A program made the position numbers and the translations under genes. Below, piece after piece: positions 1-64,000 of a stretch of 64,000 bases of DNA. This stretch comes from Natronococcus sp. A-GB7. Its GTDB lineage: Archaea > Halobacteriota > Halobacteria > Halobacteriales > Natrialbaceae. How positions within the stretch are numbered: position 1 is the stretch's first letter; every line of letters starts with the position of its first letter. The stretch spans positions 1 through 64,000 of the forward strand of contig NZ_JARUKV010000028.1 of assembly GCF_029688865.1 (NCBI RefSeq). The letters run 5' to 3'. A model generated the notes under the pieces. The model was given only the letters and a program-made list of their open reading frames with translations. It was not told the origin of the DNA and did not search any database.

Positions 1-350
1 GCGGCTTTCCATCGAGTAACTGATGCGGTCTCTGGCGGCTATAATAGGGCATGAACTGTTCAATGCTTTCGCGTACGCTTGCTCGACTGCCCACCCACAA
101 AGTATGGAAGCGGTCGACTCGCATTTTGAGGGTGTAAAACCACTTTTCGACGAGATTTCGGTCGGTATAGTTCACCTGACTGTTCAACCCTAATCGAGAG
201 GGGGCAGCCCGATAGCCAAATTGATCGACGACGAACTCAGCATCCGAGAGTCGTGTTTTTCGCGAAGTCCATGTAGAAATGCAGTCGCCGGATCCGTACC
301 ACGCCGATCAAATAACGCGACGTTCGCTGAGCAGGTCTGCGAGCATTTCA
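1..350 (-). pseudogene. Degenerate DDE transposase remnant, truncated
   Basis: Read on the minus strand, this stretch gives the C-terminal part of a haloarchaeal IS6-like DDE transposase, including VNYTDRNLVEKWFYTLKMRV, GSRASVRESIEQF and YYSRQRPHQLLDGK. A segment beginning VALFDRRGTDPATAFLHGL lies upstream in a different frame. The frames meet near base 250, where AAACACGACTCTCGGATG looks like KHD-LSDAE with one C lost. The N-terminal half is missing, and the C-terminus runs off the left edge of the window. I see no clear terminal inverted repeat. It is a dead element, and its position next to the nos genes suggests past rearrangement. The family call rests on recalled motif similarity. Confidence 0.72.
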
Positions 351-648
351 ACAAATTCGCCCAACGACCTGCTCGTTTCTCAACCTGGCTCGACTAGACA
401 GTGCCGACATCCGAGTTGTCTCAGAAGTGATTTTCAACTTTATCAGTAGCATGCCGTGGGTACTACTCTGAGGAAACACTACTCAATCCGCAGGAGTAGT
501 GTGTAATAGCTTCACGAGAGTAAGTGTCCAACGAAGAGGATTTCAACAGAGCCGATCGGCCCGCAAGTCGGAGACCAGCGTGCGCCGTAGTCGAGCCTAT
601 TCGATTCGAAGGGTATACCAGACGGTATAGGTACGAAGCAGCCCAAAT
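351..648. other. Non-coding stretch upstream of nosD with an inverted repeat
   Basis: No gene is supported here. It contains an inverted repeat, CACTACTC (477-484) and GAGTAGTG (494-501), with a 9-base spacer. Near 611-630 there are two GTATA-like elements close to the nosD start. They could be core promoter sequence, but no single TATA box is decisive. Confidence 0.4.
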
Positions 649-2592
649 TTGACCGTGCCCAGATTTCGTTGGCGCATCGTGTTGGTGGGAGTCGTTCTCG
701 GAATGGGGGCTCTCGCTGCGATGGGTATCTTCATAATCGATGTAGAACCGACAGCACCCAAACCAGCGCCTTTCGACGATACAGTCTCTATGGGTCTTGC
801 TCCAGACGACGAGTACGGACTCGAGGAGGGAGTCGAACTGCCGAAAGCACAGGTGTTCTACTCACAGTACGAGTACGTCGTCGGCTACTATGGCGTGGAG
901 CGATTCGTCGAGACGCAGCGTCAGGAGGCCCATACCCAACGGTTCGGTTATCCTCAGACGGTCTACGTTACGGACTACTCGAGCGTAGATCTCGAGTTAG
1001 CCGAGGAGGGGCATCCGATACCCAACACTACTCCGTCTTGGGTCGACGGCGAAGACGCGTGGTACGTTCACGGAAGCGATGCGAGGACGCCAAGCGGAGA
1101 GACACCGATCCCGTTCTCGGAGCGCGACGACGCGACTACATTCGCCGACACCCACGGCGGAACGGTGCTCACGTGGGACGAGCTGCTCGAAGAGCGATTC
1201 GAAACGGACGATGCCAGCGTCGTTCGTGACCGGGTCGATGGCCAACACCAGGAGGCCGACGAACACGTCGAATCCGCGAGATCGCTTCGCGAACGACCCG
1301 TTTCGACCGTGGTCGGCGACGATACGGAGACGATTCAGGAAGCGATCGAGCAGGCGCCCGCGAACACGACGGTCGTCGTCCCCGAAGGCGAGTACGAGGA
1401 GAAACTCGAGATCGATCGACCGGTGACGCTTCGCGGCGACGGTGACGTGACCGTCCGCGGTGACGGCACCGGATCGGTCATCACGACGACCGCAGAGCGG
1501 ACCGCCGTGGTCGGACTGACGGTTACCGGCTCGGGTTCGCAAGGATCACAGCGAGACGGCGATGCGGAGTTACCCGGAACCGAGAACGAAACCGGTGAGT
1601 GGGACGAACGGTTCGAGCGGAACTACGCGGGGGGCGATGCCGGAATCGCCGTCCATACCGCAAACCAGTCCTTAATCGAGGACGTTACCGTCGATTCGTC
1701 GGTAACGGGTATCCTCCTCCGACGCAGCGGCGAATCGGTCGTTCGGAACGTCACCGTCCACAGCCCGGCCGACTGGGAGGACGGACACGCCGGAATTCTC
1801 ATGTTTCGTACCCCCGGCGTAGTCGAGCAGACGACTGTGTACGACGGTAGAGACGCAGTATACTCCCACAACTCCCACGGGATCGTCGTTCGCGATAACG
1901 AACTCGAGGGGAACCGATTAGGGATCCATCTCATGCACACGTCGGACGCGTTGCTCGGAAACAACCAGCTCAGAGAGCAATCTAACACGGGGATCTTCGT
2001 TATGACCGGTCCGGAGCGCAACGCGATCGTCGACAACGACATTCGTGACACGGAGCAAGCGCTCTCTCCCGGTGGGAGCGACTCGTATGTCGCGGGGAAC
2101 GTTCTCGCGGACAGCGAAATCGGGTTGCGGGTCTCTGCGACGAACTCGATCTACGAGCGAAACGTCATCGCTGGCAACGAGATCGGGGCCGACATCAATC
2201 AACTGTTGCCGACGAACCAGGTGCTCGAGAACGACTTCGTCGAAAACGAGCGACACGCGACGGCGAGTTCCGGCCCGCTTCGAGTCTGGACGGTTAACGG
2301 GACCGGCAACTACTGGCAGGGAGCGGTCGGCTCCGATGACGGACGGACGATCGACCGATCTTACTCGCCGACCGATCCCGTCGACCAGCGGTTACACCGG
2401 GTTGACGGGACGCCGACGCTTGCACAAGCACCCGCTCTCGAAGCCCTCGCCGGCCTCGAGGGCAGTGTTCCCGGAATGCGAACCGGAAGCATCGTCGATC
2501 TGGCACCGACGTGCGATCCCAACAACCCCGATCTACTCGAACAGACGGAATGGGAAGACCAGACATGGTCCTGTGACACCCCAGCTTACTGA
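649..2592 (+). CDS. nosD: NosD-like right-handed beta-helix protein with NosL-like N-terminal domain
   Basis: This 647-residue protein is predicted to act outside the membrane in copper-centre maturation of nitrous oxide reductase. An N-terminal membrane anchor spans about residues 8-30. Residues 65-185 resemble NosL, ending with WYVHGSDARTPSG, TPIPF and a GGTVLTWDEL stretch, but I find no Cys or Met copper ligands in it. Residues 220-560 are NosD/CASH parallel beta-helix repeats such as TVVVPEGEYEEKLEI and repeated GI.V/N..I..N turns. nosF starts 4 bases after the stop, so nosD-F-Y look like one operon. The start could be TTG 649 or GTG 655. The ORF is intact, although no nosZ is visible in the window. 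Confidence 0.85.
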   Translation: MTVPRFRWRIVLVGVVLGMGALAAMGIFIIDVEPTAPKPAPFDDTVSMGLAPDDEYGLEEGVELPKAQVFYSQYEYVVGYYGVERFVETQRQEAHTQRFGYPQTVYVTDYSSVDLELAEEGHPIPNTTPSWVDGEDAWYVHGSDARTPSGETPIPFSERDDATTFADTHGGTVLTWDELLEERFETDDASVVRDRVDGQHQEADEHVESARSLRERPVSTVVGDDTETIQEAIEQAPANTTVVVPEGEYEEKLEIDRPVTLRGDGDVTVRGDGTGSVITTTAERTAVVGLTVTGSGSQGSQRDGDAELPGTENETGEWDERFERNYAGGDAGIAVHTANQSLIEDVTVDSSVTGILLRRSGESVVRNVTVHSPADWEDGHAGILMFRTPGVVEQTTVYDGRDAVYSHNSHGIVVRDNELEGNRLGIHLMHTSDALLGNNQLREQSNTGIFVMTGPERNAIVDNDIRDTEQALSPGGSDSYVAGNVLADSEIGLRVSATNSIYERNVIAGNEIGADINQLLPTNQVLENDFVENERHATASSGPLRVWTVNGTGNYWQGAVGSDDGRTIDRSYSPTDPVDQRLHRVDGTPTLAQAPALEALAGLEGSVPGMRTGSIVDLAPTCDPNNPDLLEQTEWEDQTWSCDTPAY

Positions 2593-2596
2593 ACTC

Positions 2597-3334
2597 ATGA
2601 CACGACACACACCACTACTGGAGGTTACGGCAGTCGACTACGACTATGGCAGCGTCGCGGTGCTAAACGATATCACGACTACGTTCGAGGAGGGGACGGT
2701 AACCGCACTGATCGGACCGAACGGATCCGGAAAGACGACGCTCCTTCGCGTCCTTGCCGGCCTGCTCGAACCGACTGACGGCTCGGTTCGTTACCGGGAC
2801 GCCAACGCAACCCGTCGGATCGGCTATCTTCCACAACAGCCCGCCTTCCGACCCGGGTTCACCGTCCTCGAGACGTTGCAGTTTTACTCTTCGCTGGTCG
2901 GCGCCGGAGAGACCGACGCAAGGACACGACTCGAACAAGTCGGTCTCGGAGATGCAGCCGAGCGGCCAGTCGAGGCGCTGTCCGGTGGAATGACTCGGTT
3001 AGTCGGGATCGCCCAGGCGACGATCGGGGATCCTCCGATTATCGTGCTCGATGAACCCGCGAGCGGGCTCGATCCCGGGATGAGTAAACACGTCTTCGAG
3101 ATCGCGACCGAGCTCGCCGACGCGGGAACGGCGGTCCTGTTGAGTTCCCACGATCTTGAACTGGTCGACCGGACTGCGCACGACGTTCTGATACTCGACG
3201 ACGGGCAGATCGTTCGCCACGGTCAGCCGGCCGCGATCCGAGCGGAACTCGGTGTCGGGTCGTTGCGTGCGGTATACGAAGACTCGATCGCTGCCGAAGA
3301 AGGGACCGTTCGAGTACAGGGGGTGAGTTCGTAG
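2597..3334 (+). CDS. nosF: ABC transporter ATP-binding protein NosF
   Basis: This 245-residue ABC ATPase is the expected energising subunit of the NosDFY complex. Walker A is GPNGSGKT (residues 40-47), the signature is LSGGM (128-132), and Walker B is IIVLDEP (148-154), followed by SGLDP and a SSHDLEL switch histidine region. The ATG at 2597 follows the nosD stop closely, which indicates translational coupling; reading frames further upstream overlap nosD and have no homology. Length matches the family. The specific name rests on its position between nosD and nosY. On its own it could be any CcmA-type ATPase. Confidence 0.88.
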   Translation: MTRHTPLLEVTAVDYDYGSVAVLNDITTTFEEGTVTALIGPNGSGKTTLLRVLAGLLEPTDGSVRYRDANATRRIGYLPQQPAFRPGFTVLETLQFYSSLVGAGETDARTRLEQVGLGDAAERPVEALSGGMTRLVGIAQATIGDPPIIVLDEPASGLDPGMSKHVFEIATELADAGTAVLLSSHDLELVDRTAHDVLILDDGQIVRHGQPAAIRAELGVGSLRAVYEDSIAAEEGTVRVQGVSS

Positions 3335-3335
3335 T

Positions 3336-4187
3336 ATGGAACACGAATCCGCACAGTCAGCCAGCGAGCGATCACCGTCGACGAGCCACCGCCTAGGAAC
3401 GGTCATCGATCGAGAGCTCCGGACAGTGGCTCGCACCCGAACCTTCTATCTGCTCACGGCCGCACTGACAGCCGTCGTCATCGGCATCACCTGGATTGGC
3501 GGCGGCTACGCGGCGGGATACCTTCCGACAGCCGTCGATCTCCTGACCCCTCTCGAGTTGCTCGTCCCAATCGTCGCCGTCGCCTTCGGCTACCGGGCGA
3601 TCCTCGCCGATGAACAGCGAGGAGAGCTCGACGTTCTCGAGACGTATCCGATCTCGCCACGCGAATTTGTCTTCGGCGTGTACGTGGGCCGCGCCGCTGG
3701 ACTGGTCGTGGCGATCTCCGTTCCGCTACTGCTTGCGGTAGTCGCCGTCGCAATCACCGATAGCGACATGCTCTCGATCTACGCGACACACACCGGTGCC
3801 GATTCGCCGCTCTTGTTTGCCCGGTTCTTCGTGCTGACCCTCCTGTTCGGTCTCGTCGTCCTTGCTATTGCACTCGCGATCTCCTCGCTCGTCAGCACGA
3901 CACGTAGCGCGCTCGGACTGTCGATAGTGGCGCTCGTTGTCCTGCTCGTCGGATTCGACCTGGCGCTCGTCTACGGACTCACCGAGGGAGTAGTCGGTGA
4001 CGAGAGTCTCCTCCACTCGCTCGCGGTCAGTCCGCTGAGCGCGTACCGCGGGCTCGTCCTCGAGACGGTGGTCACCGTCGCATCGGGTACCGGGCCGCGA
4101 GTCGCCTCGCCTGTCGCGAGCATTCTCGGACTCGCCGCCTGGACCGCGGGATCGCTCGCCGTTGCCGTCTGGAGCGTCAGCCGTTGA
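3336..4187 (+). CDS. nosY: ABC-2 type permease NosY
   Basis: This 283-residue multispanning membrane protein has about six hydrophobic segments (near residues 38-58, 65-85, 120-140, 165-190, 195-215, 255-280) after a short Ser-rich cytoplasmic head. It begins one base after the nosF stop. In denitrifiers NosY forms the channel of the NosFY ABC complex that works with NosD. The motif ADEQRGELDVLETYPISPREFVF (about residues 90-112) is typical of ABC-2 permeases of this group. A 207-base convergent gap with no supported gene separates it from nosL on the opposite strand. Confidence 0.85.
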   Translation: MEHESAQSASERSPSTSHRLGTVIDRELRTVARTRTFYLLTAALTAVVIGITWIGGGYAAGYLPTAVDLLTPLELLVPIVAVAFGYRAILADEQRGELDVLETYPISPREFVFGVYVGRAAGLVVAISVPLLLAVVAVAITDSDMLSIYATHTGADSPLLFARFFVLTLLFGLVVLAIALAISSLVSTTRSALGLSIVALVVLLVGFDLALVYGLTEGVVGDESLLHSLAVSPLSAYRGLVLETVVTVASGTGPRVASPVASILGLAAWTAGSLAVAVWSVSR

Positions 4188-4394
4188 CATCTTCTACGGC
4201 GTGTTCACCGCCGCTGTATCAGGAGAAAACGGAGAAACGAGTCTACAGGCAGAGCAGGCCGAGTACCTCGGGATCGGTCGAAAATCGAAGATTTTCGTGA
4301 CTGAGTGGAACTTCGTTCCGGGACGTCGGCGAAACCGAAGGTTCGATTGACGACGAGGCGCATTCGGCGTCTCGAACCGCTTGACCCCGAGGTT

Positions 4395-4994
4395 TCACAT
4401 TAAGGACATGACGAGTTCGGCGGTCACGTCCTCGTGTTCGTACGTATCACCACCGTACTCGGCCTGGAAGTCGTCGGCCTCGGAAGCGTCGGTAAAGCCG
4501 ATCATCGACGATCCCATCGCTCCCTCGACCTCGCTGTCAACGACCAACGTGAGGCCGCCGACGTCGGCGAACGCTTCGTCTTCGAGATGGTTACTGATCT
4601 CCAACCCGTCGTCACCTTCCTCAACGGTATAGTCGACAGTCGAGTAGTCGGTCAGGTAACTCACCTCCGGCTCGTGGCCGGCGTCCTCCTGCTCGAAGGT
4701 GAACGTGTACGTACACAGCGAGCTGCAAAACTGTGCCGGCCGGTCCTCATCGAGGACGTCCTCGGGATTGGCGTAGTGCGCCTGCCCCACCGGTCCGGGA
4801 TGTTGGCCAATCGCCATCGTACAGTGATCGCAGTCCTTGTCATCGTCGATCGTAATCGGATCTGGGTGGTCGTCGCCATCGTCACCGAAACAGCCGGCCA
4901 TCGCAGTGACGCCGAGACTGGCGCTCCCAGCGAGAAACGTTCGTCGTGTCGGGCGGTGCTTACGGGAAAACAGCCGAGCTGGTCGGTCGTTCAT
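4395..4994 (-). CDS. nosL: NosL-family copper-binding lipoprotein
   Basis: This 199-residue lipoprotein has a twin-arginine-like signal (RRTFLAG) and lipobox MAGC (Cys35). The mature part starts with the NosL metal motif CDHCTM (residues 55-60), followed by FCSSLC (Cys90 and Cys94), YLTDYS, and a C-terminal MIGFTDASEADDFQAEYGG segment of the NosL fold. NosL proteins bind Cu(I) and supply it to the nitrous oxide reductase apparatus. The gene faces the nosDFY operon convergently and is divergent from the broken SCO1-like gene. The free-standing NosL keeps the metal ligands that are absent from the NosL-like domain fused to NosD. Confidence 0.87.
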   Translation of the reverse strand: MNDRPARLFSRKHRPTRRTFLAGSASLGVTAMAGCFGDDGDDHPDPITIDDDKDCDHCTMAIGQHPGPVGQAHYANPEDVLDEDRPAQFCSSLCTYTFTFEQEDAGHEPEVSYLTDYSTVDYTVEEGDDGLEISNHLEDEAFADVGGLTLVVDSEVEGAMGSSMIGFTDASEADDFQAEYGGDTYEHEDVTAELVMSLM

Positions 4995-5109
4995 ACTAGC
5001 TATTGTGACTGGACTGGTAAGTCGAGTCTGGTTCAGTTATCGAACGAACGCCGTGAATTAGTTGATTGCACCAGGTCGTTCTTCAGAACACGAACACTAG
5101 CATCACACG

Positions 5110-5500
5110 ATGAATCGACGCGATCTTCTCGCTAGTGGTACGGTTGCCTGTCTTGCGCCCATCGCCGGTTGTCTGACCGGACGGATCGGCGACGAACCGT
5201 CCGGCGAGGTGGTGGTGGACTCGCCGGGTGAGAACGCTCAAGCGATCCCTCGTATCCGACCTACGGCGACTCCTTTCCGACGTTCGAGCTTCCTGATCCC
5301 CTGCTGGAAACATCTGTCGACGTCAACAGTATCGACGAGGAGTGTCTCGTCTGCACGACGTTCTTCGCGACCTGCCCTGCCGAATGTGCGCCGCTGATGC
5401 ATTCGATTTCGACTGTTCAGGCCAACAGCCTCGAGAGCGGAGTCAACGACGATGGCCGGTTTCTCGCGATCACGTTCGATCCCGAACCGGAAAGCCGCGC
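5110..5500 (+). pseudogene. Broken SCO1/SenC-like copper chaperone lipoprotein gene
   Basis: The ATG at 5110 encodes a lipoprotein signal ending in the lipobox IAGC and runs to about base 5240. There the homologous reading moves to another frame. The continued frame gives YPTYGDSFPTFELPDPLLE, ECLVCTTFFATCPAEC and then FLAITFDPEPE, which is SCO1-like: a thioredoxin fold with a Cys-rich CxxxC region. After about base 5490 the similarity stops, and the rest of the fold, including the late conserved histidine, is absent. The gene therefore carries a frameshift and a 3' truncation. SCO proteins deliver copper to oxidases and often accompany nos genes, so this fits a decaying copper-protein locus. 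A sequencing error could explain the frameshift but not the truncation. Confidence 0.75.
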
Positions 5501-5545
5501 TTCGAAGTCGAACAACGAAAAAAGCGATCGCAAAAGAGGCGACGC

Positions 5546-7426
5546 TCAGAGCTTGGAGACGTCGACGTCGAACGTCCCGTCGTCGTTCTCCTCGATCGCG
5601 CCCTTCTCCCGCAGTTCGTCGTAGCTGTCGTCGGTCACGAGCAGGCGCTCGGAGACCGTCTCGCAGTCCTCGTCGGACTGCTGCTCGCGGGTCGTGTCCT
5701 CGGTTTCGCTCTGTGAGGTGCGCGTGTCGCTGTCGCGGTCGCTGTCGTTTCGGGTCGTCTCGCGCGTGTCGAGGTCGCTGTCGGCCTCGCTGAGGTCGCG
5801 TTCGCTCTCCTCGGCGCTGTCGCGCTCGCTCTCGCTCAGATCGCGGTCGCTCGAGTCGTGGGCGCTGTCCCGATCGCTCGCCTCGTCGCTCGCGGACTCG
5901 GACTGGTAGCGCTCGTCGGTGCCGGTGTCGCTCTCGCTGTCGGTCTCGAGTTCGGAGGCAGCCTCCTCGCTGCGATCGCGGTCGCTCTCCTCGAGTTCGT
6001 CGGTAGCGGTGCTGCCGTCGCGCTCGGATTCGCTGCTCGAGCTGGCGCGCTCGGACTCGTCGGACTCGCTGGCGTCGCGCTCGGCCTCGCTGTCCGCCGT
6101 CTCGAGGTCGCGTTCGGCGGAGTCGTTGTCGGTCTCGCTCACGCTGCGATCGCTCTCGTCGCTGCCGGAGGCGGCGCGCTCGCGCTCGGACTCGCCCTCG
6201 CTGGCGTCACGCTCGCTCACGTCGCGGTCGCTCTCGGCGCCCTGGTCGCTGGACTCGCTGCGCTCGGCGTCCCGTTCGGTGCCCTCCTCGGCCTCCCGGT
6301 CGGACTCGGTCTCGCGTTCGTCGCTCGCGGTTTCGTCGCGCTCGCTCTCGTCGGACGCGTGCTCGGCCGACTCGCGCTCGCTTTCGCTGAGATCCGACTC
6401 GGCCTCCTCGCGGTCGATCTCGTCGCGGACCGTGCGGTCGCCGACGTCCTCGCTCTCGACGCTGTCGAAGCGCTCGCGGTCGCCGTCGTCGATCCGATCG
6501 CGCTCGTCGATTTCGGCGCTGCTCTCGCTTTCGTCGCGTTCCTGGGACTCGCTCTCGCTCGAGTCGCTCTCACTGGCGTCGCGCTCGGCGTCGCTCTCGG
6601 CCGATTCGGTCTCGGCGGCGTCGCGCTCGCTCTCCGCGCGGTCGCTCGAGTCCGACGCCCGCTCTGCTTCGCTCTCGCTCGAGTCGCCCCGTTCGGATTC
6701 GCTTACCTCGAGGTCGGTGCGGTCGGCGTCGACGTCGCTCGAGCTGGCGTCGCGCTCGGACTCGGCTGATTCGCTGTCGCTCGCAGCCTCACGCTCGTCG
6801 TGTTCGCTCCGGGTCGTCTCGTCCTCGTCGTACGTGCTGTCCCCGTCGCGGCTGTCGTGCTCGCTGTGGGTGCTGTCGCTCTCGCGCTCGCCCTCGCTGG
6901 CGTCGCTCGCGTCGCGCTCGTGCTCGCGGTCGTCCCGCTCGTTCTCGACGTCGGTGTCGTCGACCGTCCGCTCGGAGCGGTCGCTGTCGCTCTCGTCGAC
7001 GGCACTGGCGTCACGCTCGCTCGAGCTGTCGCGCTGTTCGTCGCGGTCGTTCAGCTCGGAATCGATCCGCTCGTCCTCGCTTGCGCTGTCGCTGGCGCTG
7101 GCGCGGTCGCTGCGCTCGCTCTCGGAGAGGTCCCTGTCGCTCGCGCTGTCACTCGCGCTGTCGCGTTCGCTCAGGTCGCGCTCGCTATCGCTCTCGCTAT
7201 GGTCGAGATTGCCACGCTCCCGGTCGCTCTGGCTCTCGCTCTCCCGTTCGTCGAGGTCCGTCTCGGTGGCGATTTGCTCGTCCGTCTGTTCGCTCACGTC
7301 GCATCGCTCGTCGTCCAGCGTGTAGACGACGACGTGGTCGTCTGGACCGACGACGCTGCCGGCGCCGATCGCGCCGGCGAGCACGATGAGTCCGATGGCC
7401 GTGAGTACGCTGAGTTCCTGAATCAT
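5546..7426 (-). CDS. Membrane-anchored Ser/Asp/Glu/Arg-repeat protein of unknown function
   Basis: This is a 626-residue protein. Residues 5-27 form one hydrophobic anchor followed by a short ordered stretch (VVVYTLDDERCDV). Residues about 55-585 are almost entirely S, D, E, R and A in irregular short repeats such as SERDAS, DLSESER and AESERD. The C-terminal 37 residues are normal sequence (LLVTDDSYDELREKGAIEE then DGTFDV). Unlike typical halophilic acidic tails, acidic residues are balanced by many arginines, so this is a mixed-charge, probably disordered spacer. The opposite strand also stays open over most of this length, but only this strand has a plausible start, anchor and folded end. 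The function is unknown. Cell-surface or envelope location is inferred from the anchor. Confidence 0.8.
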   Translation of the reverse strand: MIQELSVLTAIGLIVLAGAIGAGSVVGPDDHVVVYTLDDERCDVSEQTDEQIATETDLDERESESQSDRERGNLDHSESDSERDLSERDSASDSASDRDLSESERSDRASASDSASEDERIDSELNDRDEQRDSSSERDASAVDESDSDRSERTVDDTDVENERDDREHERDASDASEGERESDSTHSEHDSRDGDSTYDEDETTRSEHDEREAASDSESAESERDASSSDVDADRTDLEVSESERGDSSESEAERASDSSDRAESERDAAETESAESDAERDASESDSSESESQERDESESSAEIDERDRIDDGDRERFDSVESEDVGDRTVRDEIDREEAESDLSESERESAEHASDESERDETASDERETESDREAEEGTERDAERSESSDQGAESDRDVSERDASEGESERERAASGSDESDRSVSETDNDSAERDLETADSEAERDASESDESERASSSSESERDGSTATDELEESDRDRSEEAASELETDSESDTGTDERYQSESASDEASDRDSAHDSSDRDLSESERDSAEESERDLSEADSDLDTRETTRNDSDRDSDTRTSQSETEDTTREQQSDEDCETVSERLLVTDDSYDELREKGAIEENDDGTFDVDVSKL

Positions 7427-7579
7427 GTTCCTGTTCGTCGCCTCGTCTGATAGGCTGCGCCGTCGAGCAGCTCACCACCACCTCTGTTCGGCACGCTCAA
7501 GAACGGGCGGCGAAGCTTCGGGAAGAACGGGGGCGATCTGCGGTTCTTGACGCCGATCGTGACCGGCTACCATCGACCG

Positions 7580-7629
7580 TCCCGGTCCGAACAGGTGCGC
7601 CCCATCCCGGTCCGAACGGGTGCGACCCG
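7580..7629. repeat. Two-copy 25-bp tandem repeat
   Basis: TCCCGGTCCGAACAGGTGCG and TCCCGGTCCGAACGGGTGCG begin at 7580 and 7605, giving two 25-base units with a few differences. They lie in the short intergenic region between the repeat-protein gene (minus) and the zinc-finger gene (plus). They could be a regulator site or a simple duplication. Confidence 0.7.
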
Positions 7630-7703
7630 TGTCGAAGGATCCACCCACTTCTTCGTTCCCCGTTCATGTCGGTCCGGAGAGTGACTGTTCGTATCGAACA
7701 GCG

Positions 7704-8318
7704 ATGACGAAACGATGTCCCTACTGCGGCGAGTCGGTTGCCGACGACGAGTACGTCTCGCACCTCGAGCGGGCGCACGACGGCGACCTCGAGGGCCTGG
7801 ACCGCCGGCTCGTCGACGAACACGGCCGCACCGCGTCCAGAAACGTCAAGCCGTACGTCCTCGGCGTCGCCGTCGTCGTCCTGTTCGTCGTCGCGTACCT
7901 GGCGATCTTCCTGATGCCCGCACCGGTCGAGACAGCGGCGGTACAGCAACCCGACGCGGACAGTCCGACCCACCTCCACGGCGATATCCTTCTCGAGTAC
8001 GACGGGTCGGTCGTCGACTTCGACGATCCGCAGTACATCGAGCGGGACAGCTGCTTCCACTTCCACGGCTACGATAACGCCGAGGTCTGGCACGTCCACT
8101 GCGAGGGCGTCACCCTCGAGTACGCGATGGCGACGCTCGGGATGGAACTCGCCGAGGACTCCCTCGCCGTCGACGGCGAGGTGTACGACGAGGACGACGC
8201 CGGGACGACCGTCTCGGTGACGGTAAACGGCGACCCCGTCGATCCGGAGCGGTACGTCCTCGAGGACGGTGACGACGTTCGCATCGTCGCCGAAACGGAT
8301 CGGAGGGCGGATTCGTGA
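7704..8318 (+). CDS. C2H2 zinc-finger membrane protein, His-rich outer domain
   Basis: This 204-residue protein of unknown function starts at ATG 7704, because its first residues form a zinc finger: Cys5, Cys8, His20 and His25 in MTKRCPYCGE...SHLERAH. A single transmembrane helix spans residues 51-71. The outer domain holds HLHGD (90-94), CFHFHGY (117-123) and VWHVHCEG (128-135), a cluster of histidines and cysteines suggestive of metal binding. The last third looks like a small beta domain. The topology implies a cytoplasmic zinc finger and an external metal-rich domain. I do not recognise a named family. An ordinary structural role for the zinc is also possible. Confidence 0.78.
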   Translation: MTKRCPYCGESVADDEYVSHLERAHDGDLEGLDRRLVDEHGRTASRNVKPYVLGVAVVVLFVVAYLAIFLMPAPVETAAVQQPDADSPTHLHGDILLEYDGSVVDFDDPQYIERDSCFHFHGYDNAEVWHVHCEGVTLEYAMATLGMELAEDSLAVDGEVYDEDDAGTTVSVTVNGDPVDPERYVLEDGDDVRIVAETDRRADS

Positions 8319-8439
8319 CGACGGTCCCAACCCTCTTCGAGCGGAGACCGTCCACTGGAGTTACCACGCAGCACTGGAGTGTGCGGAAAATGTGTCTATT
8401 GGTGTACGGTTATGCACCATGGAGACCTTCTAGAGACAT

Positions 8440-11400
8440 ATGACGACACGCTTTCCCTCGTCGGTCGACGATCCGCTCTTCAGGGACGTCGTGGAGACCG
8501 GTGCCGACGGACTCGTCGTTCTCGACACCGACGGCACGATCGTCTTCACGAGCTCGCACGTGCCCGAACTTCTCGGCTACGATGCCGAGGAACTCCTCGA
8601 GGGATCGATCGACCGCCTCTTTCCGAAGGGCGAATCGAGCCCGCTCGAGCGGATTCTCGAGCGGGCGCCGGCAGCCGACGTCGACCGGACACGCGACCGG
8701 ATCGACTGCGAACTCGCCCATAGCAGCGGGCGCTCGATCCCCGTAGAGCTGGCCGCGGCGACGGTCGACATCGACGGGGAGCGCTACCGCACGGTCGTCG
8801 TTCGGACGGACCCCGAACCGACCCCGAACCGGCGACCGAGCCGCGACCGCCCGCCGACGAGGATCGAGATCGACGGCCGCCGTTCGGACTCCGGGTCCGA
8901 AGCGCGAAGCGAACGCGACGTCGACGAGAGCCGGCTCGAGGCGCTCTACGACGCGAGCCGGAAACTTCACGCGGCCGAGACGAGGGGTGACGTCGGACGG
9001 ATCGCGGTCGATCTCGTACAGACGGTGCTCGGGCGGTCCTACGCCGCGGTGTGGCGGTTCGACGCCGACGAGGAGCTACTCGAGCCCCTGGCCGCCAGCA
9101 GATCGGTTCGCTCGTCGGCCGTCGACGACGGCGCCGCGGCAGACATCGCGCCGATCCTCCCCGGAACGGTCGAGATGGAGGTCTTCCGCGAGGGAGACGC
9201 CAGACTCGTCGAAACGTACCATGCGGTCGACCGATCCGCACATCCCGAGATCGGGCTCGAGGAGCGGCTCGTCGTGCCCCTCGGCGAGATCGGGCTCCTG
9301 ACGGTCGGCTCGACTGACGGCGAGACGATCGACGACTCGCTGCGAAACCTGATCGGAATCCTGGCGTCGACGATCCAGGCCGCGTTCGACCGCCTCGACG
9401 CCGAGGATGCGATCCGACACCGGTCGGCGGCGATGGAGTCGGCGATGGATGGGATGGCGATCTCGGACGAGTCCGGCGAGCTCCGGTACGTAAACCGCGC
9501 GCTCGCCGACCTGCACGGCTACGGCGTCGACGAACTCGTCGGCTCGTCCTGGCAAATACTCTTTCCGGACGAGGAGGTCGAGCGAATCGAGCGAGACGCC
9601 ATCCCCGCCGTGCTGGACGCGGGCTACTGGCGCGGCGAGGCCGTCGGACAGCGCGCTGACGGCACCCGCTTCCACCAGGAGCACTCCCTCACCGCACTCG
9701 AGGACGGGATCGTCTGCGTCGTCCGCGACGTCACCGACCGGAAAACCTGGGAACAGCGACTCGAGGCGCTCAACGTCGTCGCCCGCGAGCTGATGTGTGC
9801 CGAGACCGCGACCGACATTGCTCGAACCGGCGCCGAAGCCATCGAGACCGTCCTCGAGTTCGAGATCGCCTGCGTTCGACTCTTCGAGCCGGAGACGAAC
9901 CAGCTCGAGTGCGTCGCGATGACCGACGGCGCCAGGGAGCTCCTGGAGGTGCGAACCGCCTACGACCTCGAGGCGACACTGGCCGGACGCGCGTTCAGGA
10001 ACCGGGAGCCGGTACGCAACGTGATCGACGAGCAGGAACGGACCGATCCGGGGCTGTTCGAACACTCGAGCATCCACGTTCCGATCGGGGCCCACGGCGT
10101 TCTCACGGTGCTCGCACGGGAGGACGAGAGCCTCGACAGCAGCGACCTGCATCTCACGGAGATGCTGGCGATGGGGATCGGTGCCGCGCTGACTCGGGCC
10201 GAGCGGACCCAGCTCCTGCGTACCCAGGAGCGGGAACTCCGCCAGCAGCGCGATCAGCTCGAGACGCTGAATCGGATCAACGCCGTCAACAACGACCTCG
10301 TCACCGGACTGGTGGCGGCGACAACTCGCGAGGAACTGGATCGAATGATCTGCGAGCAGCTGGTCGCGTCGGATCTCTACCGGAGCGCCTGGATCGGTCG
10401 CGTCGAGGGAGTCGACGATCGGATCGGATCGCCCGTCGCCGCCGGCGTCGAGGACGGCTATCTCGAAACCGTGACGAAGACCCGGCTCGGTTCGATCGCC
10501 GGCGGCACCGTCGAGCGGGCGGTCGAGACCGGTGACGTTCACGTCGTCCGGCAGTATCAGATCACGGAGAACCGCGGGGCCGACGACGAACCCGCCAGGG
10601 ACGTCGAGGCGATCGCCGCGGTCCCGTTGCTGTACGGCGAGCAGACCGTCGGCGTACTCGTCCTCAACAGCGTTCGCGACGACGTCTTCACCGAGGACGC
10701 CATCGCGGGGTTCGAGTCCCTCGGGAGGATCGTCGGCTTCGCCAAGAACGCCCTCAAGAGCCGGGAGCTGCTGCTGGCCGACTCCATCGTCGAACTCGAG
10801 TTCTCGCTGCGCGACCCGGCCGTCTTCTACGTCCGGCTCACGGCCGAGCACGACTGTCGCTGCGAGTTCCGGCGGGCGATCCCCCTCGAGAACGGTCGCG
10901 TGATGCTCTACCACCGGGTTTCGGGCGTCGAGCCGGCGACCGTCCTCGAGGCCGCCGAGGCGGCGTCCGAGATCGAAAGCGCCCGCGCGGTCTCGGAGCG
11001 CCACGACGGGTTCGTCCTCCAGACGGTCACCGAGAACTCGATGATCCAGCTCGCGCTCGAGTCCGGGACCGCGGTTCGCTCGGCGGTCGCCGAGGACGGC
11101 GAGGGGACGGTCGTCATCGAGGCCCCGCAGAGCGCCGACGTCCGTGACGTCGTCGCGACGTTCGACGGCGAGTTCGACGAGCTCGAGCTCGTCGCCAAGC
11201 GCGAACGCGAGCGCTCGGTGACGACCGCCGACACCTTCCGGGAATCCGTCGGCGATCAGCTGACCGACAAGCAACGCGCGGCCCTCGAGTCGGCGTACTT
11301 CGCCGGCTACTACGACTGGCCTCGGAAGATCACGGCCGAGGAGCTGGCCGACTCGATCGGCATCTCCTCCTCGACGCTCCACCAGCACCTCCGTCGGGGG

Positions 11401-11475
11401 AACTGGTGTCTGCTGTCGGCGTTCTTCGGCACCGGCGAAGACGACTCTGATGTAGAGGTATCGCGCTCGAGGTGA
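8440..11475 (+). CDS. Bat-like multi-sensor transcriptional regulator (PAS-GAF-PAS-GAF-GAF-HTH_10)
   Basis: This is a 1011-residue sensor-regulator. The apparent order is an N-terminal PAS domain (about 10-125), a GAF-like domain (165-310), a second PAS (325-435), two further GAF-like domains (445-585, 600-780), a bacterio-opsin-activator-type domain (785-935) and a C-terminal helix-turn-helix of the HTH_10 family (about 940-996). The HTH contains LTDKQRAALESAYFAGYY and SIGISSSTLHQHLRRG. Haloarchaeal proteins of this plan sense redox, light or small ligands and bind promoters directly. No kinase domain is present. The ATG at 8440 is preceded by a TGGTG/CACCA inverted repeat near 8400-8420. 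Its targets and ligand cannot be deduced from the sequence. Confidence 0.88.
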   Translation: MTTRFPSSVDDPLFRDVVETGADGLVVLDTDGTIVFTSSHVPELLGYDAEELLEGSIDRLFPKGESSPLERILERAPAADVDRTRDRIDCELAHSSGRSIPVELAAATVDIDGERYRTVVVRTDPEPTPNRRPSRDRPPTRIEIDGRRSDSGSEARSERDVDESRLEALYDASRKLHAAETRGDVGRIAVDLVQTVLGRSYAAVWRFDADEELLEPLAASRSVRSSAVDDGAAADIAPILPGTVEMEVFREGDARLVETYHAVDRSAHPEIGLEERLVVPLGEIGLLTVGSTDGETIDDSLRNLIGILASTIQAAFDRLDAEDAIRHRSAAMESAMDGMAISDESGELRYVNRALADLHGYGVDELVGSSWQILFPDEEVERIERDAIPAVLDAGYWRGEAVGQRADGTRFHQEHSLTALEDGIVCVVRDVTDRKTWEQRLEALNVVARELMCAETATDIARTGAEAIETVLEFEIACVRLFEPETNQLECVAMTDGARELLEVRTAYDLEATLAGRAFRNREPVRNVIDEQERTDPGLFEHSSIHVPIGAHGVLTVLAREDESLDSSDLHLTEMLAMGIGAALTRAERTQLLRTQERELRQQRDQLETLNRINAVNNDLVTGLVAATTREELDRMICEQLVASDLYRSAWIGRVEGVDDRIGSPVAAGVEDGYLETVTKTRLGSIAGGTVERAVETGDVHVVRQYQITENRGADDEPARDVEAIAAVPLLYGEQTVGVLVLNSVRDDVFTEDAIAGFESLGRIVGFAKNALKSRELLLADSIVELEFSLRDPAVFYVRLTAEHDCRCEFRRAIPLENGRVMLYHRVSGVEPATVLEAAEAASEIESARAVSERHDGFVLQTVTENSMIQLALESGTAVRSAVAEDGEGTVVIEAPQSADVRDVVATFDGEFDELELVAKRERERSVTTADTFRESVGDQLTDKQRAALESAYFAGYYDWPRKITAEELADSIGISSSTLHQHLRRGNWCLLSAFFGTGEDDSDVEVSRSR

Positions 11476-11483
11476 CCGTTCGT

Positions 11484-11813
11484 TCGGAGCTCCCGCTCCT
11501 CGCGAGCGGTCGGGTTCCGAAAAGCGCAACTGGAACGCTTGGCGTTCCAGTCAGCCCGAAAATCTCGAAGAAATTTATCGGACCCCGAAGCCAGGACTCG
11601 AACGGGTGCGAGACGGTCGGCCTCACTCCGTTCGGCCGCCTGCGACTCGCGCGCTCGAGTCCTGCGTGTTTCGCTGTTCTTCTCACTAAATTCGCTCGGA
11701 GCTATCGCTCCTCGCGGGTGACGTTCGAAGAACAGCAGGACTGAAACGCTTCGCGTTTCAGTTAGCCCGAAAATTCGAAGAAATTTGTCGGACGCCGAAG
11801 CCAGGACTCGAAC
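11484..11813. repeat. Direct duplication of tRNA-Asn 3' end and its downstream flank
   Basis: Two imperfect direct copies lie 210 bases apart: about 11484-11603 and 11695-11813. The right copy is the genuine tRNA-Asn 3' end plus flank. The left copy repeats the tRNA 3' segment CCGAAGCCAGGACTCGAAC and the flanking AAATTTATCGGAC sequence. Each copy also has a hairpin (TGGAACGC/GCGTTCCA near 11530; TGAAACGC/GCGTTTCA near 11753), and the two hairpins differ by a compensating base pair. The spacer holds two larger palindromes, with arms CAGGACTCGA/TCGAGTCCTG and GCTGTTCTTC/GAAGAACAGC. This covers the 317-base gap between the Bat-like gene and the tRNA; no gene is supported there. Confidence 0.8.
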
Positions 11814-11865
11814 CTGGGACAACCTCGTTAACAGCGAGGTGCTCTACCATCTGAGCTACTTCGGC
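11793..11865 (-). tRNA. tRNA-Asn (GTT)
   Basis: A full cloverleaf is visible on the minus strand. The acceptor GCCGAAG pairs with CTTCGGC. The anticodon arm is CCTCG-CTGTTAA-CGAGG with anticodon GTT, and the T arm has GGTTCGAGTCC. The length is 73 bases with discriminator G, and the CCA end is not encoded. A copy of its 3' part lies 210 bases downstream. Confidence 0.96.
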
Positions 11866-11888
11866 TCATCATCAGCTAATCGGGTAGG

Positions 11889-11904
11889 TTTGATAGGGCT
11901 TTCG
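11889..11904 (-). promoter_or_regulatory. Core promoter of tRNA-Asn
   Basis: On the minus strand, CGAAAGCCCTATCAAA lies 24-39 bases before the tRNA 5' end. It gives a BRE-like CGAAAG and a TATA-like CTATCAAA. The tRNA-Arg gene has a closely similar CGAAAGGGCTTTAATG at the same distance, which supports the call. Confidence 0.6.
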
Positions 11905-11960
11905 TTTTCCCCTCCTGGAGTTCGACACGCTTTCACGCACCGCTGGAGTACCCCGACGTA

Positions 11961-13358
11961 ATGAGCGAGGACGAGGCCGACCGCGACGACGGGCCGGACG
12001 GAGCGAACGACGACCTCGAGTCGGTGCTGTCACGGGTACGGAACCGGATCGATCCGGACGCCGACGAGCGAGCACGGCTGCGCGCGGTCGCGGAGACACT
12101 CACCGAGCGAGCCGAAGACGCAGCGACCGAACTGGCACCCGGCGCGGACGTCCTGCAGGTCGGCTCCTCGGCGCGGGAGACGTGGATCAGCGGCGATCGC
12201 GATATCGACGTCTTCGTCCGCTTCCTACCCGAACTCGACCGTGAGACCCTCGAGGAGTACGGCCTCGAGGTCGGCCACGCGACGGTTCCCGACGGCCACG
12301 AGGAGTACGCAGAACACCCCTACGTCAAAGGAGAGGTCGAGGGGTTCGACGTCGACGTCGTCCCCTGCTTTCGCCTCGAGTCGGCGACCGAGATCCGATC
12401 GGCCGTCGACCGGACCCCGTTTCACAACCGCTACCTCGAGGAACGCCTCGACGAGGAGCTCGCGGCCGACGTGCGCCTCGCCAAGCAGTTCCTGAAAGGG
12501 ATCGGCGCCTACGGGAGTGACCTCCGGACCAGCGGGTTCAGCGGCTACCTCACCGAGTTGCTCGTCGTCGAGTACGGCGGCTTCCGACCGCTGCTCGAGG
12601 CCGCGGCCGACTGGCAGCCGCCGGTCGAACTCGATCCCGAAGATCACGCTCGAGAAACGTTTGCCGACCCGCTGATCGTTATCGACCCGACCGACCCCGA
12701 GCGAAACGTCGCCGCCGTCTGTGCCGCCGAAAACGTCGCCCGGCTCCAGCACTACGCCCGCCAGTTCCTCGCCTCGCCCTCGACCGACTACTTCGAACCC
12801 CGCGAGCCCGAGGCGCTGACGGCCGCGGCGCTTCGCGGCCGACTCGCGGATCGGGAGACGACCGCCGTCGCGGTCCGCTTCGAGGCGCCCGACCTCGTCG
12901 ACGATCAGCTCTACCCGCAGCTCCGGAAATCCCTCGAGGGAATCGTCGGCGGACTCGACGACCGCGGGTTCGACGTCCTCAGGGCGCACACGTTCGCCGA
13001 CGAGACGGCCGTCGTCTTCGCGGAACTGGCTGTCGCCGAACGGCCGGCGATCGAACGCCACCTCGGGCCACCGGTTCACGTCCGCGACCACGCCGAGGGG
13101 TTCTACGACGCCTACGCCGACGACCCGAACGTCTACGGCCCGTTCATCGACGGCGATCGCTACGTCGCGGAGCGAAAGCGAAACTGGACGACCGCTCGAG
13201 GGTTCCTCGAGAGCGACCGCCTGTTCGATGTCGGACTCGGCGCACACGTCGAGACGGCCCTCGAGGAGGGGTACGACGTGCTCGTTGAGGACGAGACGAC
13301 GGCGCTGCTCCCCGAGTTCGACCGCCAGCTGGGCGCGTACTTCGACCCGCGTCCCTGA
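11961..13358 (+). CDS. cca: CCA-adding tRNA nucleotidyltransferase (archaeal class I)
   Basis: This 465-residue enzyme adds CCA to tRNA 3' ends, which is needed here because neither tRNA in the window encodes CCA. The nucleotidyltransferase motif is GSSARETWISGDRDIDVF (GSS at 68-70, catalytic DxD at about 81-83), followed by the archaeal middle and tail domains. An acidic N-terminal extension of about 20 residues is a common halophilic feature. It lies next to tRNA-Asn and is convergent with the deacetylase-histone operon. Length and motif order match archaeal Cca, and the ATG at 11961 gives a normal N-terminus. Confidence 0.94.
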   Translation: MSEDEADRDDGPDGANDDLESVLSRVRNRIDPDADERARLRAVAETLTERAEDAATELAPGADVLQVGSSARETWISGDRDIDVFVRFLPELDRETLEEYGLEVGHATVPDGHEEYAEHPYVKGEVEGFDVDVVPCFRLESATEIRSAVDRTPFHNRYLEERLDEELAADVRLAKQFLKGIGAYGSDLRTSGFSGYLTELLVVEYGGFRPLLEAAADWQPPVELDPEDHARETFADPLIVIDPTDPERNVAAVCAAENVARLQHYARQFLASPSTDYFEPREPEALTAAALRGRLADRETTAVAVRFEAPDLVDDQLYPQLRKSLEGIVGGLDDRGFDVLRAHTFADETAVVFAELAVAERPAIERHLGPPVHVRDHAEGFYDAYADDPNVYGPFIDGDRYVAERKRNWTTARGFLESDRLFDVGLGAHVETALEEGYDVLVEDETTALLPEFDRQLGAYFDPRP

Positions 13359-13379
13359 GAACGCGGTCCGCTCGAGCGC

Positions 13380-14399
13380 TCAGTCCAGCTCCAGCTCGAG
13401 GTCGTGTGCGTCGGCGACCTCCTCGAGCAGTTCGACCGCGTCGGGGCTGCGGTCGCCGTCGGGTTCGATCGGCTCTCGCCCGTCGAACGTCTCGTGGACG
13501 AGCGCGACGCTGTCGGCGAGCACGTCGAGGCCGTACCCGCCCTCGAGGACGAACGCCAGCGCTGCATCGGTCCGCTCGGCGACGTCCCGGAACCGATCGG
13601 TCAGCAGGGCGTAGGCCTCCGTCGAGAGCCTGATCCGCGAGATCGGGTCGTGGCGGTGGGCGTCGAAGCCAGCGCTGATCAGCAGGAGGTCCGGATCGTA
13701 CGCCTCGAGCGCGCTCGAGACGGGACCCTCGACCGCCTCGAGGTAGTCTCGGTCGTCCGTGCCCGCGGGCATCGGGACGTTCATCGTCGCTCCCTCGCCG
13801 TCGCCCTCGCCCGTCTCCTCGACCTGCCCGGTACCGGGGTAGAGCCCCTCTTCGTGGATGGAGGCGAAGAAGACGTCCTCGCGGTCGTAGAAGATGTCCT
13901 GCGTGCCGTTACCGTGGTGGACGTCCCAGTCGACGATCGCGACTCGATCGACGTCCCGGGTATCGAGGGCGTGCTGGGCGGCGACGGCGACGTTGTTGGC
14001 GAAACAGAAGCCCATCGCATCGTCGTAGACCGCGTGGTGGCCCGGCGGTCGGCCGATCGAAAACGGCGTCTTCCGTCCATCGGCGCCGTCCAGCGCCGTC
14101 TCCGCGGCCCAGCAGGCCTGCCCGGCGCTGTATCTGACCGCGTCCCAGGTCTCCTCGACGGCGGTGGTGTCGGGGTCCCAGTTCCCCCCGCCGTCGGCGC
14201 AGAACTCCCTGACCGACTCGAGGTAGTCGCGGTCGTGGACCCCCTCCATGATGTCGACGCCGACGGGGTCGGCTTCGACGTACTCGACGCCGTGCTTGCG
14301 CTTCAGTCGTTCGCGGATCGCGCGCAGTCGGTCCGGTGCCTCGGGGTGGCGCGCGCCGGGATCGTGTGCGAGACAGACCTCGCTGTAACCAAACTGCAT
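13380..14399 (-). CDS. Histone deacetylase superfamily protein
   Basis: This 339-residue class II-like deacetylase or acetylpolyamine amidohydrolase relative has a complete active site: RPPGHHA (His121 and His122), zinc ligands Asp159 and His161 in VDWDVHHGNGT, Asp246 in GFDAH, and a GGYGL loop near residue 294. The start codon lies one base after the histone stop, so the two genes form a tight bicistron. This suggests, but does not prove, that the enzyme acts on histone or other chromatin lysine acetylation. Acetylated small molecules or other proteins are alternative substrates. The ATG at 14399 gives MQFGYSEVCLAHD, a normal family start. Confidence 0.93.
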   Translation of the reverse strand: MQFGYSEVCLAHDPGARHPEAPDRLRAIRERLKRKHGVEYVEADPVGVDIMEGVHDRDYLESVREFCADGGGNWDPDTTAVEETWDAVRYSAGQACWAAETALDGADGRKTPFSIGRPPGHHAVYDDAMGFCFANNVAVAAQHALDTRDVDRVAIVDWDVHHGNGTQDIFYDREDVFFASIHEEGLYPGTGQVEETGEGDGEGATMNVPMPAGTDDRDYLEAVEGPVSSALEAYDPDLLLISAGFDAHRHDPISRIRLSTEAYALLTDRFRDVAERTDAALAFVLEGGYGLDVLADSVALVHETFDGREPIEPDGDRSPDAVELLEEVADAHDLELELD

Positions 14400-14400
14400 C

Positions 14401-14832
14401 TCACTCGAACAGCGAGAAGTACGTCTCGATGTCGTCGTCGGTGATCGTTCGCCGGTCGGCGTGGCGAGCGAGAACCGCCGCGGCCTGGGCGACGTTGTCG
14501 GCGTAATCCTCGAGGATGTCCGCCAGCGCGATCCGGGCGTTCATCGAGACCCGGTATCGGGAGTCGATCTCGAGGCGCGCGATGCGGTCGACGGGTGCGA
14601 CCGGCAGCTCGAGGTCGTCCTTGTCGACGACGGTTTCGACCTCGAAATCCTGGGCCATCAGCGTCTTGCGCCCCTCGGCGTTCGCCCGCTCGGCGGCCTC
14701 GGTCGCGAGCTCGCTCCCGCGCTCCTGGATGCGCTTTGCGAGCTCCTCCGATGCGTCGGCGCTCACCCGAAGTTCACCCGCGTTCCGCCGGATGATCGTA
14801 TCGACCGGCGCGAACGGGAGTTCGACGTTCAT
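14401..14832 (-). CDS. Tandem double histone-fold protein
   Basis: This 143-residue protein contains two histone folds in one chain, as in haloarchaeal histones. Fold one (1-70) begins LPFAPVDTIIRR, and fold two (75-143) begins LPVAPVDRIARL. Each carries the VS.(D/N)A loop and a C-terminal helix (LMAQDFE; ITDDDIETYFS). The two halves would act as an intramolecular heterodimer. In haloarchaea such histones behave more like global regulators than nucleosome formers, which is knowledge of the family rather than visible here. It is the first gene of an operon with the deacetylase. A perfect palindrome, GGAGTTAACTCC, sits 13-24 bases upstream of the start. Confidence 0.95.
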   Translation of the reverse strand: MNVELPFAPVDTIIRRNAGELRVSADASEELAKRIQERGSELATEAAERANAEGRKTLMAQDFEVETVVDKDDLELPVAPVDRIARLEIDSRYRVSMNARIALADILEDYADNVAQAAAVLARHADRRTITDDDIETYFSLFE

Positions 14833-14844
14833 ATCATGATAGCC

Positions 14845-14856
14845 GGAGTTAACTCC
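14845..14856. promoter_or_regulatory. Perfect palindrome before the histone gene
   Basis: GGAGTTAACTCC is a perfect 12-base palindrome between the start codon (14832) and the AT-rich sequence likely to hold the promoter. Its position suits a repressor site or autoregulation by a dimeric factor. This is inference only. Confidence 0.4.
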
Positions 14857-14895
14857 CTTAACGCTTTTCCTCGTGATTCGGCGTTTTTCGCCGTC

Positions 14896-16332
14896 TCAGA
14901 ACACGTCACTCGCCTCGAGCCGACCGTCACGGACGACGCCGCGAGCGGTGATCTCTTCGCCGAGCCCGACGGTAGTCTCGGTTGTGACACTCATCGTCGT
15001 CTCGCCGTCGTCGAGGACGACCGGGTCCCCGGCCTGGACGACGACGCCGGTGAACTCGATCTCCTCGCCGGGTTCGGGTTCGCCCGAGTCGGCGTCGCCA
15101 CCGTCGTCGGCCGACGGTTCGTCCGCCGCGGTCGACGCTCCGTCGCCGCCCGCCGCGAACGACGACAGGCCCGCGTTCCCGTCGTCGCCGTCCGCGTCGT
15201 CATCGCCCGCGTCGGCGCCCGTTCCGGCCTCCGAATCTAGAACCGTCACCGTCGACTGCCAGCCCGCGCTCGCCTCGAGGTCGTCCTGCCAGCCGTCCTG
15301 GATCTCGACGTCGGCCAGCGCGACTTCGTCGCCCGGCCCGAGGTCGGTGTCGGCCTTCTCGCCCCAGAGCGCGACCCTGATGTCGCCGGTCGCGTCCTGA
15401 ACGCGGATATTGCGGACCTGTCCCTCCGAGCCGTCGTCGCGGTCGAAGGTGCGTTTGGGATCCGCCGAGCGAACGACGCCCGCGATGTCGACCGTCTGGC
15501 CGATCTCGACGTCCTCGATCGGCACGTTCTCCGGAACGTACTCGACGTCGGCGTCGACGGCCTCGAGCGCGCCGCGGTTGCCGACGTGGAGCTCGAGCGA
15601 GCCGTCCCGTTCGCGGACATAGCCATCGACGACCTCGACGGTGTCGCCGGCCCCGAACTCCGTTACCTGTTCGGCCCGTTCGTCCCACATCGTCACCCGA
15701 ATGCGACCGGTCGAGTCCCCGACAACGAGGTTCGCGACCTTCCCCTCCGAGCCGTCGTCGCGGTCGAAGGTGCGCACGCTGTCGGTGTCGAGGACGACGC
15801 CGACGAGGTTCACGCTCGAGAGGCCGAGCGACAGCGCCTCGACGGTGTGGGTGTCCGAAACCTGGACGTCGATCTCGGTGTCGGGGTCGGGTTCGACCTC
15901 GTCGACGCTGACCTCGACGCCCGAAAAGCCCTCCTTCGGCCGTCCCTTGATCCGTAACACCTGGCCCTCCTCGAGTTCCTCGAGGGTCGCCGCGGCGTGG
16001 TCGTCCCAGAACGCGGCCCGGATCGAGCCCGTCTCGTCTGCGACCTCGACGTTGACAACGCGGCCGTCCTCGTCCTCGCCGTCGCGCTCGAAGGTCCGCA
16101 TCTCGCCGATGTCGATCACCTTCGCGACGAACTTCGCCTCCTCCATCCCCGGTTCGACGTCGGCGACGCCGCCGACCTCGCTCTCGCCGATCTCATGGGC
16201 GATGAGCATCGCCGCCGTCTCCTCGTCGGCGAGCCCGCCCATCTGCTCGACTTTCGCCTCGACGGCCTCGCGAAACTCCTCGAGAGAAACGTCCGCCTCG
16301 AGGTCCTCGTACACGCCCTCGATGTCGCTCAT
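14896..16332 (-). CDS. rpa: RPA-family single-stranded DNA-binding protein
   Basis: This protein has 478 residues if it starts at MSDIEGVYEDLEAD (16332). In-frame ATGs at 16347 and 16362 would add 5 or 10 residues. It has three successive OB-folds, at about residues 50-150, 165-260 and 275-365. Each contains a similar TFDRDDGSEG..VRN/VAN segment and a (V/A)(T/A)(L/M)W(D/G) strand. An acidic, Gly/Ala-rich linker (about 375-425) and a final short OB-like domain follow. Such proteins coat ssDNA in replication and repair. No zinc-finger motif is seen, as in some haloarchaeal paralogues. It sits beside the histone operon on the same strand, separated by about 60 bases. Confidence 0.9.
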   Translation of the reverse strand: MSDIEGVYEDLEADVSLEEFREAVEAKVEQMGGLADEETAAMLIAHEIGESEVGGVADVEPGMEEAKFVAKVIDIGEMRTFERDGEDEDGRVVNVEVADETGSIRAAFWDDHAAATLEELEEGQVLRIKGRPKEGFSGVEVSVDEVEPDPDTEIDVQVSDTHTVEALSLGLSSVNLVGVVLDTDSVRTFDRDDGSEGKVANLVVGDSTGRIRVTMWDERAEQVTEFGAGDTVEVVDGYVRERDGSLELHVGNRGALEAVDADVEYVPENVPIEDVEIGQTVDIAGVVRSADPKRTFDRDDGSEGQVRNIRVQDATGDIRVALWGEKADTDLGPGDEVALADVEIQDGWQDDLEASAGWQSTVTVLDSEAGTGADAGDDDADGDDGNAGLSSFAAGGDGASTAADEPSADDGGDADSGEPEPGEEIEFTGVVVQAGDPVVLDDGETTMSVTTETTVGLGEEITARGVVRDGRLEASDVF

Positions 16333-16547
16333 TCTATGTTCGTTCATGAGTAGCCCGCGCATAAGAATTGCTCATTCGACGGCTCCGGGAGCGAATAACG
16401 AACACGGTAGGACGAAACGACGGCGGTACCTCGAGACCGTGGCGACGGTCGGAGTGCATACGACCGTTGGCCGCCCCATCCGGGATAAACGTACGCGGTT
16501 CGCGTGACACTCCCTCCCGAAATCAGGGGCCAGCGTCCGAATACTTT

Positions 16548-16562
16548 CGAAAGGGCTTTAAT
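16548..16562 (+). promoter_or_regulatory. Core promoter of tRNA-Arg
   Basis: CGAAAGGGCTTTAAT ends 25 bases before the tRNA 5' end. It has the same BRE-like CGAAAG plus T/A element as the tRNA-Asn promoter at 11889-11904. Confidence 0.62.
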
Positions 16563-16586
16563 GTCGACGGCGGTACGTAGAGATGA

Positions 16587-16659
16587 GTCCTGATAGGGTA
16601 GTGGACTATCCTCTTGGCTTGCGGAGCCAGGGACCGGAGTTCAAATCTCCGTCAGGACG
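16587..16659 (+). tRNA. tRNA-Arg (GCG)
   Basis: Cloverleaf: the acceptor GTCCTGA pairs with TCAGGAC. The anticodon arm is TTGGC-TTGCGGA-GCCAG, giving anticodon GCG, and the T arm has GAGTTCAAATCTC. The length is 73 bases with discriminator G, and CCA is not encoded. A 15-base copy of its 3' end (CTCCGTCAGGACGCT) recurs 101 bases downstream. Confidence 0.95.
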
Positions 16660-16709
16660 CTCACTTATCGCGGACGCTTCACGTTGTTCAGCGCCCGCTC
16701 TTATGTTCG

Positions 16710-16762
16710 GTCCTGACGTGCCCAACGCTCGTTTCACTCGCGTTGGACTCCGTCAGGACGCT
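16710..16762. repeat. Palindrome built from a copy of the tRNA-Arg 3' end
   Basis: The outer arms GTCCTGACG (16710-16718) and CGTCAGGAC (16751-16759) and the inner arms CCAACGC (16722-16728) and GCGTTGG (16740-16746) form a nested perfect hairpin. The right arm lies inside a 15-base exact copy (16748-16762) of the tRNA-Arg 3' end (16647-16661). The apex is TCGTTTCACTC. It could be a transcript end structure or a small palindromic element. Confidence 0.72.
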
Positions 16763-16900
16763 TTCTGTCAGGCGTCCTCGAGCGATCGCTTCGATTACCG
16801 ACGGGCACGAGAAACCGCTCGAAGACGCTCGAGCCGACGGCCCGTCGAATCCCCTGCTCGGGCACAAAGCTCATTCCGGGACGACGGCGAGTCGAACCGA

Positions 16901-18100
16901 ATGCGATCCAGACGAGACGTCCTTCTGGGGATCGGAGTCGCCGGTACCGCGGCGCTCGCGGGCTGTCTCGGGAGCACCGACGCCGAGCCCGGCAGCGACG
17001 ACGACTATACGTGGTCGACCCCCGGCGCCGACCTCGGAAACTCGAGGACCGTCGCCGACGGCGCGGCGCCCCGCGAGGACCCCTCGGTCGAGTGGCGTCT
17101 CGAGTTCGATTCGGCGTTCGTCACCGCCGAACCGATCGTGACCGACGACACCGTGCTGGTCACGACGGGAACCGACGTCGTCGCCGTCGACCGGGAGACG
17201 GGCGAGCGACAGTGGTCGATCGACCCGAACAACGACGCCTACACGTACAACGGTGCGCCGACCGTCGCCGGCGACAGGGCCTACTTCCAGGAGGTGGACA
17301 CACTGACCGCCCGCGACCTCGAGACGGGTGAGGTGGAGTGGAGCCACGAGTTCGAGTCCGTGATCGGCACCGGGTCGGTGACGGTCTCGGAGACGGACGG
17401 CGGACGCATCTACGCCGCCGGCGGCGACGCCGTCCACGCCCTCGAGGCCGGAAGCGGCGACCACCTGTGGGAACAGGAGCTGCTCGGGGTCCCGCGGTAC
17501 GCCCTCGCGAAGTACGCCGACTCCCTGTACGTGGCGACGAGAGGCGGCGAGCTGTACGACGTCAACCGGTGGGGTACCGTCGAGTGGCGGCGAACGATCG
17601 AGGCCGGAATCGCGAGCGCGCCGGTGGTGTTGACCTCGAGGGACCGCTCTACCGGACAGGGCGTCGCCGTCGCCGGGGACGACGGCACGATCACCTACTT
17701 CGACATCGGCGGGAACCGGGAGTGGGAGACCGAACTCGGCGGCTTCGGAACCGACGGGCTCGCGATCGGCCACCGGACGCTGCTGGCACGGTCGGGGTCG
17801 ACGCTGTACGCGCTCGACACGAACGAGGGCGGCGAACGGTGGCGCGTCGACCTCGAGCGAGGGGGCTCCGGTCCCCCGATCGTCGTCGGCGACACAGTCT
17901 ACGTCGGGGACGACCGCCTCCGCGCGATCGACATCGACGGCGGAATCGGGATCCGCTCGCTCCGCGTCGGCGAGCAGCGGTTCGAACGCGAGACCGACGG
18001 CAACGTCGGGTTCGTCACCGCAGCCGACGGGAAGCTGTTCGCGACCACCGACGCCGGCTGGGAGGACGACGGCTCGACGGAACTGCTGGTTCTCTCGTGA
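16901..18100 (+). CDS. Tat-secreted lipoprotein with PQQ-like beta-propeller repeats
   Basis: This 399-residue lipoprotein starts at MRSRRDVLLGIGVAG and has lipobox LAGC (Cys22). The ATG at 16901 is chosen because it places the Tat-like RR and lipobox correctly; upstream frame extends through the tRNA and is not coding. The mature chain has about seven PQQ/WD-like blades, with repeated TDDTVLVTTGTDVVAVD, ETGERQW and DTVYVGDD.L.AID patterns. Such propellers act outside the cell as scaffolds or dehydrogenase-like domains. No catalytic residues or cofactor site can be assigned. It is followed by another secreted protein on the same strand, 91 bases away. Confidence 0.86.
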   Translation: MRSRRDVLLGIGVAGTAALAGCLGSTDAEPGSDDDYTWSTPGADLGNSRTVADGAAPREDPSVEWRLEFDSAFVTAEPIVTDDTVLVTTGTDVVAVDRETGERQWSIDPNNDAYTYNGAPTVAGDRAYFQEVDTLTARDLETGEVEWSHEFESVIGTGSVTVSETDGGRIYAAGGDAVHALEAGSGDHLWEQELLGVPRYALAKYADSLYVATRGGELYDVNRWGTVEWRRTIEAGIASAPVVLTSRDRSTGQGVAVAGDDGTITYFDIGGNREWETELGGFGTDGLAIGHRTLLARSGSTLYALDTNEGGERWRVDLERGGSGPPIVVGDTVYVGDDRLRAIDIDGGIGIRSLRVGEQRFERETDGNVGFVTAADGKLFATTDAGWEDDGSTELLVLS

Positions 18101-18191
18101 GATCGGCCGTCCCGGAGCGTGCCTGCACGGAACGTACCCGCGCTCGTCGCGAACGTTCTCTCGAATCGCGATCCGGAACGACGAGGTATTC

Positions 18192-19070
18192 ATGAGCGAC
18201 CGACACTCGAGAGCCGACGACGACAGCGGCAGAGACGAGGAGGGGCAGGCACCCGTCAGCCGACGGCAGCTACTCGGCGCTACGGCGGGCGCGGCCGCGG
18301 GAGCGACGGGACTGGGCGCCGCGTCGAGGCCGGCCGCCGCGAGCGAACTCACCGGCTGTGACGACTGGCTCGAGGCCCCCGCGGACTACCCGGAGATCGA
18401 CCTCACCGACTCGGAGCCGGCGGCCGAGAACCTCGAGGGGATCGACGAGGAGTTCGTCGTCTTCGTCCACGGCTGGCTCGGCCTCGAGACCAGCACGGAC
18501 CAGGCCAACACCCTCCGGGAGGCCCTCGAGGCAAACGACTACGATCAACCCGTCGTCGCCGCGTCGTGGGAGGCCGACACCCGCAACTACTGGCGCGCCG
18601 AGAACGCCACCGAGACGGCCGGCGAGCGCCTCGCTGCCTGGCTCGAGGACGAGGCCGACGACGCGACGGTCCACCTAGTCGGCCACTCGCTTGGCGGTCG
18701 CGCGTGTCTCGAGACGCTGGCCGCCCTCGAGAGCCGCGTCGAGACCGTCTCGCTGCTCGGGACCGCAGCCGACGACGATGCGGTCTGTACGGCCGGCGCG
18801 TACGGCTGCGGGATCGAACGCGGGGCCGAGGCGGTGTACAACTACCACTCCGAGAACGACGCCAGCGTCTGCTACGGCTACGACCTCCAGTCGTTCTCGA
18901 GCGGGCTGGGCTGTGCCGGCAGCGACTGCGGCGGCGGCTGGTTCCGCAGTGGGAGCTCACGTCCCGAGAACTACGTCGACGTGGACGTCACCGACGACGT
19001 CGGCGACCACTGTGCCTACGCGAAACCCGACGTCGGCTGCGCGGACCTGATCGCCGACGCGCTCGAGTGA
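18192..19070 (+). CDS. Tat-secreted alpha/beta hydrolase (lipase-like)
   Basis: This 292-residue secreted hydrolase has a Tat signal with SRRQLLG (residues 23-29) and an Ala-rich hydrophobic stretch ending near residue 50. The oxyanion strand is VVFVHGWLG (89-97) and the nucleophile elbow is GHSLGG (Ser166 at the centre of 164-169). The C-terminal part is Cys-rich (CTAGAYGCG, CAGSDCGGG, DHCAYAK, VGCADL), suggesting disulfides in an exported enzyme. A late His in DHCAYAK is a candidate for the catalytic triad. The substrate is unknown; esterase or lipase activity is the family expectation. Confidence 0.88.
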   Translation: MSDRHSRADDDSGRDEEGQAPVSRRQLLGATAGAAAGATGLGAASRPAAASELTGCDDWLEAPADYPEIDLTDSEPAAENLEGIDEEFVVFVHGWLGLETSTDQANTLREALEANDYDQPVVAASWEADTRNYWRAENATETAGERLAAWLEDEADDATVHLVGHSLGGRACLETLAALESRVETVSLLGTAADDDAVCTAGAYGCGIERGAEAVYNYHSENDASVCYGYDLQSFSSGLGCAGSDCGGGWFRSGSSRPENYVDVDVTDDVGDHCAYAKPDVGCADLIADALE

Positions 19071-19356
19071 GGGGTCGAAGAAATCGGAGCGAGACTCGCT
19101 CGGTTCGAGTCAACAGCACAGGCGGGAGAATCAACGAGTTCGGTACGACGTGAACATTTCGTGCGGTGGCGCGGGCTGGTAGGCAGCTCGAGCAACAGCG
19201 AGAACTGTCCACTGAAGCCGCGCGAGGGATGAGTGAACGAGCGGAGCGCGGCGCTACGCGCCGCGGACGAGCGAACGTTCCTGGAGACGATCGCACGGCC
19301 ATCCGCAGATCGACTCGATAGAGGCACGAACGGGGTCGCCACTCGAGGACGAAAAC
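19071..19356. other. Intergenic stretch with a GC-rich palindrome
   Basis: No gene is supported. Near 19235-19265 there is GC-rich sequence with GCGGCGCTACGCGCCGC, a near-perfect hairpin, next to GAGTGAACGAGCGGAGCG. That resembles the palindrome apices seen at 16.7, 11.6 and 36.1 kb. This region is downstream of both the hydrolase and the RNase P RNA. Confidence 0.4.
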
Positions 19357-19955
19357 TGGGTGAGAGGAGTAAGCCCCCTTCTGTTCGGTCCGGCATTCGG
19401 CTGAGCGTCCGCGCCGTCCGCGAAATCGCGGGGCGTTCGGGCTACCACGGCGCGGACTTGCACCGGTGAGGATTCGCCGTTCCATCGATCCTCGGCCGTC
19501 CGTGTGTGGTCGGTTACGACGATCGTAACCCGCGGGTTCGAACCGCGCGTGTGCGACCACACTCGACTCGACGGTTTGCACCGCCTCGTCTTCGGCGGCT
19601 CGCGCGCCGGAGGCGCTCCGAGTCGCCCGTTCGACGGCTCGCGCCGTCTCACGTTTCACGGTCCGTCGGACCGCGCATCCCTCTGCGGGTTAGCTTCCCT
19701 TCCTCGCGGTCGGGGTCGCACGCGTCATCGGTCGGGCCGAGACGTGTCGTTTCTGTTCCAGAGCCAGCGGTCTCCCGCTCCGGACTTGCGTCCGGTCACC
19801 CGCCCGAACGGGTGGGGGGACTTTCCTCGCGAGCGTTGCGCATCCCGGAGGGACGGGCAACGTGGGGGGACGACGCGACGTCGAGTCGCGCCGTCCCATG
19901 GTGACCCCGCCGTCGCCGGCGATGTCATCGCGGCAGCCGGGCTCTCTCTCCCGGC
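19357..19955 (-). ncRNA. rnpB: RNase P RNA (archaeal)
   Basis: The universally conserved RNase P RNA core is visible on the minus strand. GAGGAAAGTCCCCCC (19813-19827) is the P4 5' strand region. ACAGAAAC lies near 19750-19757. ACAGAAGGGGGCTTACTC (19367-19384) is the P4 3' strand region. GGGAGAGAG (19944-19952) can pair with CTCTCACCC (19358-19366) as P1. A TATA-like CTTATT is about 25 bases before the 5' end. The ends are approximate. At about 600 bases it is longer than usual, which would reflect expanded helices. Confidence 0.9.
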
Positions 19956-20057
19956 GTAGGGTAGGGGCGGCAGGCGAATAAGTCCCGCGGTCGGCCCCCA
20001 GCCGGCCCTCGAGCCGAATGGAAGCGTTTTAGGACGTCAATTCCCATGTACATTCGT

Positions 20058-20657
20058 ATGTCCCAGCGACAGGGCGTTGACCTTTCCTACGAGGACGGCG
20101 TGCGCGCCGTCGAGCTCGCGCGCGAATCCGTCGAATCCTACGTGCAACACGGACAGCGAGAGCAACCGGGCAGCATGCGGGAGGCCTTCTACGAGCGAAC
20201 GGGGGCGTTCGTCCGACTCGAGTCGACCCGCGGGCGGGGGAGCCTGCGGGGGTGTGCCGGGGGGTACCGCTCGGGCGACCAGCTCGGCCACGTCATCGTC
20301 GACGCGGCGATCGAGGCCGCAAGCGAGGACTCCTGTGGCTCGGAGGTGAGCCCCTCGGAGCTGCCGAACCTCACCGTCTCCGTCTGTACGGTCAAGAACG
20401 TCGTCCTTACCGACGACCCGCTGGCCGACCTCGAGCTGGGAACCCACGGCGTCGCCGTCGACGCCGGCGAGGGCGGCTGGCTCTATCCGACCGTCCCCGT
20501 CGAGAACGGCTGGAGCGAACACGAGTACCTCGATCGAACCTGTCGGAAGGCCAGACTCGCACCGGGCGCCTGGCAGGACGACGACGTCGTCGTCACCCTG
20601 TTCGAGGGCCAGGTCTTCCGCGAGCGGGAGGCCGACGGCAGCGTCGAGGAGCTGTAG
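20058..20657 (+). CDS. AMMECR1-domain protein (AmmA-like)
   Basis: This 199-residue AMMECR1-fold protein carries the conserved RGCAGGYRSGDQL segment (about residues 65-77) with its invariant Cys, GVAVDAGEGGWLYPTVP, and a C-terminal VTLFEGQVF strand. The start at 20058 (MSQRQGVDLSYEDG) fits the family better than ATG 20046. In many archaea AMMECR1 occurs with Memo and a radical SAM protein; neither is in this window. The biochemical role is unresolved, though nucleic-acid or metal functions have been proposed for the family. It stands alone beside the RNase P RNA gene. Confidence 0.87.
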   Translation: MSQRQGVDLSYEDGVRAVELARESVESYVQHGQREQPGSMREAFYERTGAFVRLESTRGRGSLRGCAGGYRSGDQLGHVIVDAAIEAASEDSCGSEVSPSELPNLTVSVCTVKNVVLTDDPLADLELGTHGVAVDAGEGGWLYPTVPVENGWSEHEYLDRTCRKARLAPGAWQDDDVVVTLFEGQVFREREADGSVEEL

Positions 20658-20861
20658 TCGCGTCGGCGAGTCGCCGCGAAGGACGGATGCGCATCGATCG
20701 CTACCGATGTCGTATATAAACGTTTCTCGCGGGTGTCGAGCCGACAGCCGTGGCTTCCGTTATACGATCGTTCCGAACGATCCGTGAGTCGTGATGGCCG
20801 CAACCGACACCGAACCGATCGAACCGCCGACGGAACGTCCGCCGAATCCGGGGGTGGGTCG

Positions 20862-21911
20862 ATGACGGCGATCGAGACGACGGGATTGACGAAGCGCTAC
20901 GGGGAGCAGACGGCCCTCGAAGGACCCTCGCTGACCGTCGAGTCCGGAGAAGTATTCGGCTTCCTCGGTCCGAACGGCGCGGGCAAGACGACGACGATTG
21001 ACCTCCTGCTCGATTTCATCCGGCCGACCGACGGCTCTGCGACGGTGCTCGGCTACGACGCCCACGCGGAGACCGACGCCGTCCGCGACCGCGTCGGCAT
21101 CCTCCCGGACGGGTTCGACCTCTGGGAGCGCTCCTCGGGGTATCGCCACATCGAGTTCGCCCTCGAGTCGAAGGAAGGAACGGAGTCGCCGGAGGCCCTG
21201 CTCGAACGGGTCGGACTCGACCGGGACGACGCCGAGCGACCGGTCGGCGACTACTCGAAGGGGATGCGCCAGCGCCTCGCGATGGCGATGGCATTGGTAG
21301 GTGATCCCGACCTACTGATCCTGGACGAGCCCTCGAGCGGTCTCGACCCCCACGGCATCCGGACGTTTCAGGAGATCATCCGCGAGGAGGCAGCCGACGG
21401 AACGACCGTCTTCTTCTCGAGTCACGTCCTCGGGCAGGTGGCGGCCGTCTGTGACCGGGTCGCCATCCTGGACGGCGGCGAGCTCGTCACCGTCGACACG
21501 ATCGAGGGGCTTCGCGAGCGGTCGGGCGTCGGCTCGAACCTGGTCATCGACGTCGCCGACAGCTCAGCGATCGAACGCGACCGACTCGCCGAAATCGACG
21601 GCGTCAGTGACGTGGGCCACGCGGACGGACGGCTCCGGATCACCTACGCCGATCCGACAGCGAAGGCGCTAGCGGTCCACCGGCTCGTCGAGTCGGGCTG
21701 TCGCGTCGTCGACTTCGAGATCGAGGAGGCGACGCTCGAGGACCTCTTCTCGGCGTTTACCGGCGTCGACGCGGCGTCGGCTCGGAGCCCCAGCGAAGCC
21801 GGCGACGCGACGGGAACCAAGTCGGAAACGCCGAAAGCACCGGCTGCCGGCGAGCCGACCGATGAGACTAACCCTGGAGCCATCGCCGCCGACAGGGAGG
21901 TGGGGCGATGA
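20862..21911 (+). CDS. ABC transporter ATP-binding protein
   Basis: This 349-residue ATPase has Walker A GPNGAGKT (36-43), signature YSKGMRQRLAMA, Walker B LLILDEPSSGLDP and a SSHVL switch. After the ATPase core come an accessory domain typical of CcmA-like exporters and an acidic low-complexity tail of about 50 residues. The ATG at 20862 gives MTAIETTGLTKRYGEQ, the standard family start, and a CGTATATAAACG promoter-like element lies near 20709-20720. Its last codons overlap the permease start (ATGA), so the two form an exporter operon. The substrate is unknown. Confidence 0.9.
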   Translation: MTAIETTGLTKRYGEQTALEGPSLTVESGEVFGFLGPNGAGKTTTIDLLLDFIRPTDGSATVLGYDAHAETDAVRDRVGILPDGFDLWERSSGYRHIEFALESKEGTESPEALLERVGLDRDDAERPVGDYSKGMRQRLAMAMALVGDPDLLILDEPSSGLDPHGIRTFQEIIREEAADGTTVFFSSHVLGQVAAVCDRVAILDGGELVTVDTIEGLRERSGVGSNLVIDVADSSAIERDRLAEIDGVSDVGHADGRLRITYADPTAKALAVHRLVESGCRVVDFEIEEATLEDLFSAFTGVDAASARSPSEAGDATGTKSETPKAPAAGEPTDETNPGAIAADREVGR

Positions 21912-22825
21912 GCCCAACTCCGAGTACCAGCACGGCGCTGCTGGCTCGCAAGGACTTCGAGGACGCGATTCGATCGAAGATGATCTGGGCCGTGATGGGC
22001 GTCTTCGTCTTCCTGATGGGGATCATCGCCCTCGGTGCCGCGACGGACAACCTCTCAGACGCCGACTCGACCGAGGTCATCGGCGTCGTCGCCGACATCG
22101 GTGGGCTGTTGCTCATCCCCATTATGGCCCTCCTCGTCGGCTACATGGCCATCGTCGGCGAGCGCCAGTCGGGCAGTCTGCGGGTGCTGTTCGGCCTCTC
22201 CCACGGTCGCTGGAACGTCTTCGCCGGGAAGTTCGTCAGTCGACTGGCCGTCATCGCCGTCGCGTCGGTCGTCGCCAGCCTCGTCGGCGTCGGGATCGCG
22301 CTCGCGCTGTTCCAGGACGTCCCGATCGCGACCTTCCTCGGGTTCTCGGTGCTGACCGTGCTGCTCGGGATGGCCTTCACCGCGATCGCGGTCGGGGTTT
22401 CGGGAGTCGTCGCCTCGCGAATGCAGGCGATGGCCGGAGCGATCGGCAGCTACATCGCGTTCACGCTCGTCTGGCACCCCGCCGTGACGGCCCTCCACTA
22501 CCTCCTCGAGGGCGAGCTGCCCGGACTCGAGGCTCCCGACTGGTACTTTTTCCTCCTGAGTCTGAACCCGCTCGAGGCCTATCGCGCGGCCGCGAGCGAA
22601 CTCGCCGGCCAGTTCATCTGGCCCATGCTCGGCTGGCAGAACATGGTCGAGGACGTCCCCGAGGAGACGGCCAGCGATCCCGAGGCGCTGCTGGTTTCCA
22701 GCCGCGTCGGCGGCGAGCTCCCGTTCTACCTGAGCGAGCCCTTCGCCGGGATCGTCCTGCTGTGCTGGATCGCGGTGCCGCTGGCGATCGGCTACTGGCG
22801 GTTCGAGCGGGCCGATCTGAACTGA
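21908..22825 (+). CDS. ABC-2 type permease
   Basis: This 305-residue membrane partner of the upstream ATPase overlaps it by four bases. It begins LARKDFEDAIRSKMIWAVMG, and hydrophobic segments recur to the C-terminus (six expected). VGYMAIVGERQSGSLRVLFG is the typical ABC-2 cytoplasmic coupling segment. A loop near residues 210-265 is extracellular in the usual topology. Together the pair would export an unidentified substrate. No neighbouring biosynthetic genes suggest which. Confidence 0.88.
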   Translation: MSPTPSTSTALLARKDFEDAIRSKMIWAVMGVFVFLMGIIALGAATDNLSDADSTEVIGVVADIGGLLLIPIMALLVGYMAIVGERQSGSLRVLFGLSHGRWNVFAGKFVSRLAVIAVASVVASLVGVGIALALFQDVPIATFLGFSVLTVLLGMAFTAIAVGVSGVVASRMQAMAGAIGSYIAFTLVWHPAVTALHYLLEGELPGLEAPDWYFFLLSLNPLEAYRAAASELAGQFIWPMLGWQNMVEDVPEETASDPEALLVSSRVGGELPFYLSEPFAGIVLLCWIAVPLAIGYWRFERADLN

Positions 22826-22853
22826 GGACGAAGAACGACGGCCGCGTAGCGTT

Positions 22854-24056
22854 TCACTCCCGCGAGAATCCGGTTCGCTTCGCATCCGCCAGACAGCGCT
22901 CGCTGGCGGCCTCGAGGTCGAACTCCCGAACCACCTCGCCGTCGCGAATCAGCGGCTCGAGCAGCGCCTCGCCGTTCTCGGGCCCGTCCCGGTCGGCCAG
23001 CGCGACGTGGTGGCCGCCGTCTGCGGTCCGATACACGTCCTTCACGCCCGAGAGCTTGCCCCGTTTGGAGATCGGCTCGTACTCGCTTCCGGACTGCGTC
23101 CGGCTGCTCGAGGACTCGTCCGATCCCTCGCCGATCGCGACGATGTCGAGGCTGAAGTCGATCGAGTCGGCCTCGGTGATGTGGCTGCCGACGCCGAAGC
23201 CGTCGGCGACGTCCCGCAGCTCCCGAATGTTCTCGGGGCCGAGTCCCCCGCTACAGAAGATATCGACGTCCTCGTACCCGCGCGCGTCGAGCTCCCAGCG
23301 AACTTCCCGGATAATGTGTCGGAAATCGCCCCGACGGGAACCCGTGGTGTCGATCCGGACGCCGTCTAACTCCTCGCCGAGGGTCTCCGCGGCCAGCAGG
23401 CTCTCGCTCTTCTCGTCCCAGAAGGTGTCCGCGAGCGCGATCCGGGGCGTCTCGTCGGGGACCGCCTCGTCGAACGCCCGCCAGGCGTCGGCCTGGTTGC
23501 CCTCGCCGAAACAGAACATGAGCGCGTGGGGCATCGTTCCGCCCGCCTCCCGACCGAGGATCTCGCCCGCGGCGACGTGAGAGAACCCGTCCAGCCCCGC
23601 CAGCAGGGCGGCCCGTTCGACCGTCGCCGTGATCGCAGGGTGGACGTGGCGCGCGCCGAAGGAGAGCACCGTCGCGTCGGGCGCGGCGAGCCGGGCCTCG
23701 AGGGCGGCCGTGGCGAAGCCGCTGGGCTGGGAGAGAAAGCCGAGCAGGGAGGTCTCGAGTTCGGCGAACTCGAGGTAGGATCCTTCGATCCGCAGGACGG
23801 GGCCGCCGTCGAACAGCTGGCCGTCGGGGAGCGCGTCGACGTCGACGTCGCGACCCTCGAACAGCGTGGCAACGTCTTTCACGCCCGTGAAGACCTCGAA
23901 GGAGCCGGTCGGGAACTGGTCTGCGGTCACCTCGGCGACCACGTGCGGGTTCTTCCCGGCGTGCTCGAGAGTGGTCCGCGTTCGCTCGAAGTAGGCGTCC
24001 GTCGCGGTGCCCTCGAGGATCGCCTCGGGCGACACGATTCCGAACGGATTCGTCAT
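22854..24056 (-). CDS. pncB: Nicotinate phosphoribosyltransferase
   Basis: This 400-residue enzyme makes nicotinate mononucleotide from nicotinate and PRPP in NAD salvage. Visible motifs are FGARHVHP (about 144-151), LGREAGGTMPHAL, the RIDTTGSRRGDF region and FCSGGLGPENIREL (about 279-292), which binds the phosphoribosyl moiety. VGSHITEADSIDF follows. Length and motif order fit the short archaeal/bacterial NAPRTase. An isochorismatase-fold gene that may be a nicotinamidase (27338-27916) lies about 3 kb away, so both salvage steps may be nearby, although they are not in one operon. Confidence 0.92.
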   Translation of the reverse strand: MTNPFGIVSPEAILEGTATDAYFERTRTTLEHAGKNPHVVAEVTADQFPTGSFEVFTGVKDVATLFEGRDVDVDALPDGQLFDGGPVLRIEGSYLEFAELETSLLGFLSQPSGFATAALEARLAAPDATVLSFGARHVHPAITATVERAALLAGLDGFSHVAAGEILGREAGGTMPHALMFCFGEGNQADAWRAFDEAVPDETPRIALADTFWDEKSESLLAAETLGEELDGVRIDTTGSRRGDFRHIIREVRWELDARGYEDVDIFCSGGLGPENIRELRDVADGFGVGSHITEADSIDFSLDIVAIGEGSDESSSSRTQSGSEYEPISKRGKLSGVKDVYRTADGGHHVALADRDGPENGEALLEPLIRDGEVVREFDLEAASERCLADAKRTGFSRE

Positions 24057-24086
24057 ACGGTCGGTTTCAGGCGGCGATCAGATAAG

Positions 24087-25559
24087 CTACCCGTCTGCCG
24101 GCGCGCTCGCCGGCGAACCCGATCCGGCGCCGGGCGCGTCGGGCGTCGCAGCCGTCGAGAGGCCGGCAGCGTCGCGCTCGAGGGAGGGGGCCGTCTCCCC
24201 GTCCTCGATCGGACGAACCGCCTCGAGGTCGTCGACCGCAGGCGTGCCGACGATCTCGACGGTCTCGTCGTCGACCGCGACGCGATAGGCACCCGCGAAG
24301 GGATCGTTCGCGTCGATTCGGTAGGTGTCGGCGTCGACACCGTCGACGGCCGCATCCGGATCGTCGACCGGTTCGGCGTCGTTGGCCGCCAGCAGGTCGC
24401 GGTAGGCGTCGGCGAACGCCTCCGCATCGGCCTCGCTCTCCCAGGCCAGCGACCAGACGTGGGCCGTCTCGTTACCGGGCCCCTCGTACACCCGGAACTC
24501 GTCGCCGGCCCAGCCGTCGGTCGCGGGGTCCGAGTAGTTGTACGGCACCGGTTCGGTCCCGCCCTCGTCGATCGGACGGTCGATCACGCCGCCAGCCCAG
24601 AGGCTCGCGAACAGCGTCGCCTCGCCGACCGTCTCGGTTCGGGGTTCGCCGTCGCCGTCGGTCTCGAGCTCCCAGTCCTCGGCCGAGCGATCTTCGAGGT
24701 CGATCTCGACGGGTTCGTCGGGATAGCGCTCCGGATGGATCAGCTCCGAGGTAGTGGTCGGTCGCTCGTCGTGGGCGCGGTCGACGGCGTCCCAGCCGCC
24801 GGTCTCGTGGAGGTAGGAGACGAACGACGGCCCCTCGGCGTAAGGGACGTAGATCGAGAGGAAGAGGCCGACGTTGAACGGCCGTTCGGCGATCTCGGTC
24901 GCCGGTTCGGACGGTTCGGCGAGACAGTCCCACTCCGCCTCGCAGCGCTGGTCGTACAGGTACGGCACGTAGTTCGCCTCGCCCTCGAGGACGCCCTCCT
25001 CGGCCCGTCGCTCGTCGAGTGTCTCGCCGTGGCGCTCGAGGCCGAACCGCTGGTCCTGCAGGGCGTGGACGAGCTCGTGGACCAGCGTCCCGCGGTCGAC
25101 CCGGAACTCGTCGCTGCCGTCGGTGACGAGCACGATGCGGTCGCTCGAGTAGTAGCCCTGGACCGCTCCGCCGTACAGGTCGTCGAACGCGCGGTTGACG
25201 TCCGTCTCGCCGTCGACGACGAACGCCCCGCGCCAGAGCTCGTTCCGGAACGCGGAGGCGTTCGCCGACTCCCCGCGCTGCTCGCGGTACTCCTCGCGGC
25301 TGATCACCTCGAGTTCGACGTCGTGTTCGAACGGAAGCCCCCGGATGACCTCGATACGGGCCATCGACCGGTAGGTCGCCGCCTCGAGCTGCGCCTTCGT
25401 AAGTCGGTCCTCGCCGTCGAACGCGAAGCTGTCGTCGTGTGCGTAGTCGCCGATCTGCCCGAGTTCGCGGTCGTCGTCGAACCGGTCCGGCGAGTACGGG
25501 AGCGTACACCCCGAGAGGACGACGAGTGCGACCACGGCCAGCAGTGTCCCCCGACGCAT
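24087..25559 (-). CDS. Hvo_1808-type surface lipoprotein with HExxH motif
   Basis: This 490-residue lipoprotein has signal and lipobox LSGC (Cys18). The central part has HELVHALQDQRF (His161, Glu162, His165), followed 27 residues later by LEGEA (Glu192), the zincin arrangement of a zinc metallopeptidase. Three motifs are shared with the upstream paralogue: YRSMARIE (63-70), EAEWDCL and TDGWAGDEFRVYEG. It ends in a short acidic and Gly/Pro-rich tail without a membrane helix. Haloarchaeal proteins of this kind are usually labelled surface proteins of unknown function, so peptidase activity is inferred from the motif. A 51-base gap on the same strand separates it from its paralogue. Confidence 0.82.
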   Translation of the reverse strand: MRRGTLLAVVALVVLSGCTLPYSPDRFDDDRELGQIGDYAHDDSFAFDGEDRLTKAQLEAATYRSMARIEVIRGLPFEHDVELEVISREEYREQRGESANASAFRNELWRGAFVVDGETDVNRAFDDLYGGAVQGYYSSDRIVLVTDGSDEFRVDRGTLVHELVHALQDQRFGLERHGETLDERRAEEGVLEGEANYVPYLYDQRCEAEWDCLAEPSEPATEIAERPFNVGLFLSIYVPYAEGPSFVSYLHETGGWDAVDRAHDERPTTTSELIHPERYPDEPVEIDLEDRSAEDWELETDGDGEPRTETVGEATLFASLWAGGVIDRPIDEGGTEPVPYNYSDPATDGWAGDEFRVYEGPGNETAHVWSLAWESEADAEAFADAYRDLLAANDAEPVDDPDAAVDGVDADTYRIDANDPFAGAYRVAVDDETVEIVGTPAVDDLEAVRPIEDGETAPSLERDAAGLSTAATPDAPGAGSGSPASAPADG

Positions 25560-25610
25560 CGGTGGCCCATTCGCCGGGAGGGAGAAAGGTCCGTCGCTCG
25601 AGCGGCCAAG

Positions 25611-27251
25611 CTACCGTTTCGAGCGGACTCGAGCCGCGGTCGCGACAGCAACGACGATCGCTGCCGCGACGACCGTAGCGGGGGCGCCGAAGCCGGGAAT
25701 CGAATCGTCTTCGTCGTCGGTCGCCTCGGCACCGTCGTCCGCCTCGGACTCCGGAGCGTCGTCGATCTCGATCGTATCCTCGCCCTCGGGCGCGGCGCCG
25801 TCGTCGACTGCCGCGAGCTCCTCGACGGAGGGTGCGTTGACGATCGTCACCGTCTCGCCGTCGTGATCGACGTAGTAGGCGCCCGAGTACGCCTCGTCGA
25901 CCACGTACGTATCCTGGCGGTCGTCGACGGGCTCGGCCTCCTGGAGCTCGAGTTGCTGCTCGTAGCCCGCGAGGAACTGCTCGGCGTCGTCGCTCGAGGT
26001 CCACTCGGTCTCCCAGACGTAGCCCGCGCGATCGGCGGCCGCAGCGGGATCGTCGGTGTCGACGTCGTCGGCGACGTAGGTGACGAGCTCGTCGCCGGCC
26101 CAGCCGTCGGTGTAGGGCTGGTCGTAGTCGTACCCGCCGAGATCCGCCTCGAAGAACGCGTCCGGGCCGATCACCGACGGCTCGTCCGAGTCGTGGGCGT
26201 CGCCGGCGAACATCGAGACCATCCCCGCCTCGCCGTACGTCTCGGTCGCGGGCTCGCCGTCGATCTCGAGCTGGCTCCAGCTCTCGTTCGATCGGTCCTC
26301 GACGTCGATTTCGGCGGGCTCGCGGTCCTCACCCGGGCGGATCACCTCTGAGGTACTGGCGGGCGGGTCGTCGTAGGCCGCGTCGACGGCCGTCCAGTCC
26401 TCGTTCTGGTCGCGCAGGTGGTCGACGTAGTCGGGGCCGTCGCTGTATGGCTGGAAGATCGACGCGTACAGCACCCAGTTCACGTCGGGCGGGTCGCCCG
26501 CATCGTCGCCCGGCTCGAGGCAGTCCCACTCGGCCTCACAGCGCTGTTCGTACGCGGTCTCGACCCAGACGGCGTCACCCTCGATCAGCCCGTTCTTGGC
26601 GTTGTCCTGGTCGACCGTCTCGCGGTCGTAACTCGAGAGGTCGAACTGCTGGTCCTGCAGGGCGTGTAACAGCTCGTGGCCGAGAATGGCCTCGTCGACC
26701 TCCGGCGTCTCGGCGCTGTCGGAGACGAGCACCACCTGGTTCGTCGCGGGCTCGTAGTAGCCGCCGACGGTGCCGCCGTACAGCGCCTCCTGGGCTTCGG
26801 TCGCGTCGGTCTCGCGGTCGACGGCGAACAGCGCCTCGGCGTTGACGTTCAGCTGGATCCGTTCGTCACCTTCGACGTCGGCGAAGAGCCCGTCGTTGTC
26901 AGCCTCGAACTCCTCGCGGGAGACGACGTCGACCGGGACGTCGTCCTTGAAGGTCAGCCCGCGGATCTCCTCGACGCGGGCCATCGACCGGTAGACGACC
27001 GCCTCGAGTTCGTCGTCCTCGACGACCGCCCCGTCGCGCTCGTCGACGTCGAGTTCGTCGTCGTACCAGTAGCCCTCGACGTAGCCGACCGTGTCCTCGG
27101 TCGTCGGCTCGTCCGCTCGATCGGCCTCCGTCGTCTCGCCGATCGGCCCGACCGAGAGCACTCCGGGGACCGCGCCGCCGACGGCCGCGAGTACCAGCAG
27201 CGCCGACACCGCGAGGAGGATAGCGACCGTCCGCGTTCGCCTCGAGTTCAT
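25611..27251 (-). CDS. Hvo_1808-type surface protein with HExxH and PGF-type C-terminal anchor
   Basis: This 546-residue paralogue of the adjacent lipoprotein starts with an N-terminal signal (residues 8-30). HELLHALQDQQFDL has His192, Glu193 and His196, and IEGDA supplies Glu224, again a gluzincin-like spacing. The C-terminus has a Glu/Asp-rich stretch, then IPGFGAP, a hydrophobic helix and RVRSKR. This is a PGF-CTERM-like sorting signal that an archaeosortase would process. The two proteins therefore share a catalytic-looking core but use different anchors: lipid for one, C-terminal sorting for the other. Tandem duplication is likely. Their substrates are unknown. Confidence 0.84.
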   Translation of the reverse strand: MNSRRTRTVAILLAVSALLVLAAVGGAVPGVLSVGPIGETTEADRADEPTTEDTVGYVEGYWYDDELDVDERDGAVVEDDELEAVVYRSMARVEEIRGLTFKDDVPVDVVSREEFEADNDGLFADVEGDERIQLNVNAEALFAVDRETDATEAQEALYGGTVGGYYEPATNQVVLVSDSAETPEVDEAILGHELLHALQDQQFDLSSYDRETVDQDNAKNGLIEGDAVWVETAYEQRCEAEWDCLEPGDDAGDPPDVNWVLYASIFQPYSDGPDYVDHLRDQNEDWTAVDAAYDDPPASTSEVIRPGEDREPAEIDVEDRSNESWSQLEIDGEPATETYGEAGMVSMFAGDAHDSDEPSVIGPDAFFEADLGGYDYDQPYTDGWAGDELVTYVADDVDTDDPAAAADRAGYVWETEWTSSDDAEQFLAGYEQQLELQEAEPVDDRQDTYVVDEAYSGAYYVDHDGETVTIVNAPSVEELAAVDDGAAPEGEDTIEIDDAPESEADDGAEATDDEDDSIPGFGAPATVVAAAIVVAVATAARVRSKR

Positions 27252-27337
27252 TCCAAGATACGGACCCGTAAGCGAGGACGGATCAAAAGACCGACGGTCG
27301 GGCGAACGTTTAGTTGATCGATCGCCTACGATCGCAT

Positions 27338-27916
27338 ATGCACCTCGATCCAGCGACCACGGCCGTCGTCGCCGTCGACATGCAGAACGCCTTCTGTCAT
27401 CCCGACGGCTCGCTGTACGCGCCGGGCAGTGAGGACGCGATCGAGCCGATCGCCGACCTCCTCGAGCGGGCCCGCGAGGCCGACGCGCAGGTGATCTACA
27501 CGCGGGACGTCCACCCGCCCGAGCAGTTCGAGGAGAGCTACTACTACGACGAGTTCGACCAGTGGGGCGAGCACGTTCTCGAGGGGTCCTGGGACGCCGA
27601 GCTCGTCGACGACCTCGAGATTCGCGATGAGGACCACGTCGTCGAGAAACACACCTACGACGCGTTCTACAACACCGAACTCGAGGGGTGGCTCTCGGCC
27701 CGAGGGATCCGCGATCTGGTCATCTGCGGCACGCTCGCGAACGTCTGCGTGCTCCACACCGGCGGCAGCGCCGGCCTGCGGGACTTCCGCCCGATCATGG
27801 TCGAGGACTGCATCGGCTGCATCGAGCCCGACCACCGCGAGTACGCCCTGGAACACGCCGAGTGGCTGTTCGGCGAGGTCGTCGAGCGCGACGACCTCGA
27901 GTTCGACGCGGCGTAG
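27338..27916 (+). CDS. Isochorismatase-fold cysteine hydrolase (possible nicotinamidase)
   Basis: This 192-residue hydrolase has the family triad Asp14 (VAVDMQNAF), Lys104 (VEKHTYDAF) and Cys137 (TLANVCVLHT). The ATG at 27338 is preferred over 27314, because it starts at MHLDPATTAVVAVD, the usual N-terminus. The family includes nicotinamidases, isochorismatases and ureidoacrylate hydrolases. A nicotinamidase role would fit the nearby pncB, but no metal-site motif clearly confirms it. It is divergent from the surface-protein gene at 25611-27251, sharing an intergenic region of about 85 bases. Confidence 0.85.
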   Translation: MHLDPATTAVVAVDMQNAFCHPDGSLYAPGSEDAIEPIADLLERAREADAQVIYTRDVHPPEQFEESYYYDEFDQWGEHVLEGSWDAELVDDLEIRDEDHVVEKHTYDAFYNTELEGWLSARGIRDLVICGTLANVCVLHTGGSAGLRDFRPIMVEDCIGCIEPDHREYALEHAEWLFGEVVERDDLEFDAA

Positions 27917-28093
27917 GCGGCTCCCGTACCGAACCGCGGTCGTGACTGGACGACGCCTCGAGGAGAGCGCTTTTGGTCTCTCCTTCGAACGATCCAGTAT
28001 GAGCGTTTTCCGGCGATGCGTCAGGACGCGAGCGATCGATCGATCCGGAGCGGCGATGCCGACTGCAGGCGCCACCCCCCAGAGGTGCTCCGG

Positions 28094-28255
28094 ATGAAGC
28101 GCCGCAATCTCCAGTTGCTGTACGCCGGCGGGATCGCGCTCAACGCCGTCGCCCTCATCGCCGCGGCTACCACCGGATCGACGCTGTACGCCGCGACGTT
28201 CGGACTCGTGATCGTCTACCTCAGCGTCCGGTACTGGATGGTCAGCAAGGATTGA
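28094..28255 (+). CDS. Small two-helix membrane protein
   Basis: This 53-residue ORF starts MKRRNLQLLYAGGIALNAV. It has two hydrophobic stretches (about residues 7-26 and 30-46) and ends VRYWMVSKD, a typical haloarchaeal small membrane protein. The start at 28094 is chosen because the upstream in-frame region is Arg-rich and unlike coding sequence. The function is unknown. Confidence 0.6.
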   Translation: MKRRNLQLLYAGGIALNAVALIAAATTGSTLYAATFGLVIVYLSVRYWMVSKD

Positions 28256-28313
28256 GATAAAGCGACAATCCGTACAGCCGTACTCGTACCCGCTCGGGCG
28301 ACGACGAGGACGT

Positions 28314-28478
28314 ATGGAGCCGGTTCCAGCCCACCTCGAGACCGCGATCTACGGCTACTTTCTGTTCGTCGCGGCCGTCGGCTGCTATCTCCACCTCCGG
28401 ATCCGGACGAGCGCTCGACGAACGCGAGGCGACGAGAGCGCCCGAGACACCGACCGAACTGACGGGTCGTCGCCTTAG
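28314..28478 (+). CDS. Small single-helix membrane protein
   Basis: This 54-residue ORF (MEPVPAHLETAIYGYFLFVAA...) has one hydrophobic helix at about 11-26 and an Arg/Asp-rich cytoplasmic tail. Its stop overlaps the convergent thioesterase stop by a few bases. It is supported by composition and compact spacing only. Confidence 0.5.
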   Translation: MEPVPAHLETAIYGYFLFVAAVGCYLHLRIRTSARRTRGDESARDTDRTDGSSP

Positions 28479-28960
28479 TCGCCCCGGAAGATCCGGTAGG
28501 AGCCCTGCCCGGTCGCGACGGCCTTCGTCTCGCCGTCGGGGGTCGTGCTCTCGACGGTGACCTCGCTGACGCCGACCGTCGACCCCGCGCGGACGACCTC
28601 CGCCGTCGCCTCGAGATCGCCCGTCGCCGGCCGGAGGTAGTTGACGTTCAGGTTGATCGTCGCGACGCCCGTCGAGAGCGGCTCCTCGAGCTGGGTCTGG
28701 ATCGCGAACCCGCCGACGGTGTCGATCAGCGTCGCGGCGATCCCGCCGTGGATGTCGGGACGCTGGTCGGGACCCGCGTTCGGCCGGATGTTGGTGAGCT
28801 TCTCGTCGTAGGGGATCGACAGCGTCATCGTCCCGTTGTCGACGTCCTCGACGCTGGTGCCGATCCAGGAGAGGAACTCGTGGTTCTCGTCGATGTAGTT
28901 CTGGAGGAACCGGCCGAGGTCGTCGATCTCCGCGGCCGAGTTCGGTGGCTCGTCGGTCAT
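28475..28960 (-). CDS. PaaI-type hotdog-fold thioesterase
   Basis: This protein has 161 residues from MTDEPPNSAAEID (28960). An in-frame ATG at 29032 would add 24 less conserved residues. The hotdog core has DIHGGIAATLIDTVGGFAI, with the conserved HGG and a following Asp/Thr, as in acyl-CoA thioesterases of the PaaI group. TGVATINLNVNYLRPATGDL is the central strand. Such enzymes hydrolyse acyl- or aryl-CoA esters. It is not in an obvious operon, so the substrate is open. A long-chain acyl-CoA synthetase and a thiolase occur elsewhere in the window but are not linked. Confidence 0.83.
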   Translation of the reverse strand: MTDEPPNSAAEIDDLGRFLQNYIDENHEFLSWIGTSVEDVDNGTMTLSIPYDEKLTNIRPNAGPDQRPDIHGGIAATLIDTVGGFAIQTQLEEPLSTGVATINLNVNYLRPATGDLEATAEVVRAGSTVGVSEVTVESTTPDGETKAVATGQGSYRIFRGD

Positions 28961-29096
28961 GTCACCCACTGGACTAGCGACGCTCTTTACGGCTGCGTTT
29001 CCCGGGTTCTCGGGTGCAGGGTGAGTGCTCATCCGGCTCGAGGGCGTCTCGAGGATGTGAACGACCGCTCGACCGGACGATCCTGCGGTGATCGCC

Positions 29097-29197
29097 GTGG
29101 CTGACAGCCCCGACGACGCGGGCGAGGGCCCCGAGTACGACGTCGACTTCCGCGAGAATCCCGACGAGTACGAGATCGGTCACGGTGAGGAAGGCGT
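29097..29197 (+). pseudogene. Truncated duplicate of the DUF4385-like gene 5' end
   Basis: GTG at 29097 opens a reading frame giving PEYDVDFRENPDEYEIGHG, identical to the start of the downstream intact gene. The frame then runs into unrelated palindromic spacer and stops. Only the first 30 or so codons are present, so it is a 5' gene fragment produced by duplication. Confidence 0.8.
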
Positions 29198-29423
29198 CTT
29201 GCAACCACCTTTTTTCCGTTCGGGTTCGCTCCCTCCGGTCCCTCACCCATCACGCAAAAAATCTGGACCAAAAAAGGCCGCGGCCTCGCGTCGCTCGGCC
29301 GCGGTGATGGCGAAAACATGCAGTGGTGAGAACCGTGCCTGACGACTCTGGCGGCCCCGAGTACGACGTCGACTTCCGCGAGAATCCCGACGAGTACGAG
29401 ATCGGCCACGGCGAGGAAGGCGT
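29127..29423. repeat. 71-bp direct repeat around a palindromic spacer
   Basis: 29127-29197 and 29353-29423 are direct copies (offset 226) differing at about two positions. Both encode the N-terminus of the DUF4385-like protein. The 155-base spacer contains ACCACCTTTTTT (29205-29215), GCAAAAAATCTGGACCAAAA (29254-29273) and a perfect palindrome, CCGCGGCC (29278-29285) with GGCCGCGG (29297-29304). The first two boxes recur in the thiolase spacer at 36.1 kb in the opposite orientation. Confidence 0.83.
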
Positions 29424-29781
29424 GTTCAAAGTCGAGCCCTACAAGAGCGAACTGCTGCCGCTGTGGTCGTATGCGGACGAGGAGAGCGCCGAGGACGCCG
29501 CCGAGGCGATCTACGGGCGCTACGAGGAGTACCGCGAGAACGACGACTTTCCGGGGATGGATATGGCCCGGAAGTACCTCCAGATGGGGTACACGCGGGC
29601 GATGCGCTACGCGAAATATCCGGGCGGGACGAAGTACGGCGACGACGGTGAGGAACTCGAGCCCGAGGAGTGGGCCGACGAGGAGAAACGCGAGGCTGCG
29701 CTCGTCTTCGAGGAGCACTGGGAGCGCGTTCGCGAGGACGAGCGCTATCGAGACGCCAAGGAGCGACACCGCGATCAGTAG
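29335..29781 (+). CDS. DUF4385-like protein
   Basis: This protein has 148 residues from GTG 29335; GTG 29323 is possible but less likely. It is a small soluble acidic protein with PEYDVDFRENPDEYEIG at the N-terminus, VEPYKSELLPLWSYAD, and a conserved FPGMDMARKYLQMGYTRAMR core. It resembles proteins annotated as DUF4385, which have no established biochemical role. The 5' end is duplicated upstream. The upstream spacer would carry the promoter, so the duplication may have changed its expression. Confidence 0.72.
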   Translation: MPDDSGGPEYDVDFRENPDEYEIGHGEEGVFKVEPYKSELLPLWSYADEESAEDAAEAIYGRYEEYRENDDFPGMDMARKYLQMGYTRAMRYAKYPGGTKYGDDGEELEPEEWADEEKREAALVFEEHWERVREDERYRDAKERHRDQ

Positions 29782-30050
29782 GCGCTGATCGCCACTGTTC
29801 TCCGACCCGCATTGGCCACTTCCTTCCGAACCGCAGTACGATCGCACTCGAGCACGCTATCGCCGCAGGCCGAGGTCGTCGACTCGCGCTCGCCGGCCGG
29901 GTTTCTGTGGGAGCCGGTGAAGATCAGCACGCTCCCGTTCGCGAATCAGCGGCCAGCACGACCGATGCTGACCGTTCGAGTACGAACGGTGAGTAGACCG
30001 TTTCAGCGAGTACTACAGCTTATTTCCTCTCGAGGCGTACCTTCTTTGCG

Positions 30051-30293
30051 ATGAGTTCACTAGTACCGCTGTTCATGTTGCCCGGTGGGCCCGAACTGCT
30101 CATCGTCTTCTTCATCGCCATCCTGCTGTTCGGCTCGACGAAGCTACCGGGACTCGCTCGCGCCGCGGGCGAGTCGATGGGCGAGTTCGAGAAGGGACGC
30201 ACCGCGGTCGAACACGAACTCGAGGAGATGCGAACCGCCGCTCGAGAGAGCGCCGATTCCGAACCCGAGGAGCCGGAACGAATCGCCGACTGA
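30051..30293 (+). CDS. tatA: Twin-arginine translocase subunit TatA/E
   Basis: This 80-residue protein has the TatA plan: a short N-terminus, a transmembrane helix (about residues 13-29, PELLIVFFIAILLFG), the hinge STKLPGLARAAGESMGEF, and an acidic amphipathic and disordered tail. It would form the Tat export pore. Several predicted Tat substrates are in this window, including the PQQ-like lipoprotein, the alpha/beta hydrolase and NosL. It stands alone here without tatC. Confidence 0.92.
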   Translation: MSSLVPLFMLPGGPELLIVFFIAILLFGSTKLPGLARAAGESMGEFEKGRTAVEHELEEMRTAARESADSEPEEPERIAD

Positions 30294-30463
30294 CTCCCGC
30301 TGACGACGTTTTTACTGACCATCCGACTGTCGGACTCCGCCCACATCACCGGAACTCTCCGATCTGTGGTTGGTACATCGGAACGCAAAGCGCTCCGTGA
30401 ACCGCTAAAACCGTGAGTTGCCCCTTGTATCTCCGCGAACGTCCGCGGAACCAGTCTCCCTCG

Positions 30464-31378
30464 CTACGGATCCGGGCGAACGGAGACGGCAACGCGGTCG
30501 CCGACCTCGAGGTCCACCTCCGGACAGATCAGCTTCGCACCGAAGTCGCCGTCGCGGGCGCAGAACAGCGACAACCCCGTGATCGGCTCACCGTTCGCAA
30601 GGACGACCACGTCGTCCCAGTCGATCGTTCGCCCGTCGAGGACGCCGAGGCGGTCGCCGTTCAGGGAGACGGCACCCGTAGCGGGCCCCTCGAGCCCGAG
30701 CAGGCCACCGCCGTCGTAGTGGGGGAGCCCGCCGTCGAGGACGCCGCCGACGCGTCGCGAGCCCGGAGCTCTTCGCTCGCCGCTCGACTCACCGCCGTCG
30801 GCCGCGACGCCGACGAACCTCGAGTCGGGGTCGGGGTGGGTCGGCGCGTCCAGTACGGCGTAGGTATCGCCCGTCGCGACGACGCGACCGATGCCGTCCC
30901 AGGCGAGGGGTTCGATCTCGATACCGGGCTCGAGCGGGAGCGAGCCCGACGCTCGGTACGGGTTCTGATCCGACTCCCGGACACCGACGTGGAGGTGGTT
31001 GTCGACCCAGGGTGCGAAGAAGCCGGCGCGAACCAGGGTGCCAAGCGACTCCCCGGCTGCGACACGGTCCCCGCTCGAGACGGACGGCTCGACGTGGAGG
31101 ATACGGGCGGTCAGTCCCTCGAGTTCGGCGGGCCCGTCGCAGTCGATCACGATCAGGTGGTCGTGTTCGGGGGCGTACGGTTTCGGCGGCGCGCGGACGG
31201 TTCGGGTCTCCCGGACGACCCCGGAGACGGGACTGGGCGCGGCAGTCGTTCGACCGTCCCGCAGAGTGCCGGGGTACAGATCGACCGCGCAGCCACCGTC
31301 GTGGGCACGGTACGGCGAGTTGTACAGCGAGAACCGCTGGTAACGGGCGAGCAACGCGTCGGGGAGGGTGACGGCCAT
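30464..31378 (-). CDS. M23/LytM-like metallopeptidase-fold protein
   Basis: This 304-residue protein has a LytM-like core: HDGGCAVDLYPG (His26 and Asp33), APSPVSGVV, and NHLHVGVRE (His128 and His130). These correspond to the H-x(n)-D and HxH zinc ligands of M23 peptidases. SSGDRVAAGESLGTLV is the typical strand pair between them. There is no signal peptide, so it is probably cytoplasmic. Haloarchaea lack murein, so the substrate is not peptidoglycan. It may be a carrier-domain-like or non-peptidase relative. Confidence 0.72.
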   Translation of the reverse strand: MAVTLPDALLARYQRFSLYNSPYRAHDGGCAVDLYPGTLRDGRTTAAPSPVSGVVRETRTVRAPPKPYAPEHDHLIVIDCDGPAELEGLTARILHVEPSVSSGDRVAAGESLGTLVRAGFFAPWVDNHLHVGVRESDQNPYRASGSLPLEPGIEIEPLAWDGIGRVVATGDTYAVLDAPTHPDPDSRFVGVAADGGESSGERRAPGSRRVGGVLDGGLPHYDGGGLLGLEGPATGAVSLNGDRLGVLDGRTIDWDDVVVLANGEPITGLSLFCARDGDFGAKLICPEVDLEVGDRVAVSVRPDP

Positions 31379-31436
31379 CGGTCGCCTGCGAGTCGGGAGC
31401 GGGAGCGTTTAGACCCATCGACCCGAACGCCGAGAC

Positions 31437-32132
31437 ATGCGCGTATTCCGGGGCCGAGCGGAGACGATCGAAGCCGACCGCGAGGTAAGCGGGCGCCTCC
31501 TCGAGGTCGCCGCGGACGGCGAGCGCGCCGTCCGGGTCTGGACGCCCCACCGGCAGGTCGCCTTCGGGCGCCGGGATAGCCGACTCGAGGGGTACGACCG
31601 GGCCCGCGAGGCCGCCCGCGAGCGGGCGTTTCCGCCGATCGAGCGCAGCGTGGGCGGACGGGCCGTCGCCTACGACGGCGAGACGACGCTGGCGTTCGCC
31701 CGCGCCGAGCCGATCGCGGACTTCCGGCGTGGCACCGACGAGCGCTACGAGCGACTGACGGCGAACGTGGCGGATGCTCTCGAGAAGCTCGGCGTCGGTC
31801 TCGAGCGCGGCGAACCCGACGACTCGTTCTGTCCGGGCGCCCACTCGCTGTCGACGGTGGACGGAAACGGGCGCCGGAAGATCGCTGGCATCGCCCAGCG
31901 GGTCCGCCAGGACGCGGCGCTGGTCTCGGGAATCCTCGTCGTCGACAACCGCGAGGAGCTCGCCCGCGCCCTCGAGGCGGTCTACGGTTCGCTCGAGGTC
32001 CCTCTCGAGCCCGAGAACGTCGGCAGTGTGGCGGCCGCGGGCGGCCCGAGCGATCCCGAACGGATCGCACGTGTGCTCGAGGATCGGCTGGCCGGCGGCC
32101 GGCCACTCGAGGTCGTCGAGATCGACGAGTAG
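31437..32132 (+). CDS. Lipoate-protein ligase A-like protein
   Basis: This 231-residue protein of the biotin/lipoate ligase fold has a V(R)VW motif near residue 33, RSVGGRAVAYDGETTLAFA (about 70-88), and the lysine motif RKIAGIAQRV (about 144-153) that binds lipoyl-adenylate. It ends with a region matching the archaeal LplA N-terminal subunit type. Such proteins attach lipoate to E2 or GcvH proteins, and some form pairs with a separate C-terminal subunit, which is not seen here. It is divergent from the M23-like gene. Confidence 0.84.
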   Translation: MRVFRGRAETIEADREVSGRLLEVAADGERAVRVWTPHRQVAFGRRDSRLEGYDRAREAARERAFPPIERSVGGRAVAYDGETTLAFARAEPIADFRRGTDERYERLTANVADALEKLGVGLERGEPDDSFCPGAHSLSTVDGNGRRKIAGIAQRVRQDAALVSGILVVDNREELARALEAVYGSLEVPLEPENVGSVAAAGGPSDPERIARVLEDRLAGGRPLEVVEIDE

Positions 32133-32208
32133 CCGGTCGAGTAGTTGGATAAGACGTCGATCGCACGAGACTCGGTCGCGATCGATCGACTCGCGTCTCG
32201 CAAACGCG

Positions 32209-33242
32209 CTACGGACAGGCGTCGGAGTCGGACTCGCTCTCGGCTGTCTCGGAGTCGAACCTCCCTCCGAGCGCCATCGAGTGGTCGTCGTAGTAGGCGT
32301 AGAGAGTCGTCGGCGCCGTGTAGCCGCCGCCGTAGTGGCCGACGGGACCCGTCGTGTCGATAACATTGTTCTCCCGGTCGGTCGTAAACCGGAGGTTCTC
32401 ACGCTCGTAGATCGGATCGCCGTCGAGCCAGTAGCGAACGACGCCGTCGGCGTTCGGCTCGCCGCCGCTGACCGTGTTCACGCGGACGTAGTACTCGAAC
32501 TCGTACCACTGGCCCGGAACGATCTCTGGCTGTCCGAGCGCGTACTCTGCGCCGTCGACGATGTGGTCCTGATCGCCGTACTCGCCGTCATCCTCACCCA
32601 TGTGGTACGTGTTCGAGAGGAGGTGGTACGGCCCCTCGGTGTCGGTCTCCTGTGTGGTAACGTACATCCGATTGCTCCAGCCGTTGGTTCCGTCGGGGTT
32701 GCCCCGCCGGCGCTGGCCTCACCTCGCGCGATGGCGCAGTTCCACAGCCGACAGTCCGCCCGCTCGCGTCCGTCCATCGTCCAGTCGGAACCGAGCGCGA
32801 AGCTCACGCGCCCGTTGAGCTCGAGCAGCCCGTCCTCGAAGTCGTAGTGGGTGCTCACCCCCCAGTGGTCGCCCTCCCGGATCCGCATCTCCAGAGCAGT
32901 GCTCCCGGAGACGGTCGGACCGGAAACGAAACCGAGGTTGTCGGGATCCCCGTTGGACACCCGGTAGAGTTCCTCCCAGTCGTCGTGTGCGTCGTAGTCG
33001 AGGGTGACGACCTCGTCGGGGCTGTCGGAGCTCGCCGCCGCGACATCGGCGCCCACGCCCGCGAGACCGACTACACCGGCAGCACCCAGGACGCCGCTCA
33101 GTCGAAGGGTCCGTCGCCGAGACAGACTGAGACCGGTCGCCCTCTGGGCGGCGTCGTTCCCCTGCTCTGGTCCTGTTGACGGCTCGTCCGGATCGAAACT
33201 GTTCGTTGGCATTCCAAACTCGTCTGATATGTCGTCCGGCAT
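32209..33242 (-). pseudogene. Frameshifted Tat-exported polysaccharide-lyase-like protein
   Basis: The first frame starts at MPDDISDEFGMPTNSFD (33242) and has a Tat signal (LSRRRTLRLSG). It then reads WEELYRVSNGDPDNLGFVSG through LELNGRVSFALGSDWTMDGR and becomes meaningless near base 32695. The next frame continues with NPDGTNGWSNRMYVTTQETD, WYEFEYYVRVNT and GVVRYWLDGDPIYERENLRF, and ends at 32209. The join lies at GGCGGGGCAACCCC. Together the pieces make a concanavalin-like fold resembling PL14/PL20 alginate or glucuronan lyases. It is either a recent pseudogene or a base-calling error in a G/C run. Confidence 0.75.
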
Positions 33243-33618
33243 AGTATCGAACCTGCTACCGAGCGAGCGCCCTCCCCAAATATCTCCTGTGGGACAGTAC
33301 CGGCAGAAAAACGGGACTAAGGACGGCGCAACCGCCGTCCCAACCGATCGACGACGCGACGAGCGCGGTCGCAACCCCGCCGAAACGCGCCGTGTCGTAT
33401 TTTTCATCGATCCGAGAGGATCGAAAACGGCCCATACTCGAGCGCTCCGATCGTTGCAGCGGCGGGATCGAGAGAAACCGCTACCTTCCAGCTGGAAGTC
33501 GATCCCGGAAACCGAAGCGCATCGAGCAGCGACGAACGCCAGCTCGAGCGGTGACAACGCTTTTCCGGTCGGCAGTGGGGAACTCGAGTATGGCCACTCG
33601 ACGTCCGGAGGAGTCGCG
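33243..33618. other. Non-coding stretch with a perfect hairpin
   Basis: No gene is supported in these 376 bases. GGACGGCG (33321-33328), CAAC loop and CGCCGTCC (33333-33340) form a perfect hairpin about 80 bases upstream of the lyase-like start. It could lie in that gene's leader. TCGATCCGAGAGGATCGA is near 33408-33425, a second hairpin. Confidence 0.5.
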
Positions 33619-34125
33619 ATGAACGACGGGAGAAATCCGACCACGACGCCCGACTGGGAGGAGCTGGTCGCCGACGCCGGCGAGATCGCCGCGGAGTACC
33701 GCGAGAACGGCTGGGACGCGGTCGTCCTCGAGCCGATCGACGTGACGCCCGTCGATCGGACCGACCGCTCGGGACTCGACGTCACGATCGCAGAGTCGGC
33801 GTACGATCGCGTCGCGAACCTCGTCGGTAGCGAGGACGTCTCGTTCGGGGACGCCGAGGTGTACTATCGCCCCCCGGAAGCCGAGGACGAGGACCGGCGG
33901 TTCGCGCTGGTCGTCGAGCGCGACGAGCGAAGCAAAAGTGCCGTCCTCGTACCGGTGACCTACGCGCTCTCGGCGTCCCGGGAGGTCTTCGAGCGCGCAC
34001 TGCACGACGAGGACCTCCAGATTCACGTCCGTCCCGAGGCCGCCGACGAGTGGATCGTCTTCTCCCACGACGATCCGTCGCTGTTCCTCGAGGAGTCGGA
34101 CGTCCGCGAGTGGACCGACGGGTAG
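33619..34125 (+). CDS. Haloarchaeal conserved protein of unknown function
   Basis: This 168-residue acidic soluble protein starts MNDGRNPTTTPDWEELVADAG. It contains WDAVVLEPIDVTPVD, a cystatin- or barrel-like set of strands, and VPVTYALSASREVFERAL. I recognise the pattern as a haloarchaea-specific conserved protein but know no function. It is followed by a convergent gene four bases away. The start at 33619 is preferred because upstream frame overlaps non-coding sequence. Confidence 0.7.
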   Translation: MNDGRNPTTTPDWEELVADAGEIAAEYRENGWDAVVLEPIDVTPVDRTDRSGLDVTIAESAYDRVANLVGSEDVSFGDAEVYYRPPEAEDEDRRFALVVERDERSKSAVLVPVTYALSASREVFERALHDEDLQIHVRPEAADEWIVFSHDDPSLFLEESDVREWTDG

Positions 34126-34129
34126 ACCG

Positions 34130-34798
34130 TTACTCCTCGTCGGTCTCCCGGTCGCGCAGTTCCTCGCTCGCCTCTCGAACCTCGCGCATTACCGTCGAGA
34201 TCCGTTCCTCGGCCTCGAGCTCCTCGTCGACCGAGAGGTCGACGCCCTCGACCTCGAGTAAGAACTTCGCGACCTCCGTGGACTCGTACATCACGTCGTC
34301 GAGCTCCTCGGCGGTAAAGAAGTCACACATCGCGCCGTAGAGGAAGGTTGCGCCGGCCATGCGGACCTTCTCCTCGAAGGAGGCTCGGGCCTGGTTGACC
34401 GCCTGAGGCGTGTAAGTGTCAGTCATGAAGGGGACCAGCTCGGGCAGGTTCTCGCCGATCTTGGTCATTTCGACGCCGGTCTCGGTCCGGAAGTCCGAAC
34501 AGAGCCGCGCGATGGCCCACTCGCGGGCCGTGATGTACGTCCGGTCGCGCAGGAACTCGTTGACCCGTTCGTACTGGGCGCCGTCCATCTTCGTGAAGCG
34601 GGCGTACTTCTGGACGTCCTCGGGGACGTCCGACTCCTCGGGTTCGGGATCGGGGACGTTCGGCATCGGATCGCCGCCGCCCGAGCCGTCAGCGTCGGCG
34701 TCGTCTCCGGGGTCGACCGCGTCGCGATCGTCGTTCTCCGTCGCGTCGGTCCGAGCGCCCTCGGCCTCGAGCCCGGCGTCCGCGCCGTCGTCGTTCAT
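34130..34798 (-). CDS. Haloarchaeal conserved protein (DUF5806-like)
   Basis: This 222-residue protein has a low-complexity acidic N-terminus (about 55 residues) followed by a conserved helical domain. The domain includes YARFTKMDGAQYERVNEFL, DRTYITAREWAIARLCSDF and MTDTYTPQAVNQARASF, then a charged C-terminal helix (VMREVREASEELRDRE). No catalytic motif is visible. The conservation pattern is that of a haloarchaea-specific family. The DUF number is from memory and less sure than the gene call. Confidence 0.75.
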   Translation of the reverse strand: MNDDGADAGLEAEGARTDATENDDRDAVDPGDDADADGSGGGDPMPNVPDPEPEESDVPEDVQKYARFTKMDGAQYERVNEFLRDRTYITAREWAIARLCSDFRTETGVEMTKIGENLPELVPFMTDTYTPQAVNQARASFEEKVRMAGATFLYGAMCDFFTAEELDDVMYESTEVAKFLLEVEGVDLSVDEELEAEERISTVMREVREASEELRDRETDEE

Positions 34799-34914
34799 GG
34801 CCGCGTATTGCCAGCTACTCGGGATAAACGTTGTTCTCGAGTCGCATCGTAAACTCCGCTTGCATCCTCGGGAGTTCTATCGAATTTAAGTTCGTGAGGA
34901 ATGTTCGATACAGT

Positions 34915-36051
34915 ATGTCACAAACTCCGGTCGTCGCCAAGGCAGTACGAACCCCGCAGGGGAAAGAGGACGGCGTCTTCGCCGACGTACGAAGCGAGGA
35001 TCTCTCCGTCGCGCTGATCGGCGAGATCCTCGCCGAGACCGGTCTCTCCGGCGAGGACGTCGACGACCTGATGTGGGGTTGTGCCCAGCAGCGCGGCGAG
35101 CAGGGGAACAACCTGGCCCGCGTCATCGCCCTCCTGTCGGAGCTGGGTGAGGACGTCCCCGGGACGACGATCAACCGCTGGTGTGCGTCCTCGATGCAGG
35201 CCGTGATCTCGGCCTCGGACGCGATCGCCGCGGGCAACCGCGACGCGATCATCGCCGGCGGCGTCGAGAACATGTCCCGCGTGCCGATGGGCGAAAACAC
35301 CCACAACGTCCACCCGAAGATGGCCGAGTACTACAACATCGGCGAGCTCCAGATGGGGATGACCGCCGAGAAGGTCGCCGAGGAGTACGGCGTCAGCCGC
35401 GAGGAACAAGACGAGTACGCCGCCAGGAGCCAGCAGCGGGCCACCGAAGCGACCGAAGAAGGACGGTTCGACGACGAGATCGTCCCGATCGAGACCGACG
35501 ACGGCACCGTCGACGAGGACGAGGGCATTCGGCCGGGTACGACGGCCGAAAAGCTCGCCGAGCTGCCGACCGTCTTCAAGTCCGACGGCACCGTCACGCC
35601 GGGGAACGCCTCCCAGATCTCCGACGGCGCCTCCGCCCTGCTGATTACCAGCGAGGCCTTCGCCGAGGAACACGACCTCGAGATCCTCGCCGAGGTCGGC
35701 CAGAACAACGTCGCCGGCGTCGATCCCACGGTGATGGGGATCGGTCCGGTGCCCGCGACGGAGGGGCTACTCGAGCGCAACGGACGCGACATCGAGGAGT
35801 ACGACCTCGTCGAGCTCAACGAGGCCTTCGCCAGCCAGTCGATCTACTCCCGCGACGAGCTCGGGATCGACCCCGAGAAGTTCAACGTCAACGGCGGCGC
35901 GATCGCGATCGGCCACCCGCTGGGGGCCTCCGGCGCGCGCCTGCCCGTAACGCTGATCCACGAACTCAGAAAACGCGGCGGCGGCAGCGGCCTGGCGACG
36001 CTGTGTGTCGGCTTCGGCCAGGGTGCGGCGATCGAGTTCGAGGTCAACTGA
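34915..36051 (+). CDS. Thiolase (acetyl-CoA C-acetyltransferase)
   Basis: This 378-residue thiolase has its acyl-carrying Cys90 in [21 protein letters not shown] with the conserved His near residue 335, and the second catalytic Cys in [10 protein letters not shown] near residue 366. The region LNEAFASQS (about 310) is also standard. It condenses or cleaves acetyl-CoA units in fatty-acid or ketone metabolism. The ATG at 34915 follows an AATTTAAG promoter-like element. Its last 11 codons and stop are duplicated 185 bases downstream. Confidence 0.93.
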
Positions 36052-36246
36052 AGCGCGGTTCGGAACGAACGGAGTGAGTGAGAACCGCGGCTGCGAGCGG
36101 GGAGCGAAGGCGACCCGCGAGCGACCGATCAGTCTGGACCTTTTGGCCCAGATTTTGCGAGGCCGCTCGCACCGCAAGCGGCCGAGACAAAAGGTGGTCG
36201 CGTCAGGGTGCGGCGATCGAGTTCGAGGTCAACTGAGGCGCGGTTC
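36019..36246. repeat. 43-bp direct repeat of the thiolase 3' end around a palindromic spacer
   Basis: 36019-36061 and 36204-36246 match at 42 of 43 positions. The first copy is the true thiolase 3' end through the stop; the second has no gene body. The spacer begins with arms GCGGTTC/GAACCGC around TCACTCACTCCGTTCG-type sequence (minus orientation). It contains CCTTTTGGCCCAGATTTTGC (36139-36158), a palindrome GGCCGCT/AGCGGCC, and CAAAAGGTGGT (36188-36198). In reverse orientation these boxes match the spacer at 29.2 kb. Confidence 0.85.
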
Positions 36247-36494
36247 TCGCTCGCTTCGGTCCCGCGACTGCGGGCGCGACGTGAGCGAATGGGTGTACTC
36301 CACGCCTGAACCCGCGCACGGACGGAACAGCGGAGCAACGATTCTCGGCGCTCGCCGAAGACGGGTCGCGTAGCAGCCACCGAAACGGGCGGCGGCGTCA
36401 CCAGAACGTATTTGTTTTCTTACCCGTCTACTGCAGGGATGGTCGCACCGTCCTCGGTATCGCCTTCTACCCCGTCCACGCTTTCCACCCGTCG
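36247..36494. other. Non-coding stretch after the thiolase repeat
   Basis: No gene is supported. The start continues the GC-rich, palindromic style (GGTCCCGCGACTGCGGGCGC). The rest leads to an AT-rich TTTGTTTTCTTACC near 36411-36424 that may belong to the M48 peptidase promoter. Confidence 0.4.
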
Positions 36495-37496
36495 ATGACG
36501 GCGGTGGATCGGCGAGCGCTCCGGCGCCGAATGCTCGCGTCGATCGCGCTGCTCGTGCTCGTCACGGTCGGTTTCGTCGTCGGCGTCTGGGGTGCGTTCT
36601 ACCTCGTTCTCGTCTCGTTCGAAGCCGACGGATCGGTACTGATCGCGTCGGTAGCGAGCAGCGTTCTCCTGGCCTCGCTCGTCGGCCTCGAGTTCGTACA
36701 GGTGTCGACGGTCGAGCGGTTCGCGGGTGCCACGCCGGTCGCCCCCGACGAGGAGCCCGACCTGTACCGGACGACGACGCGCGTCGCCTCCCAGCTCGAC
36801 GTCCCGGTCCCGACGATCGCGATCTCCGACAGTCCCGCGCCCGAAGCGCTGGTCGTCGGCTTCCGGCGCGACGGGATCCACCTGGTGCTCTCCGAGGGGA
36901 CGATCGACGCGCTCGAGGACGCCAAACTCGAGGCGGTGATCGCACACGAACTCGCGCACGTACGGAACAGGGATGCGACGGTGATGACGGCGGTTTCGGC
37001 ACCGGTGGTGCTCGCTGCGGGGCTGCGGTCGCGCCTTCCCGATCCGAACGACGCCGGGATGGCCGCGGTCGTGGTGCTCCCACTGGCGTTGGTCTCGAGC
37101 GTCGCGTGGGTAGCCGGCCGAACGATTACCGCCGTGCTCGCTCGCGTTCGCGAGCACGCCGCCGACCGAGCGGCCGCCGAGGTAACCGGATCGCCCGCGG
37201 CGCTCGCGAGCGCGCTCGAGACACTCGACGAGCGGATCGAAGCGACGCCGGACCGAGACCTCAGGTCGGTCGAGGGTGTCTCCGCGCTATCGATCCTCCC
37301 GCTCGAGCGCGATCCGGACAGTCGGGCGGTTCGGCTCGGCCCGGACGGCGAGAGCGAGCCGTCGCACCTGTGGTTCGATCGCCTCAAGTGGCGGCTGTTC
37401 GTGACACATCCGCCGACGGCCGACAGACTCGAGTCGCTGCGATCGCTCGAGCGCGAGCACCACGGGGGCGACCGACGGCAGGAGACGACAGCGTAG
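36495..37496 (+). CDS. M48-family (HtpX-like) membrane metallopeptidase
   Basis: This 333-residue membrane peptidase has two N-terminal transmembrane helices (about 14-40 and 46-66). The zinc site is HELAH (151-155) with Glu in VREHAADRAA (about 219-228). Further hydrophobic segments (about 165-200) follow. HtpX-like proteases degrade damaged membrane proteins. The ATG at 36495 gives MTAVDRRALRRRMLASIAL, a positive-inside start. It is followed by a small membrane protein gene on the same strand, 64 bases away. Confidence 0.9.
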   Translation: MTAVDRRALRRRMLASIALLVLVTVGFVVGVWGAFYLVLVSFEADGSVLIASVASSVLLASLVGLEFVQVSTVERFAGATPVAPDEEPDLYRTTTRVASQLDVPVPTIAISDSPAPEALVVGFRRDGIHLVLSEGTIDALEDAKLEAVIAHELAHVRNRDATVMTAVSAPVVLAAGLRSRLPDPNDAGMAAVVVLPLALVSSVAWVAGRTITAVLARVREHAADRAAAEVTGSPAALASALETLDERIEATPDRDLRSVEGVSALSILPLERDPDSRAVRLGPDGESEPSHLWFDRLKWRLFVTHPPTADRLESLRSLEREHHGGDRRQETTA

Positions 37497-37559
37497 GTCG
37501 ACGGCCGCTACGACGATCCGGACAGGCGATTTACATCGGTCGAGTCCCTACGGTGCTCA

Positions 37560-37898
37560 ATGAGCACCATCCTGCTGGCGGCGGTCGTCGGGATCCCACT
37601 CGCCTGGCACCTCGGGATCACCGCGTTCGTCTACTACGATTCCGGCCGCGTCGGTCTCGAGCCGACCCGGAAGTGGGTCGCGATCACGTTCGCGATCCCG
37701 ATTTTCGGCTTCTTCATCTACCTCTTCGAGCGCAGCGAACTCGACTACGATCCCGAGGAGGATCCCTACAAGGGCCAGAACTACAACATCCATCCCTCGC
37801 GGGCGGACGATGCGCCGTTGCCCTCGCGAGGCGACGACCGGGAGGAGCCGGACGATCTCGGAGGACCGAACGGGTCGGACTCCGAGCGGGAGCGGTAG
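37560..37898 (+). CDS. Small two-helix membrane protein
   Basis: This 112-residue protein has two transmembrane helices (about 4-26 and 39-57). They are separated by YYDSGRVGLEPTRKW and followed by FERSELDYDPEEDPY and a long acidic tail. It resembles the short membrane domain often seen before phospholipase D domains, but no catalytic domain is present. It may share expression with the preceding M48 peptidase. The function is unknown. Confidence 0.78.
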   Translation: MSTILLAAVVGIPLAWHLGITAFVYYDSGRVGLEPTRKWVAITFAIPIFGFFIYLFERSELDYDPEEDPYKGQNYNIHPSRADDAPLPSRGDDREEPDDLGGPNGSDSERER

Positions 37899-37907
37899 TC
37901 GCCGCCG

Positions 37908-39356
37908 TCAGAACGCGAGCGTCTTGACGACGACAGGAACGCTATCGTGGCCCGTGATCGGCGTGCCGACGTCGAGGTAGTCACCGTCCCGGACGGCGAG
38001 TTCGTCGAGAACGACGAGAGAGCGGTCATGCCGTCGCTCGAGGAGCTGGCCGAGTACCTTGGCGCAGTTCTGGCGAACCACGACGACGACGGGAAGCGAG
38101 GGCGGCACCGACTCGAGCGCCGACACGAGCGCGTCCGCGATCGATCCCAGTCGCTCGTACTCGAGCGGGCCGACGTTCTCGATCGCGAGGGCGACGGCGT
38201 CGAGATCGGGGAGGTCGTGGAGTTCTCGAAGCCGCGCGAGCGCCCCCTCGAGGGGGTCACAGAGACGACTTCCCCCGAGCCCCGCGAGGTCGCCGACGTC
38301 GACGACCGGAACGTTCCGAAGCGGCAGCAGATCGGCCTCGAGCGAGATCGTCCGACCGCTGAGCGTCGTCGACTCGGTCCCGGCGCCGACGACGGTCGCC
38401 CGCAGGTCCTCGGCAGGCTCGAGGAGAGGCCAGGATCTGACCCGCTCGTGCTCGCGAACTGCGGCCGCGAGTAGCCCCCCGAGATCGCCGTAGGCGAACG
38501 GGTCGGCCGGCGGCGAATCGACGAGTCGGCCGACGCCGCCGCTGAAGACGACGCCGTCGAGGGTAACGGGCTCGGCCGGCAGCTCGCCGATCGCCAGCTC
38601 GCGCGTGAGAGGGTCGAACGGCGGCCCCTCGAGCAGGTCGACGACTCGGTCGGCCATCGCCTCGGCGAGCATGGCGAGCGTCTCATGGTCGGGGTGCTCG
38701 TCGACGTCGAGCGGGAGTTCGAGCGCCTCGACGAGCGCTTCGGCGGGCGGCGAGATCGAGCCGATACGTCCGTCGCCGTCGAACCGGACGAGTCGACCGC
38801 CGACGTCGAGACAGCGCGTCTCCCGAACCCGTACCCTGCCTCGCTCGCGGCCGTCCGATCGCCCCTCGAAGATCGCGACGTTCGTCGTCCCGCCGCCGAC
38901 GTCGACGTTGGCGACGACGCCGTCGAGGTCGGCGGCGCGACCCGCTGCACCGGAGCCCCGACCCGCGAGGGCCGCCTCGAGTTCGGCGCCGGCCGCCGCG
39001 GCCACGAACCGACCTGCGTCGGCCGCGATCCGGTGGACGAGCGGTTCGGCGTTCTCTCGACGGGCGGTCTCGCCGGTGACGATCACGGCGCCCGTGTCGA
39101 CGTCGGCGGGCTCGAGCCCGGCCGCCTCGAGGTCGCGTTCGACGAACGCGGCGACGCCCTCGACGTCGATCGTTTCGCGATCGAGCAGCGGCGTCTCGCG
39201 GACCGGGCCCCGAAAGGCGATTTCGCGGTCGACGATCTCGGGACTCGCCGCTCCGCCAGGTGGCGTCTCGACTCGCAGGCGGCTAACGACGGTGTGAGTC
39301 GTGGTCGTCCCGACGTCGATGCCGACGCTCGTCAGCGACTCCGGATCGGCGCTCAC
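37908..39356 (-). CDS. eutA: Ethanolamine ammonia-lyase reactivating factor EutA
   Basis: This 482-residue actin/Hsp70-fold ATPase is expected to exchange damaged cobalamin from EutBC. Visible motifs are the phosphate-1 loop GIDVGTTTTHTVV (about 12-24), VIVTGETARREN, NVDVGGGTTNVAIF (about 149-162) and GVVFSGGVGRLV. Bacterial EutA is similar in length. It lies immediately after eutC on the same strand, with a gap of about four bases, as the third gene of eutB-eutC-eutA. The three genes make the enzyme and its repair factor. Confidence 0.9.
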   Translation of the reverse strand: MSADPESLTSVGIDVGTTTTHTVVSRLRVETPPGGAASPEIVDREIAFRGPVRETPLLDRETIDVEGVAAFVERDLEAAGLEPADVDTGAVIVTGETARRENAEPLVHRIAADAGRFVAAAAGAELEAALAGRGSGAAGRAADLDGVVANVDVGGGTTNVAIFEGRSDGRERGRVRVRETRCLDVGGRLVRFDGDGRIGSISPPAEALVEALELPLDVDEHPDHETLAMLAEAMADRVVDLLEGPPFDPLTRELAIGELPAEPVTLDGVVFSGGVGRLVDSPPADPFAYGDLGGLLAAAVREHERVRSWPLLEPAEDLRATVVGAGTESTTLSGRTISLEADLLPLRNVPVVDVGDLAGLGGSRLCDPLEGALARLRELHDLPDLDAVALAIENVGPLEYERLGSIADALVSALESVPPSLPVVVVVRQNCAKVLGQLLERRHDRSLVVLDELAVRDGDYLDVGTPITGHDSVPVVVKTLAF

Positions 39357-39360
39357 GAAC

Positions 39361-40164
39361 TCACTCCGTCCGGAACTCGCGGTCGTCCTCCCGGAGGTCG
39401 ACGCCGCTGGCCTCGGCTGCGAGCATCTCCGCGATCAGGTCGACGAGTTCGGCGCCGGCCTCGACCGGGGGTAGCCCGCCGTCGTGGATGTTCGAGACGA
39501 CCGACTTCTTCGCCGTCGCCGAGCCGCGCTTGGGGCCGTAGACCAGATACGCGCTCAGGCTCTCCGCGGTCCGGAGTCCGGGTCGTTCGCCGATGAGGCT
39601 CACACAGCAGTCGGCCTCGAGCTCCTCGCCGACGGCGTCCATGACGTCGACGCGGCCGAACTCGACGAAGACGGGCGTCCCGACCGAGATATCCCGACCC
39701 TCGAGCCCGTCGAGCAAGGCGGGCAGGAGCTGCGGGACGTTGGCCTCGACGGCCGACGAGGAGAGCCCGTCGCTGACCACGATCTGAACCTCGGGAGCGG
39801 GCTCGCACTCGCGCTCGAGTCGCTCGAGGCTGTCGGCGTCGAGCTCTCGCCCGAGATCGGGACGGGCGAGGTACTGGTCCGTATCCGCGACCGTCGTCCG
39901 GAGTTCGACCAGTCCGAGGTCGTCGATCAGGCCGTCGCTCACGCGCGAGTGGACCGCGTCGCGGGCGACCCCGTGATCGGCTCGAAACTCGAGTAGCGCG
40001 TCGGTGGTCGGCCGCGGGCCGGATCGGCCGACGCCGAGGCGCGTGGGGTTGCGGTCGGCGATGCGCCGGAGCGCCTCCTCGTTCGCTTGATCGGCGTCGG
40101 AGTCGGGGTCGGCGGTCGGTTCGAGCGGTTCCGTATCGGAGTCGGGGTTCGAGTCTGATGCCAT
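39361..40164 (-). CDS. eutC: Ethanolamine ammonia-lyase small subunit EutC
   Basis: This protein has 267 residues from MASDSNPDSDTEPL at 40164, three bases after the eutB stop. After an acidic N-terminal extension of about 40 residues come RLGVGRSGPRPTTDALLEF, VVSDGLSSSAVEANV, SLIGERPGL and VSNIHDGGLPPVEAG, the conserved cobalamin-side features of EutC. It forms the catalytic complex with EutB. The extension is halophilic in composition, and the core is slightly shorter than in bacterial EutC. Confidence 0.93.
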   Translation of the reverse strand: MASDSNPDSDTEPLEPTADPDSDADQANEEALRRIADRNPTRLGVGRSGPRPTTDALLEFRADHGVARDAVHSRVSDGLIDDLGLVELRTTVADTDQYLARPDLGRELDADSLERLERECEPAPEVQIVVSDGLSSSAVEANVPQLLPALLDGLEGRDISVGTPVFVEFGRVDVMDAVGEELEADCCVSLIGERPGLRTAESLSAYLVYGPKRGSATAKKSVVSNIHDGGLPPVEAGAELVDLIAEMLAAEASGVDLREDDREFRTE

Positions 40165-40166
40165 GA

Positions 40167-41528
40167 TTACGTGAAGATCGTCGGATCGCCTGCACGCTCG
40201 GTGAGTCGCCCCTCGCGCCAGAGATCCATCTCGGCGAGCCACTCGCGGAACGCCGGCGCCGGCTCGAGGTCGAACAGCTCCCAGAGCGCGGCGGCGTCGT
40301 GGTAGCTGTTGGACTGGTAGTTCAACATCACGTCGTCGCCCATCGGCACGGTAATAAAGTAGTTCGCCCCCGCCGCGGCGAGCAGGACGGCGAGGTTCTC
40401 GATGTCGTTCTGGTCGGCCCCCATGTGGTTCGTGTAGCAGGCGTCGATCCCCATCGGGATTCCGTGGAGCTGGCCCATGAACACGTCCTCGAGGCCGGCG
40501 CGGATCACCTGCCGGCCGTCGTAGAGGTACTCGGGGCCGATGAAGCCGACGACGGTGTTGACCAGAAACGGATCGTAGCGCTTCGCGAGGCCGTAACAGC
40601 GCGCCTCGAGGGTGAGCTGGTCGACGCCGTGGTGGGCGTCGCCGGACAGTTCGGCCCCCTGGCCCGTCTCGAAGTACATGACGTTCGGTCCCGAGGAAAC
40701 GCAGCGACGCTGTGCGAGGTCGTGAGCCTCGTCGAGGAGGTCGACGTCGACACCGAACTCGTCGTTGCCGGCCTCCGTGCCGGCGAGGCTCTGGAAGACG
40801 AGGTCCGCGGGGGCGCCCTCGCGGATGGCGTCCATCTGGGTGGTGACGTGAGAGAGACAGCAGTTCTGGGTCGGGACGTCCCACGCCTCGATGAACTCGT
40901 GGGTCGCCTCCAGAATTCGCGTCGTCGTCTCGACGCTGTCCTGTACTGGATTCACGCCGATCACCGCGTCGCCGACGCCGTAGGAGAGCCCCTCCCGCGT
41001 CGCGTCGACGATGTTCGAGACGTCGTCGGCCGGGTCGTTGGGCTGCAGTCGGAAGGAGAGGGTCCCGCGTTCGCCGACGGTCGTGTTACAGCGCGCGGGA
41101 ACCTCCATCCGCGAGGTAACGAGCGCCAGGTCGAGGTTCGACATGAGCTTCGTTACCGCGGCGATCATCTCGCTGGTCAGGCCGGGTCGGATCGCCGCGA
41201 TCTCGCGCTCGCCCGTTCCCATGGCGACGAGGTACTCCCGCAGGTCCGCGACGGTCCAGTCCTTGATCTCCTCGTAGATCGGCTCCCGGACAGCCTCCTG
41301 GATCACTCGCGTCACCTCGTCCTCGTCGGCGGGAACGACGGGGTTCTCCCGGAGCGTCTCGAGGCGAATCCCCGCCAGCGCCCGCTTGGCCGCGACCCGC
41401 TCGGCGTCCGAGTCGGCTGCGATCCCGGCGAGTTCGTCCCCGGTCTTCGGTTCGTTCGCCTTGGCCAGTACCTCGACGACGGAGTCGAACCGATCCCCCA
41501 CGTCGGGCGTCGTAGTTTTGACTGCCAT
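40167..41528 (-). CDS. eutB: Ethanolamine ammonia-lyase large subunit EutB
   Basis: This protein has 453 residues from MAVKTTTPDVGDRF at 41528. The radical-enzyme barrel motifs include VTSRMEVPARCNTTVG, FRLQPNDP, DAVIGVNPVQDS, NCCLSHVTTQMDA, FQSLAGTEAGN and YFETGQGAELSGDAHHG. It converts ethanolamine to acetaldehyde and ammonia using adenosylcobalamin with EutC. It is the first gene of the eutBCA operon and diverges from the MFS gene across about 140 bases. No carboxysome-like shell genes, eutD or eutE are present nearby. Confidence 0.95.
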   Translation of the reverse strand: MAVKTTTPDVGDRFDSVVEVLAKANEPKTGDELAGIAADSDAERVAAKRALAGIRLETLRENPVVPADEDEVTRVIQEAVREPIYEEIKDWTVADLREYLVAMGTGEREIAAIRPGLTSEMIAAVTKLMSNLDLALVTSRMEVPARCNTTVGERGTLSFRLQPNDPADDVSNIVDATREGLSYGVGDAVIGVNPVQDSVETTTRILEATHEFIEAWDVPTQNCCLSHVTTQMDAIREGAPADLVFQSLAGTEAGNDEFGVDVDLLDEAHDLAQRRCVSSGPNVMYFETGQGAELSGDAHHGVDQLTLEARCYGLAKRYDPFLVNTVVGFIGPEYLYDGRQVIRAGLEDVFMGQLHGIPMGIDACYTNHMGADQNDIENLAVLLAAAGANYFITVPMGDDVMLNYQSNSYHDAAALWELFDLEPAPAFREWLAEMDLWREGRLTERAGDPTIFT

Positions 41529-41667
41529 CTGCTGTCGAACGGTAGGACGGGGAGGACCTTCACCGTTCGTCAAACGTTACCAAACTTCAGTTGCTGCAAG
41601 GAAAGCGACGGCGCGTTCGGCGCCCGACGATAGCCACGGTTTTCTTCGACGAACCGACACCACCGGT

Positions 41668-42840
41668 ATGAAGCGAGCGACGGTCTGGACGGTCGCGATC
41701 TTTCTGTTCGTCCTCGGAGACGCGATGGCGTTACAAGCGAGGGGGCCGATCCTCTCGAGTCTCGAGGCGACGTTCGCGGTCTCGGAGGCCGAACTGGGAC
41801 TGGTGGCGCCGGCCGGCACTGCGGGCTTCGCCGTCGCCGCCGTCGCGACGGGATTGCTCGCGGGGCGGCTCCGAATGCGGTGGGCGCTGTTCGCGGGCGC
41901 CGCAGGCGTGATCTGTGCGCTGGTCGCCATGGCGGCCGCACCCGTCTACGCCGTCTTCCTGCTCGCGTTGCTCGCCCAGGGCGGCGCAGCGGGCGTGTTT
42001 CGCGGCGTCGACCGGGCGGCCCTGAGCCACATCCACTCGGCCAACCGCGGGCGGGTGTACGTCGCCTACGCGCTCGCCTGGGCCGTCGGGGCCGTGCTCG
42101 GGCCGCAGCTGGTCACCGGCGTCCTCGCAGTTGCGGACTGGCGAGCCGTCTTCCTCGTCCTCGCCGGGCTCTTCGTCCCGGTTGCGGTCGTCGCCGCCCG
42201 GACCGAGCTTCCCTCGATGGAGGCCGAGCGATCGATCTCGATCGATGCGCTTCGCGAACTGCTCGGCCGGCCCGCCGTCGTCGGCGCCACCGTCGGGATC
42301 CTGTTTACCGGCGCCGTCGAGGGGATCGTCTTCACCTGGCTCGTCTACTACGCCGAGGGCTTCTACGGAACGGGAACGGCAAGCTTGCTGCTGTCGACGT
42401 ACCTGCTCGCGTACATCCCCGCTCGAACGGGGTACACGCTGCTCGTCGATCGGGTTCCCTACCTCCTGCTCATGCTGGTCGCGACCGTCCCGGCGATCCC
42501 GGCCTTCGCGGTCGCGTTCTCCGGGATCACCGGTCCCGTCCTCTTCGCGGCCGTCTTCGTCGCCGGCGCCGGGCTCTCGAGTTGCTTCCCCGCACTGTCG
42601 GCCTACGCCGTCGAGGCGGCGCCCAAGTACAGCGGCCCGATCAACGCCCTCACCACCGGGGCAACGTACGTCGGGATCGCGGTCTCGCCGGCCGTCGTCG
42701 GCGTCCTCGCCGAGGCGTACGGGCTGGGCCGGGCGATCTGGCTCGTGATCGGCTTCGCGGTACTGCTCTCGTCGACGATCGCGGCGACGTGGCTCTGGAC
42801 TGGAACGCCGGAGGCGCCGACCGTCGACGCCGCTGCCTGA
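41668..42840 (+). CDS. MFS transporter, candidate ethanolamine-linked permease
   Basis: This 390-residue major-facilitator protein has about twelve hydrophobic helices and no soluble domain. The loop MRWALFAGA (near residues 71-79) follows the second helix in MFS style. Its promoter is shared with the divergent eutBCA operon, which makes it a candidate importer of ethanolamine or a regulator-linked exporter. No substrate-specific motif is visible and sequence alone cannot set the direction. No EutH-type transporter occurs in the window. Confidence 0.85.
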   Translation: MKRATVWTVAIFLFVLGDAMALQARGPILSSLEATFAVSEAELGLVAPAGTAGFAVAAVATGLLAGRLRMRWALFAGAAGVICALVAMAAAPVYAVFLLALLAQGGAAGVFRGVDRAALSHIHSANRGRVYVAYALAWAVGAVLGPQLVTGVLAVADWRAVFLVLAGLFVPVAVVAARTELPSMEAERSISIDALRELLGRPAVVGATVGILFTGAVEGIVFTWLVYYAEGFYGTGTASLLLSTYLLAYIPARTGYTLLVDRVPYLLLMLVATVPAIPAFAVAFSGITGPVLFAAVFVAGAGLSSCFPALSAYAVEAAPKYSGPINALTTGATYVGIAVSPAVVGVLAEAYGLGRAIWLVIGFAVLLSSTIAATWLWTGTPEAPTVDAAA

Positions 42841-42857
42841 TAGTAAAAAACGACGGC

Positions 42858-44534
42858 TCAGTCGTCGGCGGGCGCGGCGTTCAGCTGGTCGTCGGCGACC
42901 GTCCCGTCGTCGTTCCAGCCCCGCTCGGCGTAGTACTCGTCGAGTGCGGCGTCGAAGCCGGGCAGTTCGTAGGGCAGGCTGTCGTCGTCCCGGTCGAAGC
43001 CGCGCTGATTGTTGAAGTGGCGCTCGAGGGCGACGACCTGGCCGCCGACCTCCAGCAAGTCCTCGTAGTCGGCGTCGAGCAGGGTCGAGAGTCGGTCCTC
43101 GTCGACGAAGTCCCGCGAGAACTTACAGAGGACGGCGCTGTCCTTGATCGCGTTGACGTTCTCGAGTTCGATCACCTTCGGCGGCTTGTCGTCGAGCCCC
43201 TCCTTCTCGAAGGCCTTCTCGGAGTCGACCAGCGGGTACTCGTAGGGGTAGAACTCGGCGTACATGTGGTCGGCACCGCGGTTCGAGGTGGCGAAGGCGA
43301 GTCCCTGCCCGTTCAGCGTCCGCCCGTCGTGGGCGGGGAACTCGAGGCCCTTGACCGACCAGTTCTCGACGCCGAGGTCCTCGTGGACGCGGTCGATCCC
43401 CTCCGCCAAGTCGTCGCCGACGCCCTCGCGGTGGGCGATCTTCTCGACGAGATCGTGGATCAGGTCGACGTTGCCGAACTCGTCCTCGCTCGCGAGGTAC
43501 GCGGCGATCGTATCGCCACAGGAGATCGTGTCCAGCCCGAACTCGTCACAGAGCTTGTTCGACTGCATGACGTCGACGATGTCGTCGACTCCCGAGTTCG
43601 GTCCGAACGCCATTACGGTCTCGTACTCCGGCCCCTCGGTCTCGAGGCCCGACTCCTCGTCGCGAGTCGGGAGCTTGCAGGCGAACGCGCAGGCCGAACA
43701 GGTCCCCTTCTTGTACTTCTTCTCCTCGACGCGGTCGCCGCTGACGCCCTCTGCACCCTCGAAGGAGAGCTCCGAGAAGTACCGCGTCGGCAGGGCCTCG
43801 ACGGTGTTCGCGAACTCGGTCATCGAGGAGGTTCCCTGCCGTTTCATGATGTGATCCGACTGGGCGGCCTCGCCGTGGACCTCCATCTGCAGCGGCGGGA
43901 TCTCGACCTCGTGGGACGAGTCGCCGTCGAAGGTGATCGCCTTCACGTTCTTCGATCCCAGGACGGCGCCCAGTCCGCCGCGGCCGAACGCTCGCTCCTC
44001 GGAGGTCATGATCGAGGCGAACCGGACCTCGTTCTCGCCCGCGGGGCCGACGACGACCGTGTGGTCGGACTCGAGGCCGTGTTCGTCCTCGATGTACTCG
44101 CAGGTCTCGGAAACCTTCGCTTCCTCGAGCTCCGGTACCGCCTCGAACTCGACGCCCTCGTCGGTGACGTGGACGATTACGAGCTCGTCGCTGGCGCCGG
44201 TTACCTCGAGGGCGCTGTAGCCCGTTCCCGTGAAGTTCCGCGAGAGGAAGCCGCCGGCGTTCGAGGAGAGCAGTCCGTCGGTCAGCGGCGAGACTGCGGT
44301 CGCCGACATCCGCCCGGTGAAGCTCATCTGGGAGTGCTGGAGCGGCCCCGTCGCGAAGTAGAGCCGGTTGTCGGCGCCGAGCGGGTCGGCGTCGAACGGG
44401 ATCCGGTCGTGAGCGAGTTTCGTCGCGAGCGCGCGCCCGCCGATGAACGACTCGAGGTCGTCGTCGACGTCCTCGGTCGACGAGGAGCGCTCGTCGAGAT
44501 CGATCGAACACAGCGGTCCGTGAACGTGTTTCAT
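42858..44534 (-). CDS. Aldehyde ferredoxin oxidoreductase (tungsten type)
   Basis: This protein has 558 residues from MKHVHGPLCSIDLDE at 44534. Domain 1 has the bis-pterin-binding region NRLYFATGPL and GRMSATAVSPLTDGLLSSNAG (about 57-95). Iron-sulfur ligands are visible as CSACAFAC (Cys279, Cys282, Cys286), with a further Cys in DSAVLCKF. These enzymes oxidise aldehydes to acids and reduce ferredoxin, with tungsten in the pterin cofactor. Its convergent position beside the MFS-eut block makes acetaldehyde a plausible substrate. The actual specificity is not shown by the sequence. Confidence 0.9.
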   Translation of the reverse strand: MKHVHGPLCSIDLDERSSSTEDVDDDLESFIGGRALATKLAHDRIPFDADPLGADNRLYFATGPLQHSQMSFTGRMSATAVSPLTDGLLSSNAGGFLSRNFTGTGYSALEVTGASDELVIVHVTDEGVEFEAVPELEEAKVSETCEYIEDEHGLESDHTVVVGPAGENEVRFASIMTSEERAFGRGGLGAVLGSKNVKAITFDGDSSHEVEIPPLQMEVHGEAAQSDHIMKRQGTSSMTEFANTVEALPTRYFSELSFEGAEGVSGDRVEEKKYKKGTCSACAFACKLPTRDEESGLETEGPEYETVMAFGPNSGVDDIVDVMQSNKLCDEFGLDTISCGDTIAAYLASEDEFGNVDLIHDLVEKIAHREGVGDDLAEGIDRVHEDLGVENWSVKGLEFPAHDGRTLNGQGLAFATSNRGADHMYAEFYPYEYPLVDSEKAFEKEGLDDKPPKVIELENVNAIKDSAVLCKFSRDFVDEDRLSTLLDADYEDLLEVGGQVVALERHFNNQRGFDRDDDSLPYELPGFDAALDEYYAERGWNDDGTVADDQLNAAPADD

Positions 44535-44636
44535 ACTGAGTACGGTATTATCGATCACCACAAAACAGTTCGGTTCTCGCTCGAGGAGGGACTGACTGTA
44601 CCGGTACCAGAACGCGGCGTCGGTCGCGGACGGCGG

Positions 44637-44894
44637 CTACCGTTCCAGCGAGGCACCGTCGGGAAGGTGCAACTCGTCGTCGAGAACGACCTGCAGGCGA
44701 TCCGTCGCGAACAGGCGATCGATCTGGTCGTGGGTGAACGTGCCGTCACAGTCCTCGCCGACGAAGGTCACCCGTTCGGACGTCCGTTCGACGACGGTCG
44801 CGAGCGCGCTGCCGTTCCGGTAGTGGTATCTGATCGTCGTTCCGAGGTGGAGGGTCTCGGCTGTCGCGCCGAGAGAGGTTCCGTGTGGCACCAT
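44637..44894 (-). CDS. Small conserved haloarchaeal protein
   Basis: This 85-residue protein (MVPHGTSLGATAETLHLGTT...) has several short strands (TIRYHYRNG, RVTFVGEDCDG, LQVVLDDELHLP) and no motif I can assign. It lies upstream of the oxidoreductase on the same strand with a gap of about 100 bases, so co-expression is possible. The start ATG is followed by a normal composition. The function is unknown. Confidence 0.6.
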   Translation of the reverse strand: MVPHGTSLGATAETLHLGTTIRYHYRNGSALATVVERTSERVTFVGEDCDGTFTHDQIDRLFATDRLQVVLDDELHLPDGASLER

Positions 44895-44980
44895 ACCTTA
44901 TTCAGGCCCGGTACAGGTATATTTCTTTCGTACTAGTAGCTGTAATTATTTCACCAGCTCGAGAGGCAGGGCTTCGACTC

Positions 44981-45072
44981 GAATGTACAATGAGACGAAG
45001 TTGCACATTCGAACGGCTGAAGAGTATTGTTCGTCTGCAGTACAATCATCACTCCTGATGAGTGTTCGATTG
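44981..45072. repeat. Two adjacent hairpins in the AT-rich intergenic region
   Basis: GAATGTACAA (44981-44990) and TTGCACATTC (45001-45010) form one hairpin with a single mismatch. CAATC/GATTG and CACTC/GAGTG (45043-45072) form a second, nested hairpin. They lie between the minus-strand lipoprotein gene end (45174) and the start of the small gene at 44894. One may act as the lipoprotein transcript terminator. The rest of 44895-45173 holds no supported gene. Confidence 0.5.
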
Positions 45073-45173
45073 ATCGAGATGCGTCAATCCGGGGCGAGAG
45101 GTCGTTCGAAGGAGTACGTCAGCGCTCGAGTCGTCCCGTAGCAAAGGTCCCCCGGCTTTGTCAGACGGCTGCT

Positions 45174-46751
45174 TCACTCGTCGTTCTCAGTTTCTTCGTC
45201 CCCATCATCGTCCTCGTCTTCGGTATCCTCGGCGTCGTTTTCCCCACTGCCTTCATCGCCGTCGGTGTCGTCGGTATCACTCTCCCCGCTCTCCCCGCTC
45301 TCCTCGCCGTTTTCGCCGTTCTCGTCGTCTACGTCCTCTTCTTCGTCTTCCGCATCATCCTCGTTGTCCTCGTCCTCGCTGCCTTCGTCATTTCCCTCTT
45401 CGTCCTCCTCGCCGTTTTCGCCGTTCTCGCCTTCTCCGTTCTCGTCGCCCTCTTCCTCACCGCTTTCGTCATTTCCCTCTTCGCCCTCCTCGCCGTTTTC
45501 GCCGTTCTCGTCTTCTCCGTTCTCGTCGCCCTCTTCCTCACCGCTTTCGTCATTTCCCTCTTCGCCCTCCTCGCCGTTTTCGCCGTTCTCGTCTTCTACG
45601 TCCTCTTCTTCGTCTTCCGCATCGTCTTCGTTGCCCTCTTCCTCACCGCTTTCGTCATTTCCCTCTTCGTCCTCCTCGCCGTTTTCGCCGTTCTCGTCTT
45701 CGTCGCCCTCTTCCTCGCCGCTTTCGTCATTTCCCTCTTCGCCCCCCTCGCCGTTTTCGCCGTTCTCGTCGTCTACGTCCTCTTCTTCGTCTTCCGCATC
45801 GTCTTCGTTGCCCTCTTCCTCACCGCTTTCGTCATTTCCCTCTTCGTCCGCCTCATCATCGTCGTCGTCGTCGGCTGGATCGTCGTCGTCGGCTGGATCG
45901 TCGTCATCGGCCGGATCGTCGTCATCGGCCGGATCGTCGTCGTCAGCCGGATCATCGTCGGCTGGATCGTCATCGTCGTCGTCGGCTGGATCGTCGTCAT
46001 CGGCCGGATCGTCATCGTCGTCGTCGGCTGGGTCGTCATCGTCGGCTGGGTCGTCATCATCAGCCGGATCGTCATCGTCGTCGTCGGCTGGGTCGTCATC
46101 GTCGTCATCGCCCGGCTCGTCGTCAACCGGGTCGTCATCATCGTCGTCAACCGGGTCGTCGTCATCGTCTGGCTCGGCAGTATCGTCGTCCTCTTCCTCG
46201 GGCTCGTAGGACTCCTCGTCCAGATCGCCGATCTCGAGTTCGTACGACGCCGTTCCCTCGCAGTTGCTCAGCGGGAACGAGTAGACGGCACTCTCGCCCG
46301 GTTCGGGACTCGACTCGTCGGCGAAGTGGATACTCGCGAGTTCGTCGCCGTCCTCGTCGTAGACCCGGGCCTCCATATCGACGGTGATCTCCTCGTCGCC
46401 GACGTTCTCGAGTTCGACGTGGACGTTGCACTCGTCACCCGGCGGATCGTCCGCCCAGGTAAAGGTGTGGCGCAGAGCCTCGAGGGTATCGCTAGCGGCA
46501 CCGGAGATGATAACCTCGCCGTCGATCGACTGGTCCTCGTACTGGTTCTGTTCGTCCTCGGCCTCGTCGTCGGCATCGTCGGCATCGTCACTGCCATCGG
46601 CGTCGTCCCACTCCTCCGGTCCGTCGCCGTCCCTGGCCGACTCGTTGTCCGATTCGTCGTCCTCGTCGTCCTCGATGGCGCTACAGCCCGCCAGGATAGC
46701 CGAAAGTGATACCCCCGCAGCCGTACTGAACTCGCGCCGGTTTAGATCCAT
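45174..46751 (-). CDS. Lipoprotein with hyperacidic DDDDPAD and ENGENGEE repeat tail
   Basis: This 525-residue protein has a Tat-like signal (NRREFSTAAG) and lipobox LAGC (Cys23). After a short acidic linker, residues about 75-185 form a beta-sandwich-like domain (NVHVELENVGDEEITVDMEAR; YSFPLSNCEGTASYELEIG). From about residue 190 to the end, the chain is repeats. First come many DPADDDD units, then longer units built from GNDESGEEEGDE and ENGENGEE, with no hydrophobic residues to speak of. The tail is strongly anionic and surely disordered. The opposite strand is also open here but codes an I/V/L-rich mirror and has no signal. The function is unknown. The tail could bind cations or space the domain from the surface. 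Confidence 0.85.
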   Translation of the reverse strand: MDLNRREFSTAAGVSLSAILAGCSAIEDDEDDESDNESARDGDGPEEWDDADGSDDADDADDEAEDEQNQYEDQSIDGEVIISGAASDTLEALRHTFTWADDPPGDECNVHVELENVGDEEITVDMEARVYDEDGDELASIHFADESSPEPGESAVYSFPLSNCEGTASYELEIGDLDEESYEPEEEDDDTAEPDDDDDPVDDDDDDPVDDEPGDDDDDDPADDDDDDPADDDDPADDDDPADDDDDDPADDDDPADDDDDDPADDDPADDDDPADDDDPADDDDPADDDDPADDDDDDEADEEGNDESGEEEGNEDDAEDEEEDVDDENGENGEGGEEGNDESGEEEGDEDENGENGEEDEEGNDESGEEEGNEDDAEDEEEDVEDENGENGEEGEEGNDESGEEEGDENGEDENGENGEEGEEGNDESGEEEGDENGEGENGENGEEDEEGNDEGSEDEDNEDDAEDEEEDVDDENGENGEESGESGESDTDDTDGDEGSGENDAEDTEDEDDDGDEETENDE

Positions 46752-46912
46752 GTGACTCTCGTAGTGATCGCCCGCTGATTGTCTCTCGATACGCGTCCTC
46801 TGGGCAGAGGTTCGGAGCTCCCCCGTGTTTAGCTCGTCGGATCCGCCCGGAAGGGTTCAGCGTACTGATATCACCGAAAGCTACTATTCCTTCTGCAAGC
46901 ACTGTCAGCCGT

Positions 46913-48898
46913 TCAGGAAGAGACCGGATCGATCCGATCCTCGCGGTCCGCCTCGTAGAGCCGCTCGATCCGGTCCTCGAACCGGTCGAGGATGACCCGG
47001 CGTTTCTTCTTCATCGTCGGCGTCAGCATGTCGTTCTCCTCGGTGAACTCCCTCGGGACGAGCTCGAAGCGCTTGATCGTCTCGTGTTTCTCGAAGTTCT
47101 CGTTGACCTCGGCGACCGTCTCGCCGACGTACTCCCGAACGCGCTCGTCGTCGCACATCGCCTGCGGGTCCTCGGGGAGGTCGATCCCCTGCTCGTCGGC
47201 CCACTCGCGGACGTGGTCCGCGTTGGGAACGAGCAGGGCGCCGACGAACTTCTCGCCGTCGCCGACGACCATACACTGTTCGACGACCTCGCTGGCCGCG
47301 AACGCGTCCTCGATCGGGCCGGGCGCGACGTTCTTCCCGGTCGAGAGGACCAGGATCTGCTTGACCCGGTCCCGGAACTCGATGTAGTCGTCGGGACGGA
47401 GGTGGACGATATCGCCGGTGCGGAACCAGCGGGTGCCGTCGTCGTCCTCGAGGAACGACTCCGTCGTCGCGCCGGGCTTGTTCCAGTACCCCTGGGTGAC
47501 GTTCGGCCCGCTGACGAGCAGTTCGCCGACCTCGCCGGGATCGTCGAACGTCTCGCCCTCGACGAGCGAGTCGTCGATCCGAACGTCGACGCCGGGAAGC
47601 GGCGGCCCGATGGTTCCGATCTCGGGCGCCTCGGGCGGGTTGACCGAGACGACGGGAGCGGTCTCGGTGAGTCCGTACCCCTCGTAGATCGGCAGCCCCA
47701 TCGCGTGGTACAGCGTACAGAGCTCCTTCGAGAGGCTCCCACCGCCGCTGATCAGGAGCTCGATCTCGCCGCCCAGCGCTTCCCGGACGTTCGAGAAGAC
47801 CAGTTTGTCCGCAAGCGACTGCTTCGCGCTGAGGACGGGGCCGGGGTCGTCGGTCTCCTGGTACTCGACGCCGACGTCGGTCGCCCACTCGAAGATCCGC
47901 TTTTTCGCCCCCGACTCACTGGCCTGCTCGCGGATCGTGTCGTAGATTTTCTCGTAGACGCGGGGGACGCTGGTCGCCGTGTCCGGCTGTACCGTCCCGA
48001 AGTCCTCCTTGAGCGTGTCGGTGCTCTCCGCGTAGGCGACGCAGGCGCCGCTTGCAAACAGCAGGAAGTGTCCCGACGTGCGCTCGAAGACGTGTGCCAG
48101 CGGCAGGTACGAGACGGACTGGACGTTCTCGTCGATAACCGGCAGCTCGTCGTCCTTGTCCGGGCGCGGCCCGTAGCGCTTGCGGACCTGGTTGACGTTC
48201 GACCGGAAGTTCCGGTGAGTGAGCTGGACGCCCTTAGGCTGGCCCGTCGTCCCGCTCGTGTAGATGAGGCTGGCCAGGTCGTCCATGTCGGGTGCGTCGA
48301 GCCACTCCTCGTAGCGCTCGAGGTCGAAGGTCGACTCGCCCCGATCGTGGACCTCCGCGAGGGTCAGGACGTCGTCGCGGTCGTCGTACCCCTCGAGGCG
48401 ATCCATCGAGACGATGAACTCGAGATCGAGGTCGTCCTCGACCTCGAGGACGCGCTCGAGGAGGGCCTCGTTCTCGACGACGACGGCGGTGGCGTCGGGG
48501 TCGTCGAGCAGGTACCGGACCTGGCCGGGCGAGGAGCTCTCGTAGACCGTCGTGATAACCGCGCCCGCGGAGAGCAACGCGAAGTCGGTCTGGGCCCACT
48601 CCATGCGGGTGTCGGCGAAGATGCCGACGCGATCGCCGTGCTCGACACCGAGGTCGCGAAAGCCCGCCGCGAGGTTGCGGACGACGTTTCGCATCTGGGT
48701 GTAGGAGATCGCCCGGAACTCGCCCGGGTCGGCGGGCTCGAGGATCGACTCGGTCAGCGAGCGGTCGTAGATCCCGCCCTTGTACCGCTGTGCCGGTCGG
48801 TTCGGGTGGCGCTCGACGGCGTCGTCGAACATCCGACCGAGCGTCGTTTCACCGGTGACCTCGTCCTCGTACTCTCGTTCGGCGTCCCGCCAGTGCAT
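46913..48898 (-). CDS. Long-chain acyl-CoA synthetase (AMP-forming)
   Basis: This protein has 661 residues from MHWRDAEREYEDEVT at 48898; an ATG at 48949 would add 17 residues of weak fit. The adenylate-forming core has IYTSGTTGQPKGVQLTH (P-loop motif), DTATSVPRVYEKI, YEGYGLTETAPV and TGDIVHLRPDDYIEFRDRVK with the conserved Asp, Arg and Lys. It is similar to FadD15-type enzymes with an extended N-terminus (GRMFDDAVERHPNRPAQRYK). It activates fatty acids with ATP and CoA for degradation or lipid remodelling. It is the upstream gene of a strand run with the MBL hydrolase and the CDF transporter. Confidence 0.92.
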   Translation of the reverse strand: MHWRDAEREYEDEVTGETTLGRMFDDAVERHPNRPAQRYKGGIYDRSLTESILEPADPGEFRAISYTQMRNVVRNLAAGFRDLGVEHGDRVGIFADTRMEWAQTDFALLSAGAVITTVYESSSPGQVRYLLDDPDATAVVVENEALLERVLEVEDDLDLEFIVSMDRLEGYDDRDDVLTLAEVHDRGESTFDLERYEEWLDAPDMDDLASLIYTSGTTGQPKGVQLTHRNFRSNVNQVRKRYGPRPDKDDELPVIDENVQSVSYLPLAHVFERTSGHFLLFASGACVAYAESTDTLKEDFGTVQPDTATSVPRVYEKIYDTIREQASESGAKKRIFEWATDVGVEYQETDDPGPVLSAKQSLADKLVFSNVREALGGEIELLISGGGSLSKELCTLYHAMGLPIYEGYGLTETAPVVSVNPPEAPEIGTIGPPLPGVDVRIDDSLVEGETFDDPGEVGELLVSGPNVTQGYWNKPGATTESFLEDDDGTRWFRTGDIVHLRPDDYIEFRDRVKQILVLSTGKNVAPGPIEDAFAASEVVEQCMVVGDGEKFVGALLVPNADHVREWADEQGIDLPEDPQAMCDDERVREYVGETVAEVNENFEKHETIKRFELVPREFTEENDMLTPTMKKKRRVILDRFEDRIERLYEADREDRIDPVSS

Positions 48899-49029
48899 AC
48901 CGTGTGACAGTACCTCCCGAGCGATAAAACGTGATGAAACTGAACGCATCTGTCACCGCGTTTATTCGTGGTCCCCAACGGTGATCGCGTCGAAAACGGG
49001 CAATCGGGCGGTCCCAACGGTCCCGGCGA

Positions 49030-49950
49030 TCAGTCCCGATGGTCCAGGTAGCCGACGACGCCGCGAACGTTCATCCCGGCCTCGGCGCCGGCCTTGTGCT
49101 CGCCCCACGCGTCGCCGAGATCCGATCTCGAGGCGAAGTGGTCGACGAGCGCCTCGTCGTCCCCGATCTCCTCGCGTTTCTCCTCGACGTCCCGAACCCA
49201 CTCCTCGAGAACGGTCGCGTACTCCTCGAGGACCGCCTCGGCGTCGTCACCGACGGAGCGCGGCCCGAAGTGGGCATAACAGAGGACGTCGGGGTCGATC
49301 TCTTTGAGGGTCCCGACGTCCTCGAGACAGCGCTCGAGGTGGAAGTTCGACGGCGGCGAGGTCTCCCTGATCTCCTCGCGTTCGGGCACCCAGATCCCTG
49401 CCGCGTCCGCGGTGAAGACCGCGTCGTTCTCGGGATCCTCGAAGACGACCTGGTGGGGGGCGTGGCCGGGGGCCTCGTGGACTCGGAGCTCGTGGGTTCC
49501 GAGATCGATCGCGTCCCCGTCCTCGATCTCGACGATCCGATCCTCGGGGACCGGCTTCGGCTCGACGTAGTACTGCCACTGGTCGCCGACCGCGGCCTTC
49601 GTCCCCGCGACCAGCTTCGAGGGATCCGCGAGATGGGAGGTGCCGATCGGGTGGACGTAGACGTCGGCGTTCGGGCACGCCTCGGCGAGGTAGCCCGCGC
49701 CGCCGGCGTGGTCGAGGTGGATATGTGTTACCGCGATGACCTCGAGGTCCTCGGGCGCGATGCCGACCTCCTCGAGGGCTTCGAGGATCCGCTCGTAGTT
49801 CGTCCCGATCCCGGTGTCGACGATCGCGGGCCGCTCGTCGTCGACGACGTAGACGGCGCCGTACCCGCTGGTTTCGTACATTCCCGTATCGACGTAGTAG
49901 AGGTCCGAACAGTCGCCGGCCGTGACCTGGCGGACGTCACCGATTTCCAT
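49030..49950 (-). CDS. Metallo-beta-lactamase-fold hydrolase
   Basis: This 306-residue MBL-fold enzyme carries THIHLDHAGG (about 75-84), HEAPGHAPHQVVF (third-His region, about 158-170), FTADAAG with the metal-bridging Asp, and a late His in YAHFGPRS. The active site is complete for two metal ions. The family includes glyoxalase II-like and other hydrolases, so the substrate is open. It is 49 bases from the CDF gene start and on the same strand. Confidence 0.9.
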   Translation of the reverse strand: MEIGDVRQVTAGDCSDLYYVDTGMYETSGYGAVYVVDDERPAIVDTGIGTNYERILEALEEVGIAPEDLEVIAVTHIHLDHAGGAGYLAEACPNADVYVHPIGTSHLADPSKLVAGTKAAVGDQWQYYVEPKPVPEDRIVEIEDGDAIDLGTHELRVHEAPGHAPHQVVFEDPENDAVFTADAAGIWVPEREEIRETSPPSNFHLERCLEDVGTLKEIDPDVLCYAHFGPRSVGDDAEAVLEEYATVLEEWVRDVEEKREEIGDDEALVDHFASRSDLGDAWGEHKAGAEAGMNVRGVVGYLDHRD

Positions 49951-49998
49951 ACCGGTAGGCCGTCGGGAGGTAAAATAAAAGCTGTCGTCCCGGCCAGG

Positions 49999-50898
49999 CT
50001 ACCGGTCGCGCTGGTCCTTCCACTCGCCGATTCCCGAGGGATCGAGGTGGACGTGGGCGTCGCCGACGTCCTCGATCCCTCTGAGGCTGGCGACCAGCTC
50101 CGACTCGATGTCGTGGGCCTGCCGGAACGGCATGTCGCCGTCGACCTCGACGTGAACCTCGACCTCGAGGACGGGGCCGTCGTAGAAGACGGTGAGATCG
50201 TGGATCCCCTCGACAGCGGGGTGATCTCGAAGGATCTCGGTCACCTCCGCTCGCTTCGTCGGTCCCGGCGAGGCGCCGACGAGGTAGCCGACGTTCTCGC
50301 GGCCGATCTCGACGCCCTGGTAGATGACGAGCAGGCTGACGAGCCCGCCAGCGATCGGATCGAGCAGCGGGAAGCCGAGCAGGACGCCGACAACGCCGAC
50401 GACCGCGGCGAAGGAGGTGTAGATGTCGTTGAGACAGTCGGTTGCGAGCGCCTCGAGGGCTGTCGACCCGATCGCCTCGTTGATGTACTCGGTGTAGCGG
50501 TAGACCAGATACATGTCGACAATCGCGAACGCGAGCGCGCCGAGCAACAGCGGGTGGAAGACGACGTCGACGCCGTGGGCGACCCCCTGTCCGGACTCGT
50601 ACAGCAGATTCAGCCCGAGCAGGGCGATGACCGCACCGACGAACAGCGCCGTCAGCGGTTCGATACGCTCGTGGCCGTGGGGGTGAGTGTCGTCGGGCTC
50701 GTCGAAGGAGCTTCGGCCCCAGACGAGTACGACGAGGCTCGCGACGAGGTCGGCGATCGAGTGGGCCGCGTCGGCCACGAGCGCGACGCTGCCGAAGGCC
50801 AGCCCTACGGCGCCTTCGACGACGATCTTGACGGCGTTGCCGAGGACGTTCGCCCACGACGCACGCGTGAACCCGTCGCGGCCCGCCTCGTCGACCAT
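49999..50898 (-). CDS. Cation diffusion facilitator metal exporter
   Basis: This 299-residue CDF transporter begins with an N-terminal cytosolic segment and has six predicted helices. GLAFGSVALVADAAHSIADLVAS (about 34-56) carries the AH..AD metal site, and FDEPDDTHPHGHERIEPLTAL is the His-rich loop. Helix 5 has the LATDCLNDIY metal-site motif (A.D...D). The C-terminal cytoplasmic domain has VFYDGPVLEVEVHVEVDG. Such proteins export Mn, Zn or Fe. An operator-like palindrome at 50904-50922 lies just upstream of the start, pointing to metal-dependent control. Confidence 0.9.
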   Translation of the reverse strand: MVDEAGRDGFTRASWANVLGNAVKIVVEGAVGLAFGSVALVADAAHSIADLVASLVVLVWGRSSFDEPDDTHPHGHERIEPLTALFVGAVIALLGLNLLYESGQGVAHGVDVVFHPLLLGALAFAIVDMYLVYRYTEYINEAIGSTALEALATDCLNDIYTSFAAVVGVVGVLLGFPLLDPIAGGLVSLLVIYQGVEIGRENVGYLVGASPGPTKRAEVTEILRDHPAVEGIHDLTVFYDGPVLEVEVHVEVDGDMPFRQAHDIESELVASLRGIEDVGDAHVHLDPSGIGEWKDQRDR

Positions 50899-50903
50899 AC
50901 TCC

Positions 50904-50922
50904 GTTTAGATGTAGTCTAAAC
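50904..50922. promoter_or_regulatory. Operator-like palindrome upstream of the CDF exporter
   Basis: GTTTAGA (50904-50910), TGTAG, TCTAAAC (50916-50922) is a perfect inverted repeat with 7-base arms. It ends only 5 bases before the CDF start codon on the minus strand. Its length and symmetry suit a dimeric metal-responsive repressor such as a DtxR/SirR type. The regulator itself is not in this window. Confidence 0.55.
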
Positions 50923-51000
50923 TTGGGTCTTTTCCTTCCCGGCGACGAACTCCGTCTTCCGAAATCCTCATTTCGGTGGTGTGAGAACGGATCGCTATCC

Positions 51001-51108
51001 AGGTGATGGGGCCCACCTACCACAACCGCCGGCGACTCGTTCACCGCGTTCGCAGCCTCCTGGCGTCCGTGTGCGGACGACCGACCGACCGGCTGACGGT
51101 CCCTACTA
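51001..51108 (+). promoter_or_regulatory. Probable fluoride riboswitch (crcB motif)
   Basis: P1 is AGGTG (51001-51005) with CACCT (51014-51018). The loop holds ATGGGGCCC. The pseudoknot is GGGGCC (51008-51013) with GGTCCC (51098-51103), where one pair is a G-U wobble. P3 is GCCGG (51028-51032) with CCGGC (51089-51093). The 3' block CTGACGGTCCCTAC matches the canonical CTGATGGCCTCTAC. The element stops about 10 bases before the crcB start. The long P3 insert contains its own hairpin GTCCG/CGGAC (51065-51069 and 51074-51078). Confidence 0.8.
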
Positions 51109-51118
51109 CCAGTCAGCC

Positions 51119-51529
51119 ATGAGAGACCATCCGCTCGTCCGGCTCGAGACGCTCGCACTGATCGCGATCGGCGGCTTCGCCGGCGCGAACCTCCGGTTTT
51201 TCGTCCTCGGGGTGCTCTCGGACGTCGCCGCGGTGTTGCTCGTCAACGTCGTCGGCAGTTTCCTGCTGGGCTTTGTCGTCTACGAGGCCCAGTACACCGG
51301 CGTCGTCGACCGAAGGGCCAGGCTGGTGTTTACGACCGGCTTTCTCTCGTCGCTGACGACCTACAGTACGTTCGCGGTCCAGACCGCAATCGCCGCCGAG
51401 CCGTGGCTGCTCGTCGGCATCGTCGTCGCCAACTATGGGCTCGGGTTCACCGGGGTGCTCGCGGGACGGGAGCTCGCTCGCAAGGTCCGCGACTGGCGGC
51501 CGGCGGCAGCCGGCGGTGAGACGGCGTGA
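51119..51529 (+). CDS. crcB: Fluoride channel CrcB/Fluc, first subunit
   Basis: This 136-residue four-helix membrane protein has GGFAGANLRF (N-terminal helix region), LLVNVVGSFLLGF (about 41-53) and the Fluc pore motif FTTGFLSSLTTYSTFAVQT (about 74-92). The ATG at 51119 lies 10 bases after the riboswitch element. It would pair with the next gene as a dual-topology heterodimer that expels fluoride. The two subunits overlap at TGA/GTG, a translational coupling. Confidence 0.93.
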   Translation: MRDHPLVRLETLALIAIGGFAGANLRFFVLGVLSDVAAVLLVNVVGSFLLGFVVYEAQYTGVVDRRARLVFTTGFLSSLTTYSTFAVQTAIAAEPWLLVGIVVANYGLGFTGVLAGRELARKVRDWRPAAAGGETA

Positions 51530-51957
51530 TCGCCCTCGAGTCGCCAGCGTCGGTCCTCGCCGTCGTCCTCGTTCTCGAGCCCGTCCTCGAGGACGGCGCC
51601 CTCGAGTTCGAGGCCGCCCACCTCGTCGGCGTCGGCGGGGCGATCGGTGCCCTGTTGCGCTACGCCGTCTACCAGCAGCTCTCGGACGATCGGTATCCGT
51701 GGCCGACGCTGGTCGTCAACGTCGTCGGAAGCTTCGTCTTCGGAGCGGCGACCTTCGCGGGCGCGGGCGAGTCGGCGATCCAGTTCGTCGGGATCGGAAT
51801 CTGTGGCGCGTTTACGACGTTCTCGTCGTTCTCGGTCGAGACGGTCCAGCTCTACGAACGCGGGGATCGAAAGCTCGCGGTCGCGAACGCAGCGGGGAAC
51901 CTCGCGCTGTCGCTCGCGGCGATCGGGGTCGCCTGGGTCCTCGTTTCCGCGCTCTAG
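51526..51957 (+). CDS. crcB: Fluoride channel CrcB/Fluc, second subunit
   Basis: This 143-residue paralogue starts at GTG 51526 and overlaps the end of the first crcB. It has GVGGAIGALLRYAVYQQL, TLVVNVVGSFVFGA and CGAFTTFSSFSVETVQL, the Fluc pore region. Compared with the first subunit, it probably inserts in the opposite direction. It has a longer N-terminal segment with an extra hydrophobic stretch (about 7-20). Its stop overlaps the convergent UspA gene by four bases. Confidence 0.9.
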   Translation: MIALESPASVLAVVLVLEPVLEDGALEFEAAHLVGVGGAIGALLRYAVYQQLSDDRYPWPTLVVNVVGSFVFGAATFAGAGESAIQFVGIGICGAFTTFSSFSVETVQLYERGDRKLAVANAAGNLALSLAAIGVAWVLVSAL

Positions 51958-52391
51958 GCCTCGCCATCGTTGATCACCGTAACCGGGACGGCAGCCCGCC
52001 GAACGACCGTTTCGGCCACACTCCCCAGTAAGTACCTCGCGACGCCCTCGCGTCCGTGGCTGCCGAGGACGATCCCGTCGACACCCTGGTCGTCGGCGTA
52101 CTGAACGATGGTTCGAGCCGGATCGCCCGCTTCGACGGTCGTCTCGACCGTGACGTCGTCCGGCAGCGTCTCCTCGAGTCCCTCGAGGACGGCCTCGGCC
52201 TTCTCGCGTTCGGATTTGTACTCGTCGTCGGCCGTGTAGCCCGGATAGGCGCGCTGGCGGCTGTAGTCGGTCATCGGGTCGACGACGTACAGCAACGTTA
52301 GCTCGGCGTCGGGGAACTGCTCGCAGGCGTACTCGAGGGCGGCACGGGACGGACGGGAGCCGTCGACCGGGACGAGAACGTGCTGGCTCAT
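51954..52391 (-). CDS. Universal stress protein (UspA family)
   Basis: This 145-residue single-domain UspA protein starts VLVPVDGSRPSRAALEYA and carries VDGIVLGSHGREGVARYLLGSVAETVV, the nucleotide-binding G-2x-G-9x-G(S) region. Such proteins bind ATP and help in stress responses. It sits between the crcB pair and the MgtE gene and is on the strand opposite to crcB, so control is separate. Its stop overlaps the second crcB stop by four bases. Confidence 0.9.
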   Translation of the reverse strand: MSQHVLVPVDGSRPSRAALEYACEQFPDAELTLLYVVDPMTDYSRQRAYPGYTADDEYKSEREKAEAVLEGLEETLPDDVTVETTVEAGDPARTIVQYADDQGVDGIVLGSHGREGVARYLLGSVAETVVRRAAVPVTVINDGEA

Positions 52392-52457
52392 ACGATGACT
52401 ATTCGGTTCGGGCTACAAAAATGGAACCGACGACAAAAGAACGCGTGCGGACCGCGT

Positions 52458-53492
52458 TCAGAGCAGTTCGGCCAGCAGGACGGCCGCGAGCCCGAAGTAG
52501 ATCAGGAGCGCGGTGATGTCCTTGACCGTCGTGATCAGCGGGTCCGAGGCGGCTGCGGGGTCGAACCCGAGCTTGTTCATGATCCAGGGGATCACGTAGC
52601 CGACGACCGAGGCGACGACACAGACCGAAACGAGCCCGACGAAGACGACCGTCGCCAGCTCGAGGGCGTACGGCTCGTTGATCTGCCAGATGTAGGCCGC
52701 ACCGGCGCCGATAGTGCCGATGATGAGCCCGATCAACAGTCCGATCAGCCCCTCGCGGGCGAAGTGTCGCATCGCGTTTCGGTCGTCGATGTGCCCCAGC
52801 GCGAGCCCGCGAACGAAGATCGTCGACGCCTGCGTGCCGACGTTGCCGCCCATGTCCATGATGACGGGAACGAAGAAGGCGAGCGCGACGACGGCCTCGA
52901 GGGTGTCCTCGAACTGTTCGATGACGCCGCCGGCCATCAGTCCGCCGGCGAGGGCGACGATGAGCCACGGGAGCCGCAGCCGAAGGATCTTCGGGACCGA
53001 CGACTCGAGGATCGCCGAACTCCGGGAGCTCTCGACGTCAGCGAACGAGAAGCCCGCGCTCTTGAGGATGTCCTCGGTCGCCTCCTCCTCAACGACCTCG
53101 ATCATATCCTCGGTTCGGAGAACCCCGACGAGGAAGCCGTCGTCGTCGATAACGGGCAACGCGGGAAAGTCCCGCTCGGCGATCTCGTCGGCGGCGAACT
53201 CCGGATCGGCGTCGGCGTCGATCGTTACGAGGTCGGTTACCATGTGGTCCTCGACGACGTCGTCCTCGGGGGCGTTGAGCAGCTCCCGGAGAGACATGAC
53301 ACCGACGAGCCGACCCGCGTTGTCGGTGACGTACAGGTAGTAAACGGTGGTTTCGTCGGAAACCGGTTCGAAATCGCGGAAGTCGTCGATGGCGTGGCCG
53401 ACGAACGTCTCCTGAGTAACGGCCACGTACTCCTCGTCGGTCACCTCGCCCACACGGTCGGCGTGGAACTCGAGGTCGCTAGTCGCCTCCAT
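52458..53492 (-). CDS. CBS-domain MgtE-type magnesium transporter
   Basis: This protein has 344 residues from MEATSDLEFHADRVGE at 53492. An N-terminal pair of CBS domains (about 15-135: YLYVTDNAGRLVGVMSL; LPVIDDDGFLVGVLRTED) is followed by five transmembrane helices of the MgtE pore (about 170-344). The pore carries FFVPVIMDMGGNVGTQAS, the Mg-selectivity signature. The N-terminal MgtE_N superhelix of bacterial MgtE is absent. CBS domains gate the channel by Mg2+. A short overlapping ORF lies at its 5' end. Confidence 0.9.
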   Translation of the reverse strand: MEATSDLEFHADRVGEVTDEEYVAVTQETFVGHAIDDFRDFEPVSDETTVYYLYVTDNAGRLVGVMSLRELLNAPEDDVVEDHMVTDLVTIDADADPEFAADEIAERDFPALPVIDDDGFLVGVLRTEDMIEVVEEEATEDILKSAGFSFADVESSRSSAILESSVPKILRLRLPWLIVALAGGLMAGGVIEQFEDTLEAVVALAFFVPVIMDMGGNVGTQASTIFVRGLALGHIDDRNAMRHFAREGLIGLLIGLIIGTIGAGAAYIWQINEPYALELATVVFVGLVSVCVVASVVGYVIPWIMNKLGFDPAAASDPLITTVKDITALLIYFGLAAVLLAELL

Positions 53493-53646
53493 ACACCTCA
53501 CCCCGAACGTGCGATCGAAGCACTCCCGCGAACTCGCCCTCGAGCAGGTCGACTACCAGCTCCTCGAGCGTCCGACCGCGCTCGCGGACCGTGTCGTTGA
53601 TCGTCGTCTCGGCGCCGAACGGATTGCTGTGGTTGGTGTTCAGCAT
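53479..53646 (-). CDS. Short ORF overlapping the MgtE start
   Basis: This 55-residue ORF (MLNTNHSNPFGAETTINDTV...) overlaps the MgtE start by 14 bases and is in another frame. Its composition is acidic like real haloarchaeal proteins, and it has the RTLEELVVDLLEGEFAGVL helix. It may be translated as an upstream coupled ORF, but no homology supports a function. Confidence 0.35.
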   Translation of the reverse strand: MLNTNHSNPFGAETTINDTVRERGRTLEELVVDLLEGEFAGVLRSHVRGEVYGGD

Positions 53647-53849
53647 ACGCCACCGTATCGTTAGAGGTTTCTAAAAGAGATTTCGGACTATGTCTAAGGT
53701 TGAAATATATTCCCACGATATCCGAAGGCACACCTGCCCTGTGCGGTCGTTCGCCACACCGACATCTCGGACGGCGGGTCGCCGTCGAACCCCGACTGCT
53801 TGCTATCACTTCCCGATACGTTTAACAGTCGACTACGAAAGATACTGCT

Positions 53850-54419
53850 ATGAGCGTACGGGAGGAGTTCTGGTCGATCTACCGCGAGGCGCTGCCCATC
53901 CTGCTGATCGCCCTCGGCGGCGGCCTGTTCGCCGGGCTGGTACTCGAGGGGATGGTCGAAAGCGTCGAACGGTTTCCGGGGCTTCTGGTGATGATACCCG
54001 TCTTTCTGGCCACTCGAGGGAACGTCTACGGCGCGCTGGGCGGCCGGATTTCGAGCGGGCTCCACCAGGGGTTGATCGAACCGAAGTTCGAACGCGACCA
54101 GCGGCTCGTCAACGCCGTCACCGCCTCGTTTATCAACGGAATCGGGATCTCGCTCGTGATCGGCGTCATCACCTGGCTCGCACTGTTGCTCCTGGGCTGG
54201 GAGGTCGCCGCGCTGTACGAGCTGGTGGGCATCATGCTGATCGCCGGCGTCCTCACGTCGGTCGTGCTCATCTTCGGGCTGCTCGCGCTGATCTTCGCGG
54301 GCTTCAAGTACGGCTACGACCCCGACAACCTCGTCGGCCCCATCGTGACGACGCTGGGTGATATCTTCGGGATGGTGTTCATGCTGTTCGCGATCGGCCT
54401 CGTGGAGGTGCTCGTCTGA
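53850..54419 (+). CDS. Half-size MgtE-like magnesium transporter (first of a pair)
   Basis: This 189-residue membrane protein contains only the MgtE transmembrane fold with five helices. PGLLVMIPVFLATRGNVYGALGGRISS (about 44-70) holds the pore signature (P..L..RGN instead of P...DMGGN). There are no CBS or N domains. The stop TGA overlaps the next start ATG (TGATG), so the two half-transporters are translationally coupled and probably form a heteromer. The start at 53850 gives MSVREEFWSIYREALP. Confidence 0.87.
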   Translation: MSVREEFWSIYREALPILLIALGGGLFAGLVLEGMVESVERFPGLLVMIPVFLATRGNVYGALGGRISSGLHQGLIEPKFERDQRLVNAVTASFINGIGISLVIGVITWLALLLLGWEVAALYELVGIMLIAGVLTSVVLIFGLLALIFAGFKYGYDPDNLVGPIVTTLGDIFGMVFMLFAIGLVEVLV

Positions 54420-54997
54420 TGGTCGTTCCGCAGGGCTCACTCGGGAGCTGGGAGGTCCGCAGCATCGTCGGCAACATGTTCCCGCTGTTGATCGTCCTCT
54501 GCGTGATCGTCCTCTGGGCGGGAATCACCCTCGAGGAGGCCGAAGAGATGCTCGAGCAGTACGGCATCTTAGCGATCATGGTGCCGACGATGGTCGACAT
54601 GGGCGGCAACCTCGGTGCGATCCTGAGCTCGCGGCTCTCGACGCGGCTCCACCTCGGGACGACCGAGTTCGATCCCCGTGATCGCGAGCTGTGGGCGAAC
54701 GTCGGCGCCGTCCTCGCACTCGCGGCGACGATCTTTACCGCGCTGGCGTTCGGCGCCTACCTGCTCGGCGGACTCATCGGCTCGACGCTCCCGCTGTCGA
54801 CGCTGCTTTTGATCTCGCTGGTCAGCGGGATGTCCGTCGCCGTCATCGCGGTCCTGTTCAGCTTCGCGACGACCTACGCCTCCTACCGGCTGGGCGTCGA
54901 CCCCGACGACACGACGATCCCGGTCGTCACGAACGTCGTCGACGTCTTCGGGATGGTCATCTTCATCGGCGTCTCGGCGCTCGTGCTGGGCTTCTAA
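54419..54997 (+). CDS. Half-size MgtE-like magnesium transporter (second of a pair)
   Basis: This 192-residue partner of the preceding half-transporter has five helices and the intact pore motif ILAIMVPTMVDMGGNLGAILSS (about 50-71). It starts in the stop codon of the first gene. Together they provide two different pore halves where ordinary MgtE uses two identical ones. The nearby PhoU-TrkA_C gene (55356-56570, minus) may regulate them, based on cluster position only. Confidence 0.88.
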   Translation: MVVPQGSLGSWEVRSIVGNMFPLLIVLCVIVLWAGITLEEAEEMLEQYGILAIMVPTMVDMGGNLGAILSSRLSTRLHLGTTEFDPRDRELWANVGAVLALAATIFTALAFGAYLLGGLIGSTLPLSTLLLISLVSGMSVAVIAVLFSFATTYASYRLGVDPDDTTIPVVTNVVDVFGMVIFIGVSALVLGF

Positions 54998-55111
54998 GCC
55001 GGCTCGTCGGTTTTGAGCCGGAAGCGAACTCGGCGAGAAGAACGGATGTGTGCCGTCCGTCCGTCGAACGTCTGACTGAGTTTCAAGTGCCGCGGTGTGG
55101 GGGTTGTGTAC

Positions 55112-55195
55112 ATGGCAGTCGAATCGACTCGCGGCGAACGAACCCCACGAGACGCCTCCCGAAACGCATCCGAAGCGAGGCGGGCGGGCCGATGA
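55112..55195 (+). CDS. 27-residue leader-like ORF
   Basis: MAVESTRGERTPRDASRNAS...AGR ends in TGA at 55193-55195, overlapping the ATG of the next small ORF (GATGAG). The arrangement is typical of coupled translation. No function can be assigned and the call is tentative. Confidence 0.3.
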   Translation: MAVESTRGERTPRDASRNASEARRAGR

Positions 55196-55332
55196 GCTGG
55201 CTCGTCCGTGCGTTCCGAACCCGAGAGCGACGACACGCGACCGTTCCGCTGACGCTGGCGATCGTCGTCGTCGCGCTCGGCGTCCTGCTGTATCTCGAGC
55301 TCGTGACGGTGTTGCTCACGCACGCCGGCTAA
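55192..55332 (+). CDS. Small single-helix membrane protein
   Basis: This 46-residue ORF (MSWLVRAFRTRERRHATVP...) has a basic N-terminus and a hydrophobic helix of about 25 residues (LTLAIVVVALGVLLYLELVTVLL). It follows positive-inside logic. It overlaps the preceding short ORF by four bases and is close to the PhoU-TrkA_C gene end. The function is unknown. Confidence 0.5.
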   Translation: MSWLVRAFRTRERRHATVPLTLAIVVVALGVLLYLELVTVLLTHAG

Positions 55333-55355
55333 CTCGGGAGCGCACCGTCGAACGA

Positions 55356-56570
55356 CTACTCCGACCCTCGAGAGAGCTCCTCGAACGCCTCGGCGGCCGT
55401 GCGGGTCCCCTTCGCGATGAGCACGTCCCCGCCGTTGATCTCCGCGTCGGCGTCGCCGACCAGCAGCCACCCCTCCTCTGGACGACGGATGGCGATCACC
55501 GACATCGTCGGCTCCGTCTCCGGGACGCCGGCGTCGATCCTCGCCCCGTCGAGACCGCTCCCCGGCTCGACCTCGATCCGAGTGATGATCTCGTCGCTCT
55601 CCCCGACGGCCATGCCAACGACGGGATGAACCTCGATGTCGCGGAACACGCCCTCGCTGAGATCGATCGCCGCGTCGCTGATGACCTCCGTACTAGTGCC
55701 GAGTCGGATGAGTCCCCGCAGCGCGACCGGGTCGTGGGCGTCTGCCGCCGCTCGGAGCGTCCAGGCTTCGAACCGGGACTGCATCGCGTCGACCTCGACC
55801 TCGAGGTTCCGGACCTCCTCGGCCAGCGCCTCGCTGTCGAACAGCACGCTGCTGTAGGCCAGGTCGATCGCCAGCTCCGAGAGGTTCTTCATGTGGATGA
55901 TCGTGTCCACGGCCCGCTCGAGGTCGTCGATGTCCGGCGTCTCGACCGCAGGAACCTCGTAGGTCGCCCCGGTCAGCGTCTCGTACACCTCCTCGATCGC
56001 CGCGTCCGGGCCGCGAAGGAAGGCGACGTCGTCGGCCGCGACCGTCGTCGTCGGCCCGGGATTGAGCAGCCAGTCCTCGCCACGCCGGAGCGCGATCACG
56101 CGCACGCCGGTTTCGGACTCGAGGTCGATCTCGTCGAGCGTCCGACCCGCGTACGAGGAGTTCGCGTCGACGACGCCCCGGACCAGTACGCCGGCGGCCT
56201 CGGGCAGCGCCGCGCGCATCGCCTCGGGCAGTCCCATCTCCTCTAAGACGATCTTCGCGATGTCGCCGGCCGCGTCGCTGATCGTCCCCGTCGCGGCGAC
56301 GATCCCCAGCACCGGCGCGAGCTGCTCGGCGTCGGAGGGGTTTCGCGAAGCCATCAACAGCCCCATCCGGGCGCGCATCTCGAGGACGTCCATCTGACGC
56401 TCGAGGCGAAGCACCTCCCGAGCGAGGTCCTCGTTGCGGTGCAAGACGGCGGAGTAGGAGAGATCTATCAGTAACTCCGCGGTATCTTTCATCTCGACGA
56501 GCACGTCCTTGACGCTAACGGGCTCGTACTCGATCGACACCGGCGACGGCTCGTCCTCGAACGGATCCAT
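55356..56570 (-). CDS. PhoU-TrkA_C duplicated regulator
   Basis: This 404-residue protein has two similar halves, each a PhoU-like helical bundle plus a TrkA_C (RCK C-lobe) domain. Half one: VKDVLVEMKDTAELLIDLSYSAVL (about 18-41), then AGRTLDEIDLESETGVRVIALRR (about 138-160). Half two: IIHMKNLSELAIDLAYSSVLF, then GARIDAGVPETEPTMSVIAIRR. It lacks transmembrane helices. In haloarchaea such proteins lie beside cation transporters and are thought to gate them in response to ligands bound by TrkA_C. It faces the half-MgtE pair convergently. Confidence 0.88.
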   Translation of the reverse strand: MDPFEDEPSPVSIEYEPVSVKDVLVEMKDTAELLIDLSYSAVLHRNEDLAREVLRLERQMDVLEMRARMGLLMASRNPSDAEQLAPVLGIVAATGTISDAAGDIAKIVLEEMGLPEAMRAALPEAAGVLVRGVVDANSSYAGRTLDEIDLESETGVRVIALRRGEDWLLNPGPTTTVAADDVAFLRGPDAAIEEVYETLTGATYEVPAVETPDIDDLERAVDTIIHMKNLSELAIDLAYSSVLFDSEALAEEVRNLEVEVDAMQSRFEAWTLRAAADAHDPVALRGLIRLGTSTEVISDAAIDLSEGVFRDIEVHPVVGMAVGESDEIITRIEVEPGSGLDGARIDAGVPETEPTMSVIAIRRPEEGWLLVGDADAEINGGDVLIAKGTRTAAEAFEELSRGSE

Positions 56571-56681
56571 GCCCTAACCCACCCACCCGCGTCAAAAAAA
56601 CGTTTCCCGCCTCCGAGTCGTGAGTTCGCGAAACGACGCCTTCCGACACGGTTTTGGACCGGCACGGAGAACCCACGACCA

Positions 56682-58061
56682 ATGATCGACCGGAGCCTCC
56701 TGCGTGAGGACCCCGAAGCCGTCCGCGACGCGCTCGACAACCGAGGCGCCGACGTCGACCTCGACGAGCTGATCGAGATCGACGAGCGGTGGCGCGAACT
56801 GAAAGCCCGCGGCGACGAGCTGCGCCACGAGCGAAACCAGGTGACCGAACGGATCGGCTCGCTGGTCGCGAAGGGCAAACAGGACGAGAAAGACGAGGCG
56901 ATCGAGGAGTCGAAGGAGCTCAAAGCCGAGATCGAGGACGTCGAGGAAGAGGCGACCGAACTCGGTGACGAGCTCCGCGAGCGAATGCTCGAGATCCCAC
57001 AGATCCCCGACGAGAGCGTTCCGCTGGGGCTCGACGAGCGACACAACGTCGAGGACCGACGCTGGGGGTTCGACGACCTGCGCGTCGACGCCGACACCGT
57101 CACTCCCCACTACGAACTCGGCGAGGAGCTCGACATCATCGACGAGGAGCGCGGCGCCAAGACCACCGGGTCGGGCTTTTATTTCCTCAAGGGTGACGGC
57201 GCCCGCTTGGAGCACGCCCTGATCCAGTTCATGATGGATATCCACCGCGAGCAAGGGTACGTCGACCTCTTCCCGCCGGTGCCGGTCAAAAGCGAGTCGA
57301 TGCGGGGCACCGGCCAGCTCCCGAAGTTCGCCGACGACGCCTACCGGCTGGGTGGGAGCAACGAGGAAGCTTACGAGGACGACGACCTCTGGCTCTGCCC
57401 GACCGCCGAGGTCCCGGTCACGAACATGTACGCCGACGAGATCCTGCTCACGGACGACCTCCCGCTCAAACATCAGGCGTACACGCCGAACTTCCGGCGG
57501 GAGGCCGGCGAGCACGGCACCGAAACCCGCGGCATCGTTCGGGTCCACCAGTTCAACAAGGTCGAGCTCGTCAACTTCGTCGAGCCCGAGGACAGCTACG
57601 ACCGCCTCGAGGCGCTGCTCGACGAGGCCGAAGAGGTGCTGCGGCAGCTCGATCTTCCCTACCGCATCCTCGAGCTCTGTACCGGCGATCTGACCTTCGC
57701 CTCGGCGAAAACGTACGACATCGAGGTCTGGGCGCCCGGCGACGACATGGACGACGGCCCCGAGGTAGGCGGGCGCTGGCTCGAAGTCTCGTCGGCGTCG
57801 AACTTCGAGGACTTCCAGGCCCGCCGCGCCGGCCTGCGGTACCGACCCGAGCGCCACGAGTCGGCCGAGTACCTCCACACGCTCAACGCCTCGGGACTCG
57901 CCCTTCCTCGGGTTATGGTGGCGATCCTCGAGTACCACCAGAACGAGGACGGCACCGTGACGATCCCCGAGGCGCTGCGCCCCTACATGGACGGCCAGGA
58001 GGTCATCGAGGGCCACGAGAAGGTCGGCGAGAGCGCGCTCGGCGCGGGCGAGCGGGAGTAA
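56682..58061 (+). CDS. serS: Seryl-tRNA synthetase
   Basis: This 459-residue class II synthetase starts MIDRSLLREDPEAVRDAL, the standard coiled-coil tRNA-binding arm (about 1-110, with RGDELRHERNQVTERIGSL). Motif 2 is FRREAGEHGTETRGIVRVHQFNKVE (about 275-299), and motif 3 is ASGLALPRVMVAILEYHQNEDG (about 406-427). It is the common bacterial/eukaryal-type serS rather than the rare methanogenic one. It is divergent from the PhoU-TrkA_C gene, with about 110 bases between starts. Confidence 0.95.
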   Translation: MIDRSLLREDPEAVRDALDNRGADVDLDELIEIDERWRELKARGDELRHERNQVTERIGSLVAKGKQDEKDEAIEESKELKAEIEDVEEEATELGDELRERMLEIPQIPDESVPLGLDERHNVEDRRWGFDDLRVDADTVTPHYELGEELDIIDEERGAKTTGSGFYFLKGDGARLEHALIQFMMDIHREQGYVDLFPPVPVKSESMRGTGQLPKFADDAYRLGGSNEEAYEDDDLWLCPTAEVPVTNMYADEILLTDDLPLKHQAYTPNFRREAGEHGTETRGIVRVHQFNKVELVNFVEPEDSYDRLEALLDEAEEVLRQLDLPYRILELCTGDLTFASAKTYDIEVWAPGDDMDDGPEVGGRWLEVSSASNFEDFQARRAGLRYRPERHESAEYLHTLNASGLALPRVMVAILEYHQNEDGTVTIPEALRPYMDGQEVIEGHEKVGESALGAGERE

Positions 58062-58124
58062 GAGCGCTCGAACCGCAGTAAGTCCCGTTTCACCGCCCTC
58101 CACCCTGTTCTCGATCGTTTTTGA

Positions 58125-58535
58125 CTACTCTCGTGTCGCGTTCACCGGCTGAGTCGATCGCCCGGCGAGGGACGCGAGCACGGTCACAACTCCCGTTGTC
58201 GTGAACAGACCCACGATGAAACTCCGCCAGACCGACCCGGGCGGCGAGAGCGCGATACCGGCTGCGACGACGAGAACGGCCCAGCCGCAGATCACGAGTC
58301 CGCGACCGGTCGGCGACAGGTGGGTAAACCAGCTCCACGCAGCGAGGCCGCCCCTCGAGAACGCAAAGACCCAGCCACAGGTAAGCACTACCACCCCACC
58401 AACCCCGATCCAGAGCCACTCGATCGAACTCGTCTGACGGATCAGAAGGACGATCGGTGGAACGCCGAGCGCGGTCGAAACGAGGTCTCGACGCCTGATC
58501 TCGATTCGGCGGAGGGTGGCCCGAAGTCGGTTCAT
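58125..58535 (-). CDS. Four-helix membrane protein of unknown function
   Basis: This protein has 136 residues from MNRLRATLRRIEIRRRD at 58535; an ATG at 58712 would add 59 low-quality residues. Four hydrophobic segments are at about 20-38, 42-58, 74-92 and 98-125, separated by short loops (SRGGLAAWSWFTHL, SPPGSVWR). The N-terminus is strongly basic, suggesting a cytoplasmic start. No motif identifies a family. The region between it and EF-2 has no other supported gene. Confidence 0.68.
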   Translation of the reverse strand: MNRLRATLRRIEIRRRDLVSTALGVPPIVLLIRQTSSIEWLWIGVGGVVVLTCGWVFAFSRGGLAAWSWFTHLSPTGRGLVICGWAVLVVAAGIALSPPGSVWRSFIVGLFTTTGVVTVLASLAGRSTQPVNATRE

Positions 58536-58735
58536 GTAGCGTGTTTGATTGTTGGTGTTACAAACCTTCACTGACAGGGACTCCGAAGCGAGCGGGAGCA
58601 AGAAGACACCGTCTCGAGTTGGGCCGGGCGGTTGAGAAGTCGAGAAGCGGTAGCGAGAGTCAGGATCGGGAAGAACGGAAGAACCGCACAGAGAGAGAGA
58701 CGAGCGGTTCACACCTCGTGCGAACCGAATCGGCC

Positions 58736-60922
58736 TTAGATGTAGTCGATGATCTCGGGCAGCTCGAGCTTCATGCCCTTGCGCTCGCGGATCTCCATGA
58801 TCTTCTCGCGCTGGAGCGAGTCGGACATGACCTCGAAGCCGGCGTTCTCGGTGTTCCAGGAGGCACGACCCTCGGTCGCGGAGCGGATGTCGCTCGCGAA
58901 GCCGATCATCTCGCCGACAGGGGCGATCCCCTCGACGACCATCAGATCGCCTTCCTGGTACATGTCGTCGACGCGGCCACGACGACCCTGGATCTCGCCG
59001 GACGCGGCACCCATGTGGTCGTTTGGCACGTCGATACGGGCGTCCTGCATCGGCTCGAGCAGCTTGATCTTCCCGTCGATCAGCGCCTTGTGGAGCGCGT
59101 TTCGGGTCGCCGGGATGACCTGCGCCGGACCGCGGTGGATAGTGTCCTCGTGGAGCCTGGCGTCGTGCAGCCGGATGAGCGTCCCCTGCACCGGCTCGTT
59201 TGCGAGCGGACCGTTGTTGAGGGCGTCCTCGAATCCCTCGATCACGAGTTCCATCGTCTCGTTCAGGTGCTGGATACCCTTCGTGTCGTCGATGAGGATG
59301 TTCGTCCCGTGGATGTGCTCGACTTCCTGGGAGTCGTCTTTCTCCATGCCTGCGTCCTGCAGGGCTTCACGGCGCTCCTGTTCGGGCATATCCATCGACG
59401 CCTCGCCGAGCTGGATCGCCTCGACGAGTTCGTTCGACATCGGCTCGATAGAGACGTAGAAGCGGTTGTGGCGGTTCGGCGAGATGCCTTCGATCTCGTC
59501 GCTCGCCTGCTGGGGCTGCTCGCGGTAGACGACGATCGGTTCGCCGGTGATGACCGGGATCCCCTGGTTCTTCTCGATACGCTGAGTGATGACCTCGAGG
59601 TGGAGCTCACCCTGTCCGGAGATCAGGTGCTCGCCGGTGTCCTCGTTGATCTCGATCTGGATCGTCGGGTCCTCCTTGGAGACCTGTCGCAGCGTCTCGA
59701 TGAGCTTCGGCAGGTCGTCCATGTTCTGGGCCTCGACGGCCTTCGTGATGACCGGCTCGGAGATGTGCTCGATCGACTCGAAGGGCGTCATCTCGATCGA
59801 GGAAACCGTCGAACCGGCAATGGCGTCCTTGAGACCGGTGACGGCAGCGATGTTCCCGGCGGGAACGCGCTCGACTTCCTCGCGCTCGCCACCCATGTAG
59901 ATGCCGACCGACTGGATACGGTTCTTGCCGGCGGTCCCGGAGACGTACAGCTCCTGGCCCTTCTCGAGGGAGCCCGAGAAGACGCGACCGGAGGCGATCT
60001 CGCCCGCGTGGGGGTCCATCCCGATGTCGGTGACCATGAAGACGACCTCGCCGGTCTCGTCGACGAGACGCATCCCTTCCGCGAGCTCGGTTTCGTCGTC
60101 GCCGCGCCAGATGCGCGGGATACGACGGGGCTGGGCGTCGACGGGGTTCGGGAAGTGCTCACAGACCATGTCGAGCACGACGTCCGACAGCGGCGTTCGC
60201 TCGTGGAGCTCCTGGCGCTCGTCGCCGCGCTCGAGTTCCATGATGTCGCCGAAGTCCATCCCGGTGCGCTGCATCGACGGCATCGAAACGCCCCACTTGT
60301 ACAGCGCGGAGCCGAAGCCGACCGTGCCGTCCTCGACGGAGACGGTCCAGTCGTCGATGTCGTCCATATCCTCGGTCATCCCGCGGATGAGTTCGTTGAC
60401 GTCGTTGATGACCGAAACGAGTCGGCGCTGCATCTCCTCTGGTCCCTCCTGGAGCTCGGAGATGAGGCGGTCGACCTTGTTGATGAATAGGGTCGGCTTG
60501 ACGCCCTCGCGCAGCGCCTGGCGCAGAACCGTCTCGGTCTGGGGCATGGCACCCTCGACGGCGTCGACGACGACCAGCGCACCGTCGACGGCGCGCATCG
60601 CACGGGTGACGTCGCCACCGAAGTCGACGTGACCCGGCGTGTCGATGAGGTTGATGAGGTGATTCGTTCCCTCGTACTCGTGGGTCATCGAAACGTTTGC
60701 TGCGTCGATAGTGATCCCACGTTCCTGCTCGTCCTCCTCGGTGTCCATCGCGAGCTGCTCGCCGGCAGTCTCGTCGGAGATCATGCCCGCGCCAGCGAGA
60801 AGGTTGTCGGAGAGGGTCGTTTTTCCGTGATCGACGTGAGCGGCGATGGCGATGTTCCGGATGTTCTCCGGTTCGTCCATCAGCCGTTCACACTCTTGGA
60901 CGATCTTCTTGCGTCGGCCCAT
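58736..60922 (-). CDS. fusA: Translation elongation factor aEF-2
   Basis: This 728-residue archaeal EF-2 has G1 [20 protein letters not shown] (about 28-47), the [15 protein letters not shown] switch region, [28 protein letters not shown], and later domains with [15 protein letters not shown]. Domain IV has [20 protein letters not shown], with the His of IHRG as the expected diphthamide site. It drives ribosomal translocation. Length and motif order fit haloarchaeal EF-2. The gene is well separated from its neighbours and has no operon partner on its strand. Confidence 0.96.
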
Positions 60923-61126
60923 ATACCCCCCAATACCGGTAGCGGGGTCAAAAGGGTAGTGTTTCGTCGTCGGGGGGATTCGGCGCGTATCGTGCTCTGG
61001 AGCGACGAAAGACTAATTTGCGTGAGTGAATAGCACACAGTAATCCCCCTGTTCGATAGCGGACCGCGGTGAGGATCGACGACGGGCGTAAGAGCCATAC
61101 AGTCACGGCCCGTGATACGGCCACAC

Positions 61127-61885
61127 ATGGATATCCGCGTCAACGGCTCGGGGCCGACCGCCCCTTTTCTCGGAGCCCGGGACCTGTTCGAGACCGAGTA
61201 CGACCTCTCGCTGCCGGTCGACGTCGAGCTACGCGACGACCCCGACGTTCGGACCTGGGCCGGTCACTACGACGACCGACACGTCCTGAACATCTCCCGA
61301 CAGGCCGCCTCGAGCGCGATGGCCCGCGAGCTCGCCCTCCACGAGTTCGCCCACATGGCCAGATACGAACAGAGCCACCCCTCTCACACCCAGTCGACCG
61401 AGGAGGTGCTGTACCTCGCACTGGCCGGGAAAAGCGTCGAGCGCCGCAAGCTCTCTCATTGCTACCAGATCGCAAACCACATGAAGGATATCTACGCCGA
61501 CGACATCACGCTCTCGGTCGGCCCCGGCGAGAAGCTCCTCTCGTTTCTCGAGTCGAGTCTCGCGGCGGCGGTCGTCGACCGACCCCGAAACACGCCACAG
61601 AGCGGCCGAACGAGGCTCTCGGCGAGCGCCGATCCCGAGATCACGGCCGTCAACGCGGCGTTTGCCCTGGCGCTTGCGGAGCGACACGACCTCGTCGAGC
61701 CGGATCACCGCCTGTACGATCTCGCCCACGTCGCCGCAGTGGATGCCCCCGACGTGCCGTTCCAGGCGTTCAAGCGTCGGTTCCGCGAGCTGACCAGGGA
61801 TCCCGACTCGAGCAGCTACCGACAGGTCCTCGTCGACGCGACGCGGGCGTACGTCGGCGAGGGGGAGTCGGCGAGTGAAGCCTAG
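61127..61885 (+). CDS. HExxH-containing conserved haloarchaeal protein (DUF5781-like)
   Basis: This protein has 252 residues from MDIRVNGSGPTAPFLG at 61127, preferred over 61112. The motif LHEFAHMARYEQSHPSHTQSTEEVLYLAL has His72, Glu73 and His76, and a following EE pair that could supply a third ligand, the arrangement of a zincin peptidase. The C-terminal half is helical (PEITAVNAAFALALAERHD; FQAFKRRFRELTRDP). There is no signal or membrane segment, so it is cytoplasmic. Peptidase activity is inferred. The DUF name is from memory. Confidence 0.78.
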   Translation: MDIRVNGSGPTAPFLGARDLFETEYDLSLPVDVELRDDPDVRTWAGHYDDRHVLNISRQAASSAMARELALHEFAHMARYEQSHPSHTQSTEEVLYLALAGKSVERRKLSHCYQIANHMKDIYADDITLSVGPGEKLLSFLESSLAAAVVDRPRNTPQSGRTRLSASADPEITAVNAAFALALAERHDLVEPDHRLYDLAHVAAVDAPDVPFQAFKRRFRELTRDPDSSSYRQVLVDATRAYVGEGESASEA

Positions 61886-61931
61886 CTCCCCGTCGTCAGC
61901 TACCCGAACGTTTAATGTTTTACACCTCATT

Positions 61932-61946
61932 AGTATGGAACATACT
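61932..61946. promoter_or_regulatory. Perfect palindrome just upstream of the DUF7504-like start
   Basis: AGTATG (61932-61937), GAA, CATACT (61941-61946) is a perfect inverted repeat ending five bases before the ATG at 61951. It follows an AT-rich stretch (TTTAATGTTTTACACC) that may be the promoter. Its position suits a repressor site. Confidence 0.45.
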
Positions 61947-61950
61947 GGCA

Positions 61951-62652
61951 ATGCTCTCCGAGACAGATGCCCGTGGACCGGACGACGCGTTTATCGAGGA
62001 ACTGGCGCGGCTGAAACGCCGCGGAGCGAGCGTCCTCGTCGTCGGGTCGACCCGGGCGAGCCAGCAGGCCGAGACCTGCCGCCGACTGCTCGGACACGCC
62101 ACGGACCGTCCACGTCGACGGATTCTGGTGTCGACGACCGGTGAGAGCGCACCGATCGAGTCACTCGTCGACGAGACGCCCTCGGACAGCCACCGCATCG
62201 TCCGACACGAGATCGACGTTCGAAGCGCTAGCGCCGCCTCCAGCGGTCACGCGCCGACGCCGTCGGTCGGCGTTCCCGTAACGACCACCGAGACGCTCGC
62301 CGACCTCGGGATCGGGATCTCGAGTGCGATCGAGTCGCTCGAAACCGCCGCGAACGGGCTCGAACCCTCCGAGCTTCGGATCGGTGTCGACTCGCTGCTC
62401 CCGCTGCTCGAGACGTACGGCACGGAACGCGTGTTTCGGTTTATCCACCTCACTAACGGGCGGGTGAGACGATCCGACGGCATGATCCACTACCGGCTCC
62501 CGGTCGATCGGGAGAACGAGGTCGTCCCGGTTCTCACGCCGCTTTTCGACGTCGTCGTCGAGCTTCGGGCGCACAACGGCGTCTGTCAGGAGCGGTGGTC
62601 GCTCAAGGACGAATCGCTGTGCTCGGGCTGGATTTCGACGCGACAGCTGTAA
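61951..62652 (+). CDS. Haloarchaeal DUF7504-like protein
   Basis: This protein has 233 residues from MLSETDARGPDDAFIEEL. The first part resembles a nucleotide-fold protein (RRGASVLVVGSTRASQQAETC), and the middle has TETLADLGIGISSAIESLE. The last part is strand-rich (RVFRFIHLTNGRVRRSDGMIHYRLPV; DVVVELRAHNGVCQERW). Many haloarchaea carry this type beside a larger partner, as here, 75 bases upstream of the next gene. No catalytic motif is clear, and the role is unknown. The family name is from memory. Confidence 0.68.
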   Translation: MLSETDARGPDDAFIEELARLKRRGASVLVVGSTRASQQAETCRRLLGHATDRPRRRILVSTTGESAPIESLVDETPSDSHRIVRHEIDVRSASAASSGHAPTPSVGVPVTTTETLADLGIGISSAIESLETAANGLEPSELRIGVDSLLPLLETYGTERVFRFIHLTNGRVRRSDGMIHYRLPVDRENEVVPVLTPLFDVVVELRAHNGVCQERWSLKDESLCSGWISTRQL

Positions 62653-62727
62653 CGAGAGCATGTCGGCTGGAGACGCACTGTCCCCGATGGCCGATGCTCG
62701 AGACGAAGCCACGGGGCCGGTTCTCGG

Positions 62728-64000
62728 ATGAAACCGACGTTCGAGCCGACGGCCGACGGACTCGAGATTATCGATCGGATCGAACGCCACCGGTACCGGC
62801 TGACGACCCACGATCCAGTGTCGCTCGAACCTGCCGACTGCGACGAAATACAGTATCCAGTTGACTCGGCGGTTCGGATCACGACCGATACGATCACGCT
62901 ACCGACGACTCATCACGTCTACGTCCGCGACGAAACTGGGGCGATGGTCGCCGAAGTGAAACCGGACGAGCAGACGTTTTTGCCGGAGGGAGAGTATACT
63001 CTCGACATCTCGGTTTCTATGAAGGTATATGCCCGCGTCGATAGTTCTCTCCAGATATACTCTGATCCAGAACGAACACATATTACACTAGACAGTCCCT
63101 CGCCGGTAACATTCGGCGCACGTTCCTATCACACTCGTCCTTCACAAACAATTACGACTACAGCAGCACCAACCGACGTGATGCGTACCGTATCAGCGTT
63201 TGGCTCAGCATTGAAGACAACGACTGCAGAGCGCTCATATCCAACCCTACGCGGACACCCACCTGCAGTGGAATTAGGGGACGAACTGGACGTACCTGAT
63301 CGACTAACGGTTCCGGACACCGGTATCAAAATCGGAGTTCCAAAAAAGCTCGAACGAATCTTCGTCGTTTCCCCGCTGGTGTACTATTTGGGAGCAAAAG
63401 TCGTGCCAAGAACCGAACCTCGTCTAATAACTGACGAAGGATACACTCACACTCTCGACGGGCCGGAAGGATTCGAAGAAACGGTCGAACGAATCCTCAA
63501 GCAAATTTTCTTTCTTGATACAGTGGTGAGAACAGAAGGTATGACGCCACTTCCGCTTCAGAAACGAGAACAGGTAGAGCCACTATTCAATCATAGTATA
63601 CAAAATTTATACGAACAGCCGTTAATGGAGCAAATTCAAAACTATCTTAGGGTTCCGTTTTCTGAGTTGGAACCAGCAATTCCTAACTGGCGATTCGAAA
63701 CACATGTCGGACCGAGTCCACAAATAACTGAATTTCTGCCGTTCATAGCTAATGATCTCGCGGCAGTCAAAATAAACGAAGTGGAAAAGCAGCCACCGAC
63801 TGTTTCAGAGGAAGCGCAAACGATCTCCGACTTTACTCGAAGCGGCCGCACCCGAAATACGGAACCGGTCCGTAATACGGAACCAGAATCAACTCAGAGG
63901 GATATTTCAGCATCTCCACTAATACGACAGCTGTGGAATAGTTCGAATGGTGGGGATATTGACAGCACAGCGCCATTGGAAGCCTTTAAAAATAGCATCG
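62728..64000 (+). CDS. Large haloarchaeal protein of unknown function (partial, runs off right edge)
   Basis: An open frame starts at ATG 62728 and continues in frame to the last base, giving 424 residues with no stop. It begins MKPTFEPTADGLEIIDRIER and has MVAEVKPDEQTFLPEGEYTL and RTVSAFGSALKTTTAERSYPT. Then come FVVSPLVYYLGAKVVPRTEP and ERILKQIFFLDTVVRTEGMT. I recall similar proteins that may carry a caspase-like CHAT domain at the C-terminus; that part is outside the window. The first 90 codons are GC-rich like the genome, and the following codons are AT-rich. It is 75 bases from the preceding DUF7504-like gene, probably in one operon. Confidence 0.8.
   Translation, partial: MKPTFEPTADGLEIIDRIERHRYRLTTHDPVSLEPADCDEIQYPVDSAVRITTDTITLPTTHHVYVRDETGAMVAEVKPDEQTFLPEGEYTLDISVSMKVYARVDSSLQIYSDPERTHITLDSPSPVTFGARSYHTRPSQTITTTAAPTDVMRTVSAFGSALKTTTAERSYPTLRGHPPAVELGDELDVPDRLTVPDTGIKIGVPKKLERIFVVSPLVYYLGAKVVPRTEPRLITDEGYTHTLDGPEGFEETVERILKQIFFLDTVVRTEGMTPLPLQKREQVEPLFNHSIQNLYEQPLMEQIQNYLRVPFSELEPAIPNWRFETHVGPSPQITEFLPFIANDLAAVKINEVEKQPPTVSEEAQTISDFTRSGRTRNTEPVRNTEPESTQRDISASPLIRQLWNSSNGGDIDSTAPLEAFKNSI

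Follow-up and report, generated by a model that had tools for sequence, protein, structure and literature searches.

Gene A, which lies in the window (the whole 64,000-nt stretch of DNA analyzed here), belongs, together with its partner gene B, to an undescribed two-gene family found in Natrialbaceae and in one genome of another haloarchaeal family. In both proteins a core rich in Ser, Asp, Glu and Arg lies between two conserved cysteines, and in B these cysteines are exactly 548 residues apart in 21 of 22 genes, across seven genera and two families. Low-complexity, charge-rich segments are usually taken as disordered and free to vary in length, whereas B keeps its 548 residues while more than half of them change. 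Such a fixed length, maintained despite up to 60% sequence change, suggests a structure built to length rather than a floppy spacer. Our preferred reading, to which we assign a probability of roughly 40%, is that A and B would be paired, exported subunits of an ordered extracellular rod or fiber of fixed length in haloalkaliphilic archaea. Its chief rival is a disordered brush under unusually exact length selection.

Coding potential and conservation of gene A

The original prediction of a gene at 5546–7426 was borne out: the reading frame has 626 codons on the reverse strand (Table 1) and is conserved in homologs. Gene A is under purifying selection and strongly constrained: dN/dS ratios range from 0.11 to 0.30 across homologs, and close-pair comparisons of the core with the two closest species gave values of 0.12–0.16, similar to those of neighboring genes (0.13 for the BAT-type regulator, 0.10–0.12 for the hdac-like and cca-like genes). 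G+C content at codon position 3 is 0.91. A 468-codon antisense ORF over A, which lacks conservation, was rejected as an artifact.

Table 1. Features of gene A and its surroundings in the window.
Feature	Position	Strand	Basis or remark
SDER protein A (paralog A of the pair), 626 aa	5546..7426	-	ORF, homologs and dN/dS
Residues 1–28, hydrophobic signal peptide or membrane anchor	7343..7426	-	by eye
Ser/Asp/Glu/Arg core bounded by Cys42 and Cys588, a spacing of 546 residues; acidic period of 2.37 residues	5663..7303	-	sequence
Residues 589–626, predicted A-specific C-terminal mini-domain, short strand-helix-strand-strand	5549..5662	-	AlphaFold, pLDDT 70–78
Terminator-like stem and T-run directly 3′ of A	5527..5543	-	1 found vs. 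1.6 expected, i.e. chance level
Two 25-bp direct repeats between the divergent A and membrane partner genes, putative operator	7580..7628	.	Tandem Repeats Finder
Membrane partner with a head resembling a Zn finger, a single TM segment, and HxHG, CFHFH and WHxHC motifs in its outer domain	7704..8318	+	motifs invariant
PAS/GAF/BAT/HTH_10 regulator, adjoining the membrane partner gene	8440..11475	+	Pfam

Both ends of the protein, originally described as folded, proved to be conserved in homologs. They are at or near 100% identity to those of the two closest species, and the C-terminus is 95–100% identical among Natronococcus. For the 38 residues that follow Cys588, the AlphaFold model agreed in predicting a folded segment. 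The N-terminus is hydrophobic in all A and B proteins (approximately residues 6–28 in the window's A) and may be a signal peptide instead of a membrane anchor; judging from these sequences, A and B are probably both secreted. The direct repeats in the intergenic region upstream of A are a possible operator or regulator site.

Distribution of the A/B family and its gene neighborhood

Homologs were collected by searching with the C-terminus of A and then by a named-genome search. A was found in Natronococcus, Natronorubrum, Natrialba, Natronolimnohabitans, Halostagnicola and a MAG named Natrialbaceae archaeon. B (~620–665 aa) is encoded in tandem with A or nearby and has a similar N-terminus and the same Cys pair; its C-terminal tail is unlike that of A, is often acidic and ends in a hydrophobic stretch. 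In the genome from which the window derives, B is located on a separate contig, adjoining a gene for a DUF4352 lipoprotein.

Searching the 125 genomes of the GTDB family gave matches in 18, and A and B occur together in every intact carrier except G134 and G005, which hold B alone (G005 being fragmented). One of the 18, G070, contributes only a decayed remnant of A (L091, 9346–9953), whose signal region carries a stop and whose interior has lost a large segment, both ends being still readable. As three Natronococcus genomes (G003, G006 and G008) gave no match for the SDER genes, the system is not essential to the haloalkaliphilic life style. The named carriers are, we presume, largely haloalkaliphiles from soda lakes, and the record for Natronorubrum bangense states a salt-alkaline lake. 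An order-wide sample also revealed G415, which belongs to another haloarchaeal family and carries the complete module (L103, 8437–14560). Among the 146 genomes of its family G415 is the sole carrier, which suggests that the module was likely acquired by horizontal transfer. Extra B-like copies are carried by Natronorubrum (G132, G138) and by G086 (L081, L082, L080), and Natronococcus pandeyae has a second B (L089); all of these share the 548-residue spacing.

Further genes recur with the pair. Strong matches to the membrane partner, whose outer domain is rich in His and Cys, (E below 1e-80) were obtained in 16 of the 125 family genomes, which are the SDER carriers minus the fragmented G005 and the G070 remnant. 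The PAS/GAF/BAT/HTH_10 regulator family is represented at every SDER locus examined, and the DUF4352 lipoprotein is a recurrent neighbor of the SDER genes.

The A/B family is undescribed in Pfam, NCBIfam, PHROGs and the PDB sequences searched: neither Pfam, nor NCBIfam (searched with A), nor PHROGs contained a known family for it, and an A+B profile retrieved zero matches from the PDB. Comparing the fold of the A model with PDB structures likewise returned zero relatives, and a literature search found no papers on the family. In Natronorubrum bangense, the one annotated record examined, the family is listed as ‘hypothetical protein’, and the locus resides on an 828-kb replicon listed as a plasmid. 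A phage origin was rejected, as phage records and PHROGs gave zero matches.

Composition and periodicity of the core

The A core (~545 residues) is composed of 40% Asp and Glu, 27% Ser and Thr, and 11.5% Arg, with zero Lys. The balance of acidic and basic charges originally noted for this segment is therefore not found: Arg is high, Lys is absent, and the net charge is about –158. Net charges range from –135 to –182, with Arg being used and Lys almost absent, and Arg in place of Lys suits a high pH, above 9. Both cysteines are retained in all intact A and B proteins. These two residues bounding the core, the paralog B and the near-constant length were all missing from the original description.

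The label ‘repeat’ also needs correction, since Tandem Repeats Finder detected short patches only, a tandem array being absent, and the internal order is quasi-periodic. In all A and B proteins tested, the acidic residues show a period of ~2.38 residues (2.34–2.41), with z-scores of 9–20 against shuffled sequences and 3.6–6.1 against order-3 Markov models on a reduced alphabet. Simple avoidance of adjacent acids was rejected as the source of this period, as Markov models of order 1–3 on a four-letter reduced alphabet yielded approximately half of the observed power. Autocorrelation of the core peaks at 2, 5, 7, 12, 14 and 24 residues, which fits a mixture of 5- and 7-residue units (e.g. SERDx and SESERDx), and the commonest words are ERD, SES, ESER and SERD. 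For hydrophobic residues, a strong common period was not found in the core.

A period of ~2.4 residues fits an extended, twisted strand. The phase of the acidic residues drifts over ~100 residues, with local periods of 2.3–2.45 and no long-range coherence, so the core is not a regular solenoid. AlphaFold, run on a 20-sequence alignment, predicted no structure for the A core (pLDDT ~35), for which a shallow, low-complexity alignment is a weak test.

Length conservation in B

The original prediction had proposed comparing the length of the repeat between strains. This length turned out to be near-constant—the opposite of what a loose spacer would show—with cores of 541–551 residues in 14 of 16 A proteins, in addition to the single spacing of B. 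Across the full Cys–Cys span, B can be aligned without gaps at identities of 42–50% between Natronococcus and other Natrialbaceae, and of 38–52% to G415. When the acidic positions of G415, the most remote copy, were compared with the family profile, a correlation of 0.66 was obtained at shift 0, compared with 0.0 ± 0.1 at the other shifts, implying that B has kept its register, beyond its total length; small compensating shifts are possible near columns 248–264. The one deviant B, with a spacing of 536, is a single case and belongs to G134, where A and a close DUF4352 relative were not detected.

A cores, by comparison, assume nine length values between 504 and 551. On trees of about equal length (4.09 substitutions per site for A and 4.21 for B), at least eight length changes were counted in A vs. 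one in B, a contrast that is modest on its own (P ~0.02 for equal rates). In Natrialba hulunbeirensis an A core of 504 residues is found together with a B core of 548, and a strict register between A and B is thus not required there. The B core is depleted of indels relative to its flank, with one change over 548 positions vs. ten length states, from 26 to 77 residues, in the tail after the second cysteine. At equal per-residue rates, the chance of at most one such event in the core would be ~3e-10, a figure derived from a rough count of length states and not from a phylogenetic test. As a control, an acidic repeat lipoprotein was measured in five of the Natronococcus species compared above, and was found to span 447, 525, 525, 558 and 600 aa. 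In the window its gene occupies 45174–46751 on the reverse strand and encodes DDDDPADDDD and EEGNDESGEEE arrays; its length varies among close species.

A proposed fixed-length rod and alternative explanations

If A and B form a rod, each chain would leave the cell via its N-terminal hydrophobic segment. With the chain extended and twisted at ~2.4 residues per turn, the acidic residues would then all point to the same side, with Ser, Ala and Arg on the other faces, and chains could pair side by side in register, stabilized by salt and by Arg–carboxylate contacts. The cysteines at each end could lock chains or chain ends through disulfides. B would set the length, and the cap or decoration of the rod would come from A, which has a more variable core, a higher Arg content and a folded mini-domain at its C-terminus. 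Anchoring or assembly of the rod might fall to the DUF4352 lipoprotein together with the Zn-finger/TM protein, and its control to the BAT-type regulator.

The original suggestion of a surface spacer, or of a role in biofilms or phase separation, survives in part. A surface or secreted location is plausible given the hydrophobic N-terminus and the conserved neighbors, which are membrane- or lipoprotein-like; a loose spacer, for which (as for a biofilm or phase-separating role) variable length would be expected, does not agree with the near-constant length. A bolder version of the rod reading would make the proteins a new structural class, namely a Ser/Asp/Glu/Arg strand without a hydrophobic core, stable at high salt and high pH, with an acidic face recurring every ~2.4 residues and a residue-exact length, used as an extracellular ruler or fiber with a capping subunit. 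We regard this as unlikely, if worth stating. Should the B segment fold or assemble, it would represent an architecture that lacks a hydrophobic core and suits saline, alkaline conditions, and it would allow a clean test of what fixes length in ‘disordered’ regions; should it be disordered, selection would be acting on the exact length of a disordered chain.

In the latter case, A and B may be disordered polyanionic surface brushes or spacers, selected for size and charge pattern (e.g. to retain water and cations where pH and salt are high), with the even spacing of acids reflecting avoidance of charge clusters rather than a fold. This explanation is possible, and we entertain it tentatively, as it accounts for the composition, the strongly negative net charge and the A core without a predicted fold, and the use of Arg with almost no Lys would suit carriers that presumably live largely in soda lakes. 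Moreover, according to Mikhonin et al. (2005), as cited in PMC8779100, poly-Glu itself favors an extended helix of 2.5 residues when charged. A brush, however, needs neither one exact length nor the gap-free, position-specific conservation seen in 21 B genes, and the constant register of B argues against it. Indels are, besides, tolerated elsewhere (in A, in the B tail and in the control protein), and the three Natronococcus genomes lacking a match count against a brush as well.

Alternatively, A and B could be secreted scaffolds that handle cations or metals for the membrane partner, whose outer domain carries His/Cys motifs and a weak similarity to beta-grasp proteins. The co-occurrence of this partner with the SDER genes, its invariant motifs and the nos copper genes adjoining the window locus would all be in keeping with such a role. 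Using Foldseek, its outer domain was matched to transcobalamin beta domains and to 3u7z, a DUF4430-like metal-binding protein, at E-values of 0.02–0.2; for 3u7z the target-normalized TM score reached up to 0.6. These fold matches are non-significant and the partner model is poor (pLDDT 61), nos genes were not recognized at the other carriers' loci examined, and a metal scaffold leaves the fixed length unexplained, which makes this reading improbable.

Least probable of all, and in our view very much so, is that the constant length stems only from the youth of the family, recent transfer, gene conversion or mixed-codon low-complexity DNA that does not slip, as the G415 copy points to horizontal transfer but B differs at 50–60% of positions between genera, and length has varied over the same time in the core of A, in the tail of B and in the control lipoprotein. 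Overlapping antisense genes were also considered as a source of the constant length and rejected, with stops scattered and frames unconserved.

Comparison with known systems

Haloarchaea possess large, acidic extracellular proteins with low-complexity sequence at their surface, halomucin among them. A and B resemble halomucin in being acidic proteins of halophiles with a predicted extracellular site, but are far smaller, fixed in length and devoid of mucin-type modules by Pfam. RTX/beta-roll proteins and other beta-solenoids are Asp-rich, exported and built on short periods. A and B share the Asp-rich composition, a predicted export and the short periods, yet have neither a nonapeptide motif nor a coherent coil period. 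Membership in the RTX or regular beta-solenoid proteins was thus rejected, there being no coherent coil repeat and the phase drifting. A rod made of a single alpha-helix of the E-R/K type was rejected as well, as the sequences are rich in Ser and Asp, contain almost no Lys and show no core helix in the A model.

With the staphylococcal Sdr/MSCRAMM proteins (PMC5902956), which are exported and place a Ser/Asp-rich segment beside folded parts, A and B share these traits (export being predicted) together with the occurrence of tandem paralogs at a single locus. The SD region of Sdr proteins can gain residues (PMC5902956). Unlike them (PMC5902956), A and B lack an array of SD dipeptides and an LPXTG anchor, A ending in its mini-domain instead, and a ligand-binding A domain was not found. 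They were therefore not assigned to this family, in which an SD repeat, an LPXTG sorting signal and Ig-like A/B domains are expected, and no Pfam or NCBIfam match was obtained.

The coiled coils of the synaptonemal complex, SYP-1 to SYP-5, have a fixed length and a core depleted of indels despite sequence divergence (PMC8598163). The A/B family shows the same combination of divergent sequence, fixed length, indel-poor core and variable tail, which is an analogy and not homology; by this analogy, A and B may be length-conserved structural surface proteins. In contrast to the SYP proteins, A and B have no hydrophobic heptad, and their period is 2.38 rather than 3.5. For a rod of A and B themselves, a coiled coil was consequently rejected, the charge period of 2.38 departing from the heptad value of 3.5 and the A model showing no helix in the core.

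Genes adjoining A in the window

Between the nos genes and A, a short and apparently frameshifted ORF lies at 5110–5540 on the forward strand; by eye it resembles a truncated copper-delivery protein of the Sco type, and Pfam gave no match for the 95-aa ORF. The nos cluster itself (649–4994) encodes a protein that combines NosL-like and NosD domains, an ABC ATPase, an ABC-2 permease and a separate NosL.

Follow-up and report, generated by a model that had tools for sequence, protein, structure and literature searches.

A caspase-like gene of Natronococcus with a constant head and a body exchanged together with the tail of a convergent peptide gene

A gene that crosses the right-hand end of the window (the whole analysed stretch of 64,000 nucleotides from Natronococcus sp. 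A-GB7) contains a recombination junction, at which allelic replacement within one gene has left conflicting trees and sharp edges. One block, consisting of codons ~88-690 of this gene (CHAT1) and the last ~15 codons of an adjoining DUF7503 gene, has been replaced by homologous recombination. The block is bounded on the left by the conserved head of CHAT1 and on the right by the conserved front half of DUF7503 and the spacer next to it. Because CHAT1 and DUF7503 meet tail to tail, one event swaps the variable ends of both proteins. Immune and self-recognition genes vary in a similar manner. The features of the locus are listed below, with contig positions for those past the window.

58736..60922, reverse strand: open reading frame used as a marker, the conserved left boundary of the locus; its product, named by recognition of the sequence, we take to be translation elongation factor EF-2
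61127..61885, forward strand: DUF5781 protein, a conserved syntenic neighbour (PF19093, E 6.8e-133)
61915..62652, forward strand: DUF7504 protein (PF24336), which tracks the species tree along with the CHAT1 head
62728..64000, continuing to contig 64800, forward strand: CHAT1, N-terminal 424 of 690 residues of a putative haloarchaeal CHAT/caspase-like protein (open reading frame, contig reading, alignment)
62728..62988, forward strand: native GC-rich head, codons 1-87 of CHAT1 (GC3; tree in agreement with rpoA2)
62950..63057, forward strand: junction zone, CHAT1 codons ~75-110, where between-species identity collapses (9-codon windows, 75-base steps)
62989..64000, forward strand: part within the window (codons 88-424 of 88-690) of the exchangeable AT-rich body (composition, identity, trees)
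contig 64801-64926, past the window, reverse strand: DUF7503 (profile match)
from contig ~65127, past the window: CHAT2, a tandem second copy

The CHAT1 frame stays open past the edge of the window, which truncates CHAT1 beyond residue 424; the complete gene occupies positions 62728-64800 of the contig (65,444 bases). The composition shift inside one open frame that an earlier note had described from the window is confirmed, as G+C content is 59.4% at 62728-62988 and 47.6% at 62989-64000. The window as a whole is 65.9% GC, and no 1-kb interval within it (step 250) is as low as 47.6%. GC3 is 0.67-0.77 across codons 1-87 and 0.32-0.57 in the bins that follow, and the best single change point falls after codon 95 (window position ~63012; 0.72 before, 0.41 after), a result reached by none of 200 shuffles.

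The earlier note regarded a GC change at the same point in distant homologues as evidence against a recombination junction. Such sharing was found only within one locus, where four of the 14 genes examined, all from Natronococcus with the native head, have their change point at codons 86-98. The other ten change elsewhere (codons 56, 65 and 121 in genomes G003, G006 and G007; 324 in G001; 209 and 526 in G035 and G025) or not significantly (G011, G012, G026 and G027). The shared change point is not decisive by itself, and the verdict of recombination is reached because the trees conflict. The AT-rich body is common to all Natronococcus alleles at the EF-2/rps7 locus, unlike the genes of G012 and G027 at the same locus, which are GC-rich (GC3 0.73). 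In three further family members (L026, L019 and L027), the last ~90 residues, past the CHAT domain, are AT-rich (GC3 0.34-0.57) and little conserved while the rest is GC-rich, as if the C-terminal tail alone had been exchanged.

The history of the two parts of CHAT1 was compared using phylogenies. The rpoA2 tree and the tree of DUF7504 plus CHAT1 codons 1-87 agree in placing A-GB7, G005 and the sisters G002 and G004 in one group (support 99/99 on rpoA2 and 90/99 on the head), consistent with the proposal of the note that the N-terminus is the old part of the gene. In the tree of the body (codons 88-690), G004 joins G007, and A-GB7 joins G002 and then G006, with support of 99-100. AU tests, for which the groupings were picked after the trees were seen, reject G004 with G007 and A-GB7 with G002 on the rpoA2 data (p 6.7e-5 and 5.0e-4) and on the head data (p 1.8e-3 and 3.2e-4); on the body data, the rejected groupings are G002 with G004 (a deficit of 435 log units, p 1.1e-6) and the four-species group (341 log units, p 1.1e-10). 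Together, the conflicting trees and the AU tests bear out the suggestion of a recombination junction at the composition change. One genome per species was compared, and the rpoA2 tree was built without G011 and G035, whose examined stretches have rpoA2 truncated or missing. A broken CHAT1 frame led to the exclusion of G008 from the dS and tree sets. In this genome (L041:5295-7348), CHAT1 is split into two frames, one of 547 aa and a separate piece, apparently through pseudogene formation or an assembly error.

Divergence within the gene follows the same division. Synonymous difference among A-GB7, G002, G004 and G005 is 0.07-0.26 in DUF7504 (partial in G002, at a contig start) and 0.09-0.45 in CHAT1 codons 1-87. 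In codons 121-690, five of the six species pairs reach 0.69-0.87 with pN of 0.18-0.41, values at which body pS is near saturation and allele ages and positive selection are out of reach; the exception is A-GB7/G002, a pair with a common body lineage (0.37-0.54). Control paralogues at two other loci of the same species have pS of 0.05-0.34 and pN of at most 0.07 over the whole gene, with GC3 of 0.84-0.87 in the four species, and have neither a divergence jump nor AT-richness. Consequently, the excess is confined, among the family copies compared, to the EF-2/rps7 locus. The flat paralogue controls and the conflicting trees also rule out codon bias or quicker drift of the 3' part of the gene.

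The edges of the block were located by comparing four species against G002. When G002 is compared with its sister G004, the DUF7504 part has an identity of 0.98, and CHAT1 has identities of 0.97 over codons 1-75, 0.81 over codons 76-110 and 0.56-0.67 over codons 111-690, so that the variability attributed to the gene in the note is seen as a fall from 97% before codon 75 to 56-67% after codon 110. To the right, the spacer after DUF7503 has an identity of 0.94, CHAT2 of 0.59-0.73, rps7 of 0.97 and rps12 of 1.00, and the first block ends on this side within DUF7503 (L023:2405-2435). Between G005 and G002, the CHAT1 body is 0.61-0.68 identical and CHAT2 is 0.83-0.92 identical, indicating that the two blocks move separately. 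The rps7, rps12 and rpoA2 genes of G002 share 86-100% identity with those of the four relatives.

The gene order in Natronococcus is EF-2 (reverse), DUF5781, DUF7504 and CHAT1 (all forward), DUF7503 (reverse), CHAT2 (forward), and rps7, rps12, nusA and rpoA2 (all reverse). This order is found, whole or in part, in six further genera of the same family (G011, G012, G025, G026, G027 and G035), some of which are missing CHAT2; neither DUF5781 nor EF-2 was found in the stretch examined of G012. The description of the upstream neighbour as DUF7504-like is upheld by the profile match (PF24336, E 4.9e-54, 183.9 bits against a cut-off of 27). In the DUF7504 genes of G001 and G003 (L042:7786-8517 and L033:9043-9765), codon 6 counted from the A-GB7 start is an in-frame stop, and the true start is therefore probably downstream. 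No separate DUF7503 accompanies CHAT2, which in the A-GB7 assembly is split across the ends of contigs C21 and C7. No family relative was found in a phage collection, and of the viral contigs searched with an alignment of 24 relatives, 29 stretches fit a pattern and none was confirmed. A mobile insertion or phage origin was rejected on the basis of these viral sets and the unbroken gene order of the locus.

The identity of the protein was probed using profiles, alignments and predicted structures. Searches of Pfam (the CHAT profile included), NCBIfam and PADLOC gave no match for the CHAT1 protein, and NCBIfam and PADLOC scans of six family proteins likewise returned none. Among the 24 relatives aligned, CHAT (PF12770) is the commonest Pfam match, found weakly in nine (best E 9.4e-4; 11.4-16.4 bits, where given, against a cut-off of 24 bits). 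The earlier note had recommended looking for a CHAT or other effector domain in the rest of the gene, and a predicted CHAT-like domain lies just past the window at residues ~430-600. The conserved C-terminal half contains the histidine of an HYIGH motif (H492) and the cysteine of an LNxCQS motif (C523), each kept in at least 90% of the 24 relatives, and the order of this dyad (strand-His, then strand-Cys) is that of caspases, with predicted strands ending at or beside both residues in a low-confidence model. Furthermore, a third cysteine, C500 of a GFxC motif (residue 500 of L036:305-2374), lies eight residues past the catalytic-type histidine and is present in 24 of 24 relatives, a higher conservation than that of the dyad. 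G018 (L028:2268-6634) encodes two tandem family members, the aligned one of which has neither dyad residue and is likely non-catalytic.

The fold model of the domain has a pLDDT of 45 and a pTM of 0.37, and the full-length fold a pLDDT of 41. The best four structural alignments of this low-confidence model are to the TPR-CHAT protein Csx29 (Z 7.6-8.6), followed by SAVED-CHAT, separase and caspases mixed with unrelated folds (receiver domains up to Z 7.1). Foldseek returned no hit for the same model at E <= 0.001, a PDB sequence search with the 24-relative alignment gave three unconvincing matches (E 0.48-0.97), and the N-terminal half has no Pfam match and no recognised fold. From the dyad, the weak profile matches and the structural alignments, we take CHAT1 to be a CHAT/caspase-like protein and a putative protease.

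Relatives are present in 54 of the 61 genomes examined, many with several copies, and in 19 of 120 genomes sampled across the phylum (15 in the same order and four in one other family); a scan of a genome-contig collection gave two loci only. In 25 haloarchaeal plasmid records, the relatives are almost all annotated 'hypothetical protein', with one 'caspase family protein' and one 'CHAT domain-containing protein'. Upstream of two plasmid copies (L079:5063-5893 and L082:4552-5937), a 'HalOD1 output domain-containing protein' is annotated, which suggests that signalling output domains can be present in the upstream partner. A second subfamily (e.g. L031:4319-6403, on G000:C76) is GC-rich, conserved and without DUF7503, and is slow-evolving in the six species compared.

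The DUF7503 gene lies directly 3' of the CHAT1 stop on the opposite strand and encodes 41 aa (PF24335, E 1.1e-20, 73.3 bits against a cut-off of 27). The complete set of 83 DUF7503 matches, all in the 61 genomes, was compared against the 150 CHAT matches listed from a larger total; 79 of the 83, without exception on the opposite strand, are found 1.7-2.5 kb downstream of a CHAT start. Among the CHAT matches listed, 71 of 150 are without DUF7503, including tandem second copies and the separate GC-rich subfamily. Among the 150 DUF7504 matches listed, again from a larger total, 34 immediately precede a CHAT copy on the same strand, and each of these 34 copies also has DUF7503. The stop codons of CHAT1-type and DUF7503-type genes are -4 to 7 bases apart in 16 of 19 loci checked, which were picked since both genes had already been located there.

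DUF7503 proteins have a conserved basic HPR-like motif followed by a long hydrophobic stretch. Most of them have an A-x-A-like site, and their tails are variable and frequently end in GP. In our reading, these features suggest a signal-peptide-like or membrane peptide. Orthocaspases are described as cleaving after basic residues (PMC6426788), and by analogy a cut after the HPR arginine is possible. In eight Natronococcus loci, with the gap of the one-residue-shorter G007 sequence placed by hand, Mantel comparisons show that distances over codons 27-41 of DUF7503 correlate with those of the CHAT body (r 0.71, p 0.0004; head r 0.06), and distances over codons 1-26 with those of the head (r 0.57, p 0.04; body 0.24, not significant). 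The DUF7503 of G004 illustrates both, as its front half is as in A-GB7, G002 and G005 and its tail resembles that of G007, which has the same body lineage as G004. The covariation of tail and body can be mere linkage of adjoining sequences.

We propose that DUF7504, CHAT and the convergent DUF7503 form a three-gene haloarchaeal module in which CHAT1 would be the protease with a constant head and a variable body. Within one allele, the short tail of DUF7503 may serve the CHAT protease as its cognate ligand, inhibitor or substrate, and DUF7504 may relay or gate activation. An activated or mismatched protease would harm or kill the cell, and allele diversity would be kept if rare alleles are better at detecting non-self, i.e. 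viruses or a fusing partner cell. That CHAT1 is a polymorphic caspase-like effector and DUF7503 its matched peptide, the two being swapped together as a single specificity cassette with putative roles in death, pairing and self/non-self, is a tentative but quite possible reading. This functional reading is held with reserve because linkage could explain the match of tail and body and because the annotation of nine plasmid neighbourhoods of CHAT copies shows no conspicuous defence genes.

The same exchange could be ordinary homologous replacement, in which an AT-rich orthologue is imported across conserved flanks (EF-2, rps7, the gene start) and the DUF7503 tail, the nearest neighbour of the body, hitchhikes by adjacency, with no special selection or pairing. 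The rps7, rps12 and rpoA2 genes would serve as good homology arms, and cross-species exchange is described as common in haloarchaea (PMC4500145); however, two paralogues in the same genomes are collinear and unswapped, the CHAT1 body and CHAT2 have been exchanged as separate blocks, and 79 of 83 DUF7503 genes retain the tail-to-tail arrangement, which makes this explanation doubtful, if a serious contender. The earlier idea that the old N-terminus was joined to an unrelated foreign body drew on the abrupt composition shift within an open frame. It is very improbable indeed, as relatives of other genera and families align over residues 1-690, and the A-GB7 gene and G002 have both head and body in common. 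A homologous body is present in every homologue aligned, and the event is therefore an allelic replacement within one gene; the full-length homologues likewise rule out a whole-gene chimaera.

Alternatively, CHAT1 could act in antiviral abortive infection, as a protease whose diversity is due to conflict with viruses alone, with DUF7503 as a membrane effector freed or activated by cleavage in the manner of caspases and gasdermins. CHAT proteases are reported to work in immune systems such as Craspase (PMC10028731, PMC9729208), and the hydrophobic stretch of DUF7503 is preceded by the conserved HPR motif. The nine plasmid contexts contain no defence-gene neighbourhood, no PADLOC match was found in the six relatives scanned, the family is present in 54 of 61 genomes, a spread that differs from the patchiness of mobile defence genes, and DUF7503 resembles gasdermin in nothing except the partner role; an exclusively antiviral protease is consequently unlikely. 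CHAT1 could also be a protease that serves signalling or stress responses in central metabolism, linked to translation by its position between EF-2 and rps7 and variable through neutral drift under weak constraint. This would fit the conservation of this position in the genus and several others, as well as the HalOD1 regulators annotated upstream of two plasmid copies. Other copies lie elsewhere with no adjoining translation genes, and neutral drift would not yield conflicting trees with sharp edges, which leaves this account quite improbable.

Comparison with known systems places the specificity cassette proposed here in context. CHAT1 resembles CHAT proteases (PF12770; Csx29/TPR-CHAT and SAVED-CHAT) and the separase/caspase clan CD in the His-Cys dyad, placed where two predicted strands end; the structural alignments of the low-confidence model are best to Csx29, and nine of 24 relatives have weak profile matches. 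It differs in having no CRISPR partner at the locus, a haloarchaeal N-terminal half without a Pfam match, and DUF7504 and a convergent 41-aa peptide as partners; Cas7-11 of the type III-E Craspase is not beside CHAT1, whose neighbours are EF-2, DUF5781, DUF7504, DUF7503, CHAT2 and rps7. Fungal het and protease-linked gasdermin loci are described as having alleles unsorted by species and proteases, some of them CHAT, encoded beside the partner gene (PMC12881547). The Natronococcus locus, with a putative protease and a proposed partner, is similar in both respects; however, it is archaeal, and its partner is a 41-aa peptide rather than a gasdermin. CHAT-containing putative sensors diversified by DGRs are likewise described as rapidly varying conflict proteins (PMC10907252), although there the variation is point hypermutation and here it is whole-block replacement.

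Pfam assigns no function to the DUF7503 and DUF7504 families, to which the CHAT1 neighbours belong. In the open-access literature searched (a scope that leaves aside subscription papers and preprints), no paper was found on DUF7503 or DUF7504 or on a link of either to a CHAT protease, and none that joins Haloferax volcanii with 'CHAT domain'. The protein class is already known; the module that includes a convergent peptide appears to be new, as does the two-ended exchange cassette. A conserved tail-to-tail pair of protease and peptide, with variable ends moving as one block, would be an unusual way of keeping two interacting specificities matched.

Caspase-like activity has been reported in H. 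volcanii, and the same source describes archaeal genomes as having no clear homologues (PMC3615174). This activity, which cleaves LEVD/VEID, would be of the same haloarchaeal caspase-like kind as that predicted for CHAT1, and both DUF7503 and DUF7504 are present in H. volcanii. Haloarchaea are described as mating by cell fusion, with their own species preferred or more efficient (PMC5496957), and a highly diverged caspase-like locus is therefore a plausible place for an archaeal self/non-self check. A more specific proposal, that the two-ended cassette (caspase-like protease and secreted or membrane peptide, receptor and ligand swapped together) is an allorecognition or fusion-incompatibility system and that the family is a candidate for the orphan haloarchaeal caspase activity, is speculative and rather unlikely. 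The caspase-like activity of H. volcanii was reported without a known gene, and the CHAT family with its partners makes this question testable by knockout.
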